Assembly (NCBI RefSeq): GCF_015277775.1
Contig: NZ_CP063849.1
Coordinates: forward strand, 8,199,501 to 8,263,500
DNA length: 64,000 nucleotides
Reading direction: 5' to 3'
From: Paludibaculum fermentans
GTDB lineage: Bacteria; Acidobacteriota; Terriglobia; Bryobacterales; Bryobacteraceae
Under the pieces are notes generated by a model, which was not told the DNA's origin, ran no database searches, and saw only the letters and a program-made list of their open reading frames with translations. Shown piece by piece: positions 1 to 64,000 of the stretch. The stretch's first letter is position 1, and each line of letters starts with the position of its first letter. Both the position numbers and the translations under genes were made by a program.

Positions 1-113
1 CCACCATCGACCTGAACCGCCGCTATCTCGATCCCTGGCTGGGCGACATGAAAGCGCGCTATTTCCGCGAGTTGCGCGGCGATGTGACCGTCGATCCCGT
101 GGGCCGCAAGTAG
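1..113 (+). CDS. 3' end of an unidentified protein, possibly carbon-nitrogen hydrolase (partial)
   Basis: An open frame enters the window at base 3 and stops at TAG 111-113, giving the last 36 residues of a protein that ends in DVTVDPVGRK. The visible stretch contains NRRYLDPWLGDM and ARYFRELRGD, which resembles the C-terminal tail of carbon-nitrogen (nitrilase-type) hydrolases of related Acidobacteria. No catalytic residue lies in this part, so the family name is only a guess. The next gene begins 26 bases downstream on the same strand. Confidence 0.4.
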   Translation, partial: TIDLNRRYLDPWLGDMKARYFRELRGDVTVDPVGRK

Positions 114-139
114 CGCGCCCGCGCCGTGCTGTATGCTCG

Positions 140-1483
140 GTGAAGCGAGCACTTATGTACGATCCCTCACAGACCAACCGGCGAGCCTTCCTGCGCCAGG
201 CCGCTGCCGGCTTAACGGCTCCATTTTTCATCCCTAACCTCCTTTCCGCTCCGCGCGACGGCCTCCGCCTGGCCAGTTTCGGAGCGGCCAACATGGCTTT
301 CGCCACTCTGGATGGCATAGCCACGCACCCCAAGGTCAAACTCGTCTGTGTTGCCGAGGTGGATTCCGCCCTTCTGGGCGGCGTGAAGAAGAAGTATCCC
401 GATGCCAAGGTCTATGTGGACTGGCGCGAGATGCTCGACAAAGAGCACAAGAACCTGGACGCCGTCTGCGTCGGCACGCCCGACCACATGCATGCGCCCA
501 TGGCCGTCAGCTCCATGCAGCACGGCTTGCATGTCTACGGGCAGAAGCCGCTGGCCCACGACCTCTATGAAGTCCGCAAGATGACCGAAATGGCGCGCAA
601 GAAGAAACTGGTGACCCAAATGGGCATCCAGATTCACTCCGCCACCGAATACAAAACGGCCGTGCAACTGATCCAGGGCGGCACCATCGGCAAGGTCAAG
701 GAAGTCTACGCCTGGAGCGGCAAGAAGTGGGGCGATCCCGAGCCCCGGCCCGACCGCACCGATCAGGTTCCATCCACGCTGAATTGGGATCAGTGGCTCG
801 GCGTGTCGGCCGAACGCCCCTATCTGAAGGGCTACTACCATCCCGGCGAGTGGCGCAAACGCATCGATTTCGGCACCGCCACCTTCGGCGACATGGGCTG
901 CCATATCTACGACCCCATCTTCTCGGCCCTGCAACTGACGTCGCCCATCTCCGTCCGGTCGGAAGGCGCGGCGCCCAACGCCCACAACTGGTCCGTCAAC
1001 GCGGTCATCCACTACGTCTTCCCGGGGACCCGCTTTACCAGCGACAAGACCGTCAACGTGACGTGGTACGACGGCGACGAACGTCCTCCGCGGGAGATTC
1101 AGGCCATGGTCGGCGGCCAGCGGCTGCCCGGCACCGGCTGTATCTTCATCGGGACCAACGGCGTGATGCTGCTGCCGCACATCAAGATGCCTCTGCTGTT
1201 CCCGCAGGCTCAGTTCAAAGACTTCCAGATGACCAAGGTCGAGGGCGTGGATCACTACCACGAGTGGGTGGACGCGATCCTCGGCAAGGGCAGCACCTCG
1301 ACGCCCTTCAGTTACTCCGGACCTCTCACCGAAGCGGTCCTGCTCGGTCCCCTGGCCACGTTCTTCCCCAAGACGACGCTGGAGTGGAATGCGAAGAAGC
1401 TGAAGTTCAAGAACTCCCCCGAGGCGAATGGCCATGTGCGGCGGGCCTATCGCGCGGGTTGGAAAGTGAAGGGCCTCAGCTAA
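140..1483 (+). CDS. Tat-exported Gfo/Idh/MocA family oxidoreductase
   Basis: A 447-residue NAD(P)-dependent oxidoreductase-type protein of the Gfo/Idh/MocA family. The N-terminus carries a twin-arginine signal (NRRAFLRQAAAG, residues 13-24) followed by a hydrophobic stretch, so it is probably exported folded with its cofactor. The Rossmann part follows (residues about 42-160); its glycine motif is weak (SFGAAN instead of GxGxxG). The usual catalytic EKP motif reads QKP at residues 135-137. The C-terminal half is the GFO_IDH_MocA_C-like beta sheet domain. Such exported sugar or inositol dehydrogenase-like proteins are numerous in Acidobacteria and Planctomycetes; the substrate cannot be told. 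The start is GTG at 140 or ATG at 155 (MYDPSQTNRRAF); both leave the Tat motif intact. Confidence 0.9.
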   Translation: MKRALMYDPSQTNRRAFLRQAAAGLTAPFFIPNLLSAPRDGLRLASFGAANMAFATLDGIATHPKVKLVCVAEVDSALLGGVKKKYPDAKVYVDWREMLDKEHKNLDAVCVGTPDHMHAPMAVSSMQHGLHVYGQKPLAHDLYEVRKMTEMARKKKLVTQMGIQIHSATEYKTAVQLIQGGTIGKVKEVYAWSGKKWGDPEPRPDRTDQVPSTLNWDQWLGVSAERPYLKGYYHPGEWRKRIDFGTATFGDMGCHIYDPIFSALQLTSPISVRSEGAAPNAHNWSVNAVIHYVFPGTRFTSDKTVNVTWYDGDERPPREIQAMVGGQRLPGTGCIFIGTNGVMLLPHIKMPLLFPQAQFKDFQMTKVEGVDHYHEWVDAILGKGSTSTPFSYSGPLTEAVLLGPLATFFPKTTLEWNAKKLKFKNSPEANGHVRRAYRAGWKVKGLS

Positions 1484-2229
1484 ACGCCCGGAGCTCGGGC
1501 AATCAGGCCAGCGGCTTCCCGCCCGTCCAAAGTGAGGTCGGGCGGGAGGTCAGCGGGTTGGAACATCCAGGAGCGCTCCACGATCAGGCCGGAATTCGTG
1601 GCCGCGCGCGCCAGAATCTGATCGTCCAGCAGGTGGACCGCGGGTGGCATCTGGCCCAGTTTACGGTGCTGGGAGTAGACGCTCACCTTGGGAATCCAGC
1701 CCGGCCACCTTACCCCCTCCTGCAGCCGCCTCTCATACTCCGTCCGGAACAATTGGAACGGCGCCAGGTAGGGCGTCACGACTTGAGCGAAAAGCCGGCC
1801 GCCTGGTTTCAGCCAGCGGGCAATGGCCCGCAGGCCGCGCTCCAGTTCGCGCCCACTCAGAAAATGCAGGACGTTGCAGGCATGCACGGCGCTCAGGCTT
1901 TGATCCGGGAAGTGGATGACGCGGGGAAAGTGGCCCGCCCGCAGGGTTAACCGGTGCCGGTCTTCCGGCCGGGCTGACGCTTCCGCTTCGTCGAGATGAC
2001 GCTGGTCCAGATCGTTCAGGATCACCCACGCGCCGGCCTGCAACGCCGCGAGACCCACCAGTCCGTACGCCGCGCCCAGGTCCAGCACCGGCGCGTCCGC
2101 CCCGCCGATCGAACCGCTGCGGCACTCCTCCACAAACAGGGCGCTCACATTGTGCACTTCGATCGCCGCCCAGCCCATTCGATTGCGGGTGAGCAGGCGG
2201 CGCCGGACCGGTTTGGGCTTCGCTTCCAT
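1480..2229 (-). CDS. class I SAM-dependent methyltransferase
   Basis: A 249-residue protein with the class I methyltransferase layout: motif I VLDLGAAYG (about residues 48-56), an acidic motif II end (ILNDLD), and the post-motif region VHACNVLHFL and LKPGGRLFAQV. These parts bind S-adenosylmethionine; the acceptor substrate is not recognisable. The gene converges on the upstream oxidoreductase with a four-base overlap of stop codons. It lies 9 bases downstream of murI on the same strand, so the two may be cotranscribed. Confidence 0.85.
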   Translation of the reverse strand: MEAKPKPVRRRLLTRNRMGWAAIEVHNVSALFVEECRSGSIGGADAPVLDLGAAYGLVGLAALQAGAWVILNDLDQRHLDEAEASARPEDRHRLTLRAGHFPRVIHFPDQSLSAVHACNVLHFLSGRELERGLRAIARWLKPGGRLFAQVVTPYLAPFQLFRTEYERRLQEGVRWPGWIPKVSVYSQHRKLGQMPPAVHLLDDQILARAATNSGLIVERSWMFQPADLPPDLTLDGREAAGLIARAPGV

Positions 2230-2238
2230 GTGGATCTG

Positions 2239-3132
2239 TCAGGGCCTGACGGGCAGCGGTTCCGCCTCGGCCAGGGTCTCCACGTGGATCGGTCGGACTT
2301 CACCGTCCACCCCGCCAATCGTCTGCGCCGTGTGCTGGTACGCGATCACGTCGCCCGTGACCAAATGCAGGATCCCCCCGATGCCCGGCAGTTCCGGATC
2401 CTCGATATCCCCGATCGCCGCGGCGACCGTGGCGGCCACCGCCTGTGCGCTGGAGATCACATTTACCGACGGGCCCAGCGTTTGCTCAATGATCGGCCGC
2501 AGCACCGGGTAGTGGGTACAGCCGAGGATGAGCGTATCGATCTCCGGCCGGTCGGCGAAGTAGTGGCGCGTGAGCAGCGCGGCTTCCTCGGAATCGGACA
2601 GGTTCTCTTCCACCAGGTGGACGAACATGGGGCAGGCGCGGGCCCACACGCGCAGCCCCAGTGCTTCCAGACGGCGCTGGTACGCTCCGCTGGCGATCGC
2701 GCCGCGCGTCCCGATCACGCCCACCGAGCCCGTCTTCGAAGCCTCAAACGCCGCGCGGACACCGGGCTCGATCACGCCCCACACGGGTACCGGCAGCTCC
2801 TCGGCCAACGCCGGCAGCGCCGCGGCAGTGGCAGTATTGCAGGCGACGACGATGGCCTCGACATTCTGGGCCAGCAGGAAGGCCGCGATCTCGCGGGCGA
2901 ATCCAGCGACCATGGAGCTCGGCTTGCGGCCATAAGGCACGCGAGCGGTATCGCCGACATAGAGAAAGTCGGCCTGCGGCATCGTCCGGCGCATGGCCTT
3001 CAGCACGGTGAGGCCGCCGACCCCGGAGTCGAAAACGCCGATCCGGCGGCGGACGCCGGGCCGGTGGGCGGGAGGAACAGGCGCGAAGCGAGGGAGTTGC
3101 ATGAAGCAGTGGCCGGAGGCGTCGGAACGCAA
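2239..3132 (-). CDS. murI: glutamate racemase
   Basis: Converts L-glutamate to D-glutamate for peptidoglycan precursors in the cytoplasm. The two catalytic cysteines are visible in their conserved settings, VACNTATA (Cys98) and LGCTHYP (Cys205), together with the N-terminal IGVFDSGVGGLTV and the VGDTARVPYG segment. The length of 297 residues is slightly above the usual 265-285 because of about 29 residues before IGVFDSG. Translation may begin at the internal Met11 (base 3102) instead of base 3132. The methyltransferase follows closely on the same strand. Confidence 0.96.
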   Translation of the reverse strand: MRSDASGHCFMQLPRFAPVPPAHRPGVRRRIGVFDSGVGGLTVLKAMRRTMPQADFLYVGDTARVPYGRKPSSMVAGFAREIAAFLLAQNVEAIVVACNTATAAALPALAEELPVPVWGVIEPGVRAAFEASKTGSVGVIGTRGAIASGAYQRRLEALGLRVWARACPMFVHLVEENLSDSEEAALLTRHYFADRPEIDTLILGCTHYPVLRPIIEQTLGPSVNVISSAQAVAATVAAAIGDIEDPELPGIGGILHLVTGDVIAYQHTAQTIGGVDGEVRPIHVETLAEAEPLPVRP

Positions 3133-3223
3133 CCGGCTACTACCAGTTTAGGCGAGCGGCTCCGGGCCGGTCCTGGGCGGGGCAAAATTGCGCCGGCAGG
3201 GCGAAACAACGTAAATTGGAGGA

Positions 3224-3313
3224 GGAGGAATGGCCGAGTGGTTGAAGGCGGCGGTCTTGAAAACCGTTAGCGGGGTGACTCGCTCGGGGGTTCGAATCCC
3301 TCTTCCTCCGCCA
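3224..3313 (+). tRNA. tRNA-Ser (anticodon TGA)
   Basis: The acceptor stem GGAGGAA pairs with TTCCTCC, followed by discriminator G and an encoded CCA (3311-3313). The anticodon arm is GCGGT-CTTGAAA-ACCGT, placing TGA at positions 34-36. A long variable arm (about GCGGGGTGACTCGC) and the GGTTCGAATCC T arm fit a class II serine tRNA. A possible promoter, TTGCGC (3188-3193), 17-base spacer, GTAAAT (3211-3216), ends just upstream of the mature 5' end. Confidence 0.97.
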
Positions 3314-3465
3314 GTATTTCCAGTTGATTCCGCGTGGGCGTCCTGACGAATCACTTCGCCTGGTAACGACGCCCACTCGCAACCCTCCCGGCTGACGCTC
3401 CCGATCGATTGCACTTTCCGTCTACGCGGCTCGCCAAGCAGCTCTCCAGGTCGTTCGTTCGACCT

Positions 3466-4272
3466 TCAATGCTCTCTCGACTTGGGCACCACCAAGCTCG
3501 CGTCAGGAGTGACCTGCCTTTGAGCGACGAAAACCTGCCTCATCCGGTCAAACTCAACCTGCTCGTGAATAGCGCAATCGCAGCCGTGTCCAGGCTTCCA
3601 GGTATAATCCCATTTGCCAGGGCGAACGGGTTGAGCGTGGAAGATCTTGGGAGCCCACCAGGCGAGTTCGGGCTTCTTGCCTTCTTCGATGATCTCCACC
3701 TGATACTGAGCCGCCTGATCTCTCCTGCTGCTGTATCCGAACACGCTGGTTCCTGTGATGCCGCATGCCATAAAACTCGCCAGCACGAACTGTCCCGCGA
3801 CACCCTCTCCCGTCAAGTCCCTCAGGCTCAGGATGAGCGGCGCTCCTTCCCCCTGGCGGTCAACGCGAGGAACCTCATATGCGACTTTCGAGACGAGGAA
3901 GGGGATGGCAAATGCATCACCTGATTCACCGTCGGTCATCAGTAGATCCTGCACTTCAATGGTGTTAATCAGGGACTTGCGCCCTGCATCCAACAGGCTC
4001 AGCCTGGTTGGTCCATACCAGTGGTCTCCGTACACATCATCGATACAGGTCAAGTCTTCCCTGTCTCTTCTAATCTTCGTCGGGTGCAACATCCACAAGA
4101 CGAGGCTTCTTGGCTGTCCTTTGCTCGTCTTCACGTCGGCGGTCTCGATGATTCGGGCCTCGGGCGGCAGGAGTCGCTGAATCCACTTCGCCTGCGCCGA
4201 AGGTTGAGCATGTATGCAGGCTGAAAAGACAAACCATGCCAACATGCCCAACGGCCCGCGGAGTCTGATCAT
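3466..4272 (-). CDS. secreted hypothetical protein
   Basis: A 268-residue protein with a clear signal peptide (hydrophobic GMLAWFVFSACIHA, cleavage near residue 23). I do not recognise the mature domain. It has two close cysteines in GHGCDCAIHEQVEF near the C-terminus and an aromatic-rich middle. The ATG at 4272 follows a perfect TATAAT on the same strand (4279-4284) by only six bases, so the message may be leaderless. It is the first of several unrelated small genes on this strand. Confidence 0.75.
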   Translation of the reverse strand: MIRLRGPLGMLAWFVFSACIHAQPSAQAKWIQRLLPPEARIIETADVKTSKGQPRSLVLWMLHPTKIRRDREDLTCIDDVYGDHWYGPTRLSLLDAGRKSLINTIEVQDLLMTDGESGDAFAIPFLVSKVAYEVPRVDRQGEGAPLILSLRDLTGEGVAGQFVLASFMACGITGTSVFGYSSRRDQAAQYQVEIIEEGKKPELAWWAPKIFHAQPVRPGKWDYTWKPGHGCDCAIHEQVEFDRMRQVFVAQRQVTPDASLVVPKSREH

Positions 4273-4278
4273 ATCGTG

Positions 4279-4284
4279 ATTATA
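4279..4284 (-). promoter_or_regulatory. -10 box (TATAAT) for a possibly leaderless gene
   Basis: Read on the minus strand, TATAAT ends six bases before the ATG at 4272, so transcription would start at or next to the start codon. A -35 is poor: TTGGGG at 4301-4306 with a 16-base spacer is the best candidate. No Shine-Dalgarno sequence fits between the -10 box and the ATG. Confidence 0.45.
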
Positions 4285-4462
4285 TTGATGAAATGAGAGG
4301 CCCCAACGTCAACCGGCCCATCTATAGGCCCGACACCGTTTGCTTTCAATGACGGTTCTGAGGCCTTGGAACTGTCCGCTCTCATTGAAGACAGGAGGCA
4401 ACGCCCGAGCGTGCGCCCCTGCCAGCCAGGCACATCTCCCGCCTCCGCCCTATCGAACGCGG

Positions 4463-4933
4463 TCAGAAAATGATGGGGTTTCCAGTCGCCACGCTTGCTT
4501 CGGCAAGTTCGATCAGGTCGACCGCAAACTCCTTCACGCAAGGGTCGGATGCGCTTTCGAGCAACAGCCGAATTTCTTTCGCCAATATTGCGGCGTCTCC
4601 AGGCGAAATTGAATCACCACAGTGCGTTCCGGAGTAGACCACTCTCTCCCGAAGGAGGGGGAAATAAGTGGGGGGCAGTAGCTCGATGTACGCCCTGACG
4701 TGCGCGATAGAACTGACATTTCCGAGACGCTTCGACACAATGTAACCATCCACGTGCGGACAGGCAGCTTTGCACCACTGGTCGTGCATCGCCCACTGCG
4801 ATTCGCTGATGCCTTGCTCCGACGCCAGGTGCGGTTCACCGTCTTCGTCAAATCGCAAGAGTTCGGGGAGAGGATGACACGCTGCGCGGCCCTCTTGTAT
4901 GCAATTACATCGAACACAAGCGTCCAAGCCCAT
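4463..4933 (-). CDS. conserved hypothetical protein (MGLDACVRCNC family)
   Basis: A 156-residue protein starting at ATG 4933 (MGLDACVRCNCIQEG). The N-terminal CVRCNC cysteines and the later CHPLP and WCKAACPH cysteines could bind a metal, but I cannot assign a function. Proteins beginning MGLDxxVxCxC are a recurring uncharacterised family, often found as immunity-like or accessory genes. The ATG overlaps the TAA stop of the upstream gene (TAATG), which points to translational coupling. A longer reading from 5029 would overlap the upstream gene heavily and is less likely. Confidence 0.7.
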   Translation of the reverse strand: MGLDACVRCNCIQEGRAACHPLPELLRFDEDGEPHLASEQGISESQWAMHDQWCKAACPHVDGYIVSKRLGNVSSIAHVRAYIELLPPTYFPLLRERVVYSGTHCGDSISPGDAAILAKEIRLLLESASDPCVKEFAVDLIELAEASVATGNPIIF

Positions 4934-5451
4934 TACAGAATAACGCCGTCCTTCGCCGAGAGTAGAATTGTCTTCCTGGCTCCTCCCAGCTCTTCCTCCA
5001 CTTCGATGGTCAAAAGACCTTTTGCACACTGAGTCAGTTGGGCATCATAGCCACCAAGATCGCTTTGGGTCCAGATCTGGCGCCTGTCCTTCCCGAAAGC
5101 AAGAATACTCGTCGAGGTGGCAACGAAGCGCATCCCGTGTTCCTCCTCCAGAATAATGTCGTCAACTAGATTTTGCGAATCGAGAGTAACATAGCTGTCC
5201 GGACGGCCTGCGTCCACAAGGTAAAAGCTATCCATTGCGAGGACGGCAATAGAACCGGCTTCCGGCCAAAGCGCGACCTTTGCGCTCCAGTCCTGTAAAC
5301 CCTGGAAGTTGCCCACCCATGAACTTCCATCGGCTTTCCAGAATCGCACGACCAAGCCCTCGGCCAAAGGTGATGGGTGCCTGGGATGGAAGTGGCAGGG
5401 AATTGGGCCGTCCCCCGGCAGTCCCTTCAAGACTTCCCAACGAACGGCCAT
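4933..5451 (-). CDS. hypothetical protein, upstream partner of the coupled pair
   Basis: A 172-residue cytoplasmic protein starting at ATG 5451 (MAVRWEVLKGLPG). No domain is recognised. Repeated short beta-rich segments such as VVRFWKADGSSWVGNF and GSIAVLAMDSFYLVDAG suggest a small beta-propeller or immunity-type fold, as an inference only. Its stop overlaps the start of the next gene by one base, so both are probably made together. An upstream ATG at 5490 exists, but the extra 13 residues look non-coding. Confidence 0.65.
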   Translation of the reverse strand: MAVRWEVLKGLPGDGPIPCHFHPRHPSPLAEGLVVRFWKADGSSWVGNFQGLQDWSAKVALWPEAGSIAVLAMDSFYLVDAGRPDSYVTLDSQNLVDDIILEEEHGMRFVATSTSILAFGKDRRQIWTQSDLGGYDAQLTQCAKGLLTIEVEEELGGARKTILLSAKDGVIL

Positions 5452-5573
5452 GCTCGTGCTGCTTTCGTTCACTCGAGTTGAGCATAGCAACCGTTCTCAT
5501 TGCGATGAAGTGCCGGGCAGGTTTTACAGACTGCGCCGTAGAACCTGGCGGCGCGACGCTCGGTACGCGGAGT

Positions 5574-6239
5574 ATGATGACGGACGTGATCGGATCCCAC
5601 ACGATCGCCGCCCTTTGCTTCGCCTTGCTGCCGGTCGCCTCCCTCGCCCAGTCCACACCCAGTAGTCCGGCTCGCCCCATTCCTGACACGACCAACAACA
5701 ACGTGAAGCCCCTCACGGTCTGCGAAGCCCTGGCCAATTGGAAGCAGCTCATCGGCAAGCCCGTCGCCATCGTGGGCCGCATCGATTGTGGAGCCAGTCT
5801 CATCGACCACAATTGTTTCCTGGTGGAAGATCGATGCGACCGGCCTGTATCCTCTGAAGGCGGCGTTTGGCCGAACCAGGTGTACATCATGAATGCCTGG
5901 GAGGAGGGGATGCTCAAGCCGCCTTCCTCATGGCCAAAGTTCGACGAGGCTGTACTCGCGCAGAAGTTGTCGCTGATCGGCGGGAGTACTACCCTCGGCA
6001 TGCACAGATCACCACGCTTCAAAACGGATGGCAGCGGACTCAAGTACGCCGGATCTGTCGAGGTGAAGGACGAATGGGGCATTGCCTACGGCACTTTCTT
6101 CACCGCAACCCGCTTGCGAAAGCCTGGATGCGATGAGGAAGTCGGATGCGGCGGTTTTATTGGAGCGCCAGCGGCCCTCATCACCCTGCCGCGGGGTCTA
6201 CTCCCGATCACACGCGACGGAAAGGTAGCCGGGAAATGA
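5574..6239 (+). CDS. secreted hypothetical protein
   Basis: A 221-residue protein beginning MMTDVIGSHTIAALC at ATG 5574 (a second ATG follows at 5577). The hydrophobic IAALCFALLPVASLAQ is a signal peptide. The mature part starts with a Thr/Pro-rich linker, then a compact domain with CEALANWKQLIGKPVAIVGRI that resembles OB-fold-like secreted proteins of unknown role. Several paired cysteines (CGASLIDHNC, DRC, GCDEEVGCGG) suggest disulfides. It is divergent from the coupled pair upstream. Function unknown. Confidence 0.75.
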   Translation: MMTDVIGSHTIAALCFALLPVASLAQSTPSSPARPIPDTTNNNVKPLTVCEALANWKQLIGKPVAIVGRIDCGASLIDHNCFLVEDRCDRPVSSEGGVWPNQVYIMNAWEEGMLKPPSSWPKFDEAVLAQKLSLIGGSTTLGMHRSPRFKTDGSGLKYAGSVEVKDEWGIAYGTFFTATRLRKPGCDEEVGCGGFIGAPAALITLPRGLLPITRDGKVAGK

Positions 6240-6491
6240 TCGCCGCCGAAGCGGACCTGCTGTGTAGGTTCTGGGTTCGTTACTACCGCTGAGACTGGCC
6301 GTCCCGCGCGCAGTTCCGCTCCGATCCCCGTTACAATGACGATGAATCCCGGCCATCGTGACGGGAGTCCCGTACCGAAACCATGCAGGCAGCAAAGCTT
6401 CTATGACGCACCACAGGCGAGGCGCTTGGACCGCCGTCAGACGCTCGTGGGGCATGCCGTTCGAGCCCTTTGCGCCCTGCCGCCAGCACCC

Positions 6492-6986
6492 GTGAAACAC
6501 GACGCGCCCGCCTTCCTGCAGTTCTGCCTCCGGCTCTACTCCCACGCCGGCATGCGCGAGGTCTGCCTCCACCTGCAGAACTCCGCCGGAGCCAACGTCA
6601 ACTGCCTCCTGCTGGCTGCCTGGGCCGCTCGCGCCGGCTACTCCATCGACTCCGCCCTTTGGGCCGACCTCCAGCAGCACACCGCCACCATTCGCGAAAC
6701 CGCCGTTCAGCCCATCCGCGCCCTGCGCAAGCAGATCAGCAAGGAGCCCCGGCTGAACGAAGACCTGCGCGGTCCCATCAAGCGCCTCCTGCTCTACGCC
6801 GAACTACGGGCCGAACAGGCCGAGGAACACGCCTTGCACAACCGCATGGCCGGCCTCGCTGCCCGCGCTCCGGCCGGCGAGGCGCTGTTCCGCCAGAACT
6901 TGGACGCCCTCGCCATCGACGCACCCCAGGTAGAGTCGTTCTACCACCTCACCCTCGAATCCGGCCTGCTGAACCCGCGCTCCTGA
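6492..6986 (+). CDS. TIGR02444/DUF2390 family protein
   Basis: A 164-residue helical protein. The segment APAFLQFCLRLYSHAG, then CLHLQNSAGANVNCLLL and AAWAARAG, matches the start of the DUF2390 family, whose members are about 150-180 residues and have no known role. The family pattern places the start at GTG 6492 (MKHDAPAF), not at the in-frame ATG at 6336, whose extra 52 residues show no similarity to the family. It converges on the radical SAM gene with a 9-base gap. Confidence 0.8.
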   Translation: MKHDAPAFLQFCLRLYSHAGMREVCLHLQNSAGANVNCLLLAAWAARAGYSIDSALWADLQQHTATIRETAVQPIRALRKQISKEPRLNEDLRGPIKRLLLYAELRAEQAEEHALHNRMAGLAARAPAGEALFRQNLDALAIDAPQVESFYHLTLESGLLNPRS

Positions 6987-6995
6987 CAGAATCCG

Positions 6996-8093
6996 TCAGG
7001 CCTTGCGCGCCAGTTCCATCTCGGCCAGGTGCGAATTCCAGTACCAGTCCAACTTCAGCCCCGTAGCCTCCACCAGCGGCGCAAAGCGCGGAGCGGCATA
7101 ATTCCCCGTGACAAACTGGGCCCCATGATTCGGCAGCGTATAGCCGCCCGGCACGGTGGAACAGTCCAGCGTGAACAGGCAGCCGCCGCCCTCAGCCATC
7201 CGCAGGCACAGGGCAAACTCCTCGCGGGTGCTCACAAAGGGGCGAACATCCGGGAAACGCACATTGTGCAGCGCGAGCAGCGCGAGAAACTCATCGTCCG
7301 TCGGAGCGTAGGAGAACTCCCGGAAAGTGGAGCCCGGAGCGGCCTTCAGCCGCGGCACGCCCAGGATGTTGCAGCCGCGCCCATAGGTGTCCCGCAGCCA
7401 TTGCTGATGCCGCAGCAGCATCGACCAGTCGCGCCGCCAGTCCGCCAGGCCGCTCAATACCCCGTACCCCACGCCTTCCAGCTCCGCCTGGATCATCCGG
7501 TCAAAACTGTCCAGCCGGTACCCGAAATCGGACTTGATGTGCGTCCCGGGATGCAGCTCAGCATACCGCACGGGATCGTAGGTCTCCTGCCAAACCACTG
7601 AAAACGTGAGGCCCACGTCCTTCAGCGCCCGGTACTCGTCGACGCTCATCGGCTCCGCGCTCAGGCCCACCGTGTGCCCTCCATGCCGCTCGACAATCCT
7701 CCGCGTCAACGCAATATGCCGCACGATGTCGGCGTGCGTCAGCAGGGGGTCGCTCGCATAGACCAGTTCCACCGCGCGCAGCCCCTCGGTCTCCACCAGG
7801 AACTCCACTTCCCGCGCCAGGTCGTCATCGGACAGCCGCACGCGCTTCAGGCCCGGATCGCTGCTGCCCGCCCGGTAGTTGCAGTAGGTGCACTTCTCCT
7901 TGCAGATGCTGGTGACATACAACGGCGAGACCGGGAAGACAGTGTTTCCAAACTGCGAAAACTTGGCCTGGCGGCTCTGGGCCAGCAGGGCCTCCAACTG
8001 CGCCGGGTCGGAGCCAAACCCAGCACTGTCCAGCGGTTTGTCGGGGGCTGAGGACACTGCCCCCCAGAAGGAATCGAACGCTTGGGAGAACAT
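6996..8093 (-). CDS. ThiH/HydG-like radical SAM protein
   Basis: A 365-residue radical SAM enzyme. CKEKCTYC (Cys64, Cys68, Cys71) is the CxxxCxxC site for the 4Fe-4S cluster that cleaves S-adenosylmethionine. The surrounding YVTSICKEKCTYCNYR and the later GLSAEPMSVDEYRALKDVG, VVWQETYDP and GVGYGVLSGLADWR are characteristic of the ThiH (2-iminoacetate synthase) and HydG branch. No thiG, thiS, thiF, hydE or hydF lies nearby, so thiazole synthesis is not supported by context. It is 93 bases downstream of an ABC exporter pair on the same strand. Confidence 0.87.
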   Translation of the reverse strand: MFSQAFDSFWGAVSSAPDKPLDSAGFGSDPAQLEALLAQSRQAKFSQFGNTVFPVSPLYVTSICKEKCTYCNYRAGSSDPGLKRVRLSDDDLAREVEFLVETEGLRAVELVYASDPLLTHADIVRHIALTRRIVERHGGHTVGLSAEPMSVDEYRALKDVGLTFSVVWQETYDPVRYAELHPGTHIKSDFGYRLDSFDRMIQAELEGVGYGVLSGLADWRRDWSMLLRHQQWLRDTYGRGCNILGVPRLKAAPGSTFREFSYAPTDDEFLALLALHNVRFPDVRPFVSTREEFALCLRMAEGGGCLFTLDCSTVPGGYTLPNHGAQFVTGNYAAPRFAPLVEATGLKLDWYWNSHLAEMELARKA

Positions 8094-8186
8094 AGGAATC
8101 GGTTACGTACCTGCTTCCAGGCTAACGGATTCCGGCCTCCCCGTGCTGATTCCGGACCCGCTCCCTCCGCAGGTCCGCCGCTCGCC

Positions 8187-9896
8187 TCAGCGGACCAGGT
8201 TCAGCCCGCTCACCGCCAGGTCCGGCGACTCTTCAAAGGTGATCGCCCACGGCTCCTGGAAAGCCTGGTGCCTGCGCCATCGCAGCCAGGCCAGGGTCCC
8301 CAGCAGGATAGCGCTGAAAACCGCGGCGCTCCGCGGCGAGTGTTGCAGCAGGATCTGGGACTCCAGCACCCCGGCCATCGAAGAAGTGAAGCCGAACAGG
8401 ATGAAGTAGGCCCCCAGCCGCACCTTCAGGTTGGCCTTGCCCGGCAGCCACGAGCACGTGAATGGGATCTTGTGGAATTGCCGCATCAGGATCTCCAGCA
8501 ACAGCGTGGTCTCCAGCAGGTAGAACCACGTGTGGATCAGCGCATTCACCCAGCCCCATGCCTGCGCATAGGCGGGCAGCGCCAGCAGCGCGATCGGCAG
8601 GATCCCGGCGCAGATCAGAAACTTCCGCGTGCCGGCCTCCACCGCCGGAGTCTTTTCGCCCACCGTCAGCCGGAACATCCAGTTGGCCCGCAACTCCACC
8701 GGCAGCGTGAACAACACCCGCAGCCCCGCCAGCAGGAAGAACGCGAGATCCAGCGGGATCGTGCACGTCACGGGATCCACCCGCAAGGTGCTCGCGGTGA
8801 AACCGGAGCGCGTCATGTTGGAAGCCTCCGTCAACACCCACGAGAGCCCCAGCCCGATGTAGACGGCCAGCAGCAGCCGGTGTCCGCGATGCCGCGAAAT
8901 CGTTCTCCACGTGAACCAGAACACCGCGCTCTCCCGCTGATCCCGCAGCAGCGTGGCATTCAGCAGTTTTCGCACCGCATGGTGCACCGGGCCCGGACCG
9001 GCCGGAGCTTCCTCCTGCCCCTCCACGGCTTTGCGCATCGCCCGGCGATACCCCCAGGCGAAAGCGACAAACGCCACCGTGGCGGCGCCCGTGGTGCCCC
9101 AAACCGCCCGGGCCGCCAGCCCGCTCTCCAGCAACGGCGGCTGGTTCATTAGCGACTGCCACAGCGCCAGGAACCAGTAGGCCGGCAGCCAGTGCGTCCA
9201 GTTCACCGCGCCGCTGACCGCGGCCTTCAGGCCCGGAGTGAGGAACACCACCCCGAACGACGCCAGCAGCGTGCCGATCTGCAGTACCGCCGACACCTGA
9301 CGGAACCGGGAGTAGCTCAGCACCAGCAGCAGCAGACCCTGCAGGGCCATCGCTCCGAAGAAGACAAACGCGGCCGACGACGTCAGCACCGCGGCCTGCA
9401 CGGCAATGCCGCGGAAGACGCTCTGTTGGAACATCACCGCCGGCAGCAGCACGGCCGAACAGATCTGCATCGCCGTCACCAGCAGGAAGAAGTACAGCAG
9501 GATGGCGTAGAGCTTGGCCTCGAAGATCGTGCGCGTGGGAATCGGCAGGGAGCCGAGGATAAAGGCATCCCGCCGGTCCGTAAACAGCGCATCCCAGCCC
9601 AGCACGACAAAGAACCCGGTCCCCGCCATCACCAGCAGCAGCAGCGTCATCTGGTCCGAGGTGATGATCGCGTTCCTCACCGCCGCCGAGAGCTTGTCCG
9701 GCAGGAACGTGTGGCGCAGGAACAGGATCAGCGTCAACGTGAATCCGAAGCCGCCCAACAGGCCGAACGCGGTGACAAACACCTGGTGCAGTTCGCCGCC
9801 CGCCGCCACCAGTTCGTGATCCACGAAGCGGTGGACGAAATGCCGCACCAGCCGGTTGAAGCGGATCTGCTCCGTGCGTGTGGTGGGCCGGCTCAT
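8187..9896 (-). CDS. ABC-2 type exporter permease
   Basis: A 569-residue integral membrane protein with many hydrophobic helices (for example FLLVTAMQICSAVLLPAV, LLLVLSY, LDLAFFLLAGLRVLF). It starts at ATG 9896, whose first bases overlap the TGA of the ATPase gene (ATGA), which fixes the start and indicates coupled translation. The long layout, with a first half of about six helices, a loop, and a second half, is that of large ABC-2 permeases found next to a lone ATPase. Substrate unknown. Confidence 0.85.
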   Translation of the reverse strand: MSRPTTRTEQIRFNRLVRHFVHRFVDHELVAAGGELHQVFVTAFGLLGGFGFTLTLILFLRHTFLPDKLSAAVRNAIITSDQMTLLLLVMAGTGFFVVLGWDALFTDRRDAFILGSLPIPTRTIFEAKLYAILLYFFLLVTAMQICSAVLLPAVMFQQSVFRGIAVQAAVLTSSAAFVFFGAMALQGLLLLVLSYSRFRQVSAVLQIGTLLASFGVVFLTPGLKAAVSGAVNWTHWLPAYWFLALWQSLMNQPPLLESGLAARAVWGTTGAATVAFVAFAWGYRRAMRKAVEGQEEAPAGPGPVHHAVRKLLNATLLRDQRESAVFWFTWRTISRHRGHRLLLAVYIGLGLSWVLTEASNMTRSGFTASTLRVDPVTCTIPLDLAFFLLAGLRVLFTLPVELRANWMFRLTVGEKTPAVEAGTRKFLICAGILPIALLALPAYAQAWGWVNALIHTWFYLLETTLLLEILMRQFHKIPFTCSWLPGKANLKVRLGAYFILFGFTSSMAGVLESQILLQHSPRSAAVFSAILLGTLAWLRWRRHQAFQEPWAITFEESPDLAVSGLNLVR

Positions 9897-10657
9897 TGCC
9901 GCATCGCCTCCGCCAGGCGCTGGGCCATCTCGTCCGGATCCTGGCGCAGGGCCAGTTGCGTGAAGATCGCCTCGAGTGTCGGCAGTTCCATCAGGCCGCG
10001 CAGATTCTCTACGGAGTCGTTCGCCACGGCCTTGCCCTTGTGCAGGATGACGACGCGCGAGCAGACGCGTTCCACCGTCTCCAGTTCGTGCGAGCTGAAC
10101 AGCACCGTCTTGCCCGACTCCGCCAGCGTCTGGATCAGCCGCCGCAGCACCAGCGCGGAATGCACGTCCAACCCGGAAAACGGCTCGTCCAGGATCACCA
10201 GCGCCGGGTCGTGCAACAGCGCGGCCGCCAGCAGGATCTTCTGCCGCATGCCCTTCGAATACGAGGCGATGGCGGTATAGCGGTCCTCCCACAGGCCAAA
10301 CTCGCGCAGGAAGGCTTCAATCTTCAGCCACAACCGCTGGCGCGGGATCAGGCGCAATTCGCCGGTCAACTCCAGGTATTCGGCGCCGGTCAAATGCGGA
10401 TAGAGGTACGGCTCCTCCGGGACATAGCCCAGTTGAGCCTGGAAGGCCGTCAGATCGGCGCGCACATCGGTGCCCTGCCACAACACGTGCCCCTCACTGG
10501 GTTCCAGCAGGCCGGTAATCATCTTCACGGTAGTGGATTTCCCGCTGCCATTCGGCCCGAGATACCCCGTAACCTGGCCGGGCAGGGCAGTGAAGCTGAC
10601 ATCGTCGACAGCGGGAATCCCGCTGAATCGTTTGGTAAGGCTGCGGAGTTCGAGCAA
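9893..10657 (-). CDS. ABC transporter ATP-binding protein
   Basis: A 254-residue ATPase that powers the permease encoded directly downstream. Walker A is GPNGSGKST (residues 34-42), the signature is SYSKGMRQ, Walker B is LVILDEP, and the switch His is in SSHELE. The start is TTG 10657, preceded by GGAGG eight bases upstream. The frame stays open for 85 more codons, but these read straight through a tandem intergenic repeat and are not part of the protein. The TGA overlaps the permease ATG. Confidence 0.93.
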   Translation of the reverse strand: MLELRSLTKRFSGIPAVDDVSFTALPGQVTGYLGPNGSGKSTTVKMITGLLEPSEGHVLWQGTDVRADLTAFQAQLGYVPEEPYLYPHLTGAEYLELTGELRLIPRQRLWLKIEAFLREFGLWEDRYTAIASYSKGMRQKILLAAALLHDPALVILDEPFSGLDVHSALVLRRLIQTLAESGKTVLFSSHELETVERVCSRVVILHKGKAVANDSVENLRGLMELPTLEAIFTQLALRQDPDEMAQRLAEAMRQ

Positions 10658-10740
10658 TTCTGACCCTCCGCCGCGATTAGACTCCACCCGCCCCCCATCA
10701 GTTCCAGCCGCCCACCCCCCGCACCTCGCGCCGCAAACGG

Positions 10741-11007
10741 AGCCGCGAACGTGAGTGAGCGGATAGTCCAACGAAAATCCCCAGCTCAAACACCAGGTCG
10801 CCGCCCATCCCCGCGAATCGAGCTGCGAATCGCGCCGCGAATTGAGCCGCGAATGTAAATGAGCGGATAGCCCAACGAAAATCCCCAGCTCAAACATCAG
10901 GTCGCCGCCCATCCCCGCGAATCGCGCCGCGAATTGAGCCGCGAATGTAAATGAGCGGATAGCCCACCGAAAATCCCCAGCTCAAACACCAGAGCGCCGC
11001 CCGTGCC
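10741..11007. repeat. three tandem units of a dispersed intergenic repeat
   Basis: Three direct units begin at 10741, 10845 and 10937 with AGCCGCGAAYGTRA and continue with GAGCGGATAGYCCAMCGAAA and CCCCAGCTCAAACAYCAG. Unit lengths are about 104, 92 and 71 bases. The same core, GTGAGTGAGCGGATAGCC, recurs alone at 19821, 23605 and 26923. Minor subrepeats (CGCGAATCGCGCCGCGAATTG) sit between units. The region is not coding, although one reverse frame stays open through it. Confidence 0.85.
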
Positions 11008-11516
11008 GCGCGCGTCTTGCATGCGTGTCCCACCCGCCAACCACCGGAACTCGCGTTCAGAACCGCGTACAGAGCCGCGACTAAAAGGAGCGGGGGAGCA
11101 ACGCCAAGCCTCCAACCAACCAGCGAAAAAGCCGTTCTTCCCAACCCCCGCCATCCTCACCAGAAACACAAACAAGGGGCTTCAGCCCCGCTTCTTCCGC
11201 TTCTCTCGACTCTCCAAAGCCCCCCACTTTACCGGTCCCACACCGCCAGGGACCCTCCGTCCGAATATCGCCCGCAGGGCCCACCCCACCGCGTCCTCCC
11301 GGCCATCCCCCCGAGCCGCCCCCAACTCCGCAAACAGTGTGGACTTAGGAAGCGAGGGCCTGCATCCGGACCCGTCCACCCGTCCGACCCGGCCCACCCC
11401 CGCCCAGTCCCAGAGCGTCAGCGACGGGCTACTCGGACCCGCCCCCGTGATCGCCCGCAACCCCGCCATCCCGCCAACCCCGCCCGCCCCCACCCCAAGC
11501 CCACCGGGTCCCTCGC
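11008..11516. other. C-rich non-coding stretch
   Basis: About 510 bases with no convincing gene. The plus strand is very rich in C, and frames stay open only because of composition. A small perfect hairpin GGGGC-TTCA-GCCCC lies near 11176-11189. I see no promoter, RNA gene or further copy of the upstream repeat. Confidence 0.5.
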
Positions 11517-12095
11517 CTAATCCGGAACACCCCGTTGCAGCCAGTAGCCAAACGGAATCACCTCGCCGTGGCTCAACTGCAGTTCAAGGTACTTGGCGTA
11601 TTGCACTCTCGCGATAACCGTCTCCGCCAGCAGGCGAAGCTCTGGCTCCTCGAGTTCGCTGACCGTCTTCGTGCCCGCCAGATAGTCGGTGGACGAACCG
11701 GCGTACTGCGCCAACAAGGTGCTGGACCAAGCCTCCATCTCTGGATCCGCGGGTAGCAATTGGCGGGCTTGAAACTCGGCCAAAAGGCGCGCGTAATACC
11801 CCTCCGCCTTCTCTCGCTCGACCCGGACATCCCAAGGCATCACCCTCGCCACCGGAGCCAGTGCCCTCTCGTGCAGGCCTTCCACAATCCGCAGGTCGGG
11901 ACGTGGGAAGTGCTCCAGCGGCTCCGACTGCAGATCCATTCCGACCACCCAGCGAAGAATCCGGAGTTGCTCGCACCAGACGACTATCGAATCCTGGTCC
12001 GCACGTGCCGACTCGGTCTGACTCCGCTCTGTTGATACCCGCTCAGCCGCGTTTCCGTAGACACACCTATGATGGATGGTGAAGCTGCAGATCAT
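11517..12095 (-). CDS. hypothetical protein
   Basis: A helical, charged protein of up to 192 residues with no recognised domain and no signal peptide. The part from Met53 (base 11939, MDLQSEPLEHFPRP) to the C-terminus (GYWLQRGVPD) looks coding. The upstream part DSIVVWCEQLRILRWVVG may also belong to it, but no good start with a Shine-Dalgarno sequence is visible. The reading from 12095 faces the next gene divergently with only 12 bases between starts, so the true start is probably further in. Confidence 0.5.
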   Translation of the reverse strand: MICSFTIHHRCVYGNAAERVSTERSQTESARADQDSIVVWCEQLRILRWVVGMDLQSEPLEHFPRPDLRIVEGLHERALAPVARVMPWDVRVEREKAEGYYARLLAEFQARQLLPADPEMEAWSSTLLAQYAGSSTDYLAGTKTVSELEEPELRLLAETVIARVQYAKYLELQLSHGEVIPFGYWLQRGVPD

Positions 12096-12107
12096 TTCGG
12101 AAACTCG

Positions 12108-12836
12108 ATGTTGAAGGCACTGGTGGCTTTTCTCGTAATGCTCCCAAGCTCGGGATGGGCCTGTTCCCTGGTCGCGTGCATAGACGGCGGCCCAGCGTTT
12201 TCTAGCAGCTTCACGGTCCAGCTGAAGTACGAGCGGAAGCCCTTGCGTGGCGGGACAGTGAGAATCATGTCCAACGGCGACCTCAGGTTCTCAGGCGCCA
12301 CGGACGCTGACGGGACCCTGCGCGTCAGCAAGCTCGCGCCAGGAGAGTACTGGATGGAGGTAGAGTTCCTGGGTATCAATGCCGCCTATCACTGCTTTCA
12401 CATCGCCCAGGATGTTTCCGTATTTGCAAAGCGGCGTGCCAGCTATGAATGGGGTCGCTTCGGGACCCCCACTCGCAGGGTGGCCGGCACTCTGGTCGAT
12501 TCTCAGCCAGGAACCGGAGAATCCCCTCTGTGGAACCAGGTCCACAGGGTCAAGCGTCCCATTCGCGGATCGACAGTGATAATTCAGAATCCATTGACTG
12601 GGGTGGTGTTGAAGACGAAGTCTGACGCGGACGGTAACTTCGTCTTCGACCCGTTGCGAGACGGTCAGTACGTGTTGCGGGTCGAGGGCGGAGCCAGCAA
12701 TCGAGATTTCGCCTTCGTCGATATGCTTGTTCACGTCAGCTCGAAGGCTCAGGGCGACAGGCTAATCCTCACGAAGTCTGATGCTGGCGCTGGCACTTGT
12801 GGGGGCACCTCAGTTCAAATAGATGCGGTGAACTGA
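12108..12836 (+). CDS. secreted carboxypeptidase-regulatory-like (Cna-B type) hypothetical protein
   Basis: A 242-residue protein starting at ATG 12108 (MLKALVAFLVMLPSSGWAC). The N-terminus is a signal peptide; a Cys at the predicted cleavage site could be lipidated. Two similar beta modules follow: one with GGTVRIMSNGD and TDADGTLRVSKLAPGEYWMEV, and one with GSTVIIQNPLTG and SDADGNFVFDPLRDGQYVLRV. This xDxDGxFxFxxLxxGxYxLxV pattern is the carboxypeptidase regulatory/Cna-B fold common in Acidobacteria envelope proteins. Role unknown. Confidence 0.7.
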   Translation: MLKALVAFLVMLPSSGWACSLVACIDGGPAFSSSFTVQLKYERKPLRGGTVRIMSNGDLRFSGATDADGTLRVSKLAPGEYWMEVEFLGINAAYHCFHIAQDVSVFAKRRASYEWGRFGTPTRRVAGTLVDSQPGTGESPLWNQVHRVKRPIRGSTVIIQNPLTGVVLKTKSDADGNFVFDPLRDGQYVLRVEGGASNRDFAFVDMLVHVSSKAQGDRLILTKSDAGAGTCGGTSVQIDAVN

Positions 12837-12986
12837 ACTCCTGCGGAGCGGCGGTCTCACGTCGCCAAGATCAATCTGATGCGCAGGTGCAATACTCAGG
12901 GACATACTGAAGGGCGCCCGAAGAACTGGCATTCTATGCAGGTCCTCCTGCCGCAGGCGCTGCAGTACAATGCAACGAGGCAATAA

Positions 12987-13499
12987 ATGACAAGTCTATC
13001 GGTTTGTGGTGCTCCAAATGAATCGGAATTGCGGGAGGCTGCCCGGTACACCACATGGCGGCGATCACATGCGATTAAGTTCATGTTCGGCCTAGGGTGC
13101 TTCCTGATCCTAACGGGAATCGCCTCTTTTGCGTTGGGTCAACGCGAGAACGCCGTGGGGGTCACCGTCTTGGGCTCATCCTACGTCGCATTTCTGCTAC
13201 TATCGCCTCGAATCTCAATCAGAAAGCAGATAAAGTCCACTCCGCATCTCTTCGAGGAAGGAGAGTATGACTTTGACGATAAACAGTTCCAGATCATACG
13301 CCCATCGGTACAGTTAGCGATGTCCTGGAACAACGTCCACAGCGCGGTTGAGCTCCAACGCCAGTTCGTAATCTATACGACCAAGACCTGCTTTTTTTCA
13401 GTTCCCAAGCGTTTCTTCTCGGATGACCAGCTCAGCTCAGTCCGTGAGCTCCTCACGCAGGTACTGCAGGCGCGAGGCAAGACTTTCCATGCCGCCTGA
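12987..13499 (+). CDS. YcxB-like membrane protein
   Basis: A 170-residue protein with two membrane helices (FMFGLGCFLILTGIASFAL and VGVTVLGSSYVAFLLL) after a short cytoplasmic start. The C-terminal part FDDKQFQIIRPSVQLAMSWNNVHSAVE and FVIYTTKTCFFSVPKRFF matches the YcxB-like domain pattern, an uncharacterised PH-like domain. The ATG at 12987 has no strong Shine-Dalgarno sequence. Role unknown. Confidence 0.75.
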   Translation: MTSLSVCGAPNESELREAARYTTWRRSHAIKFMFGLGCFLILTGIASFALGQRENAVGVTVLGSSYVAFLLLSPRISIRKQIKSTPHLFEEGEYDFDDKQFQIIRPSVQLAMSWNNVHSAVELQRQFVIYTTKTCFFSVPKRFFSDDQLSSVRELLTQVLQARGKTFHAA

Positions 13500-13662
13500 A
13501 TAGGAACTGTTGATGTCTCCGGGCAACTCGCCCCTCACGCCGGAAAAACATCTTTGCTGGATCGGATCCTGCTCCCAGGAAATCCTGGAGTTCAAAGCTC
13601 TATCCCGTGCTGAGTGCATTCGGTTCGGGATCGCGAATGCCACTTGTCGCCACCCGCCCCCC

Positions 13663-14517
13663 TCAGTGCGTCATCGCATAAGCAATATAATTAATCCCCA
13701 GCCGGATCGCCAGATCCGCGCACCGCTCCGGATACTGCGGCTCATCCGCCCACTCCCACGCATCCCCCACATCCGAGTTATACGAAATCGCCACCATCAG
13801 CCGCCCTCGGTCGTCGTAGATCCCCCGCCAGTGCGCACCCTTTCCATCCTCCGGCCCCAGCGCATGAATCGGCCGCTTATAACCCTGCCGCAAGTGCGCC
13901 CAGCCCGGCAACTGATATCGCTCGTCCAGGTCATACACCGTGTGGAAAGCCGCGTCCCCATCCTCGATATCCACAATCGGCCGGTCTGGAAATGCCATCT
14001 TCATGGTCCGCGCAAAGAGGTCCCATTCATACTGGCCATGCAGGTCGTCGGCCATGAAGAAACCGCCGCGCAACAGGTATTCCCGCAACACCAGCGCCTC
14101 TTTCTGGGTCAGACCCCACTCCCCCACCTGCACGGCATAAATCCACGGCCAGTTGTAGACGTCGTTCGAATCCAGGTCCACCACCTGCTCGACCGACCGC
14201 GTATGAATCCGCGTCAACCGCCGCACAGCAAGCGAAAAATGCCGGTCCGCCCGCGGGTAGTCCTGCGTCCACAGCGACAGCCCCAGTCGGTAGTCGCCCT
14301 GGTAGCGCGGGTAGTACCCGTCGTCCACCCCGCCGCCGGGAAACATCAGCCGGGCAAACGCAAACTCCGTCTTCTCCTGGTGGTCGGCAGGTAGCGGAAT
14401 CTCTCCGGGACTATACTCAACACCGGGAAACTCACGAAACGGCCGTTGGAAGGCGCAAAGCGAGGCAATCACGGCAAGACCGGAAACAGCGGCCCGGACT
14501 GGCTTGGTCCACTCCAT
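13663..14517 (-). CDS. DUF4159 domain protein, membrane-anchored or secreted
   Basis: A 284-residue protein starting at ATG 14517 (MEWTKPVRAAVSGLAVIASL), with GGAGAGGG-like bases just before it. The N-terminus is a signal peptide or anchor. The body has the DUF4159 hallmarks: FAFARLMFPGGGVDDGYYPRYQGDY, LREYLLRGGFFMADDLHG, and a late AISYNSDVGDAWEWADEPQYPE. DUF4159 resembles glutamine-amidotransferase-like folds, but its role is not established. Plus-strand sequence upstream is an imperfect intergenic repeat. Confidence 0.85.
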   Translation of the reverse strand: MEWTKPVRAAVSGLAVIASLCAFQRPFREFPGVEYSPGEIPLPADHQEKTEFAFARLMFPGGGVDDGYYPRYQGDYRLGLSLWTQDYPRADRHFSLAVRRLTRIHTRSVEQVVDLDSNDVYNWPWIYAVQVGEWGLTQKEALVLREYLLRGGFFMADDLHGQYEWDLFARTMKMAFPDRPIVDIEDGDAAFHTVYDLDERYQLPGWAHLRQGYKRPIHALGPEDGKGAHWRGIYDDRGRLMVAISYNSDVGDAWEWADEPQYPERCADLAIRLGINYIAYAMTH

Positions 14518-14696
14518 CCCTCTCCGTTCCACAGCACAAGGACTCTGCCCCCTCCTGATTCGTGCCGCACGCCCATCGACGCCCATCTTTCGGATCGGGC
14601 GGGACGAGCCGGCGCCGGCGGCCCCCATTCCGCCGCGGACCGGCACTGCCCGGACCGATCCTCACCCCAGTTGGACCCTTGCCCCATAAATAAACT

Positions 14697-14736
14697 GTTG
14701 CAAGCACGAGGTTGCAATGAGTGTTCCGTGTATACT
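14697..14736 (+). promoter_or_regulatory. possible promoter with two GTTGCAA direct repeats
   Basis: GTTGCAA occurs at 14697-14703 and again at 14711-14717, 14 bases apart. A TATACT -10 candidate lies at 14731-14736, followed by the Shine-Dalgarno and the TTG start of the PEP-CTERM gene. No standard -35 fits the -10, so the repeats may be an activator site. This is inference from spacing. Confidence 0.35.
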
Positions 14737-14778
14737 CGACTGATCCCCTGGGGATGAAAAAGAGGAGGAGATCCAATT

Positions 14779-15411
14779 TTGAAAGCTGTATTTCTGTTGG
14801 CAACCCTGGTTGTCCCTGGCTTGAGCTACGGAGCAACTCTGAACGCCGCCTCTGTGGCGAATAACGGAGCTGGCGGCATTTTCATGGCGATCACTGCCGC
14901 AGGTTCCGCGATCACAGTGACGAGCTTCGATCTGTTCTTTGATGGAGCGGCACCGGGTACATCTCCGGTGGAGGTTTACACACGACCCGGTACATATACT
15001 GGGTTTGAAAATAGCAACGCAGGCTGGACCCTGACACAGACGGTGGTCGCCAACACGCCGGGCACGACGGCGACTTTGGCCCCACTGACGCTGACAACCG
15101 GGATTACGATCGGGGCGGGACAGACTCTGGCGGTGTATTTGCAATCGACCAGCTTTCTAAACGGGATCTACTACAACGGGAATTTCCAGGCACCGCCGAC
15201 GACGACCTGGAGCAATGTGGATTTGAGCCTGTTTAGTGACACAGCGATGATCGGCGATGTCGCGTTCAGTGGCAGTTTATTCACGTCGCGGACGTTGGCG
15301 GGCAACGTGAACTACTCGCTGGGCACGGCGGCGGTTCCGGAGCCAGGCACGGTTTCCCTGTTGGGCTTGGGCTTCGCGGGTTTGGTTTGGCTGCGGCGCA
15401 GGCGGGCCTAG
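14779..15411 (+). CDS. PEP-CTERM sorting domain protein
   Basis: A 210-residue exported protein. The start is TTG 14779, set by a strong AGGAGGAG eight bases upstream. Residues 1-18 form a signal peptide. The body is a Thr/Gly/Ala-rich beta domain without cysteines. The C-terminus is a standard exosortase signal: VPEPG, a hydrophobic helix (SLLGLGFAGLVWL) and RRRR. Such proteins are cleaved by exosortase and placed on or outside the cell surface, often with extracellular polysaccharide. No exosortase gene is in the window. Confidence 0.92.
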   Translation: MKAVFLLATLVVPGLSYGATLNAASVANNGAGGIFMAITAAGSAITVTSFDLFFDGAAPGTSPVEVYTRPGTYTGFENSNAGWTLTQTVVANTPGTTATLAPLTLTTGITIGAGQTLAVYLQSTSFLNGIYYNGNFQAPPTTTWSNVDLSLFSDTAMIGDVAFSGSLFTSRTLAGNVNYSLGTAAVPEPGTVSLLGLGFAGLVWLRRRRA

Positions 15412-15776
15412 TAATACCGGCGGGCGGGGGGCTCAGGCCCCCCATTCGCGCCGCCCCATCGACGCCGATCGTCCGGCTGTGCGGGGCCCATCGGCTCATG
15501 CACCGCTCCTTCCGATTTCGAGCCGGCGCTGTACGGACCGGCTGATTCCTCTCCTCTCCTCCCCTCTCTACTCCACGGCACATGGAACGGCCAAAGCCAT
15601 CTGCGGCGGAAGGCCCGCCGCCCCACTTCCGCCCAGGCTGGCCAGGTAGTGCGACGGCGCCCACCCGGCCATTGCAGGCAAACCGCGAGCGGAGTGGCAA
15701 ATCCTTGAAAATTGATCGCCAAAAAGGCGCGGTAGACTCCACGAATCGGCAGCACCGTGCGTCTTATGGGTTAGCC
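15412..15776. other. intergenic region with a GC-rich hairpin and an imperfect repeat
   Basis: A perfect 7-bp stem GGGGGGC-TCAG-GCCCCCC lies at 15426-15443, 14 bases after the PEP-CTERM stop. It lacks a T run and may act as a weak terminator. Bases about 15455-15590 share pieces with 14570-14650 on the other side of the PEP-CTERM gene (CCCATCGACGCC, GAGCCGGCGC, CGGACCG). Nothing else is seen. Confidence 0.45.
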
Positions 15777-16553
15777 ATGAGACTGCCTGTACTCGCCTGC
15801 GTCTGCCTGACCTGCTCGTTCGCCCAGAATGGCGGGGAACCGCCGCAACTGCTGCAACTGGTGAGGCGCGCGGGCGGCGACGCGCGGCCAATGCGGCCCT
15901 ATGCGGAACTGCAGGCGCCGCTGAACGTGTGGGGACTGACAACCCTGACCGGCGTCTCCGAGGCTTGGGCGCTGGAAGCCCACGACTCCTTTGCCAGCAT
16001 CGAGGAGTTGGACAAACGCCTGAATCCGGTGGACGGGCCGCGCGCGGGCAACGGCGACAGCGGGTTTGTCGCCGACGAGATTTTAGGGCCCAGCAAGGCG
16101 ATGGTGGCGATCTATCGTCCGGACGCCAGTTACCGGCCGGACCAGGCTTTAAAAGCTCTGGCGCGGGCGCGCTATGTGCACATCACCATTTACCGCATGC
16201 GGCCCGGGATGGAGAACGGATTTGCGACGGTGGCCGGATACCGGCGCAATGCGTTCGACACGATGAACCTGGACCGCCCCGATATGGCCTATCAGGTGCT
16301 GGCCGGGGCGCCCTCGGGGACCTTCCTGCTCTTGGCGCCGATGGCTTCGCTACGAATCCTGGATGAAGGGCTATCGCGGCGTGAGGCGAGCGGGCGCGGG
16401 GTCGACAGTCCTGCCGCCAAGACGGTCTCGGAGACGATGCTCGTGCGCGAGCAGCGGCTCCTGCGCGTGGAGCCGGCCATGAGTTGGGTGTCAGATGAAT
16501 TTGCGGCGCCGGATCTGGATTTCTGGCGAATGCGCTCCAGCCCCAAACAGTAG
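15777..16553 (+). CDS. secreted hypothetical protein
   Basis: A 258-residue protein starting at ATG 15777 (MRLPVLACVCLTCSFAQ) with a signal peptide. The segment YVHITIYRMRPGMENGFATV resembles the start of NIPSNAP-like or dimeric alpha-beta-barrel domains, but I would not rely on this. An upstream reading frame back to 15582 covers non-coding repeat sequence and is not part of the gene. Role unknown; homologous secreted proteins seem restricted to this bacterial group, as an impression only. Confidence 0.7.
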   Translation: MRLPVLACVCLTCSFAQNGGEPPQLLQLVRRAGGDARPMRPYAELQAPLNVWGLTTLTGVSEAWALEAHDSFASIEELDKRLNPVDGPRAGNGDSGFVADEILGPSKAMVAIYRPDASYRPDQALKALARARYVHITIYRMRPGMENGFATVAGYRRNAFDTMNLDRPDMAYQVLAGAPSGTFLLLAPMASLRILDEGLSRREASGRGVDSPAAKTVSETMLVREQRLLRVEPAMSWVSDEFAAPDLDFWRMRSSPKQ

Positions 16554-16700
16554 TGGCCCGGCTGCGGGCGCACAATCCGGTCCCATCTGTGTGGTTGCCC
16601 GCGAACTCGGCCATACTTGCTTCTCTCCACCAAGGGAATCACTTGGCATTCGCTATCAGATGAAGCCCCCAAACGTCCTACATTGGCGCGAGAGAGGAGT

Positions 16701-18119
16701 TTATCGGCTTATCTTCACCACTTCAAAGGCTGCTCCGCCGATGCCGAAATTGTGGGGACTAGAGGAATAGGCCAAATACTCGTTGCCGAGAAAGGCGGCC
16801 TTCACCCAGCATCGGCGAGGAAAGTACTTCCGAAACAACTCTTCGCCCGTGACAGCGTCCAGGACCACTGCTGACGATTCGATTGCACTGCCCGGGTAAT
16901 CTCCATCCGTGCCGATAGCGATGAGACGCCCGTTGGGGCTGAGGTCCACCGAGTTGATTTGAGTCCCGCTCTCGACGCGGTGCCGGCCACTTCCTTGGGG
17001 TAAGTGCCATTCAACCATATTGCAGACGGGCAACCCGTACCAACCGATCCAGCCGCCTTGACGTAGCAAAACGCGCTGGACGACACTCTCAGGATCCTCC
17101 GGGTTTCCGATTGCAATCGGGCCGAGTCGCAACGCACCGTCGAAGCCCACAACCACCGCATCTCGATACCCCTTTCGAGCAACGATTACTGACCTTGCAT
17201 CCGTGTCAATCCCGAGCAACCAGAATCGGTCCGGACTGAACTCCTTCGAATTGATACTCAACATCTCGCCAGTACGCATGTCTTTGAGGGCCACCTGTGC
17301 TGGGCCGCTCGAAGGTGACTCAATCATCCAGCCAACCCACTCACCATTTGCGGAAAGAGCCGGCCGCGAGGCGTCCGCGCCGTGTGGGGGTGAGATCAAG
17401 CGAGGGGTGGAGTTCGGTGCTGGCACGTACCACCACTCCTTGAAGTTCGGTGCCATACCCTCCCCAGGATCGCGGACAAATATCGCTGCCCCGCCTGTTG
17501 CGCCATAGAACTGGGTCTCCGAAACCTGTCTGATGCTGAGTCCGGCTTCGCGAACACTGCAGCCAGGCATGCTAAGGACTGCGAAGGTATGATCACGGCG
17601 ATGCCGAACCCACACTTGGCCGTAAGTGGTCAATGAGCCGTAAGGTGGTATGTACAGGAATGGAGCTATTTCAAAGTTGGCGACATGACATTCTTCCTCC
17701 CACGCTGCCCGTTCCGGAGCAGGTCGATGCAGCCGTGTGAATGCTGGCTCAGCGACTCGAAACGACATCAGAAGAATCGACTGGCAGGCAACCGCGATGA
17801 CAATGGGACTGGTGAGACTCAGTACTGCGATGCCTAAGACTGCAGTCCGGAACTGGCGGCGGAGAAGTTGGTGCACGACCAAGGCGGCGGAGACCTGCGT
17901 TGCCAGGATTACGCCGAGCACCGCTGGCAGAAGCAACCCTTCGAATCCTCCCGGCACTTCGATGAGGAATGAGCGCCGTCCCTCCGCAAAAGGATCGAGG
18001 CCTCCGAAATCGTATATCAGCTGAATGATGAAAGGCCGCCGGTGGGTAATCGGCGGCACTAAGTAAATCAGAAACGAAAACAGAACAGCGGCGGACCAAC
18101 GCAAACCACCTGAGGTCAT
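16701..18119 (-). CDS. membrane-anchored beta-propeller-like protein
   Basis: A 472-residue protein with three N-terminal membrane helices (AAVLFSFLIYLVPP, LLLPAVLGVILATQVSAALVV, and LGIAVLSLTSPIVIAVACQSILL) and a large outer domain. The outer part has WD40/PD40-like blade motifs, for example SRPALSANGEWVGWM, VDLSPNGRLIAIGTDG and TGEELFRKYF, so a beta-propeller is likely. A sensory or binding role at the cell surface is possible, but nothing in the context identifies it. No partner gene is adjacent. Confidence 0.7.
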   Translation of the reverse strand: MTSGGLRWSAAVLFSFLIYLVPPITHRRPFIIQLIYDFGGLDPFAEGRRSFLIEVPGGFEGLLLPAVLGVILATQVSAALVVHQLLRRQFRTAVLGIAVLSLTSPIVIAVACQSILLMSFRVAEPAFTRLHRPAPERAAWEEECHVANFEIAPFLYIPPYGSLTTYGQVWVRHRRDHTFAVLSMPGCSVREAGLSIRQVSETQFYGATGGAAIFVRDPGEGMAPNFKEWWYVPAPNSTPRLISPPHGADASRPALSANGEWVGWMIESPSSGPAQVALKDMRTGEMLSINSKEFSPDRFWLLGIDTDARSVIVARKGYRDAVVVGFDGALRLGPIAIGNPEDPESVVQRVLLRQGGWIGWYGLPVCNMVEWHLPQGSGRHRVESGTQINSVDLSPNGRLIAIGTDGDYPGSAIESSAVVLDAVTGEELFRKYFPRRCWVKAAFLGNEYLAYSSSPHNFGIGGAAFEVVKISR

Positions 18120-18283
18120 CGTCCGGATCCTGTTCGCTGGTCAGATGAAGGCATCGCCAATCGAGTATTCTGACACCGCCGCGATCGCTCAGGTGCCTCA
18201 ACCCCATTCGATTGTCGGAGGCAAGGGCTAAGTGCTCCGATCAACGCAGTAGCAACGAATCCCCCAAACCTTTCGGCAGGGCC

Positions 18284-19624
18284 TCATCGCCCCCACGCCC
18301 CCAGCAACCGCACCATCTCCCCCCGCCGATGATGCCGGGCCCAATCCGCCGCCGTCCCCCGATAATCCAGATCCCGCACGCCCACATCCGCCCCGTTCTC
18401 CAACAAAAACCGCACCACCACCTCCCCATACCGCTCCATCGTCGCCATCCGGTGCAGCACCGTCACCCGGGAATCCAACCCCGGCACAATCGCATTGATC
18501 TCCGCGCCCTGCCCCAGCAAATACTCAGCCGCCTCCAGTCGGTTATTCACGCAGGCAAAGTACAGCGCCTGGCTCAGCACGTTCGCCCGAGTCCGCTCAC
18601 ACTGGAACGGTGACAGGCCTTTCAGCTTCCGCTCCAGCCCATACGGATCCGCCAGCGCACCCGCCCCCGGCTTCAACGATCCATCCGCCTCGAACCAGCC
18701 GCGCACCACATCCATCCGGCCCAGCCCCGCCCCAAATCGCAAGTCGAGTCGAGCCCCTCGCGCCGCCAGCAATTCAGCCACCTCCTGGAACGCAAAGTGC
18801 ATCGCGTACCCCATCGGCAGCCCATCCCCATCCACGCCATCCACCTGGGCGCCGCCATCCAGCAGCGCCTCCACCACGCGCAGCACGCCGAAGCTGACCG
18901 CCGACGTCAACGGCTGCCCGCCATCCACCTCGACCTCCGCACCAGACGCAATCAGGGCCCGCGTCAGCTCGTACTCGTTCCCTCGCCGGTTCGTCCCGCG
19001 GAACACCGCTTCGGAAACACAGAACAGCGGAATCGAATCGTTAGGAGGTGGCTGCGGAGCCGCGAAGCCCGCCACCCAATGCCGGTTCGCCGCCGCCGGA
19101 TCCGAACGCAGGATCTCCTGTAGCTGAGCGAGATCCCCGCTCCGCACCGCGGCAATCGCCGCCCGCACATCCGGATCCAGATGCAGATAGCTGTCGTACT
19201 TCTCCCAGTACGCGTACCCCTCCGCATTGGCCACCAGCAGCCGAGCGTCCCGGTGGGACAGCGAGGCCGCCCGCGGATCATAATTCTCGAAGCGTTCCCG
19301 GGCGTGCGCCGGCTGCAGCAGCCGCAGCTTGACCTGCGCGTCTCCAGCCGCAAACTCGGCCTGCAGTTGCGAAACCCGCGCCTCGACCTCGGTCTGCAAT
19401 TCGACGTGCTGCTTCAGCTTGGGCCAGCTCGAAAACCCATACTCCCGGGCGATCACCAATTGAGCGTCGCTCAGCGTCGCCGCCTCCAGTCCGCCGCCCT
19501 GGGGATGCTGCTCGTGAAACCGCGCCAGGGCCTCCGGCGTGCCGCCGCGAAATTCCTTCAGCAGGTCCTTGGCCTGGTGTTTCAGTTGAATCAGGCTCGG
19601 TTGAGCCGGGAGAGATCTCTGCAT
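18284..19624 (-). CDS. ankyrin repeat protein
   Basis: A 446-residue cytoplasmic protein. The N-terminal part (LIQLKHQAKDLLKEFRGG, then DAQLVIAREYGFSSWPKLKQHVE) is the helical head common in ankyrin proteins of Acidobacteria. Ankyrin-type repeats follow: TRALIASGAEVEVDGGQPLTSAVSFG, VVEALLDGGAQVDGVDGDG, AAEYLLGQGAEINAIVPG and VVRFLLENGADVGVRDLDYRGTAADWA. These are protein-binding scaffolds; the partner is unknown. Confidence 0.88.
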   Translation of the reverse strand: MQRSLPAQPSLIQLKHQAKDLLKEFRGGTPEALARFHEQHPQGGGLEAATLSDAQLVIAREYGFSSWPKLKQHVELQTEVEARVSQLQAEFAAGDAQVKLRLLQPAHARERFENYDPRAASLSHRDARLLVANAEGYAYWEKYDSYLHLDPDVRAAIAAVRSGDLAQLQEILRSDPAAANRHWVAGFAAPQPPPNDSIPLFCVSEAVFRGTNRRGNEYELTRALIASGAEVEVDGGQPLTSAVSFGVLRVVEALLDGGAQVDGVDGDGLPMGYAMHFAFQEVAELLAARGARLDLRFGAGLGRMDVVRGWFEADGSLKPGAGALADPYGLERKLKGLSPFQCERTRANVLSQALYFACVNNRLEAAEYLLGQGAEINAIVPGLDSRVTVLHRMATMERYGEVVVRFLLENGADVGVRDLDYRGTAADWARHHRRGEMVRLLGAWGR

Positions 19625-19820
19625 AAACGAACGTCCTTTCGCTATGCCTGATGTCCGCTAGTGCAGGCCGAAAGAAAGTTCGTATCGGTCTCGAACGCCA
19701 ACGAGTGGACTCAGTCCTTTCCGCGGACAGGAGGCGCCTCGCACGCCTTGACCCGAAGATAACATCCAGGCCCCCAAGCTGCAAACCCAACCCGCCCCCC
19801 AACGGAGCCGCCCCCAAACG

Positions 19821-19910
19821 GAGCCGCGAACATGAGTGAGCGGATAGCCACCAAAAGGCTCCAACGACCCCACCCGGGCGACCCAGTGTCGGCGCGTCTT
19901 CAACGCAGGC
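19821..19910. repeat. dispersed intergenic repeat, copy B
   Basis: The core GAGCCGCGAACATGAGTGAG continues with CGGATAGCCACCAAAAGGC, and after about 35 less conserved bases comes CGTCTTCAACG. The same two-part arrangement is found at 23605-23686 and 26923-27020. A second short piece, AACGGAGCCGC, sits directly upstream. The copy lies between the ankyrin gene and the PadR gene. Confidence 0.8.
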
Positions 19911-20078
19911 GTCCCCACTCGCTCGAAGCGCACACAATCCAATCACCGCCCCTTCGACAGAAGACTGCATGCCCGTCGATCGGCCGGCGCGCCATTCGGC
20001 CTCACCACGGTCCTTTTCGTTCTTCGTCAGCAGCGGAACTCACCAGGGGGCGAAGTCGGCCACCTGGCAAAGCGATGC

Positions 20079-20116
20079 TTCACAATCCTGCAAACGTATG
20101 CGATACTCAGACGTCT
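20079..20116 (+). promoter_or_regulatory. promoter of the PadR-ADOP operon with palindrome
   Basis: TTCACA (20079-20084), a 17-base spacer and GATACT (20102-20107) form a reasonable housekeeping promoter. Right behind it is the palindrome AGACGTCT (20109-20116), close to the expected transcription start. Since PadR proteins usually repress their own operon, the palindrome is a candidate PadR operator. This is inference from position. Confidence 0.5.
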
Positions 20117-20136
20117 CAATATCGAGCGTCAAACCC

Positions 20137-20466
20137 ATGGCTAAACCCGACTCCTTGCAGGGCTCCCTCGATCTCCTGGTTCTCAAGATTCTGTCGAGGC
20201 GGCCGCACCTCCACGGCTACGCCATTATGTCGGCCATCAGGGAATTCTCCGGTGAGGTGCTACGCGCCGACGAGGGTTCTCTCTATCCCGCCCTCCATCG
20301 TATGGAAGAGAACCAGTGGATTCGTGCCGAATGGACCACAAAGGAGACCGGGCACCGCGCGCGCATCTACGAGGTCACCGCCGCGGGGGAGAAACAGTTG
20401 GCCCTTGAGGAATCACGTTGGCACACAGTGATCTCAGCGGTGAATCGAGTATTGAGGACGGTGTAA
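20137..20466 (+). CDS. PadR family transcriptional regulator
   Basis: A 109-residue regulator starting at ATG 20137 (MAKPDSLQGSLDLLVLKILS). It shows the PadR winged helix: HLHGYAIMSAIREFSG, then LRADEGSLYPALHRMEENQWI and the wing ARIYEVTAAGEKQL. It precedes a large permease by two bases; PadR-ADOP pairs are a hallmark of Acidobacteria, where the regulator is thought to control the permease. The upstream promoter contains a palindrome that could be its operator. Confidence 0.93.
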   Translation: MAKPDSLQGSLDLLVLKILSRRPHLHGYAIMSAIREFSGEVLRADEGSLYPALHRMEENQWIRAEWTTKETGHRARIYEVTAAGEKQLALEESRWHTVISAVNRVLRTV

Positions 20467-20468
20467 TC

Positions 20469-23102
20469 ATGTCGTTGTGGTCTCGCATCTCCAATGTGTT
20501 CCGGACGGAAAGGCTTCACCGGGACATCGACGAAGAGTTGCAATCGCACATCGCGGAGGCACTTCGGGAAGGCCGGGATCCTGAAGAGGCTCGCCGCGCG
20601 TTCGGGTCGGTGCTCTCTCACAGGGAGTCGAGCCGCGATGTCCGGCTCCTTCCTTGGCTCGATTCGCTGTGCGCTGATGCCGTTTTCGGTTGGCGGCAAC
20701 TCCTCAAGCGCAAGGTAACCTCGGCTGCCGCAATTCTCTCTCTCGCTCTTGCCATTGGGTCCTGCTCCGCTGCTTTCCGCCTCATGGATGCGTTGCTATG
20801 GAGGCCACTGCCGGTCGCTGCGCCGGAAAGGCTCTACGCCATATCCCGGGAACTCGCCGGCCGCGAGGGCAAGGATTCTACCAGCGACCGCTGTGCCTAC
20901 CCGATGTTCCGGCAAATGCGGAGAGCTGTGAAAGACCAGGCCGATTTGATCGCTGTGTCGACCAGCGGTCGCATCGACATCACCTATGGGTCGGATGAAG
21001 AGACCGAGAAGGCCTATCAGCAATATGTCTCTGGGTGGATCTTCCAGTCGTTTGGTATCCGCGCAGCCGTTGGACGGCTCCTGACGGAAAACGACGATCT
21101 CACTCCTCGGGCACACCCCTACGCGGTTCTCTCTTTCGAATATTGGACGCGGCGCTTCGGAGCGGATCCGGCCGTAGTAGGGCGGACCTTTCGCGCGGGC
21201 AATGAGTTTTATCAGATTGTCGGAGTGGCCGAGGGACCTTTCACTGGCACTGAGCCGGGCATCGTCACGGACATCTTTGTGCCCACAATGATGATGAAGA
21301 ACAATGCGATCGTCCGTTCGGACTACGAGTGGTTTCGGACCTTCGTCCACCTGAAGCCGGGCGTCCCTTTGGCGTTGGTCCAGGAGAAACTCCGTCCGCC
21401 CTTTCGGGCGTTCCTGGAAGAGCGGGCAGCGGCCTCCGCCGGAGTGCCCGAACAGGAAAAGAACGCCTACCTCAACCAGGCATTGGTACTGAACTCCGCC
21501 GCCGCCGGGGTTTCCGGATTGCAGCAGGGGTACGGGAAAGCTCTCCTGGTCCTCGGTGTGCTCGTTTTGCTCGTGCTTCTCATCTCTTGCGCGAATGTGG
21601 CCAATCTGATGACCGCACAGGCAATGGCGCGCCATCGCGAAATGGCCCTGCGGGTTGCCATCGGTGCCGGGCGTGGGCGGTTGGTGCAGTTGGTTGTGAT
21701 GGAATGCCTCTGGCTTGCACTCTTTGCCGCGGTCTTCGGCGCCTGCTTCGCCTCGTGGGCCGCGCCTGTCGTGGCGGGCATGATCAGCACACCGGATAAT
21801 CCGGTTCGCCTGATACTGCCCGCGGACTGGCGGGTGGTCGGATTCGGTGCGGCCCTGGCTCTCACGTGCACTCTGCTCTTTGGCCTCTACCCGGCTTTCC
21901 GCGCTTCCGCGGTCAAGCCTGCATTCGCCCTGCGAGGTGGCAGTGCACAACTCCGGCCTCGCATGATGCAGATGTTGATCGCCTCCCAGGTGGCTTTCTG
22001 TGTGCTCGTGCTTTTCGGGGCTGGACTCTTCCTTGTCACTTCCGAACGCCTCACTCATCAGCAAACCGGCTTCTCACAAGAACGCCTCCTCACCGTGGAG
22101 ACGGTAACATCGCAGCCCCAACCATACATGGTCTGGAATCAGGTCGCCGCGCAACTCCGGACTGTGCCTGGTGTCGAAGCGGTCGCATTGTGTGAATGGC
22201 CGCTCATGACTGGCGGCGTTTGGGACGGACTCATCTCCGTCAATAAAGCCCCTCCCTCACCGGTTGCCTCTTACTTCCTCAGAGTCGACCCCGGCTGGCG
22301 GAAACTCATGCACATCCCGTTGCTCGCGGGACGGGATTTTCGCGAAGACGACTTTCTGTCTGGGGCGGCGGTGGTCAACCAGGCATTCGCCCGCCAGTAT
22401 TTCGGTGGCCGGGACCCCGTCGGAAACTCCTTCGATGTCGTCGCTGTCGAGGGGCTCCGCGTCCCTTACCGGATCGTGGGTCTGATCGGCAATACCCGCT
22501 ATCGAGATATGCGTGAGGCCATGCAGCCGGCGGCTTATTTCCCGTTCAGCGGCAACTATGGCCGGGCTTCGTTTATCCTCCGCACCTCCAGTCAAAACCC
22601 GATGACAATGGCAACGGCCCTGCGGCTCGCCGTGCAGCGAGCGCGAGCCGGATTTCGCGTCAGCAATCTGCGGACACAGACAGCTCTGGTCGAACAGCAT
22701 CTGGTCCGCGAACGGCTACTCTCTCTGCTGGCGTTGTTCTTTGGCCTGGTTGCTTTGGTGCTGGCGGGTGTTGGCCTCTACGGCGTTCTCGACTATTCGG
22801 TAATCCAGCGTCGTCGTGAACTCGGCATCCGTATTGCCATTGGGGCTCATTCCGTCGATATCGCGCAATGCGTCATCCAGGACGTCTTCCGGGCCGTGGC
22901 GGGGGGAGCCCTGCTGGGCCTGGCCCTGGGGATCATCTCTGCAAGGTTCGTCGAGGCCTTGCTCTTCGAGGTCAAGCCCACGGATCTGGGTGCGCTCGCG
23001 CCGCCAGCAATCATCATCTCCGCCGTGGCGCTCTTCGCCGCGCTGCCGGCGATCATCCGGGCAGTCCGCATCGATCCCATGGCCATGCTGCGATCCGATT
23101 AG
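20469..23102 (+). CDS. ADOP-type ABC permease (MacB/FtsX, duplicated)
   Basis: An 877-residue permease starting at ATG 20469, two bases after the PadR stop. Order of parts: an N-terminal cytoplasmic helix pair (RTERLHRDIDEELQSHIAE and PEEARRAFG) typical of ADOPs, a first membrane helix (AAAILSLALAIGSCSAAFRLMD), a MacB-like periplasmic domain, a first FtsX block (LLVLGVLVLLVLLISCANVANLM and REMALRVAIGAGRGRLV), a second periplasmic domain, and a second FtsX block ending near 23100 (RRRELGIRIAIGAHSVDI). It lacks its own ATPase and must borrow one or act otherwise. Substrate unknown. Confidence 0.95.
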   Translation: MSLWSRISNVFRTERLHRDIDEELQSHIAEALREGRDPEEARRAFGSVLSHRESSRDVRLLPWLDSLCADAVFGWRQLLKRKVTSAAAILSLALAIGSCSAAFRLMDALLWRPLPVAAPERLYAISRELAGREGKDSTSDRCAYPMFRQMRRAVKDQADLIAVSTSGRIDITYGSDEETEKAYQQYVSGWIFQSFGIRAAVGRLLTENDDLTPRAHPYAVLSFEYWTRRFGADPAVVGRTFRAGNEFYQIVGVAEGPFTGTEPGIVTDIFVPTMMMKNNAIVRSDYEWFRTFVHLKPGVPLALVQEKLRPPFRAFLEERAAASAGVPEQEKNAYLNQALVLNSAAAGVSGLQQGYGKALLVLGVLVLLVLLISCANVANLMTAQAMARHREMALRVAIGAGRGRLVQLVVMECLWLALFAAVFGACFASWAAPVVAGMISTPDNPVRLILPADWRVVGFGAALALTCTLLFGLYPAFRASAVKPAFALRGGSAQLRPRMMQMLIASQVAFCVLVLFGAGLFLVTSERLTHQQTGFSQERLLTVETVTSQPQPYMVWNQVAAQLRTVPGVEAVALCEWPLMTGGVWDGLISVNKAPPSPVASYFLRVDPGWRKLMHIPLLAGRDFREDDFLSGAAVVNQAFARQYFGGRDPVGNSFDVVAVEGLRVPYRIVGLIGNTRYRDMREAMQPAAYFPFSGNYGRASFILRTSSQNPMTMATALRLAVQRARAGFRVSNLRTQTALVEQHLVRERLLSLLALFFGLVALVLAGVGLYGVLDYSVIQRRRELGIRIAIGAHSVDIAQCVIQDVFRAVAGGALLGLALGIISARFVEALLFEVKPTDLGALAPPAIIISAVALFAALPAIIRAVRIDPMAMLRSD

Positions 23103-23430
23103 GAGACGCACGCCTCTTCATGCCAGGAGAGCGGACGAATTCACAGGATGCAGGCCCGGGCAGGGCGGCGGACCCGTGGTGCGCCTACAGCACGCGAATC
23201 CTTCCATGAAAGGAATCTGCGTGTACCACCGCCCTGCCTGGCTTCTCTTCGATTGGCGGCATCCATGCGCAGGTCGGCGCGAGCCGATGCATTCCACGAT
23301 GGACGAGCCCCCGATACGCCCGCACCAAAGCCCCAAGCCGCCCAGCCACCCAGGAGCAGGAGATCAAACGGACCCAAACGCCACCGAATCACCAGGGCCC
23401 GCCGATCCGCCAAAGCGGCCGAAGCCGAAA
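23103..23430. other. non-coding stretch upstream of the interrupted repeat
   Basis: About 330 bases after the ADOP permease with no gene that I can support. A short GC-rich piece (GGGCAGGGCGGCGGACCCG, near 23159) recalls the REP-like hairpins at 26772. No terminator with a T run is visible. Confidence 0.4.
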
Positions 23431-23686
23431 TAGCACCGCGAACGTGAGGGTTTGTGAAAACATCCCGCTTCGCCAAAACGGTCAAAAATGCACGCGAGAA
23501 TGGCCTCGCCAAAGGCTCTGGGCGCGATCGCAGCGGGTCGCCCAATGGTTTCCGTGCCCCCTGCATGGGGCTTGATTGCGCGTTTTTGATTTCTTCACAG
23601 ACCCGTGAGTGAGCGGATAGCCACCAAAAGGCCCCACTCAGACAGTCTCAAGACCCATTGCGAACACGTCTTCAACCTAGCGGGCC
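23431..23686. repeat. dispersed intergenic repeat, copy C, split by an insertion
   Basis: The left piece (23431-23447, ending CACCGCGAACGTGA) and the right piece (23605-23686, starting GTGAGTGAGCGGATAGCC and reaching CGTCTTCAACC) together form one copy of the dispersed repeat. A 157-base element lies between them. If the element and one GTGA are removed, the join matches the other copies exactly. Confidence 0.85.
23448..23604. mobile_element. MITE-like element with terminal inverted repeats
   Basis: A 157-base insertion. The left end GGGTTTGTGAAAACATC and the inverted right end GGGTCTGTGAAGAAATC match at 14 of 17 positions. The element is flanked by GTGA on both sides (23444-23447 and 23605-23608), a 4-base target duplication. 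The inside is non-coding and includes CGAAGCGGGATG-like and CGCGATCGCAGCG segments. It must have been moved by a transposase encoded elsewhere; I cannot name the IS family. Confidence 0.8.
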
Positions 23687-23987
23687 ACGGCTCAGGCCGC
23701 GGCAGCAACCGCATCCCCCCCAGCGGCACACACCCAGCCACCGAGGCCGCGGCCCAAGCAGACTCCCCAGACGCAACCCCACCCCAGCCCATACAGAGCC
23801 ATCGGAATCACTTCCCGGAAGCCCTCCGCCCGCAGACCCACCCGGAAAAACCACAAAATGCCGCATAAGCAAATCTTCATCACGCGCAAATCGGAAAAAT
23901 GATCTGCCATCAAATCAACAACTTAATATCACCAGCCACCCCGTCCGCTTGGTCCCCCAGGACTATGCTGGTTGCGGAGAAACAGCA

Positions 23988-24419
23988 ATGGATCAGTTCT
24001 GCAAAAGTCCGGACCGCACGGGAACGCCAGTTGGAAGCGCTGGCCGCCCGACCGGGCATGTCGCCGCGCCGCCCGCGCCCTCAGCCCCGGCCATCCCCGG
24101 TGTGTTCAACCTGACGGACGGCACCGCGCTAGCCCTGCGCCTGGAATTCCTGCAAAAGGAGATCCGAGCCTCCGAGCGCCGCGAGTCCGCAATCTTTGCC
24201 AATCAGCGGCAACGGGACTGGCGGGATTTCGGGCCAGGCACGCCAGTCCTGACTCTGGAGCAACGCAACCGCCGGGCGTGGCTCCTCTTCCCAAGGGAAG
24301 ACCGTCTGCTCATCACCCGTCTCCGCCGGCGCCGGTACCGCCAGCAGCGGGCCAGCGCCCAGTTGGAATCTCATCTGGCCGCCGGTCCGCCCGCGACCAA
24401 TCCAGAGGCCGCCAATTAG
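23988..24419 (+). CDS. small hypothetical protein
   Basis: A 143-residue basic protein starting at ATG 23988 (MDQFCKSPDRTGTPVG) with GCGGAGAAA about ten bases upstream. After a Pro/Ala-rich start it has a helical part (LEFLQKEIRASERRESAIFANQRQRDW) and an Arg-rich C-terminal part (RLRRRRYRQQRASAQLESHL). No known domain. It could be a nucleic-acid-binding protein, but composition alone also gives such sequences here, so the gene is uncertain. Confidence 0.45.
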   Translation: MDQFCKSPDRTGTPVGSAGRPTGHVAAPPAPSAPAIPGVFNLTDGTALALRLEFLQKEIRASERRESAIFANQRQRDWRDFGPGTPVLTLEQRNRRAWLLFPREDRLLITRLRRRRYRQQRASAQLESHLAAGPPATNPEAAN

Positions 24420-24450
24420 GAAGCCCCGCCATGTCCCAACCCGCCCCCGC

Positions 24451-24777
24451 AGCATCCCCCTGGGCATTGCCCAGGCCCCGCCGCAACACCAACCAAACCC
24501 GCCCATCAGCAAAATCTGAGCGAACAAACCCATTCGAGCAGTCTGCCCCGACACCGCCATCGGCCCCGCCAGCATCCCCGTGGGCATTGCCCAGGGCCCG
24601 CCGCAACCCAACCCGCCGCATCGGAATATTCCGTCGGAAGACTCCTGCGGTGGCGTCTCCGGCTCGTGCGAAGAAACCTGCGGCAAACACCCTACTACAC
24701 CGAGCATTGGACCGCAGGTCCGTGGAACCACCAACAAAACCCGCACACCAGCAGAATTTGAGCAATCAAACCCATCC
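24451..24777. repeat. 120-base direct duplication, second copy interrupted
   Basis: Block A (AGCATCCCCCTGGGCATTGC and following, 24451-24487) recurs exactly 120 bases later at 24571-24607. Block B, which directly follows A in the first copy (24487-24535, ACCAACCAAACCCGCCCATC), reappears only at 24727-24777, so about 120 bases of unrelated sequence separate A' from B'. The stretch is non-coding and lies upstream of the PQQ-type gene. Confidence 0.7.
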
Positions 24778-24870
24778 ACCTCCACCCGGCCCCGCCCCGA
24801 CCACGATAAGATACCCCCATACCTCCGGCGGCCTTGGTCCCGCCGGCCATCCCACTCTGGAGATCCGCTG

Positions 24871-26724
24871 TTGCTCTCTCTTTTCCTTCGCGGAGCCCTG
24901 CTCCTCTCGCTCCCGCTCCTCGCCCAGACCCACAGCACCTGGCGTGACTACGGCGGAGCCCCCGACGCCGCCCAGTACTCCGATCTCAAGCAGATCGACC
25001 GCGCCAACGTCGCCAAACTCAAGCCCGCCTGGACCTACAAGACCGGCGACGGCAGCAAGTACTTCTTCAACCCCCTCATCGCCGACGGCCGCATGTACGT
25101 CATGGCCAAGAAGAACTGCATCGTCGCCCTCGACCCCGTCAACGGCGCCGAACTCTGGACCTACACCCCCGAACCCGACACCAAAATCATCACCAACCGC
25201 GGCCTCAACTACTGGGAGAGCAAAGACCGCTCCGACCGCCGCCTCCTCTTCGCCAGCAACCACCGCCTCCGCGCCATCGATGCCCGCACCGGCCAGCCCA
25301 TCGACACCTTCGGCACCCACGGCAGCGTCGATCTCAAACAAGGACTCGGCCGCGACCCCGAATCGCTCGCCCTCGTCCAGTCCACCACCCCGGGCCGCGT
25401 CTTCGAGGACCTCCTCATCCTCGGCTCCGCCACCAACCAGGGCTACGGTTCCGCCCCCGGCGACATCCGCGCCTTCGATGTCCGCACCGGCAAGCTCGTC
25501 TGGACCTTCCACACCATCCCCCACCCCGGCGAGGCCGGCTACGAGACCTGGCCCAAGGAAGCCTGGAAAACCGTCGGCGGAGCCAACGTCTGGGGCGAGA
25601 TGTCCCTCGATGTCCGGCGCGGCATCCTCTACGCCCCCACCGCCAGCGCCAAATACAACTTCTATGGAGCCGACCGCGCCGGCGCCAACCTCTTCGGCGA
25701 CTGCCTCCTCGCCCTCGACGCCCGCACCGGCAAACGCCTCTGGCACTTCCAGATGGTCCACCACGACATCTGGGACTACGACGACGCCACCGCGCCCAAG
25801 CTCCTCACCATCCACCACAACGGCAAGATCGTCGACATCGTCGCCCAGGTCACCAAACAGGGTTTCGTCTGGGTCTTCAACCGCGTCACCGGAGAGCCCA
25901 TCTGGCCCATCGAGGAGCGCCCCGTCCCCCAGACCGACATGACCGGCGAGACCACCTGGCCCACCCAGCCCTTCCCCACCAAGCCGCCGCCCTTCTCGCG
26001 CCAGAAGTTCACCGTCGACGACCTCAGTCCCTACCTCACCCCCGAAGACCGAGCTAAGTTCAAGGACGAGATCCTCAGCGCCCGCAACGAAGGCCTCTTC
26101 ACCCCGCCCGGCAAGCGCAACACCATCCAGATGCCCGGCAACAACGGCGGAGCCAACTGGAGCGGAGCCGCCGTCAACCCGTCGCAAGGCCTTCTCTACG
26201 TCGTCTCCAAGGACCTCCCCGCCATGCTCAAACTGGAGCCCAAGGGCGAACCGCGCAAGGCGCCTACCCCCGAAGCGGAGATGGTCCGCTACTACAGCGG
26301 CTTCGGCTTCATGCTCGACAGCCAGGGCCTCTCGCCCATCAAACCGCCATGGTCGTCGCTGACCGCCTACGACTTGAACGAAGGCACCATCAAGTGGAAG
26401 ATCCCGCTGGGCGAGGTGCCCGAACTTGCGGCCAAGGGCATCCACGACACCGGCTCGCACTACCCCAAGGTAGGCCCCGTAGTGACCGCCGGAGGCCTCA
26501 TCTTCGCGGGCACAAGGGACAAGAAGGTGCACGCCCTGGATGTCGACAACGGCAAGATCTTGTGGGAAGCCGAAGTAGGAGCCGCCCTGGAAGGCATGGC
26601 CGCGGTCTACGAAGCCGAAGGCCGCGAGTACGTAGTCTTCTGTGCCGCAGCCCAGGAGGGCCTGACGCCCGCAACCCAAAAGCCCATCCAAGGCAGCTAC
26701 GTAGCCTTCGCCCTACCCAAATAA
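24871..26724 (+). CDS. secreted PQQ-binding-like beta-propeller dehydrogenase
   Basis: A 617-residue protein starting at TTG 24871, with TGGAG nine bases upstream. The signal peptide (SLFLRGALLLSLPLLAQ) is followed by WRDYGGAPDAAQYSDLKQI, the usual start of soluble quinoprotein glucose or alcohol dehydrogenase-like proteins. Blade motifs include LDPVNGAELWTYTP, IDARTGQPIDTFG, LDARTGKRLWHFQMVHHDIWDYD and LDVDNGKILWEAEVG. It probably oxidises a sugar or alcohol in the periplasm with PQQ. No cytochrome partner lies nearby. Codons end almost always in C, more strongly than in neighbours. Confidence 0.9.
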   Translation: MLSLFLRGALLLSLPLLAQTHSTWRDYGGAPDAAQYSDLKQIDRANVAKLKPAWTYKTGDGSKYFFNPLIADGRMYVMAKKNCIVALDPVNGAELWTYTPEPDTKIITNRGLNYWESKDRSDRRLLFASNHRLRAIDARTGQPIDTFGTHGSVDLKQGLGRDPESLALVQSTTPGRVFEDLLILGSATNQGYGSAPGDIRAFDVRTGKLVWTFHTIPHPGEAGYETWPKEAWKTVGGANVWGEMSLDVRRGILYAPTASAKYNFYGADRAGANLFGDCLLALDARTGKRLWHFQMVHHDIWDYDDATAPKLLTIHHNGKIVDIVAQVTKQGFVWVFNRVTGEPIWPIEERPVPQTDMTGETTWPTQPFPTKPPPFSRQKFTVDDLSPYLTPEDRAKFKDEILSARNEGLFTPPGKRNTIQMPGNNGGANWSGAAVNPSQGLLYVVSKDLPAMLKLEPKGEPRKAPTPEAEMVRYYSGFGFMLDSQGLSPIKPPWSSLTAYDLNEGTIKWKIPLGEVPELAAKGIHDTGSHYPKVGPVVTAGGLIFAGTRDKKVHALDVDNGKILWEAEVGAALEGMAAVYEAEGREYVVFCAAAQEGLTPATQKPIQGSYVAFALPK

Positions 26725-26771
26725 CAGCACCACCCAGTCCGCCCAGTGAGAGGCCAACCTCTCGATAGGAG

Positions 26772-26897
26772 GGCGGACCCCCTGGTCGGCGCGGGGTCCC
26801 CCGACCCCGCCCTCGATCCCGCCCAAGCCCCACCCCGCAAACCCCCAAGTGGGACGGCGGACCCCCAGGTCCGCGCGGGGTCCCCCGACCCCGCCCC
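26772..26897. repeat. REP-like double hairpins, two tandem copies
   Basis: Two copies about 84 bases apart. The second is the clearest: stem-loop GCGGACC-CCCA-GGTCCGC is followed after two bases by stem-loop GGGGTC-CCCC-GACCCC. The first copy has one mismatch in the first stem. They lie just after the PQQ-type gene and may act as transcript ends, or may be REP/BIME-type mobile repeats. Confidence 0.65.
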
Positions 26898-26922
26898 CGA
26901 AAAGCAGGGGAAGCCGCAAATT

Positions 26923-27020
26923 GAGCCGCGAACGTGAGTGAGCGGATAGCCACCGAAAGGCTCCCCTCAGGCAGGATCGCGACTCCTTGCCCGTCCGTCT
27001 TCAACGGGGCAGACGCCCGG
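26923..27020. repeat. dispersed intergenic repeat, copy D
   Basis: GAGCCGCGAACGTGAGTGAG continues with CGGATAGCCACCGAAAGGC, a short variable part, and CGTCTTCAACG. In this copy the second part can fold as CGTCT-loop-AGACG. It is a complete, uninterrupted example of the family and sits between the REP-like hairpins and the penicillin acylase gene. Confidence 0.8.
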
Positions 27021-27092
27021 CCCCCACGGCAGCCACACCCACCCCGTACCGAACCACAAGCGTCACCGCGGGGTCCCCCTCCGCGGCATCAT

Positions 27093-29216
27093 TCATCTCC
27101 GAGGACCCCGGCCAGCCTGGAACCGCTCCCGGCTCTCCAGGTTCGCCTCAATCTCCTTCCGGCTCCGCCAGGCCGTCCGCAGCTCCTTCCGGGCCAGATA
27201 CGGCAGTTGGTCCGTCTGGTGCCGGCTCCCCGGCTGCGACGAGTTCCCATACGACAGCAGCACCTTCGCATGGGCCGCCGGCTTCGTGAACTCGACCGCC
27301 GCCACATACGTCTCCCCATGCGTCTGCGTCCGGACCCCGTCCCGCAGCGGCCCGAACGTAATCACCCGGAAGATCCCCAGATTCCCGAAGCCCCCGTTCG
27401 CCGGCTGGTCCACCCCGGCCCACTGGATCCGCATCACCTGCCCCCACGGCACATCCAGCGCGCCGAAGTTCTTCAGGGTCTCCGCCGCGGCCTCATCCAA
27501 CTGCGCCGCCGCCTTCCTGGGGTCCTTCAACCCCGAAGGCGTCGTCAGCGGCGACTTCAGGTCATACGGCACCGCGAACCCCGCCTGCGACCCCATCGCC
27601 GGCCCCATGAACCGCGTCGCCCACGCGGCAAACAGCACGGCCCCGCGACTCTCCGGCTGGGCCTGCCGGTCCCACTTCGTCAGCACGGCAGCAGCCTGCC
27701 TGGCCCGTTCCGGCCCATACTCCTCCGCGGCCTTCACCAGCTCAGGCAGGATCCGGTCGGCCAGCTCCGCCCGGGTCGAGTGCTTCTGCTCCACAAACCG
27801 GTCGAACGTAAACCGGGGCTCCTCGCTCAGCATGTGCAGCGACCGCTCCGCCCGGAAGCTGGTATTCACCGGAGCCGTATACGCCGGGTACTTCGCCGGA
27901 TCCAGCGAGTTCGGCCAGGCCGCATTCCACGGCGGATCGTTGGTGTTGTGGACATAGCCCGAAGCCGGATCAACCACCTGCGGCAGCTCCTCATAAGCGT
28001 GGTACGAGGTCCACAGCGTCTCCGAAGTATCGCCCGGGACGACGCCCGCCCAGTAGCGCAGGTCCCCTTTCGAGCGCTTCGGCAGCAGGCCGTTGAACAG
28101 GTACTCGATGTGGCCGTCCCGGTCGGCATAGAGGATGTTGAACGTCGGCACCTGCAGGCGCTTCAGGGCCGTCTCGTACTCCGCGAAGTTGTGCGCCGTG
28201 GCCATCTGCCAGTACTGCTCCAGCAGGAACGGCCGGTCGAGCCCGGCCACGCGCAAAGCAACAGGCCCCGAAGGATCCTGCCGGATCACCGGCCCGTGCA
28301 CGGTGCTGTAAGTCGTCAGCGGCTCCACCCGGAATCGCCCGTCCGGCTGCCGGACCTTCAGCTCGTGCGAGCTCCTCTCAAAGGCCTTCACCTGGCCGTC
28401 GAAGAGATACCCGTCGCCCTGGGCCTTGATGGCATACAGGTCCGCCGCATCGATGGAGTTGACCGTCTGGTTGAAGCCCACATAGTCGCTGAACACGAAG
28501 CGCAACACGGGGAAGCCCACCTGGCTTGCTCCATACAGGTCGATGCCGGGCGCCGTGAGATGGATCTCGTAATAGGTGCTCCAGTCGCCCCACGGCAGGT
28601 GCGGATTGCCCAGCAGCAGCGCGTGGCCCGCCGCCGTCCGCTTCGGAGCAATGGCCCATCCGTTCGACCCCACCGCCTCCGGAGTGTCGAGAAAGTGGGC
28701 GGCTGCCTCCTGCGGAGCGATCGGCCCGGCCAGCCGTGGCGAGGCGATATAGGTGAAGTGGACGATCCGGTGCACGTGCTGCAGCGGGTCCAGCGCGGTC
28801 ACCGGCAGCACCCGCCTGGCCTCCTCCGACAGCGCTTCGGGATGCCGCGCGGCGTAGTCGTTGATCCCTTTGGCAAACGCCTCCAGATACCCGCGAAACT
28901 GCGGAGTCTGCTGCGCCAGCCACTGCGCGGAACGCTGGGGCACGCTGTTCGTCCACACCCACCGGTCGTTGGCGAGCCCGGCGGGTCCGAAGTACTCAGC
29001 GGCGCGCCCGCGCGATTCGCCATACAGCTTCAGCAGCAGGTTCCCATGGCTCTGGGCTTGGGCATACCCGTAGCAGTAGAAGAGATCCGGGGTGTTCTTC
29101 GCGTAGACATGGGCCACGCCAAAGCGGTCCCACAGGATTTCAGTGCCCTTCGCCGGAGAAGCGGCCCAGGCGAAGACACCGGCGAACAGGCCGAGCAGGG
29201 CGGCGCGCCATTGCAT
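27093..29216 (-). CDS. penicillin acylase family N-terminal nucleophile hydrolase
   Basis: A 707-residue exported amidase starting at ATG 29216 (MQWRAALLGLFAGVFAWA, signal peptide). The alpha-chain part contains ILWDRFGVAHVYAKNTPDLFYCYGYAQAQ. The autoproteolytic junction is GSNGWAIAP, where the Ser becomes the N-terminal nucleophile of the beta chain; GNPHLPW follows. Family members cleave the acyl chain of penicillins, acyl-homoserine lactones or other amides in the periplasm; the substrate here is unknown. The frame upstream to 29495 is open but overlaps the divergent peptidase gene. Confidence 0.93.
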   Translation of the reverse strand: MQWRAALLGLFAGVFAWAASPAKGTEILWDRFGVAHVYAKNTPDLFYCYGYAQAQSHGNLLLKLYGESRGRAAEYFGPAGLANDRWVWTNSVPQRSAQWLAQQTPQFRGYLEAFAKGINDYAARHPEALSEEARRVLPVTALDPLQHVHRIVHFTYIASPRLAGPIAPQEAAAHFLDTPEAVGSNGWAIAPKRTAAGHALLLGNPHLPWGDWSTYYEIHLTAPGIDLYGASQVGFPVLRFVFSDYVGFNQTVNSIDAADLYAIKAQGDGYLFDGQVKAFERSSHELKVRQPDGRFRVEPLTTYSTVHGPVIRQDPSGPVALRVAGLDRPFLLEQYWQMATAHNFAEYETALKRLQVPTFNILYADRDGHIEYLFNGLLPKRSKGDLRYWAGVVPGDTSETLWTSYHAYEELPQVVDPASGYVHNTNDPPWNAAWPNSLDPAKYPAYTAPVNTSFRAERSLHMLSEEPRFTFDRFVEQKHSTRAELADRILPELVKAAEEYGPERARQAAAVLTKWDRQAQPESRGAVLFAAWATRFMGPAMGSQAGFAVPYDLKSPLTTPSGLKDPRKAAAQLDEAAAETLKNFGALDVPWGQVMRIQWAGVDQPANGGFGNLGIFRVITFGPLRDGVRTQTHGETYVAAVEFTKPAAHAKVLLSYGNSSQPGSRHQTDQLPYLARKELRTAWRSRKEIEANLESRERFQAGRGPRR

Positions 29217-29331
29217 TGAGGGGGGAGACTCCTTCGCATGCGGCGGAGACATTGCCGCTCTGGCGACGGAGCCACGATCCAGGATAACCCGGGTCTGGAC
29301 GCGCGAAGCCGTTCCGCCGATAGAGAGAGCG

Positions 29332-30483
29332 GTGCTGCCCCTCCTCGCCCTTCTGCTGCTCGCCAGCGACCCCGTGGTGCACGGCGGCGGAGCCGTCCTG
29401 CGTTCCGCGTGCTCGACGGACGCCGATACCGTCGCGCGGTTGGCCGAAGGCACGGCGGTGCAGGTGCGGTTCTCCATCTCGGGCGACGCCGGCACCTGCT
29501 ACAAGGTGACCAGCGCATGGCAGGCCGGCTACGTCCTGGCGTCCGAGTTGGAAGGCTTGGAATCCTACCGCGCCGGACTGCGCAATGCCTCGGAGCTGGA
29601 ACTGCCGAAGATGCTGCGGGCCGAGACGGCACGTTTGAAGGAAGAGGCAGGCGAACGGCCCGGAGCCAATGAGGTGCTCGCGCTGATCGAGTCGAACCAG
29701 CCGCGGCTGGCCCTGCGGAAGATGGAGTCCGCGCTCCAGCGGGACGGCCGCAAGGACCCTCTCACTCTCGCGTTGGCCGGCCTGGCCGCCTATCGCAGCG
29801 ATGAACCGCGCCTCGCGCTGGAGTATTGGACGGAGTCGCAGGCCCTCGCGCCCAACGCGTCGGTCGACGCCCTGATGAGCAAGGCGCGCGCCGAACTGGC
29901 CGGCGATACTAGCCGCAACAAGCTGCGCGGCTACCGCTTCGTCCTGCGCTACAACAGCGACGAGATCGCCGAAAGCACCGCGGCGGAGGTGCTCTCGGCG
30001 GCCAACGACGAGTACGCGCGGCTGGACGCGGCGCTGGGCTGCGAACTGAAGGAGCAGATCCCCCTCGTGCTCCAGAACCAGCAGGCCTACCGTGCAACGA
30101 CCGGAGCCGAAGAGTGGAGCGGCGGGCAGTTCGACGGCCGCATCCGCGTAGTGCTGTTCCGGCAGGCATTCCAGCGCGAAGCCCGCCAGGCGGTGACGCA
30201 CGAGCTGGTGCACGCCTGCCTGACGGCGCGCGGCCGCTTCCCGCACTGGTTCCACGAAGGCATGGCGATGCGCTGGTCGGGCGAACGGCCCGCAGCGGCG
30301 GACGTGGCGTCGGTGGAGGGATTGCGGACTCCGCCCGCGCTCGGCGCGTCTCCGGATCAGGCACGCATCTTCTACACCTGGTCGTGGGTAGCCGTAGACC
30401 GCATGTACCGCCGCATGGGCGAACAGGGCGTCCGAGACGCACTCCGGAACCCGGCTTCCGTCACGGCATCAATGGGCAACTGA
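29332..30483 (+). CDS. exported zinc metallopeptidase-like protein (HExxH)
   Basis: A 383-residue protein starting at GTG 29332 after an AGAGAGAG stretch. It has a signal peptide (LPLLALLLLASDPVVHG), an SH3-like segment (ARLAEGTAVQVRF to AGYVLASEL), a helical TPR-like middle, and a peptidase MA-like domain with HELVH (His290-His294) followed by HWFHEGMA, which supplies the distal Glu. It likely cuts proteins or peptides in the periplasm. It is divergent from the acylase gene, with 115 bases between starts. Confidence 0.85.
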   Translation: MLPLLALLLLASDPVVHGGGAVLRSACSTDADTVARLAEGTAVQVRFSISGDAGTCYKVTSAWQAGYVLASELEGLESYRAGLRNASELELPKMLRAETARLKEEAGERPGANEVLALIESNQPRLALRKMESALQRDGRKDPLTLALAGLAAYRSDEPRLALEYWTESQALAPNASVDALMSKARAELAGDTSRNKLRGYRFVLRYNSDEIAESTAAEVLSAANDEYARLDAALGCELKEQIPLVLQNQQAYRATTGAEEWSGGQFDGRIRVVLFRQAFQREARQAVTHELVHACLTARGRFPHWFHEGMAMRWSGERPAAADVASVEGLRTPPALGASPDQARIFYTWSWVAVDRMYRRMGEQGVRDALRNPASVTASMGN

Positions 30484-30489
30484 TATACT
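30484..30489 (+). promoter_or_regulatory. -10 box (TATACT) close to the MFS start
   Basis: TATACT ends nine bases before the GTG at 30499, so the message would have at most a two- or three-base leader. No convincing -35 is found. It overlaps the end of the peptidase gene (stop at 30481-30483). Confidence 0.3.
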
Positions 30490-30498
30490 GCCCGCTTT

Positions 30499-31719
30499 GT
30501 GACTTCCAACGCCAAGCGCATTCCATCCCACTGGCCCATGCTTCTGTTGCTGGCCGTGTCCGTGTTGATCAACTACATGGACCGGGGCAACCTGGGCATC
30601 GCCGCTCCGCAACTGACGAAGGAGCTCGGTCTGCGGGATTCGCAGATGGGCTTCCTGCTCGCCGCCTTCTTCTGGACCTACGCACTTTTCCAGATTGTGG
30701 CCGGCTGGTTGGTCGACCGCTACGATGTCGCGCGCGTCTATGCGCTGGGCTTCCTCGTGTGGTCGGCCGCCACACTGGCCATGGGCATGGTGACCGGTTT
30801 CGCGGCGCTGGTGGCGTTCCGCTTGCTTCTCGGCATCGGCGAGTCCGTGGCGTATCCGGCGTATTCCAAGATCCTGTCAAAGGGCTTCAAGGAAGAAGAG
30901 CGCGGACTGGCCAACGGCATCATCGACGCGGCGACAAAGTTCGGTCCCGCGGTGGGCGTGCTGCTGGGCGGCTGGATGATCGGGATCTACGGCTGGCGCT
31001 GGTTCTTTATCCTGACCGGCGGTCTGAGTCTCGCCTGGCTCGTGCCGTGGCTCTACTATTCACCGCGCGACACCACCGCCGGACAACAGAAGCAGGAAGG
31101 GCCTGGCTGGTTGGACCTCGTGGCCAGCCGCTCCGCCTGGGCGACCTTCATTGGACTCTTCTGCTTCAACTACAACTGGTACCTGCTGCTGACCTGGCTG
31201 CCGTCGTTCCTCATCCGCGAGCGCCACTTCACCATGGGCATGATGTCCATCTACAACGCCTTCCCGCTCTGCGTCACGGCTGTTTGCACCATCACGGCGG
31301 GCTGGATCTCCGACCGCATGATCGCCAAAGGCGCGGAGGTGGTGCCGCTGCGCCGCAACTTCATGATCGCGGGCCTGCTGCTGACGGCCATCATGCTGCC
31401 GTTCGCGACCGTGCCGTCGCACATCCTGTCGATGACGTTCCTGGTGCTGGCGTTCTGCGGTTTGGGCCTCTACACGTCGAACTGCTGGGCGCTGTCGCAG
31501 AATCTGGCGGGAGCGGGTGCTTCCGGCAAATGGACAGGTTTACAGAACGCGGTAGGGAATCTGGGCGGCGTGGTGGCGCCGGTTGTCACCGGCTATCTCG
31601 TCGAACGTACGGGTACGTTCCTGGCGGCGTTTCTCACGTCGTCCGCCGTGCTGCTCGCCGGCGTCCTCATCTACATGTTTATGCTGCAGGTTCCGCCTAA
31701 GTCTCGTACTCTTCGCTGA
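30499..31719 (+). CDS. MFS transporter, anion:cation symporter-like
   Basis: A 406-residue carrier with twelve predicted helices. The start INYMDRGNLGIAAPQLTKELGL and the loop 2-3 motif GWLVDRYDVARV place it in the ACS branch (hexuronate, glucarate and related organic acids). The start is GTG 30499. It follows the peptidase gene by 15 bases and overlaps the 3' end of the convergent ATPase gene by 23 bases. The substrate cannot be deduced. Confidence 0.9.
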   Translation: MTSNAKRIPSHWPMLLLLAVSVLINYMDRGNLGIAAPQLTKELGLRDSQMGFLLAAFFWTYALFQIVAGWLVDRYDVARVYALGFLVWSAATLAMGMVTGFAALVAFRLLLGIGESVAYPAYSKILSKGFKEEERGLANGIIDAATKFGPAVGVLLGGWMIGIYGWRWFFILTGGLSLAWLVPWLYYSPRDTTAGQQKQEGPGWLDLVASRSAWATFIGLFCFNYNWYLLLTWLPSFLIRERHFTMGMMSIYNAFPLCVTAVCTITAGWISDRMIAKGAEVVPLRRNFMIAGLLLTAIMLPFATVPSHILSMTFLVLAFCGLGLYTSNCWALSQNLAGAGASGKWTGLQNAVGNLGGVVAPVVTGYLVERTGTFLAAFLTSSAVLLAGVLIYMFMLQVPPKSRTLR

Positions 31720-33025
31720 TGAAGGTCATGTCGAAGGCGTGCGATAGGACGTCGAAGGTCAGCTTGTAGGGCTTGCGTTCGAAGCGGATCAGGTCGATGG
31801 CGTGCGTGATTACATCGCGCGCCTGGCAGCGCCGGAACCGCTTGCCGCTGCGCATGTACTTCTTGTCGATGTACTCCTCGATCGTCGGGTCGTCGCATTC
31901 GATCTTCTGGCTCTCGCAGAAGCGCTTGAAGATCTTGATGAACTCAGTGACCTCTGGAGACCGCACGAACATCTTGTACTGAATGCGGCGCAGGAACGCC
32001 TCGTCGCCCAACTGCTCCGGCCGCAGGTTCGTCGAGAAAACCAGGAAGCATTCGAACGGGACCTGAGCCTTGCCGCCAGTGCGGAAGGTGAGAAAGTCGA
32101 TGCGCCGTTCCATCGGCACAATCCAGCGGTTCAGCACTTCCGCCGGTGTTACCTTCTGGCGGCCGAAGTCGTCGATGAGATAGATGCCGTTGTTGGCCTT
32201 GAGCTGGAACGGGGCGTCGTAGATCTTTGAAGCGGGATTGAAGCTCAGGTCGAGCATCTCGAGCGCGAGTTCGCCGCCCGACATGATGAACGGACGCTTG
32301 CAGCGAAACCATCGACCATCGAAATCCAGGTCGCGATGGAAGGCGCTGACTTCGAAATTGTCCTCGTCCAGCCGGGTGTGATAATTCGGATCGAAAAGCT
32401 GAATGATCTGGCCCTGGTACTCAATGGCGAACGGAACGTAGATGGGGTCCGACTCGATGTTGAACAGGCCCTCCGCCAGGTAGGTCTTGCCGTTGCCGGG
32501 CTGGCCATAGATCAGGAACGACTTGCCCGCATTCACCGCCGGGCCCAGGTGGCTCATCGTCGCCTCGTTCACGACCATGTGCTTGAAGGCGTTGGTCAGC
32601 ATGTCCTTGCTGAGCCAGTCCGCGCGGTTGCGCTGCATCTTGACGCCGACTGTGTACTGCTCCAGCGGCACGGGAATCCGGCCGACATAGGAGTTGGACT
32701 CCATGTACTCGCGGGTGAGTTCGCGCGCGGCTTCCGTCAGGGCGAAGGTCGAGCTGATGTCGCCGATGCCCAGGCTGCTTTTAGCCATCAGCAGGTGCTG
32801 GCGCTTCATCGCCTCGATCAGGGGGCCGATGACGCTGAAATTCAGGCCCATCGAGCTGGCGAGCAGGCGGCCCGAAGAATCCCCCCGGAAGTAGAGGGTC
32901 TTCAGGATCATCTGCTCGACCATCGACTGCGAGAGACCCAGGTCATCCATGGTCTCGGGCACCGGCGGCACGAATTTGATCTCTTCCGCGTCGGCGGTCA
33001 GTGGAAGTACGGAATCGACACTCAC
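31697..33025 (-). CDS. AAA family ATPase of unknown role
   Basis: A 442-residue protein. Residues 1-150 look like winged-helix modules (MVEQMILKTLYFRGDSSGRLLASSMG, FALTEAARELTREYM). The ATPase core has Walker A GQPGNGKT, Walker B YLIDDFGRQ, a sensor-like VFSTNLRP and an arginine-rich LRRIQYKMF. The C-terminal helices (FRRCQARDVITHAIDLIRFE) form a lid. The family occurs in Acidobacteria and deltaproteobacterial groups without a known function. It converges with the MFS gene. Confidence 0.85.
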   Translation of the reverse strand: MSVDSVLPLTADAEEIKFVPPVPETMDDLGLSQSMVEQMILKTLYFRGDSSGRLLASSMGLNFSVIGPLIEAMKRQHLLMAKSSLGIGDISSTFALTEAARELTREYMESNSYVGRIPVPLEQYTVGVKMQRNRADWLSKDMLTNAFKHMVVNEATMSHLGPAVNAGKSFLIYGQPGNGKTYLAEGLFNIESDPIYVPFAIEYQGQIIQLFDPNYHTRLDEDNFEVSAFHRDLDFDGRWFRCKRPFIMSGGELALEMLDLSFNPASKIYDAPFQLKANNGIYLIDDFGRQKVTPAEVLNRWIVPMERRIDFLTFRTGGKAQVPFECFLVFSTNLRPEQLGDEAFLRRIQYKMFVRSPEVTEFIKIFKRFCESQKIECDDPTIEEYIDKKYMRSGKRFRRCQARDVITHAIDLIRFERKPYKLTFDVLSHAFDMTFISEEYET

Positions 33026-33115
33026 CCCCGTCCTATCGGCTGGACCGGGAATCGGCTTGAGAGGAGTCTTCGACTTTGCTTCGCTATTTCGGAAGATTTA
33101 GCGGAGGCGCGCCGG

Positions 33116-33766
33116 TTATTCGCCCGTAATAGACAGCCCGAGATGACGATCGGCCAGCAGTGTGGGGATCCGGCGCAGGGCCAGGACGCCCAGGACGGCG
33201 AGCACCGGGCCGATGGCGCACAGCAGGAGGGGGAGCTGTTCGCCGGTCAGGAGCTTGGCCGAGGACGTCCGCCAGGCCGCGGGGAGGAATCTCGAACCGA
33301 TCAGCATCAGCAGCACGACAAAGAAGAAGCCCATGCGCATCAGGTCGCGGGCGGCCTTGGCCGTAAAGACCTGGACGGAGACCAGGGCGGCCAGGCAGGC
33401 GCTGAGCCAGGCGACGCAGACGGTGAACAGCGCCAGGGCGGCGAGCATGCCCGAGGGCGGCAATACCATCCGGTCGCGGAACGAGGCGAGGGCGGCAAAC
33501 GCCGTGCCCAGAATGAGCACCCAGCACAGCCAGCCGTACAAGGCGCCGCCGAAGGTGATCCCGCGGATGGTGGCCAGGTCATCCTGGCCCACTACGCCTC
33601 CGGCGACGAAGTTGGAAGCGAAGAGGATCGCGATCGCGGTGTAAGGCAGGATGATCGCCGGGTCGAGGAACATAAACCCGAACTTCCAGGGAATGAGGGT
33701 CCCGGCGGCCGCGAGACCGGCAAGCATGAGTAGGCCGCGAACTCCGCCAACCAATTGCCACAGCAT
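33116..33766 (-). CDS. hypothetical multi-pass membrane protein
   Basis: A 216-residue protein with about six hydrophobic helices (GLLMLAGLAAAGTLIP, ILPYTAIAILFASNF, LYGWLCWVLILGTAFAAL, and others). The layout resembles ABC-2-like or heme-exporter B-like membrane subunits, but no motif supports either. The start at ATG 33766 is chosen for its clean hydrophobic beginning; ATG 33793 is also possible. It lies 90 bases upstream of the AAA ATPase gene on the same strand. Confidence 0.65.
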   Translation of the reverse strand: MLWQLVGGVRGLLMLAGLAAAGTLIPWKFGFMFLDPAIILPYTAIAILFASNFVAGGVVGQDDLATIRGITFGGALYGWLCWVLILGTAFAALASFRDRMVLPPSGMLAALALFTVCVAWLSACLAALVSVQVFTAKAARDLMRMGFFFVVLLMLIGSRFLPAAWRTSSAKLLTGEQLPLLLCAIGPVLAVLGVLALRRIPTLLADRHLGLSITGE

Positions 33767-33840
33767 CGACTTCGATTCTACCTGGAGGGGCATGGGAATC
33801 GCATGGGCAGTTGTGCCCGGGGCAGATGTGGAAGTGGAAC

Positions 33841-33933
33841 TGGCGGAGAGGGAGAGATTCGAACTCTCGGTAGAGCTTTACACCCTACGACGGTTTAGCA
33901 AACCGCTGCTTTCGACCACTCAGCCACCTCTCC
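33841..33933 (-). tRNA. tRNA-Ser (anticodon GCT)
   Basis: On the minus strand the acceptor GGAGAGG pairs with CCTCTCC, followed by G and an encoded CCA. The anticodon arm is GCGGT-TTGCTAA-ACCGT, giving GCT. A long variable arm (about CGTAGGGTGTAAAGCTCTACC) and a GAGTTCGAATCTC T arm fit class II serine tRNA. Confidence 0.97.
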
Positions 33934-33984
33934 GCGAAGTGTGTGGGCTGGTCTTTCCGCATAGTAGCATGGATCCAGGCTTGT

Positions 33985-35475
33985 ATGCGCGCTGTCCTCC
34001 TTCTGTTCCTCTCTTGTTCGCTGTATGCCCAATCCGTGGAAGACCGCACACGGGCGGCATTTACGGCCCAGATCCTGGGGGCGAACATGGGTTTCCCCTT
34101 CGAGCACAAGCCCGCCTCGGTGCAGTGGATCTCCGACCTGCCGGCCACATTCCGCGGACCTGCTCCGGTGGACGATGACTACTACTACGAGATAGTCGCT
34201 TTGCGGGCGTTCGAGAAGTATGGCCCGCGGCTGACGATCCAGCAGTTGGGCGCGCAGTGGAAGGAAGACAATGCGGGGTCGTGGGGCTCCTCCGAGCAGG
34301 CCAGGCTGCTGATGCAGCGGGGGATTCAGCCTCCGGATACGGGCCACCCGCGGTACAACCGTCTGTGGTTCACCATCGGGCCCCAGTTTTCCGCGGACAT
34401 CTACGGGATGCTGGCTCCGGGGAATCCGGCGCTGGCGGCACGGTTGGCGCGGTACTACGGCCGGATCAACGGCTGGGCGGAGGCTGTAGAGGGGGGCGTG
34501 TTTGTGGCGGCGATGGTCTCCCTGGCCTATTCGGAGACGGATCCGAAGCAGGTTGTGGAGAAGGCGGCGGGGTTCATTGATCCGCGCTCGCCATACCGGA
34601 AGGCCCTGGACCACTTTCTGGCGATGGCCAAGGCGGGCCGGAATCCACGAGAGATCGCGAACGAGTTGGAAGAGCGCTGGCACATTGAGTATCCGGCCAC
34701 GAACAACGCCGTGGCCAATGGCGCGCTGGTGGCGCTGAGCGTCTATTTCGGGGAAGGCGACTTCCTGAAGACGGTCAACCTGGCCGTTGCGGCGGCCGAT
34801 TTCACCGATGCCGACTGCAATGCGGCCAGCGCCGGAGCCGTGGTGGGCGCCCTGCGCGGCATGAAGGGGCTGCCTCCGCTGCTGGTGGAGAAGCTGCTGA
34901 ACCGGGTCGCCGGCAACAAGATGGGCCCGTTGACCTTCGATCCGCCGGTGGACGAGCGGATTTCCGGGATCGCGCTTAGAATCATGAACATCGCGCGGCA
35001 ACCGCTCGCCGTGCCGGAGGTCAAGCCGGAGCTCTTCAGCCTGGAGGATCTGACGCGTTATTGGGATCCGCGCTGGCAGTTGGAGCGGGCCGGTTTTGGG
35101 GGCGCGGGCGGCGGGCTGGGTGGAATTCGAGGAATCACTTACCTGGACAACGATGTCCTGGTGACGTGGCCGAGGGATGAGGTTCGAGGGGTAGTGCTTT
35201 CCACGACGGCCGACCTGCGGGGCGGCAAGGTGATGAAGCTGGAGGTCGGGGCGGAGGAGAACCGGGCCTGGCGGCTGGAGATCTATGCCAACAACCAGCG
35301 GCTGTTGAGCAAGCTGATCGAGGGTCCGGCGATGCAGACGGTCACCCAGGCTCTGCCCGCCGGCGGCCCGAAGACGGTGATCCGGCTGTTCCAGCACACG
35401 CTGGTGGGCGACAAGCTGCCATCGTCGGCGCACTGGCGGAAGATCACGATTGGACCCGCAGCGCCATCACGGTGA
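33985..35475 (+). CDS. secreted ADP-ribosylglycohydrolase-like protein
   Basis: A 496-residue protein starting at ATG 33985 (MRAVLLLFLSCSLYAQ, signal peptide). The catalytic-fold motifs are recognisable: AQILGANMGFPFE replaces GxxxGDxxG (the Asp is Asn), VDDDYYYEIVALRAF matches the DD metal motif, and ADFTDADCNAASAGAVVGA matches the late DxD(C/T)N metal motif. About 110 extra residues at the C-terminus form a separate beta domain. Secretion of this family is unusual; the substrate may be a glycosylated or ribosylated outer compound. The gene ends inside the convergent phosphatase gene (32-base overlap). Confidence 0.8.
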   Translation: MRAVLLLFLSCSLYAQSVEDRTRAAFTAQILGANMGFPFEHKPASVQWISDLPATFRGPAPVDDDYYYEIVALRAFEKYGPRLTIQQLGAQWKEDNAGSWGSSEQARLLMQRGIQPPDTGHPRYNRLWFTIGPQFSADIYGMLAPGNPALAARLARYYGRINGWAEAVEGGVFVAAMVSLAYSETDPKQVVEKAAGFIDPRSPYRKALDHFLAMAKAGRNPREIANELEERWHIEYPATNNAVANGALVALSVYFGEGDFLKTVNLAVAAADFTDADCNAASAGAVVGALRGMKGLPPLLVEKLLNRVAGNKMGPLTFDPPVDERISGIALRIMNIARQPLAVPEVKPELFSLEDLTRYWDPRWQLERAGFGGAGGGLGGIRGITYLDNDVLVTWPRDEVRGVVLSTTADLRGGKVMKLEVGAEENRAWRLEIYANNQRLLSKLIEGPAMQTVTQALPAGGPKTVIRLFQHTLVGDKLPSSAHWRKITIGPAAPSR

Positions 35476-37825
35476 TGTCGTCGTGCTGTTCGGCTCCGGC
35501 GGCGAAGGTGTCGACCTGCTGGATGATCCTGTCGAGGATTGAGGCCGGCGCCAGCGCGGCTGCCGCCTGAAGCGAAGCCTGCCAGCGTTCGTCTCCGAAC
35601 TCCTCGCGGTCCGGGTTGTGCGCTTCCGTCACGCCATCCGTGCAGACGGCCACCAGGTCGCCGGATTGGAGCTGGAGGTCGCCGCAGGAGTAGCGGGCCG
35701 TGCGGGTGAGTCCCAGGGCGAGGCCGCGGACGCCGGCCTTTTCGGTCGCGCCCGAGGAACGCAGCACCAGGGCATCGCCGTGGCCGGCGCTGGAGTGGCG
35801 CAGGATGCGGGTTTGGGGGTCGTAGACGGCGCACCAGAGAGTCGCAAAGCGGTTGCGCGGGGTGGCGTCGAAGACGAGCCGGTTCAGATGGCCCATGATC
35901 TCGCCGAGGTCGTTGACGCCGCCGGCGCAGAGGCCGCGCAGGGAGGCCTGCAGGCTGGCCATGAGCAGAGCGGCGGGCACGCCTTTGCCGCAGATATCGC
36001 CGAGGGCGACGATGAGGCGGCCTTCCGAGGTGAGGAAGAAGTCGTAGTAGTCGCCTCCGATGGACTGGGCGGGGCGGCAGCGGCCGGCATAGTCCAGGCC
36101 GGCGACGACCGGGGGATGGTGGGGGAAGAGGCGCTCCTGGACCTCGCGGGCGATCTCGAGTTCGCGGTGGATGCGCTCGCGCTGGGCGGCCTCGCTGGCG
36201 ACCGCGGAGGTGAGGCGGGCGTTCTCGAGTGCTAGGGCCGTCTGGGACGCGACGGTCTGGAGCAGGCGGCGGTCGCTGCCGGAGTAGGGCTCCTCGCTCA
36301 GTTTTGGCCCCAGAACGAGGTGGCCGAGTTGGGTGGCTCCGGCGGTGAGGGGGAAGGCGATTTCGTGGGTTGGGCCGGGTCCATTGGCGGTAATCTCCAC
36401 GCGAGGGACGTGCAGCGATTCGGAGATGCGCCGGCAGACGCGCTGTTTCAGTTCTATCGGATCGGTAATGCTGCGGACCTCCTCGCCGAGTTTCACGAGG
36501 ACCTGCTCGGTTTCGACCTGTTCGCGAAAGAAGCGGCGGTCGATCCACTGCGCGGCTTTGCCGGAGCCCCGCTGGAGGAGGATGATGGCGGTCGCGCACA
36601 ATGCGATGGCCTGGAGCCGCATGGGCCTGTGCGTCTTGGGGTCGTTGAGCGTCTCGAACGTAAAGTAGACGATGCCCATGATCAGGAAGCCGAGCAGGAT
36701 GCGCATGGCGCGCTGGGCCAGGGCGTACTGCAGGCCCTGGCGCAGTACGACACGCACATCCATCGCCTTCTCCACCACCAGGACGTAGGCCAGGGTGGCG
36801 GGAAAGAGGAAGAGCATCAGAACCACGGCCGCCAGGACGACCGGGTTGATGGAGCCTACGGACACGTGAGCGATGGAGGTGTAGACGATGAGCGCGAAGA
36901 TGGGGCTGAGGCTGACGTTGGCGCCCCAGAACAGGAGCTTGAGGCGGCGGCGGGCATCGGGGTCGGGCTCAGAGTAGCGCTTGAGCTGGAGGCACATGAA
37001 GAAGATGCCGATGGCCACGAAGCCCAGGAGGTTGACGACGGAACCGGCGTTTTCGACGAGCGCCTGAAGACCGGGCGGAACAGGGCGGCTGGAATGCTCC
37101 CAGGCCCGCAGGAGTGAATTGACCAGGGCGAACAGGAAGATGGGCAGGCCCAGCGCCCAGCGGGTCCAGGCGACCTTGCGGGGCTTTCTGGAGGGATCGG
37201 GGAAGTAGAGGCCGAACAGCAGCATCCAGAGGGGCCAACTGCGTTGGAGAAAAGTGGAATACCAGACGCCGAGTGCTCGAAACGGCTGGGGCCAGCCGTC
37301 GGCCAGGTTGCCGGCGCTGGATTCCAGATTGCAGAAACTGAGCATCATGGCGAGGACGAGCCAGGCGAGCGGGTCAGTGGGCCGCATGATGACCACGAAG
37401 AGACCCAGGGCGAGGCAGAACCAGCGGGTGACGAACTCCATGAACAGCGACATGAGCTGTTCGGACCTGGAGCGGGCGGCGCCGACGGCCGGCGCGAGGG
37501 TGATGGCGGCCTCCTGAGGGGACTGGCCAGGGTGTGAGTAGGTGACGCGCAGCGACGCGCCGGACGGAACGGTGCGCAGGTACTCATCCACCTGGGTCCG
37601 CTGCCGCAGGGGGCGGCCATTCAGGGCCAGGATCGTATCGCCTTCGCGGATGCCGGCCTGGGCGGCGGGCAGCGCGGCCTCGGCTACCTGTAGTGTGCCG
37701 GAACGGAAGTCAAACGGCCTGGCGGGTCCGCCGAATTGAAAGTGGGCGGAGTCAACGGTCTGGGCTAACTGATAGGAGAGCGTGGCGATTACCACCAATC
37801 GCACGGCCCTGCCTGCAAATGACAT
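35444..37825 (-). CDS. PDZ-GAF-SpoIIE membrane phosphatase (PP2C)
   Basis: A 793-residue signalling protein. Order: a first membrane helix, a PDZ-like domain (LPAAQAGIREGDTILALNGRP), about eight membrane helices (residues about 130-400), a GAF domain (about 430-560, ending LLQTVASQTALALENARL), a coiled linker (REIQxRLFP type, EIAREVQERLFPHHPP) and a SpoIIE phosphatase domain with GGDYYDFF, GDICGKGVPAALLMA, GHGDALVLR and CTDGVTEAHN. It likely dephosphorylates a serine on an anti-sigma antagonist. No partner gene is next to it. Confidence 0.93.
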   Translation of the reverse strand: MSFAGRAVRLVVIATLSYQLAQTVDSAHFQFGGPARPFDFRSGTLQVAEAALPAAQAGIREGDTILALNGRPLRQRTQVDEYLRTVPSGASLRVTYSHPGQSPQEAAITLAPAVGAARSRSEQLMSLFMEFVTRWFCLALGLFVVIMRPTDPLAWLVLAMMLSFCNLESSAGNLADGWPQPFRALGVWYSTFLQRSWPLWMLLFGLYFPDPSRKPRKVAWTRWALGLPIFLFALVNSLLRAWEHSSRPVPPGLQALVENAGSVVNLLGFVAIGIFFMCLQLKRYSEPDPDARRRLKLLFWGANVSLSPIFALIVYTSIAHVSVGSINPVVLAAVVLMLFLFPATLAYVLVVEKAMDVRVVLRQGLQYALAQRAMRILLGFLIMGIVYFTFETLNDPKTHRPMRLQAIALCATAIILLQRGSGKAAQWIDRRFFREQVETEQVLVKLGEEVRSITDPIELKQRVCRRISESLHVPRVEITANGPGPTHEIAFPLTAGATQLGHLVLGPKLSEEPYSGSDRRLLQTVASQTALALENARLTSAVASEAAQRERIHRELEIAREVQERLFPHHPPVVAGLDYAGRCRPAQSIGGDYYDFFLTSEGRLIVALGDICGKGVPAALLMASLQASLRGLCAGGVNDLGEIMGHLNRLVFDATPRNRFATLWCAVYDPQTRILRHSSAGHGDALVLRSSGATEKAGVRGLALGLTRTARYSCGDLQLQSGDLVAVCTDGVTEAHNPDREEFGDERWQASLQAAAALAPASILDRIIQQVDTFAAGAEQHDDITVMALRVQS

Positions 37826-37830
37826 ACCGC

Positions 37831-39165
37831 CTAAGGTACCGCAGTTTTGCTCAGTACCGGGGGAGAAAACAACCCCAACTGGGCGGCCAGGCGAGCGGAT
37901 TCCGCTCCAAAGCCGGGCAGGCAGGCGGGCAGGTCGGCTGCGTGTTCAGCGACCCAGGGATCCGTCTCGGGCGTCGGCTCGAGGTGCGCTTCGAGTCCGT
38001 GCAGGCGGCGCCATTCCGAGTGCCAGCGGTCTCCGCAGGCGTCGAGATCGGCCAGCGTGCCCTGGCCGCGCAGGATGCCGGCCACGGCGGTGGCGAGTTC
38101 ATGCGCCTCAAAGAAGCCGATATTCATGCTCTGGATGGCCACGGGGCCCGCGAGGTGGGCGGCGTCGCCGGCCAGCCACATGCGGTTCTGGCCGAAGCTG
38201 GCGGCCAGGCGGCGTTCAAAACGGACGACGGTGCGCCAGTGGATGCGGCCGATGGAGGACTGGAACCAGGGGGCGCGGGCGGCGATGAGGTCCGTGAGGT
38301 GCTTTTCGTCGAGGACGGCGGGGTATTTGTTGGGCGAGCCTTCGGTGCGGTCCTTGGGGCGTTCCGTGGGGAAGTAGCCGAAGCCGGAGCGCAGCAGCCG
38401 GTCTTTCATCTCTTCGGCGACAGTGTCGTGGTAGTCGGTGAGCTGGAAGCTCCAGCGGCAGAGGCCGCCGGGCAGCGGCCAGAGTACGTCGCTGGTGCCG
38501 TCGCCGAAAACCACGCGGGCTTCGTCGCCCAGTTTGGCGTCGGTCTCGAATTCGAAGACACCGTAGTATTGAGCGGGCGCGACCTCGGGGTACTCAATGT
38601 TGAGGGTGCGCCGCACGCGGGAGTTGTAACCATCGGCGCCGATCACAAACGGGACCTGGATGTCCCAGCGGCGGCCGACCACCCACTCATTGTGGGCGAC
38701 CACATAGCCGCGCGATTCACGTTCCAGCCGATCGACCGTGGCTGTGACGTGGTTGGGCGCCGGCTGCAGGGCGGAGATGTCATGGCGCCAGTGAACCGCG
38801 GCGCCCGCTTCACGCAGGGCGTGTTCAAACATGTCCTCGATCACGTCCTGGCGGACCACGGCCAGACAGCCGAGCGGATCGCCGGGATCGCCCAGGCGGA
38901 CCTTGGCGTGGAGGCCGTCGCGATCATAGAGCGCGAGGGTCCGGACGGCGTAGGCGCTGCCCATGACGCGGTCGAGCACGCCCAGTTCCCGCAGCAGATG
39001 CAGGGTTTGGGGGTAGAGCGCCAGGGCGTAGCTGTGTTTGCAGGCCCACACGCCGGAGTCGACAATCTCGACTGAAATGCCTTGTTTGGCCAAATCCAGG
39101 GCCGCCAGCAGTCCGACGGGGCCGGCGCCCACTACTAAAACCTCGGGATTCCCTTCAGCGAACAT
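37831..39165 (-). CDS. FAD-dependent aromatic-hydroxylase-like monooxygenase
   Basis: A 444-residue flavoprotein starting at ATG 39165 (MFAEGNPEVLVVGAGPVG), with AAGGAGAC nine bases upstream. Motifs: GxGxxG in VVGAGPVGLLAALDLA, the middle IGADGYNSRVR (DG motif), and the late LAGDAAHLAGPVAIQSMNIGF (GD motif that binds the FAD ribityl chain). These mark the group A flavin monooxygenases such as the PHBH/UbiH type. The usual ring-binding His and Pro of GDAAHxxxP are present (HLAGP). Substrate unknown. Confidence 0.9.
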   Translation of the reverse strand: MFAEGNPEVLVVGAGPVGLLAALDLAKQGISVEIVDSGVWACKHSYALALYPQTLHLLRELGVLDRVMGSAYAVRTLALYDRDGLHAKVRLGDPGDPLGCLAVVRQDVIEDMFEHALREAGAAVHWRHDISALQPAPNHVTATVDRLERESRGYVVAHNEWVVGRRWDIQVPFVIGADGYNSRVRRTLNIEYPEVAPAQYYGVFEFETDAKLGDEARVVFGDGTSDVLWPLPGGLCRWSFQLTDYHDTVAEEMKDRLLRSGFGYFPTERPKDRTEGSPNKYPAVLDEKHLTDLIAARAPWFQSSIGRIHWRTVVRFERRLAASFGQNRMWLAGDAAHLAGPVAIQSMNIGFFEAHELATAVAGILRGQGTLADLDACGDRWHSEWRRLHGLEAHLEPTPETDPWVAEHAADLPACLPGFGAESARLAAQLGLFSPPVLSKTAVP

Positions 39166-39191
39166 GGCATAAGTCTCCTTGAGACGGCCCA

Positions 39192-39197
39192 AGTATA
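39192..39197 (-). promoter_or_regulatory. -10 box (TATACT) for the monooxygenase gene
   Basis: On the minus strand TATACT lies 26 bases before the ATG at 39165, with the Shine-Dalgarno AAGGAGAC in between. TTCCCA at a 16-base spacing is a weak -35. The intergenic region to ribBA has no FMN riboswitch pattern. Confidence 0.35.
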
Positions 39198-39323
39198 CAC
39201 CCGGCGCGGGCGTTGGGAACCAGCTAAGTTGATCCAGTTGTCTGATTTTGACAGAGCTTACACAGCCGGCACCGGGTTAGGGCGAAACGCCCGTCTTCGC
39301 TCATAATGAAGGGGTAGGACCTT

Positions 39324-40457
39324 ATGCCTTTTGCCACGATTCCGCAGGCCCTGGAGGCCTTTCGCCAGGGCCGGATGCTGGTTGTCGTCGATGACGAAGA
39401 CCGTGAAAACGAAGGAGATCTGACACTCGCCGCGGAGTTTGCCACTCCGGAAGCCATCAACTTCATGGCCGTGCACGGGCGCGGGCTGGTGTGTCTGGCG
39501 CTGGCGCCGGAGATCTGTGACCGCCTGGCGCTGCCGATGATGTCGCAGAAGAACACCTCACAGTTCGGGACGGCATTCTGCGAAGCGATTGACGCGGCTG
39601 AGGGTGTGAGTACCGGCATTTCGGCGGCCGACCGGGCGAAGACCATCCAGGTGGCGATCGATCCCGGTTCGCTGCCGTCGGACCTGGCGCGGCCGGGCCA
39701 CATGTTCCCGCTGCGGGCCAGGGAAGGCGGCGTGCTGGTACGCTCCGGGCAAACGGAGGCGGCGGTGGACCTGGCGCGGCTGGCGGGCATGCGGCCGGGC
39801 GGCGTGATCTGCGAAATCATGAACGACGACGGGACGATGTCGCGGGTCCCGCAATTGGTGGAGTTCTGTAAGAAGCACGGGTTGCTGCTGATCTCGGTGG
39901 CGGACATGATCCGGTACAGGATGGAGCACGAGCGGATCATGCGGCGGTCGGCCGAAGGGACACTGACGATGGATCTGGGGCAGTTCCGGACCATCTCCTA
40001 CACGTCTACGATCGATCCGGAGACCCACTTGGCGCTGGTGTATGGAGATCCGGAGAAGGCCTCTGGTGCGCTGGTGCGGATGCATTCGCGGTGCACTTAC
40101 GGCGACGTGTTCCATTCAACGGAATGCGATTGCCACCGGATCCTGCGAGCTTCGCTGGAGCGGATTGTGGCTGAGGGCGCGGGCGTACTGGTGTACCTGC
40201 ACCAGACCGGGCCGGGGATCCGGCAGATCGATCCAGACCCGTCCGGCGGACTGCCGAGGCTGATCTCGCACACCCGGGCGTACATGCATTACGCGACGCC
40301 GGCGGGGCAGAAGCTGCTACAGCACGAGACGGGCTTCGGCGCGCAGATCCTGGCGGATCTTGGTTTGAAGCGGATCCGGCTGCTGACGAATCATCCGCGC
40401 AAGGTGGTGGGTCTGGAAGGCTTCGATATCGAGATAGTCGAGCAGTTGCCGTTGTAA
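39324..40457 (+). CDS. ribBA: RibBA: DHBP synthase with degenerate GTP cyclohydrolase II domain
   Basis: A 377-residue two-domain riboflavin enzyme. The N-terminal DHBP synthase half is complete, with DDEDRENEGDL (residues 23-33), the HGRG loop and RPGHMFPLRAR. The C-terminal GTP cyclohydrolase II half keeps the zinc cysteines (Cys257, Cys268, Cys270 in CTYGDVFHSTECDC) and LLTNHPRKVVGLEG. However, the catalytic segment normally QEGRGIGL reads QTGPGIRQ (residues 294-301), losing the conserved Glu and Arg. The DHBP half should work; GTP hydrolysis is doubtful. The gene stands alone, without ribH, ribE or ribD nearby. Confidence 0.93.
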   Translation: MPFATIPQALEAFRQGRMLVVVDDEDRENEGDLTLAAEFATPEAINFMAVHGRGLVCLALAPEICDRLALPMMSQKNTSQFGTAFCEAIDAAEGVSTGISAADRAKTIQVAIDPGSLPSDLARPGHMFPLRAREGGVLVRSGQTEAAVDLARLAGMRPGGVICEIMNDDGTMSRVPQLVEFCKKHGLLLISVADMIRYRMEHERIMRRSAEGTLTMDLGQFRTISYTSTIDPETHLALVYGDPEKASGALVRMHSRCTYGDVFHSTECDCHRILRASLERIVAEGAGVLVYLHQTGPGIRQIDPDPSGGLPRLISHTRAYMHYATPAGQKLLQHETGFGAQILADLGLKRIRLLTNHPRKVVGLEGFDIEIVEQLPL

Positions 40458-40484
40458 GGCGGCCGGCTGGGCTCCTTAAAGACG

Positions 40485-40514
40485 AACAGGGCGCGGAGTG
40501 ATCCGCGCCCTGTT
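40485..40514. terminator. bidirectional terminator between ribBA and fba
   Basis: A perfect 13-bp stem (AACAGGGCGCGGA pairs with TCCGCGCCCTGTT) with loop GTGA. It is followed by TTGTGTTT on the plus strand and by a short T-rich CGTCTTT on the minus strand, fitting a terminator shared by the convergent ribBA and aldolase genes. Confidence 0.85.
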
Positions 40515-40545
40515 GTGTTTCCGGGGGGTGGCCCCGAGGAACGAA

Positions 40546-41574
40546 CTATGCGTTGACGAGCTGCTTCTTGTACATCTCGGCCATCTCGGAGAGCGGGATG
40601 GAGGTGTAGTCGCCAGCGTGACCGGCCTGGCCGAACTGGACCATGCGTTCCGCCACAACCTTCTTCATGGCTTCGCGCGCGGGCTTGAGGTAGTCGCGGG
40701 GGTCGAACTTCTCGGGGGTTTCGACGAAGACCTTGCGGATGGCGCCGGTGATGGCGAGGCGGTTGTCGGTGTCGACATTGACCTTGCGGACGCCGTTCTT
40801 GATGCCGAGCTGGATCTCTTCGACGGGGACGCCGAAGGTGGTCTTCATCTTGCCGCCGTACTGGTTGATGATGTCGATGAGTTCCTTCGGAACCGACGAA
40901 GAGCCGTGCATCACCAGGTGGGTGGTGGGCAGGCGCTTGTGGATCTCGATGAGGATGTCCATCTTGAGGACGTCGCCGTCGGGCTTGCGGGTGAACTTGT
41001 AGGCGCCGTGGGAGGTGCCGATGGCGATGGCGAGGGCGTCGCAGCCGGTGGCCTTGACGAAATCTTCCGCCTGGGCCGGATCGGTGACGTGATCGAGACC
41101 GGAGCCGCCGGAGCCGTGGCCGTCTTCAATACCGCCGAGGCAGCCGATTTCGGCTTCCACCGTGACGCCGCGGGCATGGGCGTACTCGACGACTTCCTTG
41201 GTGACCGCAACGTTGTGCTCGAAGGAGGAGGGGGTCTTGCCGTCTTCCATCAGCGAGCCGTCCATCATCACGGACGTGAAGCCCATGTCGATGGCGGAAA
41301 TGCAGGTGGCGGGGCTGTTGCCGTGGTCGAGGTGAAGAACGGTCGGAATCTCGGGATAGATTTCGGTGGCGGCGAGCATCAGGTGATACAGAAAGCGATC
41401 CTGCGAGTAAGCGCGGGCGCCGCGGGAAGCCTGGACGATCACGGGCGACTTCGTTTCGCGAGCCGCCTCCATGATGGACTGAATCTGCTCCATGTTGTTG
41501 ACGTTAAAGGCGCCAATGCCGTAGCCGCCTTTAGCCGCTTCGTCGAGAAGCTGGCGCATTGAAACGAGAGCCAT
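40546..41574 (-). CDS. fba: class II fructose-bisphosphate aldolase
   Basis: A 342-residue zinc aldolase that cleaves fructose-1,6-bisphosphate to DHAP and glyceraldehyde-3-phosphate. Visible motifs: [12 protein letters not shown], the metal-binding [28 protein letters not shown] and the phosphate-binding VMHGSSSVP. The later [11 protein letters not shown] is also typical. The length fits the longer class II type. It is monocistronic, ending at the strong shared terminator. Confidence 0.95.
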
Positions 41575-41636
41575 GTAAATCTCCTTGGGCCGAATTAGGA
41601 CCTATGAATCCTGTTTTCAAGTTTATTTTACTACAC

Positions 41637-42980
41637 CTAGGACCCAGCAGGCATCGGTTCGCGAGGCTCAATTTCAGGCTCAAATGTAACCGATTGCAGG
41701 CGCATCGGTTGTCTTTGCCAGTAAGTAAGGGAGCGCCAGGCCCACTCAAACGGGCCGAACTGGAAGTGGCGGAGCCAGAGGGGGCTCCAGGCGAGTTCGG
41801 CCAGCCAGATGGCGGCGACCACGTAATAGACCTGATAGCGCTGGAGCTGGCTGTGGAAGCCGAGGACATTGAAGAAGAGGGTGCAGAGGATGCTCTGCAT
41901 GAGGTAGTTGGTGAGGGCCATCTGGCCGGTGGCGGCGAAGACGCGGCGGAGGGCGGAGAACCGGGCTTGCTTCAGGACGAGAACGATGAGCGCAACGTGG
42001 CCCAGGCAGACCGCGATGCGGGCAGGTTCGTACCAGGCGCCGGCCCAGGCGTTGGCGAGGATGGAGAAGCCGCCATCGACCTGCAGGCGCAGTTGGGCAT
42101 AGGTGAGGGGCAGGCCGATGCCGTAGCCGGCGGCGATCATTTTCCAGTAGAAGGCCGTGGAGCGCTCGCCGGTGAGGACCCCGGTTTTGACGAAGGCCAT
42201 GCCCAGCAGCATCATGGCGAAGAGGTCGTATTGCATGGGCGAGTACATGGTCAGGCTGTGCCACCAGAGGACGATGGGCATACGCGCCCTCACTGAGTTG
42301 ACGAAGCCGGTGGTATTGAGGGTCGTGTATTTCCGGATGGCCGCGGCGTCGGGTTTGTCGTGTTTGGCCCGCTCCTCCCACGTGGAGATTGCTTTTTCCT
42401 GGTCTTCCGTGAGGGTCTTGCCCGCCTTCTTGAGGGGCGTGGCGGCGACGGCGATGTCGTGCTTTTCGGTGAGGTCGCGGGCGTCGTAGATGCCGGAGGC
42501 GATCATGAAGACGACCTGCAGGGCCCACAGCCAGATGAGGCCACGGGCGGACATGCGGCGGAACGGGTAGAGCACCAGGCCCAGCAAGGCGTAGGGATAG
42601 AGGACCTCGCCGAACCACAGCAGGTAAGCGTGGGCAATGCCGAACAGCAGCAGCCAGAGGGTGCGCCGGTAGTAGATGTCGGCCACGAAGCCGCCGCCGC
42701 CGCGCTGTTCGCCGCGAGTGGTCAAGAGGTAGACGCCGGCTCCGAAGAGCAGGGTGAAGATGCCGCGCATCTTGCCGTCGAAGACGACGCCGGCCACGAG
42801 GAAGGTCCACAGATTGGCGCCGGTCGAGCCGCCGGCCACTGTGGGGTCGCTATAGACGGTGGGGTGGAACGCGAAGCCCACAATGTTCATCGCGAGGATG
42901 CCAAGGACGGCCAGGCCGCGCAGGGCGTCGACGAGGGCGAAGCGTTGATTTGCTTGAACCGGTGCCAGAGCAGTGGACAC
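41637..42980 (-). CDS. DUF418 family membrane protein
   Basis: A 447-residue protein with about ten membrane helices. The N-terminal RFALVDALRGLAVLGILAMNI and the C-terminal ATGQMALTNYLMQSILCTLFF are the two signatures of the DUF418 family (YeiB-like), which is related to membrane acyltransferases. The C-terminal block GPFEWAWRSLTYWQRQPMR also fits. It lies 62 bases upstream of fba on the same strand. Substrate and role are unknown. Confidence 0.9.
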   Translation of the reverse strand: MSTALAPVQANQRFALVDALRGLAVLGILAMNIVGFAFHPTVYSDPTVAGGSTGANLWTFLVAGVVFDGKMRGIFTLLFGAGVYLLTTRGEQRGGGGFVADIYYRRTLWLLLFGIAHAYLLWFGEVLYPYALLGLVLYPFRRMSARGLIWLWALQVVFMIASGIYDARDLTEKHDIAVAATPLKKAGKTLTEDQEKAISTWEERAKHDKPDAAAIRKYTTLNTTGFVNSVRARMPIVLWWHSLTMYSPMQYDLFAMMLLGMAFVKTGVLTGERSTAFYWKMIAAGYGIGLPLTYAQLRLQVDGGFSILANAWAGAWYEPARIAVCLGHVALIVLVLKQARFSALRRVFAATGQMALTNYLMQSILCTLFFNVLGFHSQLQRYQVYYVVAAIWLAELAWSPLWLRHFQFGPFEWAWRSLTYWQRQPMRLQSVTFEPEIEPREPMPAGS

Positions 42981-43032
42981 GGGGGTGTCCTCCCAGATGG
43001 ATTTGGTTCAGGCTAGCACGAGTTCCGGCGGT

Positions 43033-43749
43033 TTACTTGTACCAGTCGAGCAGCTTCACCTGGACGCCGCTGCCGGCAAGGCCTTTCTCGAACAGCGAGA
43101 GGTCCGATTCGCGGTAGTGGTATGGGATGGCGACCTTTGGCTTGAAGGCTTTGACGGCGTCGGCCGCCTCTTCGGGCGTCATGGTGTAAGGCAGGTTCAT
43201 GCAGACCAAAGCGAGGTCGATGTTCTTGAGCGCGCGCATCTCGGGGATGCCCTCGGTGTCGCCGGAGATGTAGAGGCGGAAGCCGCCGTAGGTGACGATG
43301 TAGCCGTTGCCGCGGCCCTTGTCGTGGAAGAGCTTGCCTTCGGCGGGGCCGCGCTGGAGGTTGTACATGGGAACGGCTTCGATGGTCCAGGCTCCCACTT
43401 TGGTGGTTTCCCCGTTGGCGAGGACCTGCGTGCCTTCGAGCTTCTCGGCGACGGCCTTCGGGGCGATCACCTTGGCGGAGGACTTGCGGACGGCGGCGAG
43501 GGCCTTCGGATCGTTGTGATCGCCGTGAATGTCGGTGACGAGGATGAGGTCGGCCTGGGGGAGGCCGGTGTAGTTGCCGGGGCTGGTGGGGTCGACGTGC
43601 ACAACCTGCCCACCGGCTTCGAGCATGAAACTGGCGTGTTTGATGACGGTGAGCCTGAGGGGGCCCGCACTGGTTTTGAAGTCGGCGGTGGGATGGGTTT
43701 GGGCCGTGAGGGCGGCGGCGGCCGCGAGGGTCAGGAGAAGCATCCGCAT
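43033..43749 (-). CDS. secreted MBL-fold metallo-hydrolase with altered metal motif
   Basis: A 238-residue protein with a short signal peptide (MLLLTLAAAAALTAQ). The beta-lactamase-superfamily layout is clear: VTDIHGDHND replaces the usual THxHxDH, GDTEGIPEM carries the bridging Asp, and PYHYRESD carries the last His. The first His of HxHxDH is Asp, so one metal site may be changed. It resembles UlaG-type proteins. It is 52 bases downstream of the DUF418 gene, with the same orientation. Confidence 0.85.
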   Translation of the reverse strand: MRMLLLTLAAAAALTAQTHPTADFKTSAGPLRLTVIKHASFMLEAGGQVVHVDPTSPGNYTGLPQADLILVTDIHGDHNDPKALAAVRKSSAKVIAPKAVAEKLEGTQVLANGETTKVGAWTIEAVPMYNLQRGPAEGKLFHDKGRGNGYIVTYGGFRLYISGDTEGIPEMRALKNIDLALVCMNLPYTMTPEEAADAVKAFKPKVAIPYHYRESDLSLFEKGLAGSGVQVKLLDWYK

Positions 43750-43824
43750 GGGATTCAGTATAGGGCCATGCGGGGCGAGAGGCTGGCGCGGCTTTGGACG
43801 GCCGCGCCTTTGTGGAGATAGCGG

Positions 43825-44973
43825 CTACGCTTTGAGGTGTTTGGCGAGGAAGGGCAGGCCCTGCTTGCCGGAGAAGACATGGGCGCCGGGATGGATCTCG
43901 TGGCCGATGCGGTCCTGGGCACCGAAGGCTTCATAGACTTTGCTGACGTTGGCGAAGGACTCCTTGAAGGCGTTGATGGGGAAGATGGGATCCTTCACGC
44001 CTGATTCGCAGAAGAGCGGGCGGGGCGCGATGAGGCCGGCGACGTCGTACTGCTCGCACCACTGGAGGATGCCGGGGACGTAGTTGTCGATGCAGTGGGA
44101 GAGGCTGAGGATGGAGTCGCGGAAGGTGTTGAGGTAGCCGCTGACGAAGGCGGCGCTGATGCGGGGCTCGAGAGCGGCTCCGAAGACGGTGCAGGTGCCG
44201 CCGCCGGAGATCCCCATGAGGCCGATGCGCTTGGGGTCGAATTCCTTGCGGGTTTCGAGGTAGTCGACTGAGCGGATGATGTCCCAGACACGCCAGCCGA
44301 CCATGGTCTCGCCGAAGAGCAGCGCGGCGCCGGCCGAGGGCTGGCAGGAGGACGTTCCGCCATTCTTGGAGCGGGCGGCGGCGTCGCGGCGGCAGCCGAA
44401 GCCGAGGGGTTCGATGGCCAGAGCGGCCATGCCATTTTCCACGATCTGCAGGGCGTAGTCATAAGAATAGGGCCCTTTGACCGTCCGCTCATTGCCCTTG
44501 TCGTCGATGCCGGAGATGTCGTTCACGCCGAAGCCGTGGCCCGGGATGCTGATGACGGCGGGCATGGGCTTCACCTTGCCCTTGGGGATCATGAGGTAAC
44601 CGAAGACCTCGAGGCCCGGGCGGGAGGTGAAGATGACGGTTTCGCGCGTGTAGCCCGGAAAGTCTTTGGTCTCGAGGATGCGTGGCTGGAGGGGAGTGCG
44701 CTGCTGGGGGAAGCCGCCGACGAGTTCCGTGACTTTAGCGCGCAGCTTCTTCTGCCATGCTTCGGCGGATTTGCGATCAGTGGCCTGAAAGCCGAGGCGG
44801 CGCGGCATCTCCTTATAACGAAGGAGCGAGTACTCCAGGGAGTCGAAATCGGAATCTTTCACCTGGCCGGAGAACCTGGCGAGGGGTCCTTTGTAAGGAG
44901 GTTGGGTTTGCGCTTGAGTCTTCATGAGGGCCGGTAGTGCGGCGGCTAAGGCGAGGCGGCGGCGGGAAATCAC
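43825..44973 (-). CDS. Tat-exported alpha/beta hydrolase (acetyl esterase/dienelactone hydrolase-like)
   Basis: A 382-residue hydrolase. From GTG 44973 the N-terminus reads MISRRRLALAAALPAL, a twin-arginine-like signal. Catalytic motifs: the oxyanion region VISIPGHGFG, nucleophile elbow GLMGISGGGT, an Asp in ESGVKDPIFP, and His in IHPGAHVFSG. It resembles the acetyl xylan esterase branch. A start at the internal ATG (residue 17) would lose the signal. It is 75 bases upstream of the MBL gene on the same strand. Confidence 0.8.
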   Translation of the reverse strand: MISRRRLALAAALPALMKTQAQTQPPYKGPLARFSGQVKDSDFDSLEYSLLRYKEMPRRLGFQATDRKSAEAWQKKLRAKVTELVGGFPQQRTPLQPRILETKDFPGYTRETVIFTSRPGLEVFGYLMIPKGKVKPMPAVISIPGHGFGVNDISGIDDKGNERTVKGPYSYDYALQIVENGMAALAIEPLGFGCRRDAAARSKNGGTSSCQPSAGAALLFGETMVGWRVWDIIRSVDYLETRKEFDPKRIGLMGISGGGTCTVFGAALEPRISAAFVSGYLNTFRDSILSLSHCIDNYVPGILQWCEQYDVAGLIAPRPLFCESGVKDPIFPINAFKESFANVSKVYEAFGAQDRIGHEIHPGAHVFSGKQGLPFLAKHLKA

Positions 44974-45433
44974 AGGAATAGGTTTATCACGGATCGGGCC
45001 GGGCTGGAGCAGGCTCGACTTTTGGGGGGCTGAGGGGTGAAGAGGCCTGGAGCATTTTTGTGGCCATCCGCGCTGGGAAGCGCGAGCGTATCTGGGTACG
45101 TTGCGAAAGAGAGAGGGTGGGCAAAACGAGACCGAGTTGACTCGTAGCAGATTTTCGGGCCGCCCGGATGAGGTTTTTCCCAGACTACAGCCGAAGAAGC
45201 GATGGGTAGAAAATTGGTTGTTGAAAGCCCTCAAAAAAGCCTTAACTTCATTAGTGTCACAGCTTGGAGATATGAGAGGGCGGGTCTAAAGTGCCTCTCT
45301 AGGCCTGTGAGCTATCTTTTCCTGTGTTTGCCGCCGGCGCCAGTTATTGAGCTCGGAGCAGGGTGAGACAGGCACTCCGGGCCCGGCCAGATTTGGGCTG
45401 GCGACCCTAGCATAAAACTAATTAGATTAACTA
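44974..45433. other. non-coding region upstream of the second PEP-CTERM gene
   Basis: About 460 bases without a supported gene. Around 45380-45415 the sequence can fold as GGG..GCCAG-ATTTGGG-CTGGC..CCC. This could be a structured RNA leader or part of a regulatory site upstream of the promoter at 45434. It does not fit the c-di-GMP riboswitch consensus that I know. Confidence 0.35.
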
Positions 45434-45462
45434 TTGATAATAAGTGTTTTCTCGGGTATATT
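45434..45462 (+). promoter_or_regulatory. promoter of the PEP-CTERM gene
   Basis: TTGATA (45434-45439), a 17-base spacer and TATATT (45457-45462) form the best housekeeping-type promoter in the window. The leader that follows contains a hairpin (CGGGCAGT-loop-ACTGCGCCCG) before the Shine-Dalgarno AGGAGGGG. Confidence 0.65.
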
Positions 45463-45545
45463 CGGGCAGTAGTAACTGCGCCCGGAAGTTTCTTGGGAAG
45501 TTTCTGAGAGCGCTTTTATTCGCGGCAAATAGGAGGGGAATAAAC

Positions 45546-46337
45546 ATGAGGCTATTGACTAAATCAACGCCTGCGCAACTAATGATGCAACTGGCAGCTT
45601 TCCTGGTAGTTACGGCAGGAATGGCGCAGGCCATACCGATTTACGGAACCATCAGTCTTGGAGGCACGGCTGAGGTCACACAAACCACCATCGACTTCGC
45701 GCCGTTCGTACCCGGTGCAGCGGTGGATGGCACCGGGCAGGTGGTTGCCACCGGGCCAGGGGCCGGAGCCTTCTCGCCATTGGTATTTGGTGACCAGGGC
45801 GCCATCGTCGACCGCACCGTGGCGGGTGGTATCGTGCCGCCACAACCGGCCGGAGTACCGATTTTCGTCCTGAACTGGCTGACGTTCACCAATGGCGCAT
45901 TTCGGTACGCCTTGGACCTGACGTTTATCGACATTGGTGCGTACGGGTCGGCAGATTGTACGACGGCTCCCGCAAATGGCCAGACATGCACTCCGTCGGC
46001 GCCAGCACCCTTCCAGTCGCCATACAGCCTCTCCAACTTCTTCGATTCGACCAGCGGATTGTCCTCGAACGCGAACTTCTCGGTTCGGGGCTTTATGCGG
46101 AACCTTGACACGGGCCTGAACGACTACGCCTTCAACGGGGTTTTTGGCGCGGAGTTCCTCGGGCAGCCGTACCAGTCTGTCCTTGCGACCGTTACCGCGG
46201 GCGGCAGTGTGGTGGCCAGTTACAGCGCCACTATCAACGCGACCGCGATTCCGGAACCTTCCACCGGGCTTCTGACGTTACTTGGCGCGGGTTTCGTGGC
46301 GTTCGGCGTCATGCGCCGGCGGCGGAATAGAGCATAG
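45546..46337 (+). CDS. PEP-CTERM sorting domain protein
   Basis: A 263-residue exported protein starting at ATG 45546, with AGGAGGGG eight bases upstream. The N-terminal AAFLVVTAGMAQA is the signal peptide. The body is a beta-rich domain with one cysteine pair (DCTTAPANGQTC). The C-terminus is IPEPST, a hydrophobic helix (LLTLLGAGFVAFGVM) and RRRRNR, the exosortase sorting signal. It has its own promoter and a strong terminator, so it is monocistronic. Confidence 0.93.
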   Translation: MRLLTKSTPAQLMMQLAAFLVVTAGMAQAIPIYGTISLGGTAEVTQTTIDFAPFVPGAAVDGTGQVVATGPGAGAFSPLVFGDQGAIVDRTVAGGIVPPQPAGVPIFVLNWLTFTNGAFRYALDLTFIDIGAYGSADCTTAPANGQTCTPSAPAPFQSPYSLSNFFDSTSGLSSNANFSVRGFMRNLDTGLNDYAFNGVFGAEFLGQPYQSVLATVTAGGSVVASYSATINATAIPEPSTGLLTLLGAGFVAFGVMRRRRNRA

Positions 46338-46408
46338 CGCCTCTCGCAGGCGTTGCGCACCCGGATCGAGCCGGCAACCGGCCGACCAGTAATTCGTTTA
46401 TTAATGAA

Positions 46409-46445
46409 CCGACAGGGGAGTGGCTACCCCTGTCGGATTTTTTTT
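46409..46445 (+). terminator. rho-independent terminator after the PEP-CTERM gene
   Basis: A perfect 10-bp stem CCGACAGGGG / CCCCTGTCGG with an 8-base loop is followed by A and eight T. It lies about 70 bases after the stop codon of the PEP-CTERM gene. Confidence 0.93.
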
Positions 46446-46911
46446 GTTCGCCGGGTAGTACCCTACGAACCCTTACACCACGGCGCCTGAACTTTACCTA
46501 TTCCCCGCCTGAATCCCTCTCAGTAATGGCGTACTTTCGCTATTTGTGTGCCCAAGAATCCAACGCTCATCTTCGTAAGTCATTGATTACTATCAACTGC
46601 CTGCGTTCCGGTTGAATAAGTCCCCGATTTCTCGAGGCTAACGGAATTCGGCCAATCCGACGATCACCGCTGCAGGCGACAGATCATATTCGCAGATTGG
46701 AAAGAGTTCCGGCCGCAACATTCGCTTTCACAATCCTGCGAGTTCTGATCTACTGGGAGGGCTCACGAAAGAGTCCTCGAAGTTTCACCCGAAGCTAAAA
46801 AGCATTCGGGCGGTCATGCCTAGCAGCTTTCGATGTCGCCGGCCCGCGTTTGCGGTGCTGGGATGACAGTTCGCGCGATATGACCAAGTAGAAACGCAAG
46901 AGGATGAATCG
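46446..46911. other. non-coding region upstream of the FeeM-like gene
   Basis: About 465 bases, less GC-rich than the surroundings, without a gene that I can support. It probably holds the promoter of the downstream gene, but no convincing -35/-10 pair or clear operator could be picked out. Confidence 0.4.
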
Positions 46912-47766
46912 ATGAGACTTCCATGCCAGGACCGCACGAGCGCAGGTAGACGGCACGTGGTACTTGCGCCCGAATCGACCGGAATCCCCGGTTCATTCGG
47001 GAGAATCGCGACCAGTCCCGAGGACTACCAGCGAATGTTAGGCGAAGTGCAGCGGCTACGAGGGCGGATTGCGATGGAAGAAGGTGCGCTGCAGGCATCC
47101 CAGCTTACTCCGGACGGGCGCGACGCCTCTGCATTCGATTCACTCGCATGGCATTTAGTGGCTCTCGGCGCGACCGGCAGAGTGGAAGGATGCGTGCGCA
47201 TGCTTGTCCACCCTCGCCAGCCGAAGTTTGAGAATCTGATTGTCAGCCGAACCAAGCTGGCGGCGTGTCCGGATCGTGGAGCAAAACTGCGATCCGCAGT
47301 GGAGGCAGAGATGCTTTTCGCGCAAACTTCCGGCGCCATGGTGGTGGAAGTTGGCGGGTGGGTTCTGTCCGAGCAGATGAGGGGGACGGCGGAGGCTGTC
47401 CGCCTGGCCTTGGGGGTATGGGCTTGGGGGCGCCTGCTTGGCGGCGCGATCGGAATCGCGACGGCCACTACACGGAATCACTCGGCTCATATCCTGGGCC
47501 GAATCGGCGGACGTCCACTGGAGTACCGCGGCGAAGTGATCCCCAAGTATTTTGAGCCCAAGTATGGGTGCGATATACAGATCATGCGCTTTAAGAGCGA
47601 CTCCTACAGCGACCGATTCGCTCCGATCGTGGATTCGATGACCGCTGAGTTGATCCAGTCGACGGTGCTGTCGGCCGGCAAACCTGCAGGCAGGTTTACG
47701 CCAGCCCTTGGCGCCGGGCTCCATATACCTCCGGCCGAGCTGGCTTTCGCCGGACTGGCGAACTAG
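46912..47766 (+). CDS. N-acyl amino acid synthase FeeM-like (GNAT fold)
   Basis: A 284-residue protein starting at ATG 46912 with AGAGGA upstream. The segments LAPESTGIPGSFGRI, TPDGRDASAFDSLAWHLVALGATGRVEGCVRML and GGWVLSEQMRGTAEAVRLALGVWAWGRLLGG resemble FeeM-type N-acyl amino acid synthases, which are related to autoinducer synthases and join an acyl-ACP chain to an amino acid. The late region RPLEYRGEVIPKYFEPKYGCDIQIMRF also fits. It lies downstream of a PEP-CTERM gene but has its own leader. Product unknown. Confidence 0.65.
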   Translation: MRLPCQDRTSAGRRHVVLAPESTGIPGSFGRIATSPEDYQRMLGEVQRLRGRIAMEEGALQASQLTPDGRDASAFDSLAWHLVALGATGRVEGCVRMLVHPRQPKFENLIVSRTKLAACPDRGAKLRSAVEAEMLFAQTSGAMVVEVGGWVLSEQMRGTAEAVRLALGVWAWGRLLGGAIGIATATTRNHSAHILGRIGGRPLEYRGEVIPKYFEPKYGCDIQIMRFKSDSYSDRFAPIVDSMTAELIQSTVLSAGKPAGRFTPALGAGLHIPPAELAFAGLAN

Positions 47767-47831
47767 CGGGGACCGGGCGGCGGGCACTGGGGCGGATTTC
47801 CTGCTCCGCCCGCAGTTTGACTGACTCCGCG

Positions 47832-48167
47832 CTAAAACGCCCCCCACTGGGTCTCGTCGAAGCCGAAGAGGATCCTGCCATCCCTGACGAGCAGGGGGCG
47901 TTTGATCAGGTTCGGATTGGCCGACATCAGGCGAATCGCCTCGGCCCGGGGGGGCGGGTTGGTTTTCATGTTCATCTCGCGATAGAGCTCGTTGCGAGTG
48001 TTGAGGAACGGGAGGTGGTCGGCTTTGCCGATCAACTTGTCGAGCTCAGCTTCACTCAGGCCTTTGTTCAGATCGATGGTCTCGGGCTCGATCCTGCGTT
48101 CGGTCAGGAAACTCCTGGCCTTGCGGCAGGTGGTTCAAGTGGGTTTCGTATAGAACTTCAGCGCCAT
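47832..48167 (-). CDS. ArsC/Spx-like thioredoxin-fold protein, candidate selenoprotein (UxxC)
   Basis: Read through one in-frame TGA, this gene encodes 111 residues starting MALKFYTKPT at ATG 48167, with AAAGGAA upstream. Codon 11 is TGA (48137-48135), where ArsC/Spx-like proteins have the first Cys of CxxC; TTC with Cys14 follows. The rest is a complete family member with the NLIKRPLLVRDG cis-Pro motif and a normal TAG stop. A 19-base hairpin 14 bases behind the TGA fits a bacterial SECIS. The likely role is a redox enzyme reducing a disulfide, selenide or oxyanion. If Sec is not inserted, only ten residues are made. The rhodanese gene lies 32 bases upstream. Confidence 0.8.
48102..48120 (-). 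promoter_or_regulatory. SECIS-like hairpin behind the in-frame TGA
   Basis: On the minus strand GGCCAGGA-GTT-TCCTGACC forms seven pairs with one C-A mismatch. The three-base loop starts with G and U, and 22 bases separate it from the TGA. This fits the usual bacterial SECIS rules (a G among the first loop bases, loop 16-37 bases from UGA). Confidence 0.7.
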
Positions 48168-48199
48168 GCGGGATGGGTTCCTTTCGTGAATGGACCTGG

Positions 48200-48535
48200 C
48201 TAGTAGCGGGCCACGCCCGGGTCGATCTGCGCGCTCCAGGCGTCAATGCCGCCCGTCATCGACGTGCAATTCTCCACACCCTGACGGCGGAGCCAGTTGA
48301 CGACGTTCAGACTGCGAACGCCATGGTGGCAGAACACGATGACTACCTTTTCGTCGGCGAGTTCCTCCAGGTGCTGCAGCTGCTGGGGCACCGTGTTCAT
48401 GGGGATCAGTTCCGCGTCATCGATAGCGCAGAGCAGGTGCTCGTTTGGTTCGCGCACATCGATGAGAACAGCCTCCCCGGCGTCCAGCTTCGATTTTGCT
48501 TCAGCGGGCGTCAACTCGTAGGACAGTTCGGCCAT
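48200..48535 (-). CDS. rhodanese-like sulfurtransferase
   Basis: A 111-residue single rhodanese domain starting at ATG 48535 with AAAGGA seven bases upstream. The catalytic loop is CHHGVRS (Cys69), preceded by VLIDVREPNEH and followed by WLRRQGVENCTSMTGGIDAWS. It carries sulfur (or selenium) as a persulfide on Cys69. It is the first gene of a likely two-gene unit with the ArsC/Spx-like candidate selenoprotein. Confidence 0.93.
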   Translation of the reverse strand: MAELSYELTPAEAKSKLDAGEAVLIDVREPNEHLLCAIDDAELIPMNTVPQQLQHLEELADEKVVIVFCHHGVRSLNVVNWLRRQGVENCTSMTGGIDAWSAQIDPGVARY

Positions 48536-48643
48536 AGCCAATCCTTTCGCAGTCTGAGCGGGGTTTCGGATCTCACAATCATACTCATCCAGGCGGCGGA
48601 GTGGTACACGATTTCGGGGATATCCAATCTGGGGGATTTGGCG

Positions 48644-48649
48644 TAGAAT
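48644..48649 (+). promoter_or_regulatory. -10 box (TAGAAT) before a short leader frame
   Basis: TAGAAT ends six bases before the ATG of a 16-codon frame at 48656, so the transcript would start at that ATG. The -35 region is weak. It is the likely promoter of the aminotransferase gene. Confidence 0.4.
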
Positions 48650-48655
48650 CGACCT

Positions 48656-48706
48656 ATGAAGGCCACACCTGCCAGCGTCCGGCCCTCTCTCTTCGCCAGC
48701 GACTAA
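48656..48706 (+). CDS. possible leaderless 16-residue leader peptide
   Basis: The frame reads MKATPASVRPSLFASD and ends in TAA, 75 bases before the aminotransferase start. It has no Shine-Dalgarno sequence but directly follows a -10 box. It may be a regulatory leader peptide or chance; a GGCCCGGGCC palindrome follows the stop. Confidence 0.35.
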   Translation: MKATPASVRPSLFASD

Positions 48707-48781
48707 TGGCGGCCCGGGCCTTGCGCCCCGTGTAGCCCCTCGTCCCATCACTCCAGCTCCGAACAATTTGAGGAGGTCGTC

Positions 48782-50125
48782 ATGCAGCTCGCTGAGCGGC
48801 AGGATTTGCCCATGCTTCGCACGCCCCTGCCTGGCCCGAAGGCCCGGGCGGTGGTTGAGCGTGACCAGAAAGTGCTTTCTCCTTCCTATACGCGCAGCTA
48901 TCCGCTGGTGATTGCGCGAGGAGAGGGGGCGATTGTCGAGGATGTCGACGGCAACCGGTTCCTGGATATGAACGCCGGCATTGCCGTCGTGGCGACCGGG
49001 CATTCGCACCCGAAGGTAGTCGCCGCGGTGCGCGCGCAGGCTGAGAAGTTCCTGCACATGTCGGGCACGGACTTCTACTACGAAAACATGGTGGAGCTGG
49101 CGGAAAAGCTGGCGGCGCTGGCTCCGGGGCCGGATCCGAAGAGGGTGTACTTCGGCAATTCGGGCGCGGAGGCGATTGAAGCCGCTCTCAAGATGGCGCG
49201 CTACCACACGGGCCGCGACAAGTTCGTGGCGTTCCTGGGGGGCTTCCATGGGCGGACGATTGGCGCACTTTCGTTGACGGGGTCAAAGAGCGTCCAGAAG
49301 AAGGGGTTTGCTCCGCTGTTGGGCGGAGTGACGCACATCCCTTACGCCTATTGCTACCGCTGCGCCTACGGTAAGCAGCCCGACACCTGCGCGGTGGAGT
49401 GCGTGCAAGTGCTGGAGAAGCAACTGTTCCCGACGATCCTGCCGGCGGAGGAAGTAGCGGCGGTGTTCGTCGAGCCGGTGCAGGGCGAGGGCGGCTATGT
49501 GGTGCCGCCCAGGAAGTTCTTCGACGAACTGCGCGCGGTATGCGACCGGCACGGCATCCTGCTGGTGGCTGACGAGGTGCAGTGCGGCATGGGACGCACC
49601 GGGAAGCTGTTTGCCAGCGAACACTTCGGGCTGGAGCCGGACATCGTGGCGCTGGCCAAGGGGATCGCCAGCGGGCTGCCGCTGAGCGCGACGGTAGCCA
49701 AGGCGCAATACATGCAGTGGAAGCCGGGCGCGCATGCGTCGACGTTTGGCGGCAATCCGGTGAGCGTGGCGGCGTCGCTGGCCACGATTGAGCTGCTGGA
49801 GCAGGAGCTGATCGAAAACTCGGCTGGAATCGGGGCACATATGCGGCAGCGGATGGATACGTGGGTGAGCCGGTATCCGGTGATCGGGGATGTGCGCGGC
49901 CTGGGGCTGATGTTGGCGTTTGAGGTGGTGAAGGACCAGGGCAACAAGGAGCGGGCGCCTGAGCTGCGGAACCGGATCGAGCAACTGGCGTTCGAGCGGG
50001 GCGTCCTGGTGCTGGGGGCGGGGCAGAATTCGATCCGCCTGTCGCCTCCCCTGGTGCTGACCAAGGAGCAGGCCGACTACGCCCTGGACGTGCTGGAAGA
50101 GTGCATCCAGGCGGTTTGCGGCTAG
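48782..50125 (+). CDS. class III PLP-dependent aminotransferase (GABA/acetylornithine aminotransferase-like)
   Basis: A 447-residue aminotransferase starting at ATG 48782 after GAGGAGG. Motifs: the N-terminal GAIVEDVDGNRFLDMNAGIAV, phosphate-binding NSGAEAIEAA, LVADEVQCGMGRTG (Asp264), and the PLP lysine in LAKGIASG (Lys293). A cysteine-rich loop (CYRCAYGKQPDTCAVEC) is typical of the archaeal-bacterial branch near 4-aminobutyrate aminotransferases. It transfers an amino group from an omega-amino acid to a keto acid. The exact substrate is open. Confidence 0.92.
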   Translation: MQLAERQDLPMLRTPLPGPKARAVVERDQKVLSPSYTRSYPLVIARGEGAIVEDVDGNRFLDMNAGIAVVATGHSHPKVVAAVRAQAEKFLHMSGTDFYYENMVELAEKLAALAPGPDPKRVYFGNSGAEAIEAALKMARYHTGRDKFVAFLGGFHGRTIGALSLTGSKSVQKKGFAPLLGGVTHIPYAYCYRCAYGKQPDTCAVECVQVLEKQLFPTILPAEEVAAVFVEPVQGEGGYVVPPRKFFDELRAVCDRHGILLVADEVQCGMGRTGKLFASEHFGLEPDIVALAKGIASGLPLSATVAKAQYMQWKPGAHASTFGGNPVSVAASLATIELLEQELIENSAGIGAHMRQRMDTWVSRYPVIGDVRGLGLMLAFEVVKDQGNKERAPELRNRIEQLAFERGVLVLGAGQNSIRLSPPLVLTKEQADYALDVLEECIQAVCG

Positions 50126-50134
50126 ACTATTGAG

Positions 50135-50671
50135 GTGACTCGACCGCTGATTCTGGACGTCGGCTGCGGCATCAACAAGTTGCCTGGCTCGCTTGGGATA
50201 GACCGCAATGCGCGCAGCCGCGCCGACGTTCTGTGCGACCTGGATCACTTTCCGTACCCGTTCAAAGACAGCTCATTCGACGGGCTGCAAGCCATTCATG
50301 TCATTGAACATGTCAGCGATGTGCTGAAGACGATGGAGGAGTTTCACCGGCTGGTGCGCGCCGGCGGGCGGGTGTTCCTGGCGACCCCGCACTATACGGA
50401 TTTCTCCTCGTTCTGCGATCCGACCCACAAGTGGCACCTGAACTCCTTCTCATTCCGGTACTTCGGGGATGACAACGCCGGCTATGGCTACTATTCCACC
50501 GCGCGATTTCGTGAGAAGAAAGTGCGCGTGAAGCTACTTGCTCTGTGGAGGTATCTCGGCTTCGAGTTGCTGGTGAACGCCTTCCCGCGGTTCCGGCGCT
50601 TCTGGGAGCACTATCTGTGCTTCGTGGTGCGGGGCAAGGTGATGGAGTTCGAGTTTGAAGTCCTGAAATAG
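50135..50671 (+). CDS. SAM-dependent methyltransferase
   Basis: A 178-residue protein starting at GTG 50135, nine bases after the aminotransferase gene. Motif I is ILDVGCGINKLPGSLGID; the DGLQAIHVIEHVSDV and HRLVRAGGRVFLATPHYTDF segments are typical of methyltransferases acting in cell-surface or glycan modification. The acceptor is unknown. It is followed by yraN after five bases, so the genes are likely cotranscribed. Confidence 0.85.
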   Translation: MTRPLILDVGCGINKLPGSLGIDRNARSRADVLCDLDHFPYPFKDSSFDGLQAIHVIEHVSDVLKTMEEFHRLVRAGGRVFLATPHYTDFSSFCDPTHKWHLNSFSFRYFGDDNAGYGYYSTARFREKKVRVKLLALWRYLGFELLVNAFPRFRRFWEHYLCFVVRGKVMEFEFEVLK

Positions 50672-50676
50672 CCGCT

Positions 50677-51120
50677 TTGCTGTTGAGTCCGTTCTACCGG
50701 CTGTGCGACGGGTTGCGCCACCGGTGGCGCCTGCGCCATTGGAAGCCGGAACTGGCGTGGGGGCGGCGGGCCGAGGACTTGGCCCACAGGTATTTGCAGG
50801 CAAAGGGTTTCCAGGTGGTGGAGCGCAACTGGGTGGACCCGGCGCGGCGCGGGGAAGTGGACATCCTGGCCTGGGATGGAGACCGCCTCGTGTTCGTCGA
50901 AGTGAAGTCCAGGCGGAATGCCGATTTTGGCGATCCGGAGCGGGCGATTGGCGAAGAAAAGATAAAGAGGCTGCGCCGCGCGGCATGGTTTCTGCTGCGG
51001 CGCTGGCGGATCCCGGAGGAGAAGGCCCGATTCGACCTGGTAACGGTGCTTTTCGAGCCATTCGAGATCCGGCACATTCCCGACTCGTGGTCCCTCCACC
51101 GCTCAAATTCGGTATTCTGA
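50677..51120 (+). CDS. yraN: UPF0102/YraN family nuclease-like protein
   Basis: A 147-residue protein starting at TTG 50677. Residues about 30-120 show the family pattern: GRRAEDLAHRYLQAKGFQVVERNW, RGEVDILAWDGDRLVFVEVKSR (the PD-D/ExK-like core) and the basic IGEEKIKRLRRAAWFLL. Members are Holliday-junction-resolvase-like proteins of unclear cellular role. About 30 extra residues precede the core. Confidence 0.92.
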   Translation: MLLSPFYRLCDGLRHRWRLRHWKPELAWGRRAEDLAHRYLQAKGFQVVERNWVDPARRGEVDILAWDGDRLVFVEVKSRRNADFGDPERAIGEEKIKRLRRAAWFLLRRWRIPEEKARFDLVTVLFEPFEIRHIPDSWSLHRSNSVF

Positions 51121-51154
51121 TAGCTCAGTCTGTTGAAGAACTGGTTTCACTGAG

Positions 51155-52156
51155 TTGCCTGACCTCCGCAAAGACCCGATCACCGGCCGCTGGGTGATCA
51201 TCGCCACCGACCGCGCCCGCCGTCCCACGGATTTCACCAGGGAGCGGGTGGTCCCACAAGGTGGCCGCCACTGCCCCTTCTGCCCCGGGCATGAGAAGAA
51301 CACTCCGCCCGAAATCATGGCGTACCGCGGATCCGGCGGGCCGAACGAGCCGGGCTGGTCGTTGCGCGTGGTGCCGAACAAGTTTCCGGCCCTACGGGTG
51401 GAAGGTGACCTGGACAAGCAGGGGCAGGGGCTGTACGACCGGATGAATGGGGTGGGCGCGCATGAGGTGATCATCGAGTCGCCGGATCACATGACGTCGC
51501 TGGCGGAGATGCCGGAGAAGCAGGTCGCGGACCTGTTCTTTGCTTTCCGGGACCGGATCGTGGATTTGCAGAAGGACCCGCGGCTGCGTTATGTGATGGC
51601 ATTCAAGAATCACGGAGCGGCGGCCGGGGCTTCGCTGGAGCATCCGCATTCCCAGTTGATTGCGCTGCCGGTAGTGCCGAACCGGGTGCAGGAGGAATTG
51701 GACGGGTCGCTGCGGTACTTCCAGTTCCGCGAGCGGTGCATCTTCTGCGACATCATGCAGCAGGAGTTGCAGACGCAGGAGCGGATCGTCTTCGAGACGG
51801 ATCATTTCCTGGTGCTGGCTCCGTATGCGGCGCGGTTTCCGTTCGAGCTGTGGATTGTGCCCAGGAAGCACAATTCGCGGTATGCGACGACCGAGGCTCC
51901 GGTGATCCACAACCTGGGCTGGGTGATGCGGACGGTGTTGCGGAAGCTGGACAAGGCGCTGGAGCAGCCGCCGTACAACGCGATTATCCACACGGCTCCG
52001 CTGCAGGTGGGTCCGCTGGAGCATTACCACTGGCATGTGGAGATCATCCCGAAACTGACGAAGCTGGCTGGTTTCGAGTGGGGGACGGGGTTTTACATCA
52101 ATCCGACTCCGCCGGAGGAAGCGGCGCGGTTTCTGCGGGATATTGGGCTGCCGTAG
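51155..52156 (+). CDS. galT: galactose-1-phosphate uridylyltransferase
   Basis: A 333-residue Leloir-pathway enzyme that moves UMP between UDP-glucose and galactose-1-phosphate. The start is TTG 51155. Zinc-type cysteines are in HCPFCPGHE, and the nucleophile His is in EHPHSQLIA (His165). A second zinc-like pair is CIFCDIM, and the C-terminal HYHWHVEIIPKL supports substrate binding. The last 120 bases are duplicated downstream at 53828-53947. No galK or galE lies in the window. Confidence 0.95.
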   Translation: MPDLRKDPITGRWVIIATDRARRPTDFTRERVVPQGGRHCPFCPGHEKNTPPEIMAYRGSGGPNEPGWSLRVVPNKFPALRVEGDLDKQGQGLYDRMNGVGAHEVIIESPDHMTSLAEMPEKQVADLFFAFRDRIVDLQKDPRLRYVMAFKNHGAAAGASLEHPHSQLIALPVVPNRVQEELDGSLRYFQFRERCIFCDIMQQELQTQERIVFETDHFLVLAPYAARFPFELWIVPRKHNSRYATTEAPVIHNLGWVMRTVLRKLDKALEQPPYNAIIHTAPLQVGPLEHYHWHVEIIPKLTKLAGFEWGTGFYINPTPPEEAARFLRDIGLP

Positions 52157-52189
52157 AAGGCGGTGCGAGCAGGATGCCGGGTGATCTGA

Positions 52190-53443
52190 CTAATTCTCGC
52201 CGGAGCCAGCTGATTCCTGGGTTGGGACGGGCACGTCTTCCGGGGTTTCGCGCTGAGTGACCGCTTGTCGGATTCTCCAATATTCCAGGACCGTGTCGAC
52301 GTGTGCGCCAGTTTGGGCGGCGATGGTGTTCAGCATGCTGAATGCCTGTCCAGCCTGCTCTTCCAACAGGTCGTTGGTCCTACGGGCCACCTCCTGGTCC
52401 GCACTCTGATCCATCTGGGACTGAATCGGAAAGTGGATCGTCTTCAGCCGCTCCACCTCGATGCTTTCGGTGGACCATGCGCGACAAATCGCTTCGATCT
52501 CCGGGCGGAAACCCTCCGTTCCGGAGGTGCGCAGCAACCAGGCGAGGGCCGAGATTACCTTTGTCGCCGGTTCGGGATGGAGCCATCTGACATTCGCCAA
52601 ACGTACGAGGATGGGCAGACTCCGATCCTCGTGGAGCAGGCTGCCATACCAGACCAGAAGCCGGAGAAAACAACTTCCAGTGGGCGTAATCTTCACTCGC
52701 TGGTCGGGAACCGTGATCCACTCGTCCAGGCGGGCGAGGAACTCTGATTCGCCAAGCAGGGCCAGCCGTTTGCGGCCCTCTTTCAGCCAGGACTTGCCTC
52801 CGGCTCCGCTCAGCCCCGTCGTGCTGTGTCGAAGCAGCCATTGCCACCGGAACGCCGTCTCGGAGGCCATGTTGTGGATGTCTGACTGCATTCGACTGGT
52901 GTAGCAATTGCGCTCAACGTTCCTCGGGTCGTGCCAAAGGATCCAGCTCAGTTTGCGCTTCACATTCTGCGCAGTCGAGGATCTTGTCGGGCGCAAGGTC
53001 TCCTTGTATGCGGCCGTGGCGTCGTACAGAGCCGTTGAATATGGTTGGTTCTTGAACGCCTGCTCAGCGAGGCGGACGGGTGGTTCCACATCGGACCCAT
53101 GACCGCAATTGTGATGGGATCGGCTGAGGATCTCCACAGCCTGGGCCTGGTCCGGTTTAATCCCAGCCTCCAGTATGCTGCTGATCAGAATGCTATAGCA
53201 GGATACTTCCACTGGCCGGGAGGAGAACGAATCGCCGACCGCACTCAGCCGCCGGTATTCGTCGTAGGCATACAGCAGCAGCGGCACACGATTGCAGACA
53301 CCAAGCCCCTCTGCAAATTCCTGGAATCTCTTCTTCTTTTCGCCAAGTCCCGTAGGCTTGTTGCCGATTTCCTGGAGCAGGGTGCTGAGGAAAATATTCC
53401 AGGAATTGATGTACATACCGGAATAATCGGTCGCTCCGGCCAT
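52190..53443 (-). CDS. unknown 417-residue protein, accessory cargo
   Basis: A large helical, cytoplasmic-looking protein without signal peptide, membrane helices or any motif that I recognise. It begins MAGATDYSGMYINSWNIFL; Met10 (base 53416) is an alternative start. Features include SHHNCGHGSDVEPPV (possible metal ligands), WHDPRNVERNCYTSRM and a Gln/Glu-rich tail (ETPEDVPVPTQES). It sits alone between galT and a decayed gene, with opposite orientation, in a slot that in the neighbouring unit holds a toxin-antitoxin pair. A defence or stress role is possible, from context only. Confidence 0.65.
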   Translation of the reverse strand: MAGATDYSGMYINSWNIFLSTLLQEIGNKPTGLGEKKKRFQEFAEGLGVCNRVPLLLYAYDEYRRLSAVGDSFSSRPVEVSCYSILISSILEAGIKPDQAQAVEILSRSHHNCGHGSDVEPPVRLAEQAFKNQPYSTALYDATAAYKETLRPTRSSTAQNVKRKLSWILWHDPRNVERNCYTSRMQSDIHNMASETAFRWQWLLRHSTTGLSGAGGKSWLKEGRKRLALLGESEFLARLDEWITVPDQRVKITPTGSCFLRLLVWYGSLLHEDRSLPILVRLANVRWLHPEPATKVISALAWLLRTSGTEGFRPEIEAICRAWSTESIEVERLKTIHFPIQSQMDQSADQEVARRTNDLLEEQAGQAFSMLNTIAAQTGAHVDTVLEYWRIRQAVTQRETPEDVPVPTQESAGSGEN

Positions 53444-53545
53444 CCCCTTGATGGTGACTGCCCAACTTTCCGTAGCCGCCGAACTCGACCGCGCACCCCG
53501 CCATCCGTTGGTCCCTTCGACGACGGAACCACCACCGGTTCTCCC

Positions 53546-53826
53546 TCAGGCCGCCAGCTCACACAGCCGGATATTGCTTACCCGGCGGCGCCGGCTCCGC
53601 GGTCGTCGGACAGGTTGGCCAAGGCGCAATCTGCGCCCACTACCATCTGGAGACCGCCCGAGGGGCCGATGAAGACCGTCCAGTCCCCTGTGTCCAGGCC
53701 TGCTTCCACAGATCCAGCAGCTGTTTCGCGTTGTGTCGCAGACTCGTCACACCCCCGTATCGGAGAAGGGAGGCCGAGCGCGAGACAATGAGGCAACTCG
53801 TGTGCGGCCTCATCTCCAACTAAACG
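53546..53826 (-). pseudogene. decayed copy of the 54757-55116 gene, fused to a DUF2721 gene start
   Basis: Bases 53546-53801 match 54757-55129. Relative to that copy there is an internal deletion of about 113 bases (after GCTTA) and a 13-base deletion that shifts the frame. Bases 53802-53826 match the first eight codons of the DUF2721 gene on the plus strand (GTG CGG CCT CAT in place of ATG TGG CCT CAT). The duplicate ends there and joins the galT 3' fragment after one extra base. Confidence 0.85.
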
Positions 53827-53827
53827 A

Positions 53828-53947
53828 GTGGAGATCATTCCGAAACTGACGAAACTGGCTGGCTTCGAGTGGGGGACGGGGTTTTACATCAATCCGACTC
53901 CGCCGGAGGAAGCGGCGCGATTTCTGCGGGATATCGGGCTGCCGTAG
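53828..53947 (+). pseudogene. duplicated 3' end of galT
   Basis: A 120-base copy of the last 40 codons (including the stop) of galT (52037-52156). The two copies differ at five positions, all third-codon and synonymous. Similarity stops exactly at the TAG. The fragment has no start and is not expressed as a gene. Confidence 0.93.
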
Positions 53948-54095
53948 GCTCCGCGGTCGCTGGTTGCGGCCGGGACGAGTTTGTTCGAAGCAGTACCGCG
54001 ATTCCGGCAGCGGCTCCGATCACGAGGACACTGGCGGTCCCGAACACCAGGAACCAGTCAAGGTGAAGCCAGCTACAACTTGCATGTTGAATGCA

Positions 54096-54419
54096 CTAGG
54101 AATTCAAATCGAGTGCATGCGTAAGGGCCGTTTTGACTCTCGCAAATGCGTCCTTGGAAAGCTTGCCGAGTTTCCTCTCCAGCCGGACCGTCGGAATTGA
54201 CCCAAGGCCCTGCACGTTAGCGACTGATTCCCGGTCGAGGTAGGAAAGGCGTGGGAGCGGTACCTCGTAGGAGCTAGGGCGTTGCTGGGTAGTCAGCGGG
54301 ACGTAGAGCACGAGAGCCCTAGGAGCGTCAGGGTCGTAACGCGAAACGATGACGACCGGTCTCGTTTTTGCGGCGAGCCCCAGGTCCGCCAGCCAAATCT
54401 CACCTGGATGCGGGTGCAT
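54096..54419 (-). CDS. MazF/PemK-type toxin
   Basis: A 107-residue protein with the family start HPGEIWLADLGLAAKTRPVVIVSRYDPD, the loop VLYVPLTTQQRPSSYEVPL and the C-terminal ANVQGLGSIPTVRLERKLGKLSKD. Such toxins are sequence-specific mRNA-cleaving endoribonucleases, held in check by the upstream antitoxin. Its start overlaps the antitoxin gene by 20 bases. It occupies the same slot, between a galT 3' end and the 54757 gene, that holds the unknown 417-residue gene in the other unit. Confidence 0.93.
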   Translation of the reverse strand: MHPHPGEIWLADLGLAAKTRPVVIVSRYDPDAPRALVLYVPLTTQQRPSSYEVPLPRLSYLDRESVANVQGLGSIPTVRLERKLGKLSKDAFARVKTALTHALDLNS

Positions 54420-54585
54420 CGAGGAGATCCAGGACTTCCTGCTCCACAGAACGCGAACGCAGGAGGTCGAGAACGCCGTGGTCCGCGAGTTCGATTACCT
54501 CTGAGATGCGCGCCCGCACCTGGGCCGCTGTCTCAGGTTTCCATTCCCGCAACTTCGCTTCGAGCTTTTCTGTCAACGCGTCCAC
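54400..54585 (-). CDS. antitoxin of the MazF-type pair
   Basis: A 61-residue acidic, helical protein starting at GTG 54585 (MDALTEKLEAKLREWKPETAAQVRARI) with AAGGAG nine bases upstream. Size, position before and overlap with the toxin gene identify it as the antitoxin. I cannot recognise its DNA-binding type. A TAGAAT -10 candidate lies upstream. Confidence 0.85.
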   Translation of the reverse strand: MDALTEKLEAKLREWKPETAAQVRARISEVIELADHGVLDLLRSRSVEQEVLDLLDAPASR

Positions 54586-54756
54586 TACGGTGTCTCCTTC
54601 TCTATTCTACCGCCGGCTGCAAGCCTCGACGGAGGAAGCTCCCCCCGAATCCTCCAGGCGAACCCTGGTCGCTGCACTTCCTGAATTAGGAATCACCTGC
54701 ACCAGTTCGCTCGACCCGTGTTTTGCCTGGATCTGGGGCAGGTCTGATTCAGGCCA

Positions 54757-55116
54757 TCAGGCCGCCAGTTCATACAGCCGGACATCGCTTAGGAGGCGGT
54801 GGAGGGTGGCGGTCCTGGGTCTTGATTCCAGTACGCAATGGTCGGTGCCCGCCAACCCTTCTACCCGTACGGTTCCGGAGTGCCGGCTGACGCGCCAGGC
54901 GGCGCTGGCTCCGCGGTCGGCGGACAGGTTGGCCAAGGCGTAATCCGCGCCCGCTACCATCTGGAGGCCGCCCTGGGGGCCGATGAAGACCGTCCAGTCC
55001 CCTGTGTCCAGGCCTGCTTCGACGGATCCGGCGGCTGTTTCCAGCAGCTGTTTCGCGTTGTGTAGCAGACTCGTCACACCACCCGTATCGGAGAAGGCAG
55101 GCCGAACTTGAGACAA
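54757..55116 (-). CDS. hypothetical protein, intact copy of the duplicated gene
   Basis: A protein of up to 119 residues. The first in-frame start is TTG 55116; GTG 55077 (MTSLLHNAKQLLETAAG) is the better start by sequence. The core GDWTVFIGPQGGLQMVAGADYALANLSADRGA looks like a small beta domain, possibly of roadblock or immunity type, not assigned. It is divergent from the DUF2721 gene (13 bases between starts if TTG is used). A decayed copy lies at 53546-53826. Confidence 0.6.
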   Translation of the reverse strand: MSQVRPAFSDTGGVTSLLHNAKQLLETAAGSVEAGLDTGDWTVFIGPQGGLQMVAGADYALANLSADRGASAAWRVSRHSGTVRVEGLAGTDHCVLESRPRTATLHRLLSDVRLYELAA

Positions 55117-55129
55117 TGAGGAAACTTGT

Positions 55130-55675
55130 ATGTGGCCTCATATCCAATTGAACGTAACGAACCTGGGCACGGCGCTGAACGTCCTGGCCGCCATGATCAC
55201 CCCGGCCTTGTTGCTTTCAGCTTGCGGTACGTTCATTCTCTCGACATCCAACAGGCTGGCGCGCATTGTCGACCGCATGCGATCGCTGTCGCATCAATTG
55301 GATGAAATGTCGCAGGGCATGCTCGATGTGGCCCTGCGGGAAGAGCGGATTGAGCACCACAGAGGCGAGATTAAGCTCCAGGGAAGGCGCCTGAACCTGA
55401 TTCAACGGGCCTTGACCCTTCTCTACCTCGCTGCCGTGAACTATGTCTGCACCAGTGTCGCCATCGGCCTGGCCTCGACCTTCACCCTGGTCTGGGTCTA
55501 CTGGGTTCCAGTCGTGTTCGGGATCGGCGGAGCCTGCTGCATGCTGGTGGCGGCTGTCATGCTGGCCCTGGAGGCCCGGTTGGCGGTGAAGGATCTCTAC
55601 GACGAGACCGAATTCCACCGCCGGCTGGCCCGCTACTATTCCGACCAGCAGCAGACGCGCCTGCCGGAAGCGTAA
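55130..55675 (+). CDS. DUF2721 membrane protein
   Basis: A 181-residue protein with three membrane helices. The N-terminal AAMITPALLLSACGTFILSTSNRLARIVDRMR is the signature of the DUF2721 family; a coiled segment (ALREERIEHHRGEIKLQGRRL) separates it from two more helices (LYLAAVNYVCTSVAIGLAS and YWVPVVFGIGGACCMLVAAVML). Role unknown. The first eight codons are also present, diverged, at 53802-53826. Confidence 0.9.
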   Translation: MWPHIQLNVTNLGTALNVLAAMITPALLLSACGTFILSTSNRLARIVDRMRSLSHQLDEMSQGMLDVALREERIEHHRGEIKLQGRRLNLIQRALTLLYLAAVNYVCTSVAIGLASTFTLVWVYWVPVVFGIGGACCMLVAAVMLALEARLAVKDLYDETEFHRRLARYYSDQQQTRLPEA

Positions 55676-55715
55676 GTTTTCTCATGTTCACCTTGCCTGC
55701 GCCGATAGGCTCGGT

Positions 55716-57218
55716 GTGAACTCGTCAACGAGTTGGAATCTTCGGACCAAGCTGCTGGGCTCCGCCGGTGCGCTCGTCCTGGCGACAATTGCCCTAAGCT
55801 GCCTCTCCCTCTATTCCCTGCGCGTGCTCAGCGCGGCACTCGACAAGTCCACTCGGATCACCGCCCGGCGGATGGAACTCGCTGCCGCCCTGCAGACCGA
55901 CTTCCAGCGCATGCGGTCGGCCTCGCACTCGGCACAGATTGGAATCGTGATCGCGCTGCTGGAAGACCAGTCCCCCAAGAAGGGGCAGTGTTCCGGGTGT
56001 CACGAGTCGGGGATGGTGGAGAAGCACAGGGCAGAGTTTGTGGAGGCAGCCGCTGGGGTCGACTCGCACATCCGGGAGTTGAAAGGCGTGCTTCCTCCAG
56101 ACCAGGCGGCCCAGTTGGAATTGGTGGGCAGTGGGGTGAACACGTTCCGGTCCCAGTTCTCTGAGTACCGGCGGTTGGCGTCATCGGGGCAGTTTGAAGC
56201 GGCGCACACGATTGCGACGGATTCGATCGCGCCGCTGGTGCTGACTACGGGTGCGGCGGCGACGAAGATGGAGGCGGCGGCGCGGAGCTTCATGGAAACG
56301 ACGGCGGAAGCGGGGCGGGGCACGGCGGCCCGCAGTTCCACGGCGGTGTGGGTGGTGGTGGGCATTACGATCGCGGTCGGAATTGGAGGGCTGATCGTGT
56401 TGCGTGGGGCGGGGCGGAGATTCGCGCGGGTCATTGCCAGGCTGGGCGGATCAGCCGGTCATGTGGTGTCCGCCAGCCAGCGGATTGCACAGTCCAGCCA
56501 GACATTGGCGAGCGGGGCGGCGAATCAGGAAGAAGCGCTGCAACTAACGGCCGGCGAAAACGGAAAGGTGACCGGCGCTGCGGGCGAGAATCGTAAGAAT
56601 GCCGCCTTGGCAGCGGAGTTTGTCGAACGCGCCGACCAGCGCACCAACGAGGCTCAGCAGGCGCTGAACGAAATGCTGAAGGCGATGGAGGGGATCCACT
56701 CGTCCAGCAGGCAGATTGCGAAGATCCTCAAGCTCATTGACAACATCGCCTTCGAGACAAACATCCTCGCGCTGAATGCTTCAGTCGAAGCGGCCCGCGC
56801 CGGACAGGCGGGGCTGGGTTTTGCCGTGGTGGCCGACGAGGTCCGCAGCCTGGCGCAAAACTGTGCGAGCGCGGCGAAAGAGACGGCGCGCCTGATTGAG
56901 GAGTTGAGGCTGCGAGCGGAAGATGGGTTTCAGCGTGTGCACACGGCCGACAGCGCGATGAAGGCCATAGCCGAGGATTCGCACAAGCTGCGGAGTGTCG
57001 TTTCCGAGGTACACATGGCCAGCGAGCACCAGGTGAATGGCCTGGGCCGGTTGAGCTCAGCGCTGGAGCGGATTGGGGAAACGACGCGGGTGAATGCTCG
57101 CGACGCTGCGGTGAGCGCCGCGGAGGCGGAAGAGTTGGGCCGCACTTCAGCGGATCTGGAGGATACGGTTGAGGCGGTCTGCCAGTTGGTCGGGCTGTCG
57201 AAAGAGCGCCTGGGCTAG
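55716..57218 (+). CDS. methyl-accepting chemotaxis protein with periplasmic c-heme site
   Basis: A 500-residue chemoreceptor starting at GTG 55716. Order: membrane helix (ALVLATIALSCLSLYSL), periplasmic helical sensor (residues about 35-210) with a CSGCH heme-c motif (Cys92, Cys95, His96), second helix (VWVVVGITIAVGIGGLIVL), and a signalling domain with the conserved tip DNIAFETNILALNASVEAARAG and GFAVVADEVRSLAQ. The heme suggests sensing of redox state or a gas such as oxygen or NO. No che genes lie nearby. The C-terminus has no CheR-binding pentapeptide. Confidence 0.92.
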   Translation: MNSSTSWNLRTKLLGSAGALVLATIALSCLSLYSLRVLSAALDKSTRITARRMELAAALQTDFQRMRSASHSAQIGIVIALLEDQSPKKGQCSGCHESGMVEKHRAEFVEAAAGVDSHIRELKGVLPPDQAAQLELVGSGVNTFRSQFSEYRRLASSGQFEAAHTIATDSIAPLVLTTGAAATKMEAAARSFMETTAEAGRGTAARSSTAVWVVVGITIAVGIGGLIVLRGAGRRFARVIARLGGSAGHVVSASQRIAQSSQTLASGAANQEEALQLTAGENGKVTGAAGENRKNAALAAEFVERADQRTNEAQQALNEMLKAMEGIHSSSRQIAKILKLIDNIAFETNILALNASVEAARAGQAGLGFAVVADEVRSLAQNCASAAKETARLIEELRLRAEDGFQRVHTADSAMKAIAEDSHKLRSVVSEVHMASEHQVNGLGRLSSALERIGETTRVNARDAAVSAAEAEELGRTSADLEDTVEAVCQLVGLSKERLG

Positions 57219-57943
57219 CGCAGACCCATGCCGCCGTCCACCTGGAGCACCTGTCCCGTGACGAACCGGGACGCTTTCAGGAAGTAGACGACTGCATCGG
57301 CGATGTCTTCGCCCGTGCCGGGTTGCCGGGCCGGCGTCGATCTGGCGAGGGCGATGATCGCCGGATCGTCCTTCTCCTGGAAGGGGATCACGCCTGGAGC
57401 TACGGAGTTCACACTGATGCCGGGCGCCAGTGCTTTCGCAAAGCCGCGCGTGAGCGCCACGACACCGGCCTTGGACGCACTGTAGTGGACGTGATCCGGC
57501 CAGACCATAAAGGCGCCCATGGAACTGATATTCACGATGCGGCCCTGGCCTCCGGCTGTGCGCTGCATCAACAGGGCTGCCTGTTGGGAGCAGAAGAAGT
57601 AGGCCTTCAGATTGACTGAATGGATGAAGTCCCAGTCGGCTTCGGAGACCTCGAGCACCGGAATCTTGGTGAAGCGGGCTGCATTGTTCACGAGGCCGTC
57701 CAGGCGGCCGACCTGTTGCTCGATCGAGGCGAACAGCTGTTCGATCTCGGCCACCTTCTCCAGGTCTGCTTGGAACAGCGGGGCGTTCCCGCACTCGGCG
57801 GCAGTTTCCTGGGCCTCGGTCCTGGAGTTGCCGTAGTGGATGAGCACTCGAGCCCCTTCGCGGTGCAGGCGGAGCGCGATGGACCGGCCGATGCGTTTGG
57901 CCGCTCCGGTGACCAGGATGACTTTGCCTGTCAGCTCAGACAC
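57215..57943 (-). CDS. short-chain dehydrogenase/reductase
   Basis: A 242-residue SDR. The cofactor motif TGAAKRIG (residues 12-19) is of the pteridine-reductase/FolM-like type that prefers NADPH. NNAARF, Ser141 (NISSMG) and YSASK (Tyr154, Lys158) complete the active site; the C-terminus ends VDGGMGLR. It is the last gene of a six-gene operon, and its start overlaps the end of the MFS gene by eight bases. Its substrate is unknown. Confidence 0.92.
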   Translation of the reverse strand: MSELTGKVILVTGAAKRIGRSIALRLHREGARVLIHYGNSRTEAQETAAECGNAPLFQADLEKVAEIEQLFASIEQQVGRLDGLVNNAARFTKIPVLEVSEADWDFIHSVNLKAYFFCSQQAALLMQRTAGGQGRIVNISSMGAFMVWPDHVHYSASKAGVVALTRGFAKALAPGISVNSVAPGVIPFQEKDDPAIIALARSTPARQPGTGEDIADAVVYFLKASRFVTGQVLQVDGGMGLR

Positions 57944-59234
57944 TGGCTTCTCCGTGAACTTCGATTTCCTCAGGGTTGACGCCGGACAAGGGCGGCTCCG
58001 GCAGCAATCCGCGAGCCTGCGCCCAACCCCAGCCTAGCGCAGTGGTCGTGCTGAGCACGCCGGCAACCACGCCGATGATGCGCGGATCCACGGTAACTGA
58101 GGCGAGGCCGGCGACGAGCATCGAGATCATCATGGTGGCCCAGACCATCGACTCCATGGTCGAGAAGACCCGGCCACGGAATTCGTCGGGCACATGGCGC
58201 AGCATTTGGGTGAAGTTCATGACGGAACTCACGGCGACAGCGGCGCGCGATAGTCCGATGAAGAACAGGGCCAGGCCGTAGCTGCGGCTGATGCTGAACA
58301 GGACGTAGGCGCCGCCATGGATGATGTAACAGACCACGATCAGCCGCTTGTAGGCCTCGAACCGCAGTTTCTTGCCCCAGACGTTGGCCACGATTCCGCC
58401 CACGATCAGGCCGATGCCCGCCGCACCCCAGACCTCGCCGATGCCGGCAGCTCCGCGTTGGAAGACGACTTCGCCGAAGAGGCTGAAGAGGATCTGTGCG
58501 GCTCCTCCGCCGGTGGCCCAGCCGACGCCGACCAGGGCGATGGCGAGGATGAGCGGGGTGCGGCCCATGTAGGCGAGACCTTCGCGGTATTCCTGCCAGG
58601 GGCGCGCCACGCGGTCTTCGCTGATGTCGCGGCGCTCGGCCTTGAAGCTGGCGCCGAAGGGGACGCGGAGCAGGGAAATGCAGGCAGCCGAAACCAGGAA
58701 CGAGAGGGCGTTGAAGCCGAAGGCGACGTTGTAACCGAGGCCCTTGGCCGTAGCGCCGCCCAGGAAGGCGCCGATGGCGACGGAGGTCCACTGGGTGGTC
58801 TGGGTGAGCGAGTTGGCGGTGTGCAACTCCGCTTTACTGGCGATGACGGGCAGGATGGAGGCGCGGCCGCTGGTGAAGAACGGCGACGCGAACATGAGCA
58901 GGGCACTGAGGAAGATCAGCAGGCCGGTGCTGCGTTGTCCGGTGCAGAAGAGGAAGCACATGGCGATGGCCGCGCGGACGAGGTCGCTGACGATCATGGC
59001 CTTGCGGCGATCGACACGGTCGAGCACGACACCGGCGACGGGTCCGGCGGTGATCATGCCGACGGCGCGAGCCAGCATGACTCCGCTGATGGCGAGGCCG
59101 GAGTGGGTTTGATCCATCACCAGGGCGAAGACAGCGATGTTGTTGAAGTTGTCGCCCACTTCGCTGACCACCTGGCCCATCCAGGTGCAGCGGTAGTTCC
59201 GGTTGTTCCGGAGGAGTTTGAGGAAGCCGGCCAT
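57936..59234 (-). CDS. MFS transporter, enterobactin-exporter-like (MFS_3)
   Basis: A 432-residue carrier with twelve helices. The start LLRNNRNYRCTWMGQVVSEVGDNFNNIAVFALV and the loop GVVLDRVDRRKAMIVSDLVRA are typical of the MFS_3 branch of drug or siderophore exporters. It follows the EamA gene after six bases and overlaps the SDR gene, so it belongs to the same operon. Confidence 0.9.
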   Translation of the reverse strand: MAGFLKLLRNNRNYRCTWMGQVVSEVGDNFNNIAVFALVMDQTHSGLAISGVMLARAVGMITAGPVAGVVLDRVDRRKAMIVSDLVRAAIAMCFLFCTGQRSTGLLIFLSALLMFASPFFTSGRASILPVIASKAELHTANSLTQTTQWTSVAIGAFLGGATAKGLGYNVAFGFNALSFLVSAACISLLRVPFGASFKAERRDISEDRVARPWQEYREGLAYMGRTPLILAIALVGVGWATGGGAAQILFSLFGEVVFQRGAAGIGEVWGAAGIGLIVGGIVANVWGKKLRFEAYKRLIVVCYIIHGGAYVLFSISRSYGLALFFIGLSRAAVAVSSVMNFTQMLRHVPDEFRGRVFSTMESMVWATMMISMLVAGLASVTVDPRIIGVVAGVLSTTTALGWGWAQARGLLPEPPLSGVNPEEIEVHGEASV

Positions 59235-59240
59235 GCTGCG

Positions 59241-60131
59241 TTACCTCTTCCCGGTGAGCCACACGCCGCTGAGGACCAGCAGGCCGCCGGTGGCGACGCC
59301 GGGCGTGATGGGTTCGCGCAGGATGAGCAGTCCGGCCAGGGCGGCCACCACGGGCTGGATGTAGGAGAACGCGGCGACGCGGGAGGCTGGCAGGTGGTTC
59401 AGGGCGTAGGAATAGATGAGGTAGCAGGCGATGGAGGAGAGCAGGGCCATGTAGGCGAGGGCCCACCAGCCGGACCAGGGAACCTCGGTGTACTTGAAAT
59501 CCACCGATTGCCAGAGCAGCAGGGGAGCGCCGGCCAGGGCTCCGGCGCTGTAGCCGAAGGCGTTCACCGTCATGCTGTCGTGGCGGCGGGCGAGTTCCTT
59601 GCCGAAAACGGTGTAGAACGCGAAGGAGAAGGCGGCCAGGAAGACGAAGGCGTCGCCGAAGAAGGAGGCGCCCTGGGCGGTGCGGCCGGGCGCGAGATTC
59701 AACACGGCGATGCCGCCGATAGCGGTGCCCATGCCTGCCAGCTTATACATACTGATGCGTTCCTGCCCCCGGAAGGCGGCCATCAGCATCACCTGCAGGG
59801 GGGTGGTGGCGATCATGAGGGCGGCATGCGCGACGCTGGTGCGGTTCATGCCGACCACGAAGAGCACCTGGTTCAGGGTGATGCCGAAGATGCCCAGGAC
59901 GCAGAGGGAGGCGACCTCTTTGAAGACCCACGGTTCGCTGGGCTTAGTTTGGCGGCGCTTCATCCACAACAGGATGGGGACCAGCAGGACGGCCGCGGTG
60001 ACGGCGCGCAGCGGGCCAATCACAAGGGGCGGAAAAGCGCGCAGGGCGTACTTGGCCACGATGTAGTTCAGGCTCCACACCAGGGTCATCAACGAGACCA
60101 GGCCGTAGAGCCGCCGGCGGGAGGTGTTCAC
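59241..60131 (-). CDS. EamA family transporter (DMT superfamily)
   Basis: A 296-residue protein with ten helices in two EamA repeats (first LVSLMTLVWSLNYIVAKYALR, second FVFLAAFSFAFYTVFGKELAR, with the end ALAGLLILREPITPGVATGGLLVLSGVWL). The start is GTG 60131, overlapping the TGA of the upstream enolase gene (GTGA). Family members export amino acids or other metabolites. Context suggests amino-acid or acyl-amino-acid movement. Confidence 0.92.
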   Translation of the reverse strand: MNTSRRRLYGLVSLMTLVWSLNYIVAKYALRAFPPLVIGPLRAVTAAVLLVPILLWMKRRQTKPSEPWVFKEVASLCVLGIFGITLNQVLFVVGMNRTSVAHAALMIATTPLQVMLMAAFRGQERISMYKLAGMGTAIGGIAVLNLAPGRTAQGASFFGDAFVFLAAFSFAFYTVFGKELARRHDSMTVNAFGYSAGALAGAPLLLWQSVDFKYTEVPWSGWWALAYMALLSSIACYLIYSYALNHLPASRVAAFSYIQPVVAALAGLLILREPITPGVATGGLLVLSGVWLTGKR

Positions 60132-61249
60132 TGGGCGGAGTGACTCTCGTGCCGCGTACGCACGCTCTCCAGGAAATCGAGGTCGAGTGGATAGCCGAAG
60201 CCCGGCGCGTCGCCGGTGACGATGGTGCCGCGGGGGGTGACTTCCACCCAGGGATCGATGATGTCGCGCTTCCAGTAGCGGCGGCTGGCTGAGACGTCGC
60301 CGGGCAGGACGAAGTTCGGCAGGGTGGCCAAGGCGATGTTGTGGGCGCGGCCGATGCCGCTTTCCAGCATGCCACCGCACCAGACGGGAATGCCATGACG
60401 CTGGCAGATGTCGTGGACCTTGATCGCTTCGGCGAAGCCGCCCACGCGGCCGAGTTTGATGTTGATGATGCGGCCGGCCTTCAGGCGAAGGGCCTGTTCC
60501 GCGTGGTGCGCGGTGCGGATGCACTCATCCAGGCAGATGGGGGTGTCGAGCGCAGCCTGCAGTTGGGCGTGGTCGATGATCTCGTCATGCGACAGGGGCT
60601 GCTCGATCATCATGAGGTTGAACTCGTCCAGCTTCTTCAGGTGGTCGATATCGGACAGCGTGTAGGCGGAGTTGGCGTCGGCCATCAGCAGGATGGAGGG
60701 GAACTCGCGGCGGACCTCGCGGATGACCTCGACGTCCCAACCGGGCTTGATCTTCATCTTGATGCGCTGGTAACCGGCGTCCACTTCGGTGTGGATCTTG
60801 CCGAGCAGCTGCGCGACCGAATCCTGAATGCCGATGGAGACGCCGCAGGGAATCTCGGGGCGTGCGCCGCCGCCGATCAGTTTCCAAAGGGGGATGCCGG
60901 CCAGGCGGGCTTCCAGGTCCCAGCAGGCGGCTTCGAGACCGCCGCGCGTCATGCGGTGGCCCTTCATCCCGGCCGTGCACTGGCCTACTTCAGAGGCCGA
61001 ATTGAAGCTCTTGCCAAGCACTGCCGGCACGATGTAGGCGTTGAGGAGTTCCCACGCACCTTCGGTCCATTCCTCGTTGTAGTAGGGGTGTTCGCCGCAG
61101 GTGACCTCGCCCCAGCCGGAGACGCCACCGCAGGAGACCTCCACCAGAATCATCTGCCGCGAATAGGTGCGGCCAAAGCTGGTCTCGAAGAAATGCACCA
61201 GCGGCATTTCGATCCAGTGAAGACGGACGTGCTCTATTTTGAATCCCAT
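60128..61249 (-). CDS. menC: MenC-type enolase: o-succinylbenzoate synthase or N-succinylamino acid racemase
   Basis: A 373-residue enolase-superfamily protein of the MenC/NSAR branch. Catalytic lysines lie in RIKMKIKPG (Lys164 and Lys166) and IKLGRVGG (Lys265); metal ligands are Asp191 (MADANSAY), Glu216 (IEQPL) and Asp241 (LDECIRT). Members act as o-succinylbenzoate synthase, as N-succinylamino acid racemase, or as both. No other men gene is near, and the gene overlaps a GNAT gene of the type linked to the racemase pathway, so racemase activity is likely. The symbol marks the family, not a proven menaquinone role. Confidence 0.9.
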   Translation of the reverse strand: MGFKIEHVRLHWIEMPLVHFFETSFGRTYSRQMILVEVSCGGVSGWGEVTCGEHPYYNEEWTEGAWELLNAYIVPAVLGKSFNSASEVGQCTAGMKGHRMTRGGLEAACWDLEARLAGIPLWKLIGGGARPEIPCGVSIGIQDSVAQLLGKIHTEVDAGYQRIKMKIKPGWDVEVIREVRREFPSILLMADANSAYTLSDIDHLKKLDEFNLMMIEQPLSHDEIIDHAQLQAALDTPICLDECIRTAHHAEQALRLKAGRIINIKLGRVGGFAEAIKVHDICQRHGIPVWCGGMLESGIGRAHNIALATLPNFVLPGDVSASRRYWKRDIIDPWVEVTPRGTIVTGDAPGFGYPLDLDFLESVRTRHESHSAQ

Positions 61250-61992
61250 GGTCCTAAAAGGTATGTGCCGAATTCCGGCGTTCTTTCGAATCCGATGACG
61301 GCCAGGCCGCGATTGAAGTACTCCAGGAAATGTTCGCTGACGCCGGCCTGGATCTCGCGCGCGCGGCGTGGGTCAGTGGCGCGAATCTGGGCGATGTCGG
61401 ACGGCACGGGGATGCGCTCGAGCACGGGCGGCTTTTCGTAGGGCTGGCCGGTGACGATGCGGTTCACGCGATCGCTGTCGATGTACCACTCGGCCACGCA
61501 GCGGTCAGTGGGCAGTCCGCCGTGGAGGTGCGAGGTGGTGGTGCCGTACTGATTGAGGACGAAACGGCGCACGACGGCGCCGAGGCGCTCCATGTTGAAG
61601 TAAGCGTTCTTAATCTCGAGCGGATCAAAGGTCCACTCGACCAACCCGATGCCGCGCGCCTGGGCCTCTTCCCGCTGCTTCAGCTTCAGCATGCGGCCGA
61701 CGCCGAGATTCCGGTAGGGCTCGAGCACGCCCATCATGTGGCTGTGCAGATAGGTGCTGTCGCCGCGCTTCAGGCCGGGAATCGCCAGGAGGAAAGCGAT
61801 CATGCGGTCGTCGTCAAAGGCTCCTATCACCTGCCCGCCCACTTTGGTGGCGACCACGAACAGGCGCTGGGGTAACAGCTCAATATCTTCAAAGCCCCAG
61901 ATCTCCTTCTGCAGCCGGACGGCCTCGCCCAGGTCGGGCAAAGCGGTCAGGTGGCGGAGTTCGATGGGCCGTTTGTCTTGGCTTCCTGCCAC
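61234..61992 (-). CDS. GNAT acyltransferase, possible D-amino acid N-succinyltransferase
   Basis: A 252-residue protein of the COG3375-like GNAT group, starting at GTG 61992 with GAGGAG about eleven bases upstream. Characteristic parts: LQKEIWGFEDIELLPQRLF, HSHMMGVLEPYRNLGVGRMLK (acyl-CoA binding Q/RxxGxG/A variant) and WTFDPLEIKNAYFNMERLGA. Such proteins are often coded next to MenC-type racemases and can succinylate D-amino acids. It overlaps mazG upstream by 46 bases and the enolase gene downstream by 16. Confidence 0.85.
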   Translation of the reverse strand: MAGSQDKRPIELRHLTALPDLGEAVRLQKEIWGFEDIELLPQRLFVVATKVGGQVIGAFDDDRMIAFLLAIPGLKRGDSTYLHSHMMGVLEPYRNLGVGRMLKLKQREEAQARGIGLVEWTFDPLEIKNAYFNMERLGAVVRRFVLNQYGTTTSHLHGGLPTDRCVAEWYIDSDRVNRIVTGQPYEKPPVLERIPVPSDIAQIRATDPRRAREIQAGVSEHFLEYFNRGLAVIGFERTPEFGTYLLGPWDSK

Positions 61993-62771
61993 AGTGCTTC
62001 CATCTCCTCGAGATTCGATTGCGAAAAATCGCGGCCGCGCGCCGCCAGTTGTTGCTCGACGTGGGCGAACCGTTGGCGGAACTTGGTGTTGGTGCGGCGC
62101 AGGGCCTGCTCCGGATCGACTTTCAGAAAGCGGGCCACGTTCACGATGGTGAAGAGCAGATCGCCCAGCTCGCCCTCCACGTCGTGGATGTTCTCGCGGC
62201 TGCGCGCCTCGGCCAGTTCGTCGAGTTCTTCGCGAACCTTGTCCAGCACCTGGTCGATGTCGGGCCAATCGAAACCGGCGCCGGCGGCTTTGCGCGAGAT
62301 CTGGGCAGCCTCGGTCAATGCCGGCTGGGCCTTCAGCACGTTGTCCAGCATCCCCTTGGGCTTCTCGCCTTTGTCCTTCTTTTCCTGCTGCTTGATCTCG
62401 TCCCAGCGGCGCAGCACCTGTTCGGAGGTTTTGGCGTCGCCGGCGCCGAAAACGTGGGGGTGGCGGCGGATCAGCTTCTCGTTAATGGCGTCGAGCGAGT
62501 CCCCGATGTGGAACAGCCCTTCCTCGGCGGCCATCTGGGCATAGAAGACGACCTGCAGGGTGAGATCGCCCAATTCCTCAGCCAAACCGGGGAAGTCGCG
62601 CCGGTCGATGGCGTCCATCACTTCGTAGGTTTCTTCGAGGGTGTACGGCTTGATGGAATCGTAATTTTGTTCACGATCCCACGGGCATCCGTCGGGAGCG
62701 CGGAGGCGGGCCATGATCTCAACCAATCGCTGGAATTTCTCACCAGCGGATGGATTGCTTGGGTCTGACAT
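61947..62771 (-). CDS. mazG: nucleoside triphosphate pyrophosphohydrolase
   Basis: A 274-residue two-domain MazG that hydrolyses (d)NTPs to monophosphates, removing damaged nucleotides. The N-terminal domain has CPWDREQNYDSIKPYTLEETYEVMDAI and EELGDLTLQVVFYAQ; the C-terminal domain has EELDELAEA and EGELGDLLFTIVNVAR with the EExxE and ExxD metal-binding residues. The start is ATG 62771. It is the first gene of the operon; the gene on the other side is divergent by 35 bases. Confidence 0.95.
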   Translation of the reverse strand: MSDPSNPSAGEKFQRLVEIMARLRAPDGCPWDREQNYDSIKPYTLEETYEVMDAIDRRDFPGLAEELGDLTLQVVFYAQMAAEEGLFHIGDSLDAINEKLIRRHPHVFGAGDAKTSEQVLRRWDEIKQQEKKDKGEKPKGMLDNVLKAQPALTEAAQISRKAAGAGFDWPDIDQVLDKVREELDELAEARSRENIHDVEGELGDLLFTIVNVARFLKVDPEQALRRTNTKFRQRFAHVEQQLAARGRDFSQSNLEEMEALWQEAKTNGPSNSAT

Positions 62772-62806
62772 TGCGAGGGGAAATTCCAGCGTAACATAAC
62801 GGAAAT

Positions 62807-63268
62807 ATGGACCTTCACGTTGCAGAGACAGCGGCCGACTTCGAGATCGCCCGCGAGTTGTTCCGCGAGTACGCCCAAACGCCCGGAGTGTCGGTGTGCG
62901 TGGTGGGGTTTGAGGAGGAGTTGTCCTCGCTGGAGACCGCGTATGAGGCAGTGGTACTGGCGGTTCACGAAGGCTCAGCGGTTGGTTGCGGCGCCATGCG
63001 TCCGTTGGGCGGCGGCTCGGCGGAGATGAAGAGATTGTATGTGCGGCCGTTCTTCCGGGGTCTGAAGGCGGGCCGGGCGATGGCGGAGTGGTTGATTGAG
63101 GCGGCCCGTTCGCGGGGGTACTCGGCTCTGCGGTTGGATACGCTGCCTTCCATGGAGGCTGCCCAATCCCTATACAGGGCACTGGGATTCCAGGTGATTC
63201 CGCCCTATTCCCAGGCGAATCCGGCGGAGGCGATCTGCTATGAACTATGGCTGCGGGCGGCCGAGTGA
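62807..63268 (+). CDS. GNAT family N-acetyltransferase
   Basis: A 153-residue acetyltransferase. The acetyl-CoA-binding region is MKRLYVRPFFRGLKAGRAMAEWLIEAARSRGY (RxxGxG/A type: RGLKAG), followed by LRLDTLPSMEAAQSLYRALGF. Substrate unknown. Its TGA overlaps a possible GTG start of the next gene (GTGA). Confidence 0.92.
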   Translation: MDLHVAETAADFEIARELFREYAQTPGVSVCVVGFEEELSSLETAYEAVVLAVHEGSAVGCGAMRPLGGGSAEMKRLYVRPFFRGLKAGRAMAEWLIEAARSRGYSALRLDTLPSMEAAQSLYRALGFQVIPPYSQANPAEAICYELWLRAAE

Positions 63269-64000
63269 GGGGGGTGGTCGCGTTTGTGGCTCTGGCGAGG
63301 CTGGCCGCGGCATCGCCATACTTCGGGGTGCAGGTGGTGGACGACCAGACCGGCCGGGGCGTGCCACTGGTCGAGTTGAAACTGCAAAACGACGTGAAGT
63401 ATTTCACGGATTCCAACGGCTGGGCCGCGCTGAATGAGCCGTCACTCATGGGCCGCGAGGTGTTCGTCGAGGTGACCAGCGACGGCTATGAGTATCCGGA
63501 CAAATTGGTCTTCGGCCGGGGGTTGCTGCTGCGGCTGAGTCCCGGCGGGCGGGCCACGGTGAAGATTCGACGGAAGATGCTTGCTGAGCGGTTGTATCGG
63601 GTGACCGGAGAAGGCATCTACCGCGACACAGTCCTGCTCGGGCAGAAGGCTCCGATTCGGGCACCGCTGCTGAATGGCCAAGTGCTGGGGCAGGACACGG
63701 CTACAACGGCGCTCTACCAGGGCAAGCTCTTCTGGATCTGGGGCGACACCATCGGGCCGGACTTCTGGAACTTCAGCGTGTCCGGCGCCACCAGCGAATT
63801 GCCCGGACGGGGCGGACTGGATCCCGGAACCGGTGTGGATCTCCACTATTTTGTGGAGGGTAAGGGACGGTCGAAAGGCATGCTGCGATTGCCGCGGCCG
63901 GGGTTGGTGTGGATCGAGGGATTGATCACGGTGAAGGACCCGGCGGGCCGCGAACGGCTGCTGGCAACCTATACTCGCCAGGATGGATTGAAGCCTCCAG
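63265..64000 (+). CDS. secreted carboxypeptidase-regulatory-like and propeller-like protein (partial, runs off the window)
   Basis: At least 245 residues, still open at base 64000. The start is GTG 63265, coupled to the preceding stop (an ATG at 63247 is possible too). The signal peptide VVAFVALARLAAASP is followed by a short Cna-B-like domain (VVDDQTGRGVPLVELKLQ to FTDSNGWAALNEP), then a domain with LNGQVLGQDTATTALYQGKLFWIWGDT, which resembles the start of DUF4185-like or five-bladed propeller glycosidase folds. Role unknown. Confidence 0.8.
   Translation, partial: MRGVVAFVALARLAAASPYFGVQVVDDQTGRGVPLVELKLQNDVKYFTDSNGWAALNEPSLMGREVFVEVTSDGYEYPDKLVFGRGLLLRLSPGGRATVKIRRKMLAERLYRVTGEGIYRDTVLLGQKAPIRAPLLNGQVLGQDTATTALYQGKLFWIWGDTIGPDFWNFSVSGATSELPGRGGLDPGTGVDLHYFVEGKGRSKGMLRLPRPGLVWIEGLITVKDPAGRERLLATYTRQDGLKPP

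Follow-up and report, generated by a model that had tools for sequence, protein, structure and literature searches.

ArsC-family selenoproteins with a UxxS motif were predicted from the Sargasso Sea, in a paper that also gives a G in a small apical loop as a feature of the bacterial SECIS element (PMC1088965). A 2006 survey has ArsC-like selenoprotein entries and counts three selenoprotein families in Acidobacteria (PMC1794560). In the 2008 ocean survey a table row headed 'arsenate reductase 2' gives cd03032, UxxC and 42 sequences (PMC2398784), and it is this survey that the ArsC UxxC entry of a 2022 review cites (PMC9312934). A 2026 review gives the ArsC-like UxxC family as NF041106 (PMC13188914). 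Literature searches, judged by titles and the openings of abstracts, turned up no paper on an ArsC/Spx selenoprotein of Acidobacteria. We take cd03032 to be the Spx subfamily of ArsC. Since UxxC ArsC-like selenoproteins were predicted in 2008, the novelty of the gene described below is lowered.

The gene lies in a 64 000-nucleotide stretch of the Paludibaculum fermentans genome, called the window throughout, and its features are collected in Table 1. A first-pass annotation, made from the letters of the window, had picked out an otherwise intact ArsC/Spx-like frame with TGA at codon 11, a retained Cys14 and a normal stop, and its coordinates were confirmed. This TGA is the one internal stop in the frame and sits at the first Cys of the CxxC of the ArsC/Spx family, with the second Cys kept. 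The cis-Pro motif that had been reported was recovered as Arg90-Pro91, of which we take Pro91, by analogy with the family, to be the cis-Pro position of the thioredoxin fold. A Shine-Dalgarno-like stretch was also found, as had been claimed, though its spacing from the ATG is rather long. A standard gene caller would leave 10 codons of this gene, or start at a downstream TTG (48035) to give a 67-residue frame.

Table 1. Features of the predicted selenoprotein locus, in window coordinates.
Feature	Position	Strand	Details
Single-domain rhodanese gene	48200-48535	minus	Pfam PF00581, 60.1 bits; upstream, with 32 bases between it and the ATG of the selenoprotein gene
Shine-Dalgarno-like AAAGGA	48184-48179	minus	from sequence; ATG 11 bases further on
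Predicted ArsC/Spx-family selenoprotein gene	48167-47832	minus	ATG to TAG (47834-47832), 111 residues, MALKFYTKPT-U-TTC...
In-frame TGA, codon 11	48137-48135	minus	predicted to be read as selenocysteine; in orthologues TGA 40/47, Cys 7/47
Cys14, second UxxC residue	48128-48126	minus	presumed resolving Cys; invariant, 47/47 orthologues
Bacterial SECIS-like hairpin GGCCAGGA-GTT-TCCTGACC	48120-48102	minus	loop GUU 48112-48110; loop G 48112 invariant in TGA orthologues
Arg90-Pro91	47900-47895	minus	invariant across aligned orthologues

Two plus-strand frames lie on the other side of the gene. One, of 284 residues (window 46912-47766), is convergent with it and resembles GNAT acetyltransferases only weakly, at 18 bits where the cut-off is 22.4. 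The product of the other (window 45444-46337) ends in the tail IPEPSTGLLTLLGAGFVAFGVMRRRRNRA, presumably PEP-CTERM-like.

By Pfam the product is a member of ArsC (PF03960, 66.3 bits against a cut-off of 24, residues 6 to 111). Its best NCBIfam model is the Spx/MgsR-related TIGR01617, whose cut-off of 75.05 it passes marginally with 75.5; ten further relatives scanned fell on both sides of this cut-off, six above and four below. With the selenoprotein models of NCBIfam release 20.0, neither the window protein nor any of 10 relatives scanned singly (matches to E 1e-8) scored up to a cut-off. The arsenate reductase model TIGR00014 gave the window protein 45.5 of 106.05 bits. The scan of the 10 relatives likewise led us to reject NF041106, arsenate reductase and Spx as their families.

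NF041106 (ArsC_rel_Se_1, ArsC family (seleno)protein) resembles the window protein in fold family and in UxxC, and TGA is common to both. The window protein scores 30 of the 85 bits that this model calls for, and the best E-value among the 47 proteins aligned below was 9.8e-12. NF041106 is over its cut-off in three of 61 genomes searched (L103, L104 and L105), all from the window's own bacterial family; these three have no window-type orthologue, and the two genes never occur together in the 61. In our tree the three NF041106 members group by themselves on a long branch (SH-aLRT 100). Because the model is missed and its members stand apart, we regard the window gene as one more UxxC lineage of a kind already known. 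The 'arsenate reductase 2' of the Global Ocean Sampling data shares the ArsC family and UxxC with it but consists of ocean metagenome sequences, and the likeness is drawn from the published description and motif (PMC2398784). The Sargasso Sea proteins share the COG1393 family and Sec as nucleophile, but theirs is UxxS and the window protein has UxxC (PMC1088965).

The product could be thought a true arsenate reductase with a Sec nucleophile, as its Pfam match and the earlier predicted UxxS proteins (PMC1088965) would allow. We consider this quite improbable, given the low TIGR00014 score, a motif that is UxxC rather than UxxS, and two neighbours examined with Pfam that proved to be a rhodanese and the sub-threshold GNAT match.

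The AlphaFold model of the window protein has a mean pLDDT of 91.8. Foldseek placed Spx at ranks 1-3, followed by ArsC-related proteins and YffB, with a query TM of 0.70-0.85 in the first ten, and by sequence the closest solved relatives are again Spx (53.5 bits). Spx of B. subtilis has its CxxC at the same place as the window protein. However, Spx uses Cys, and the window protein stays below the cut-offs of three Spx models (54.7 of 123 bits for NF002459, 37.3 of 152 for NF009885 and 31 of 159 for NF009210). The position of Spx Gly52 falls in a two-residue gap of the alignment to the window protein (residues counted by hand). Gly52 is required for contact with the alpha-CTD of RNA polymerase, and the alpha-CTD partner Tyr263 is reported as not found in Gram-negatives (PMC2801614). 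An Spx-like redox-sensing regulator that binds RNA polymerase and is no enzyme would suit the solved relatives and the TIGR01617 score, which six of the ten further relatives also exceed; the missed Spx models, the gapped Gly52 and the partner residue reported as not found in Gram-negatives make such a regulator unlikely.

Orthologues were sought in 101 genomes, namely the organism's own and 100 relatives. Any match at E 0.001 was found in 60; E below 1e-20 gave 47 genomes with a single gene each, and all 47 were read. Two named public records (L050 and L051) duplicated L021 and L038 and were dropped. The orthologues are between 53% and 85% identical to the window protein; among named records the nearest belong to an uncultured acidobacterium (84%) and, next, an uncultured Bryobacterales bacterium (66%). 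At codon 11, TGA stands in 40 of the 47 distinct orthologues, TGC in five and TGT in two, counts that overstate the number of independent events because the relatives share ancestry. The in-frame UGA thus occupies the Cys position of homologues. The alignment with homologues that the first-pass annotation had proposed, with an eye to relatives in which the gene decays, turned up TGA or Cys only at this codon and, across the 47, no second in-frame stop upstream of about residue 104. For codons 12-104 dN/dS was 0.085-0.257 in the eight pairs computed, and therefore the region behind the TGA appears to be translated. A read error repeated at this codon in 40 genomes is very improbable.

A hairpin lies just downstream of the UGA, with a G in its small apical loop. 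The first-pass annotation had described it as starting 14 bases past the TGA, with a loop that starts with GU 22 bases past the TGA; the two distances and the loop start were borne out, with the correction that the stem is not perfect, as C48118 lies opposite A48104 in the window (fold.((.(((((...))))).))., -8.2 kcal/mol). In 23 of 39 distinct rows of relatives a C-G pair stands in place of this C-A mismatch. The 42 bases from the TGA onward align without gaps in the 40 TGA genes. All 40 can form the hairpin at the fixed distance and all 40 have the loop G (column 26), around which the stem takes such forms as GCCAGGA/TCCTGGC, GCGAAG/CTTCGC, GCAAGA/TCTTGC and GCTAGGA/TCCTAGC.

Two hairpin tests had loop constraints that were chosen post hoc, after the alignment had been inspected: a strict one, in which both loop bases were forced open and enclosed and the result was compared with random synonymous codons, was passed at p<0.05 by 37 of 40 TGA genes versus one of seven Cys genes; and a laxer one, run on 21 bases, that let columns 26 and 27 pair and, where unpaired, confined them to a hairpin loop, was passed at the same level by 38 of 40 versus none of seven. 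The Cys orthologue that passes the strict test (L058) comes from a genome (G077) without selB or tRNA-Sec at the thresholds used, and its hairpin may be left over from a Sec form since lost.

Other measures gave weaker results. By whole-segment folding energy, just two of 40 TGA genes ranked in the bottom 5% of their synonymous variants; the median z was -0.57 in TGA genes and 0.19 in Cys genes (Mann-Whitney p 0.011). A count of stem pairs in a fixed register reached p<0.05 in 19 of 40 TGA and none of seven Cys genes, a weak result because the stems occur in more than one register. The same mixing of registers blurs the one-register pair count, in which 76.6% of pairs were standard and the covariation score was 0.196 versus 0.151 when shuffled, a value reached by none of 500 shuffles. 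Double changes occurred in just two of eight stem pairs, and 470 of 500 shuffles were equally high; with the partner slid by one column there were 13 and 14 double-change cells versus nine in register, that is, no fewer.

Codon usage under the hairpin points the same way. Ser19 is encoded by AGT in all 35 TGA genes that have Ser there, versus 22 of the 190 Ser codons at other positions of the 47 genes, and Arg18 by AGG or AGA in 33 of 34, versus 43 of 438 Arg codons elsewhere; this choice reflects the same pressure as the hairpin. By computation, then, the hairpin is under selection. In a more distant UxxC group (L085, L100 and L101) a different hairpin, GGCGGTCGCC, follows soon after the motif, and the recoding signal of that group may have been rebuilt.

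A single base separates TGC from TGA and some relatives do have TGC, so the window codon might be a nonsense mutation at the catalytic Cys of a pseudogene, or a miscalled TGC. This we regard as next to impossible with the TGA common to most distinct orthologues, no second stop before about residue 104, the low dN/dS behind the TGA, and a hairpin that rises above its null in nearly all TGA genes and in one of the Cys genes.

The presence of selA, selB, selD and tRNA-Sec, which the first-pass annotation had suggested looking up, was established for the organism's own genome (9.53 Mb, 2 contigs): selB scores 358 bits, selA 490 bits and selD 353 bits, and the tRNA-Sec has the anticodon tca (UCA). 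The selD gene (L052, G000:C1:9301580-9302485) has an in-frame TGA close to its start (GUASKLSP), at what we take to be the known Sec/Cys place of SelD, and therefore the selenophosphate synthetase is probably a selenoprotein as well. With thresholds of E 1e-70 for selB and E 1e-9 for tRNA-Sec, all 40 TGA genomes, own included, have one or the other (35 both, two selB only, three tRNA only). Both are missing in nine of the 101 genomes, all among the 61 without the TGA (Fisher p 0.011); one of the nine carries a Cys gene and the other eight are without an orthologue. The machinery is nevertheless present in six of the seven close-relative Cys genomes, and so is not by itself decisive for Sec versus Cys.

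The phylum was covered more widely by a profile search of 396 genomes (E 1e-15), which gave a match in 68, of which 28 were tested for selB. It was found in 18 of 18 genomes with TGA at the motif (17 called by script, G150, locus L094, by eye) versus one of nine without (seven read as Cys codons, G149 and G457 resting on the profile search only); G219 (L081), whose motif reading is unclear, is in neither group. TGA-bearing UxxC genes of this type are not confined to the window's class; several further families of the phylum have them too. Exchange between Sec and Cys took at least six changes on a 74-row tree that has few columns and many open forks and leaves out L081, L092, L094, L097 and L102, whose motif the script did not locate in frame. 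The tree is unrooted, so gain of Sec looks the same in it as loss.

Stop codon read-through is known in bacteria, and that precedent could be invoked for a mechanism free of selenium, either a programmed stop or read-through that inserts a different residue (near-cognate Trp or Cys). We judge it very unlikely, in view of the exact exchange with Cys, the hairpin with its loop G, the full Sec machinery of the genome and the distant genomes, where selB is missing in eight of nine without TGA and accompanies every TGA.

The claim of the first-pass annotation that the TGA codes for selenocysteine is thus supported by relatives, by a hairpin with changes on both arms and by the machinery, and we are nearly certain that selenocysteine is inserted at codon 11 and that the gene encodes a selenoprotein. 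In the mechanism that we propose, SelB carrying Sec-tRNA(Sec) would bind the hairpin, which starts 14 bases past the UGA, and so place Sec at position 11. The product would be a small, probably cytosolic oxidoreductase of ArsC/Spx fold whose active site is UxxC. Its U11 selenolate would attack an oxidised or per-thiolated sulphur, and Cys14 would resolve the resulting intermediate to a selenenylsulphide, which the cell's thiol system (thioredoxin or a low-mass thiol) would re-reduce. SelB binding, location and catalytic cycle are here carried over from the family, and the gene, the UGA/Cys exchange, the selection on the hairpin, the machinery and the fold were computed. By analogy with its fold family the product is likely a UxxC redox enzyme, a selenol-thiol oxidoreductase. 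Taken whole, SECIS-directed Sec at position 11 of an ArsC/Spx-fold UxxC oxidoreductase is very probably the best explanation of the locus.

The rhodanese gene directly upstream (Table 1) is likely on the same transcript as the selenoprotein gene. Such a rhodanese adjoins 17 of 40 Sec loci and two of seven Cys loci. Both genes are present in 21 of the 101 genomes and are adjacent in 19 of those 21. At E 1e-22, however, 26 of the 47 rhodanese genomes among the 101 are without the selenoprotein orthologue, and 21 of the 40 TGA genomes are without such a rhodanese, so the link between the two is loose. The neighbourhoods of 12 further loci were varied and gave no lead. We conjecture, tentatively, that the substrate might be linked to the upstream-encoded rhodanese, for example its persulphide or a thiol that it serves. 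A bolder and rather doubtful extension is that in a Bryobacterales-like lineage the Sec protein and the rhodanese might work as a two-gene relay for sulphur (or selenium), in which the Sec protein would read out or reduce the rhodanese persulphide and act as a Sec-based reactive-sulphur switch, not as a general disulphide reductase. If that relay were real, the phylum-wide UxxC lineage would be a distinct selenoprotein family missed by current curated selenoprotein models.

With TGA genes in other families of the phylum, and a window protein that falls below the curated ArsC selenoprotein model, the extent to which these bacteria use selenium may be underestimated. The repeated exchange of Sec and Cys, with and without the machinery, provides a natural series on the advantage of Sec over Cys in one enzyme.
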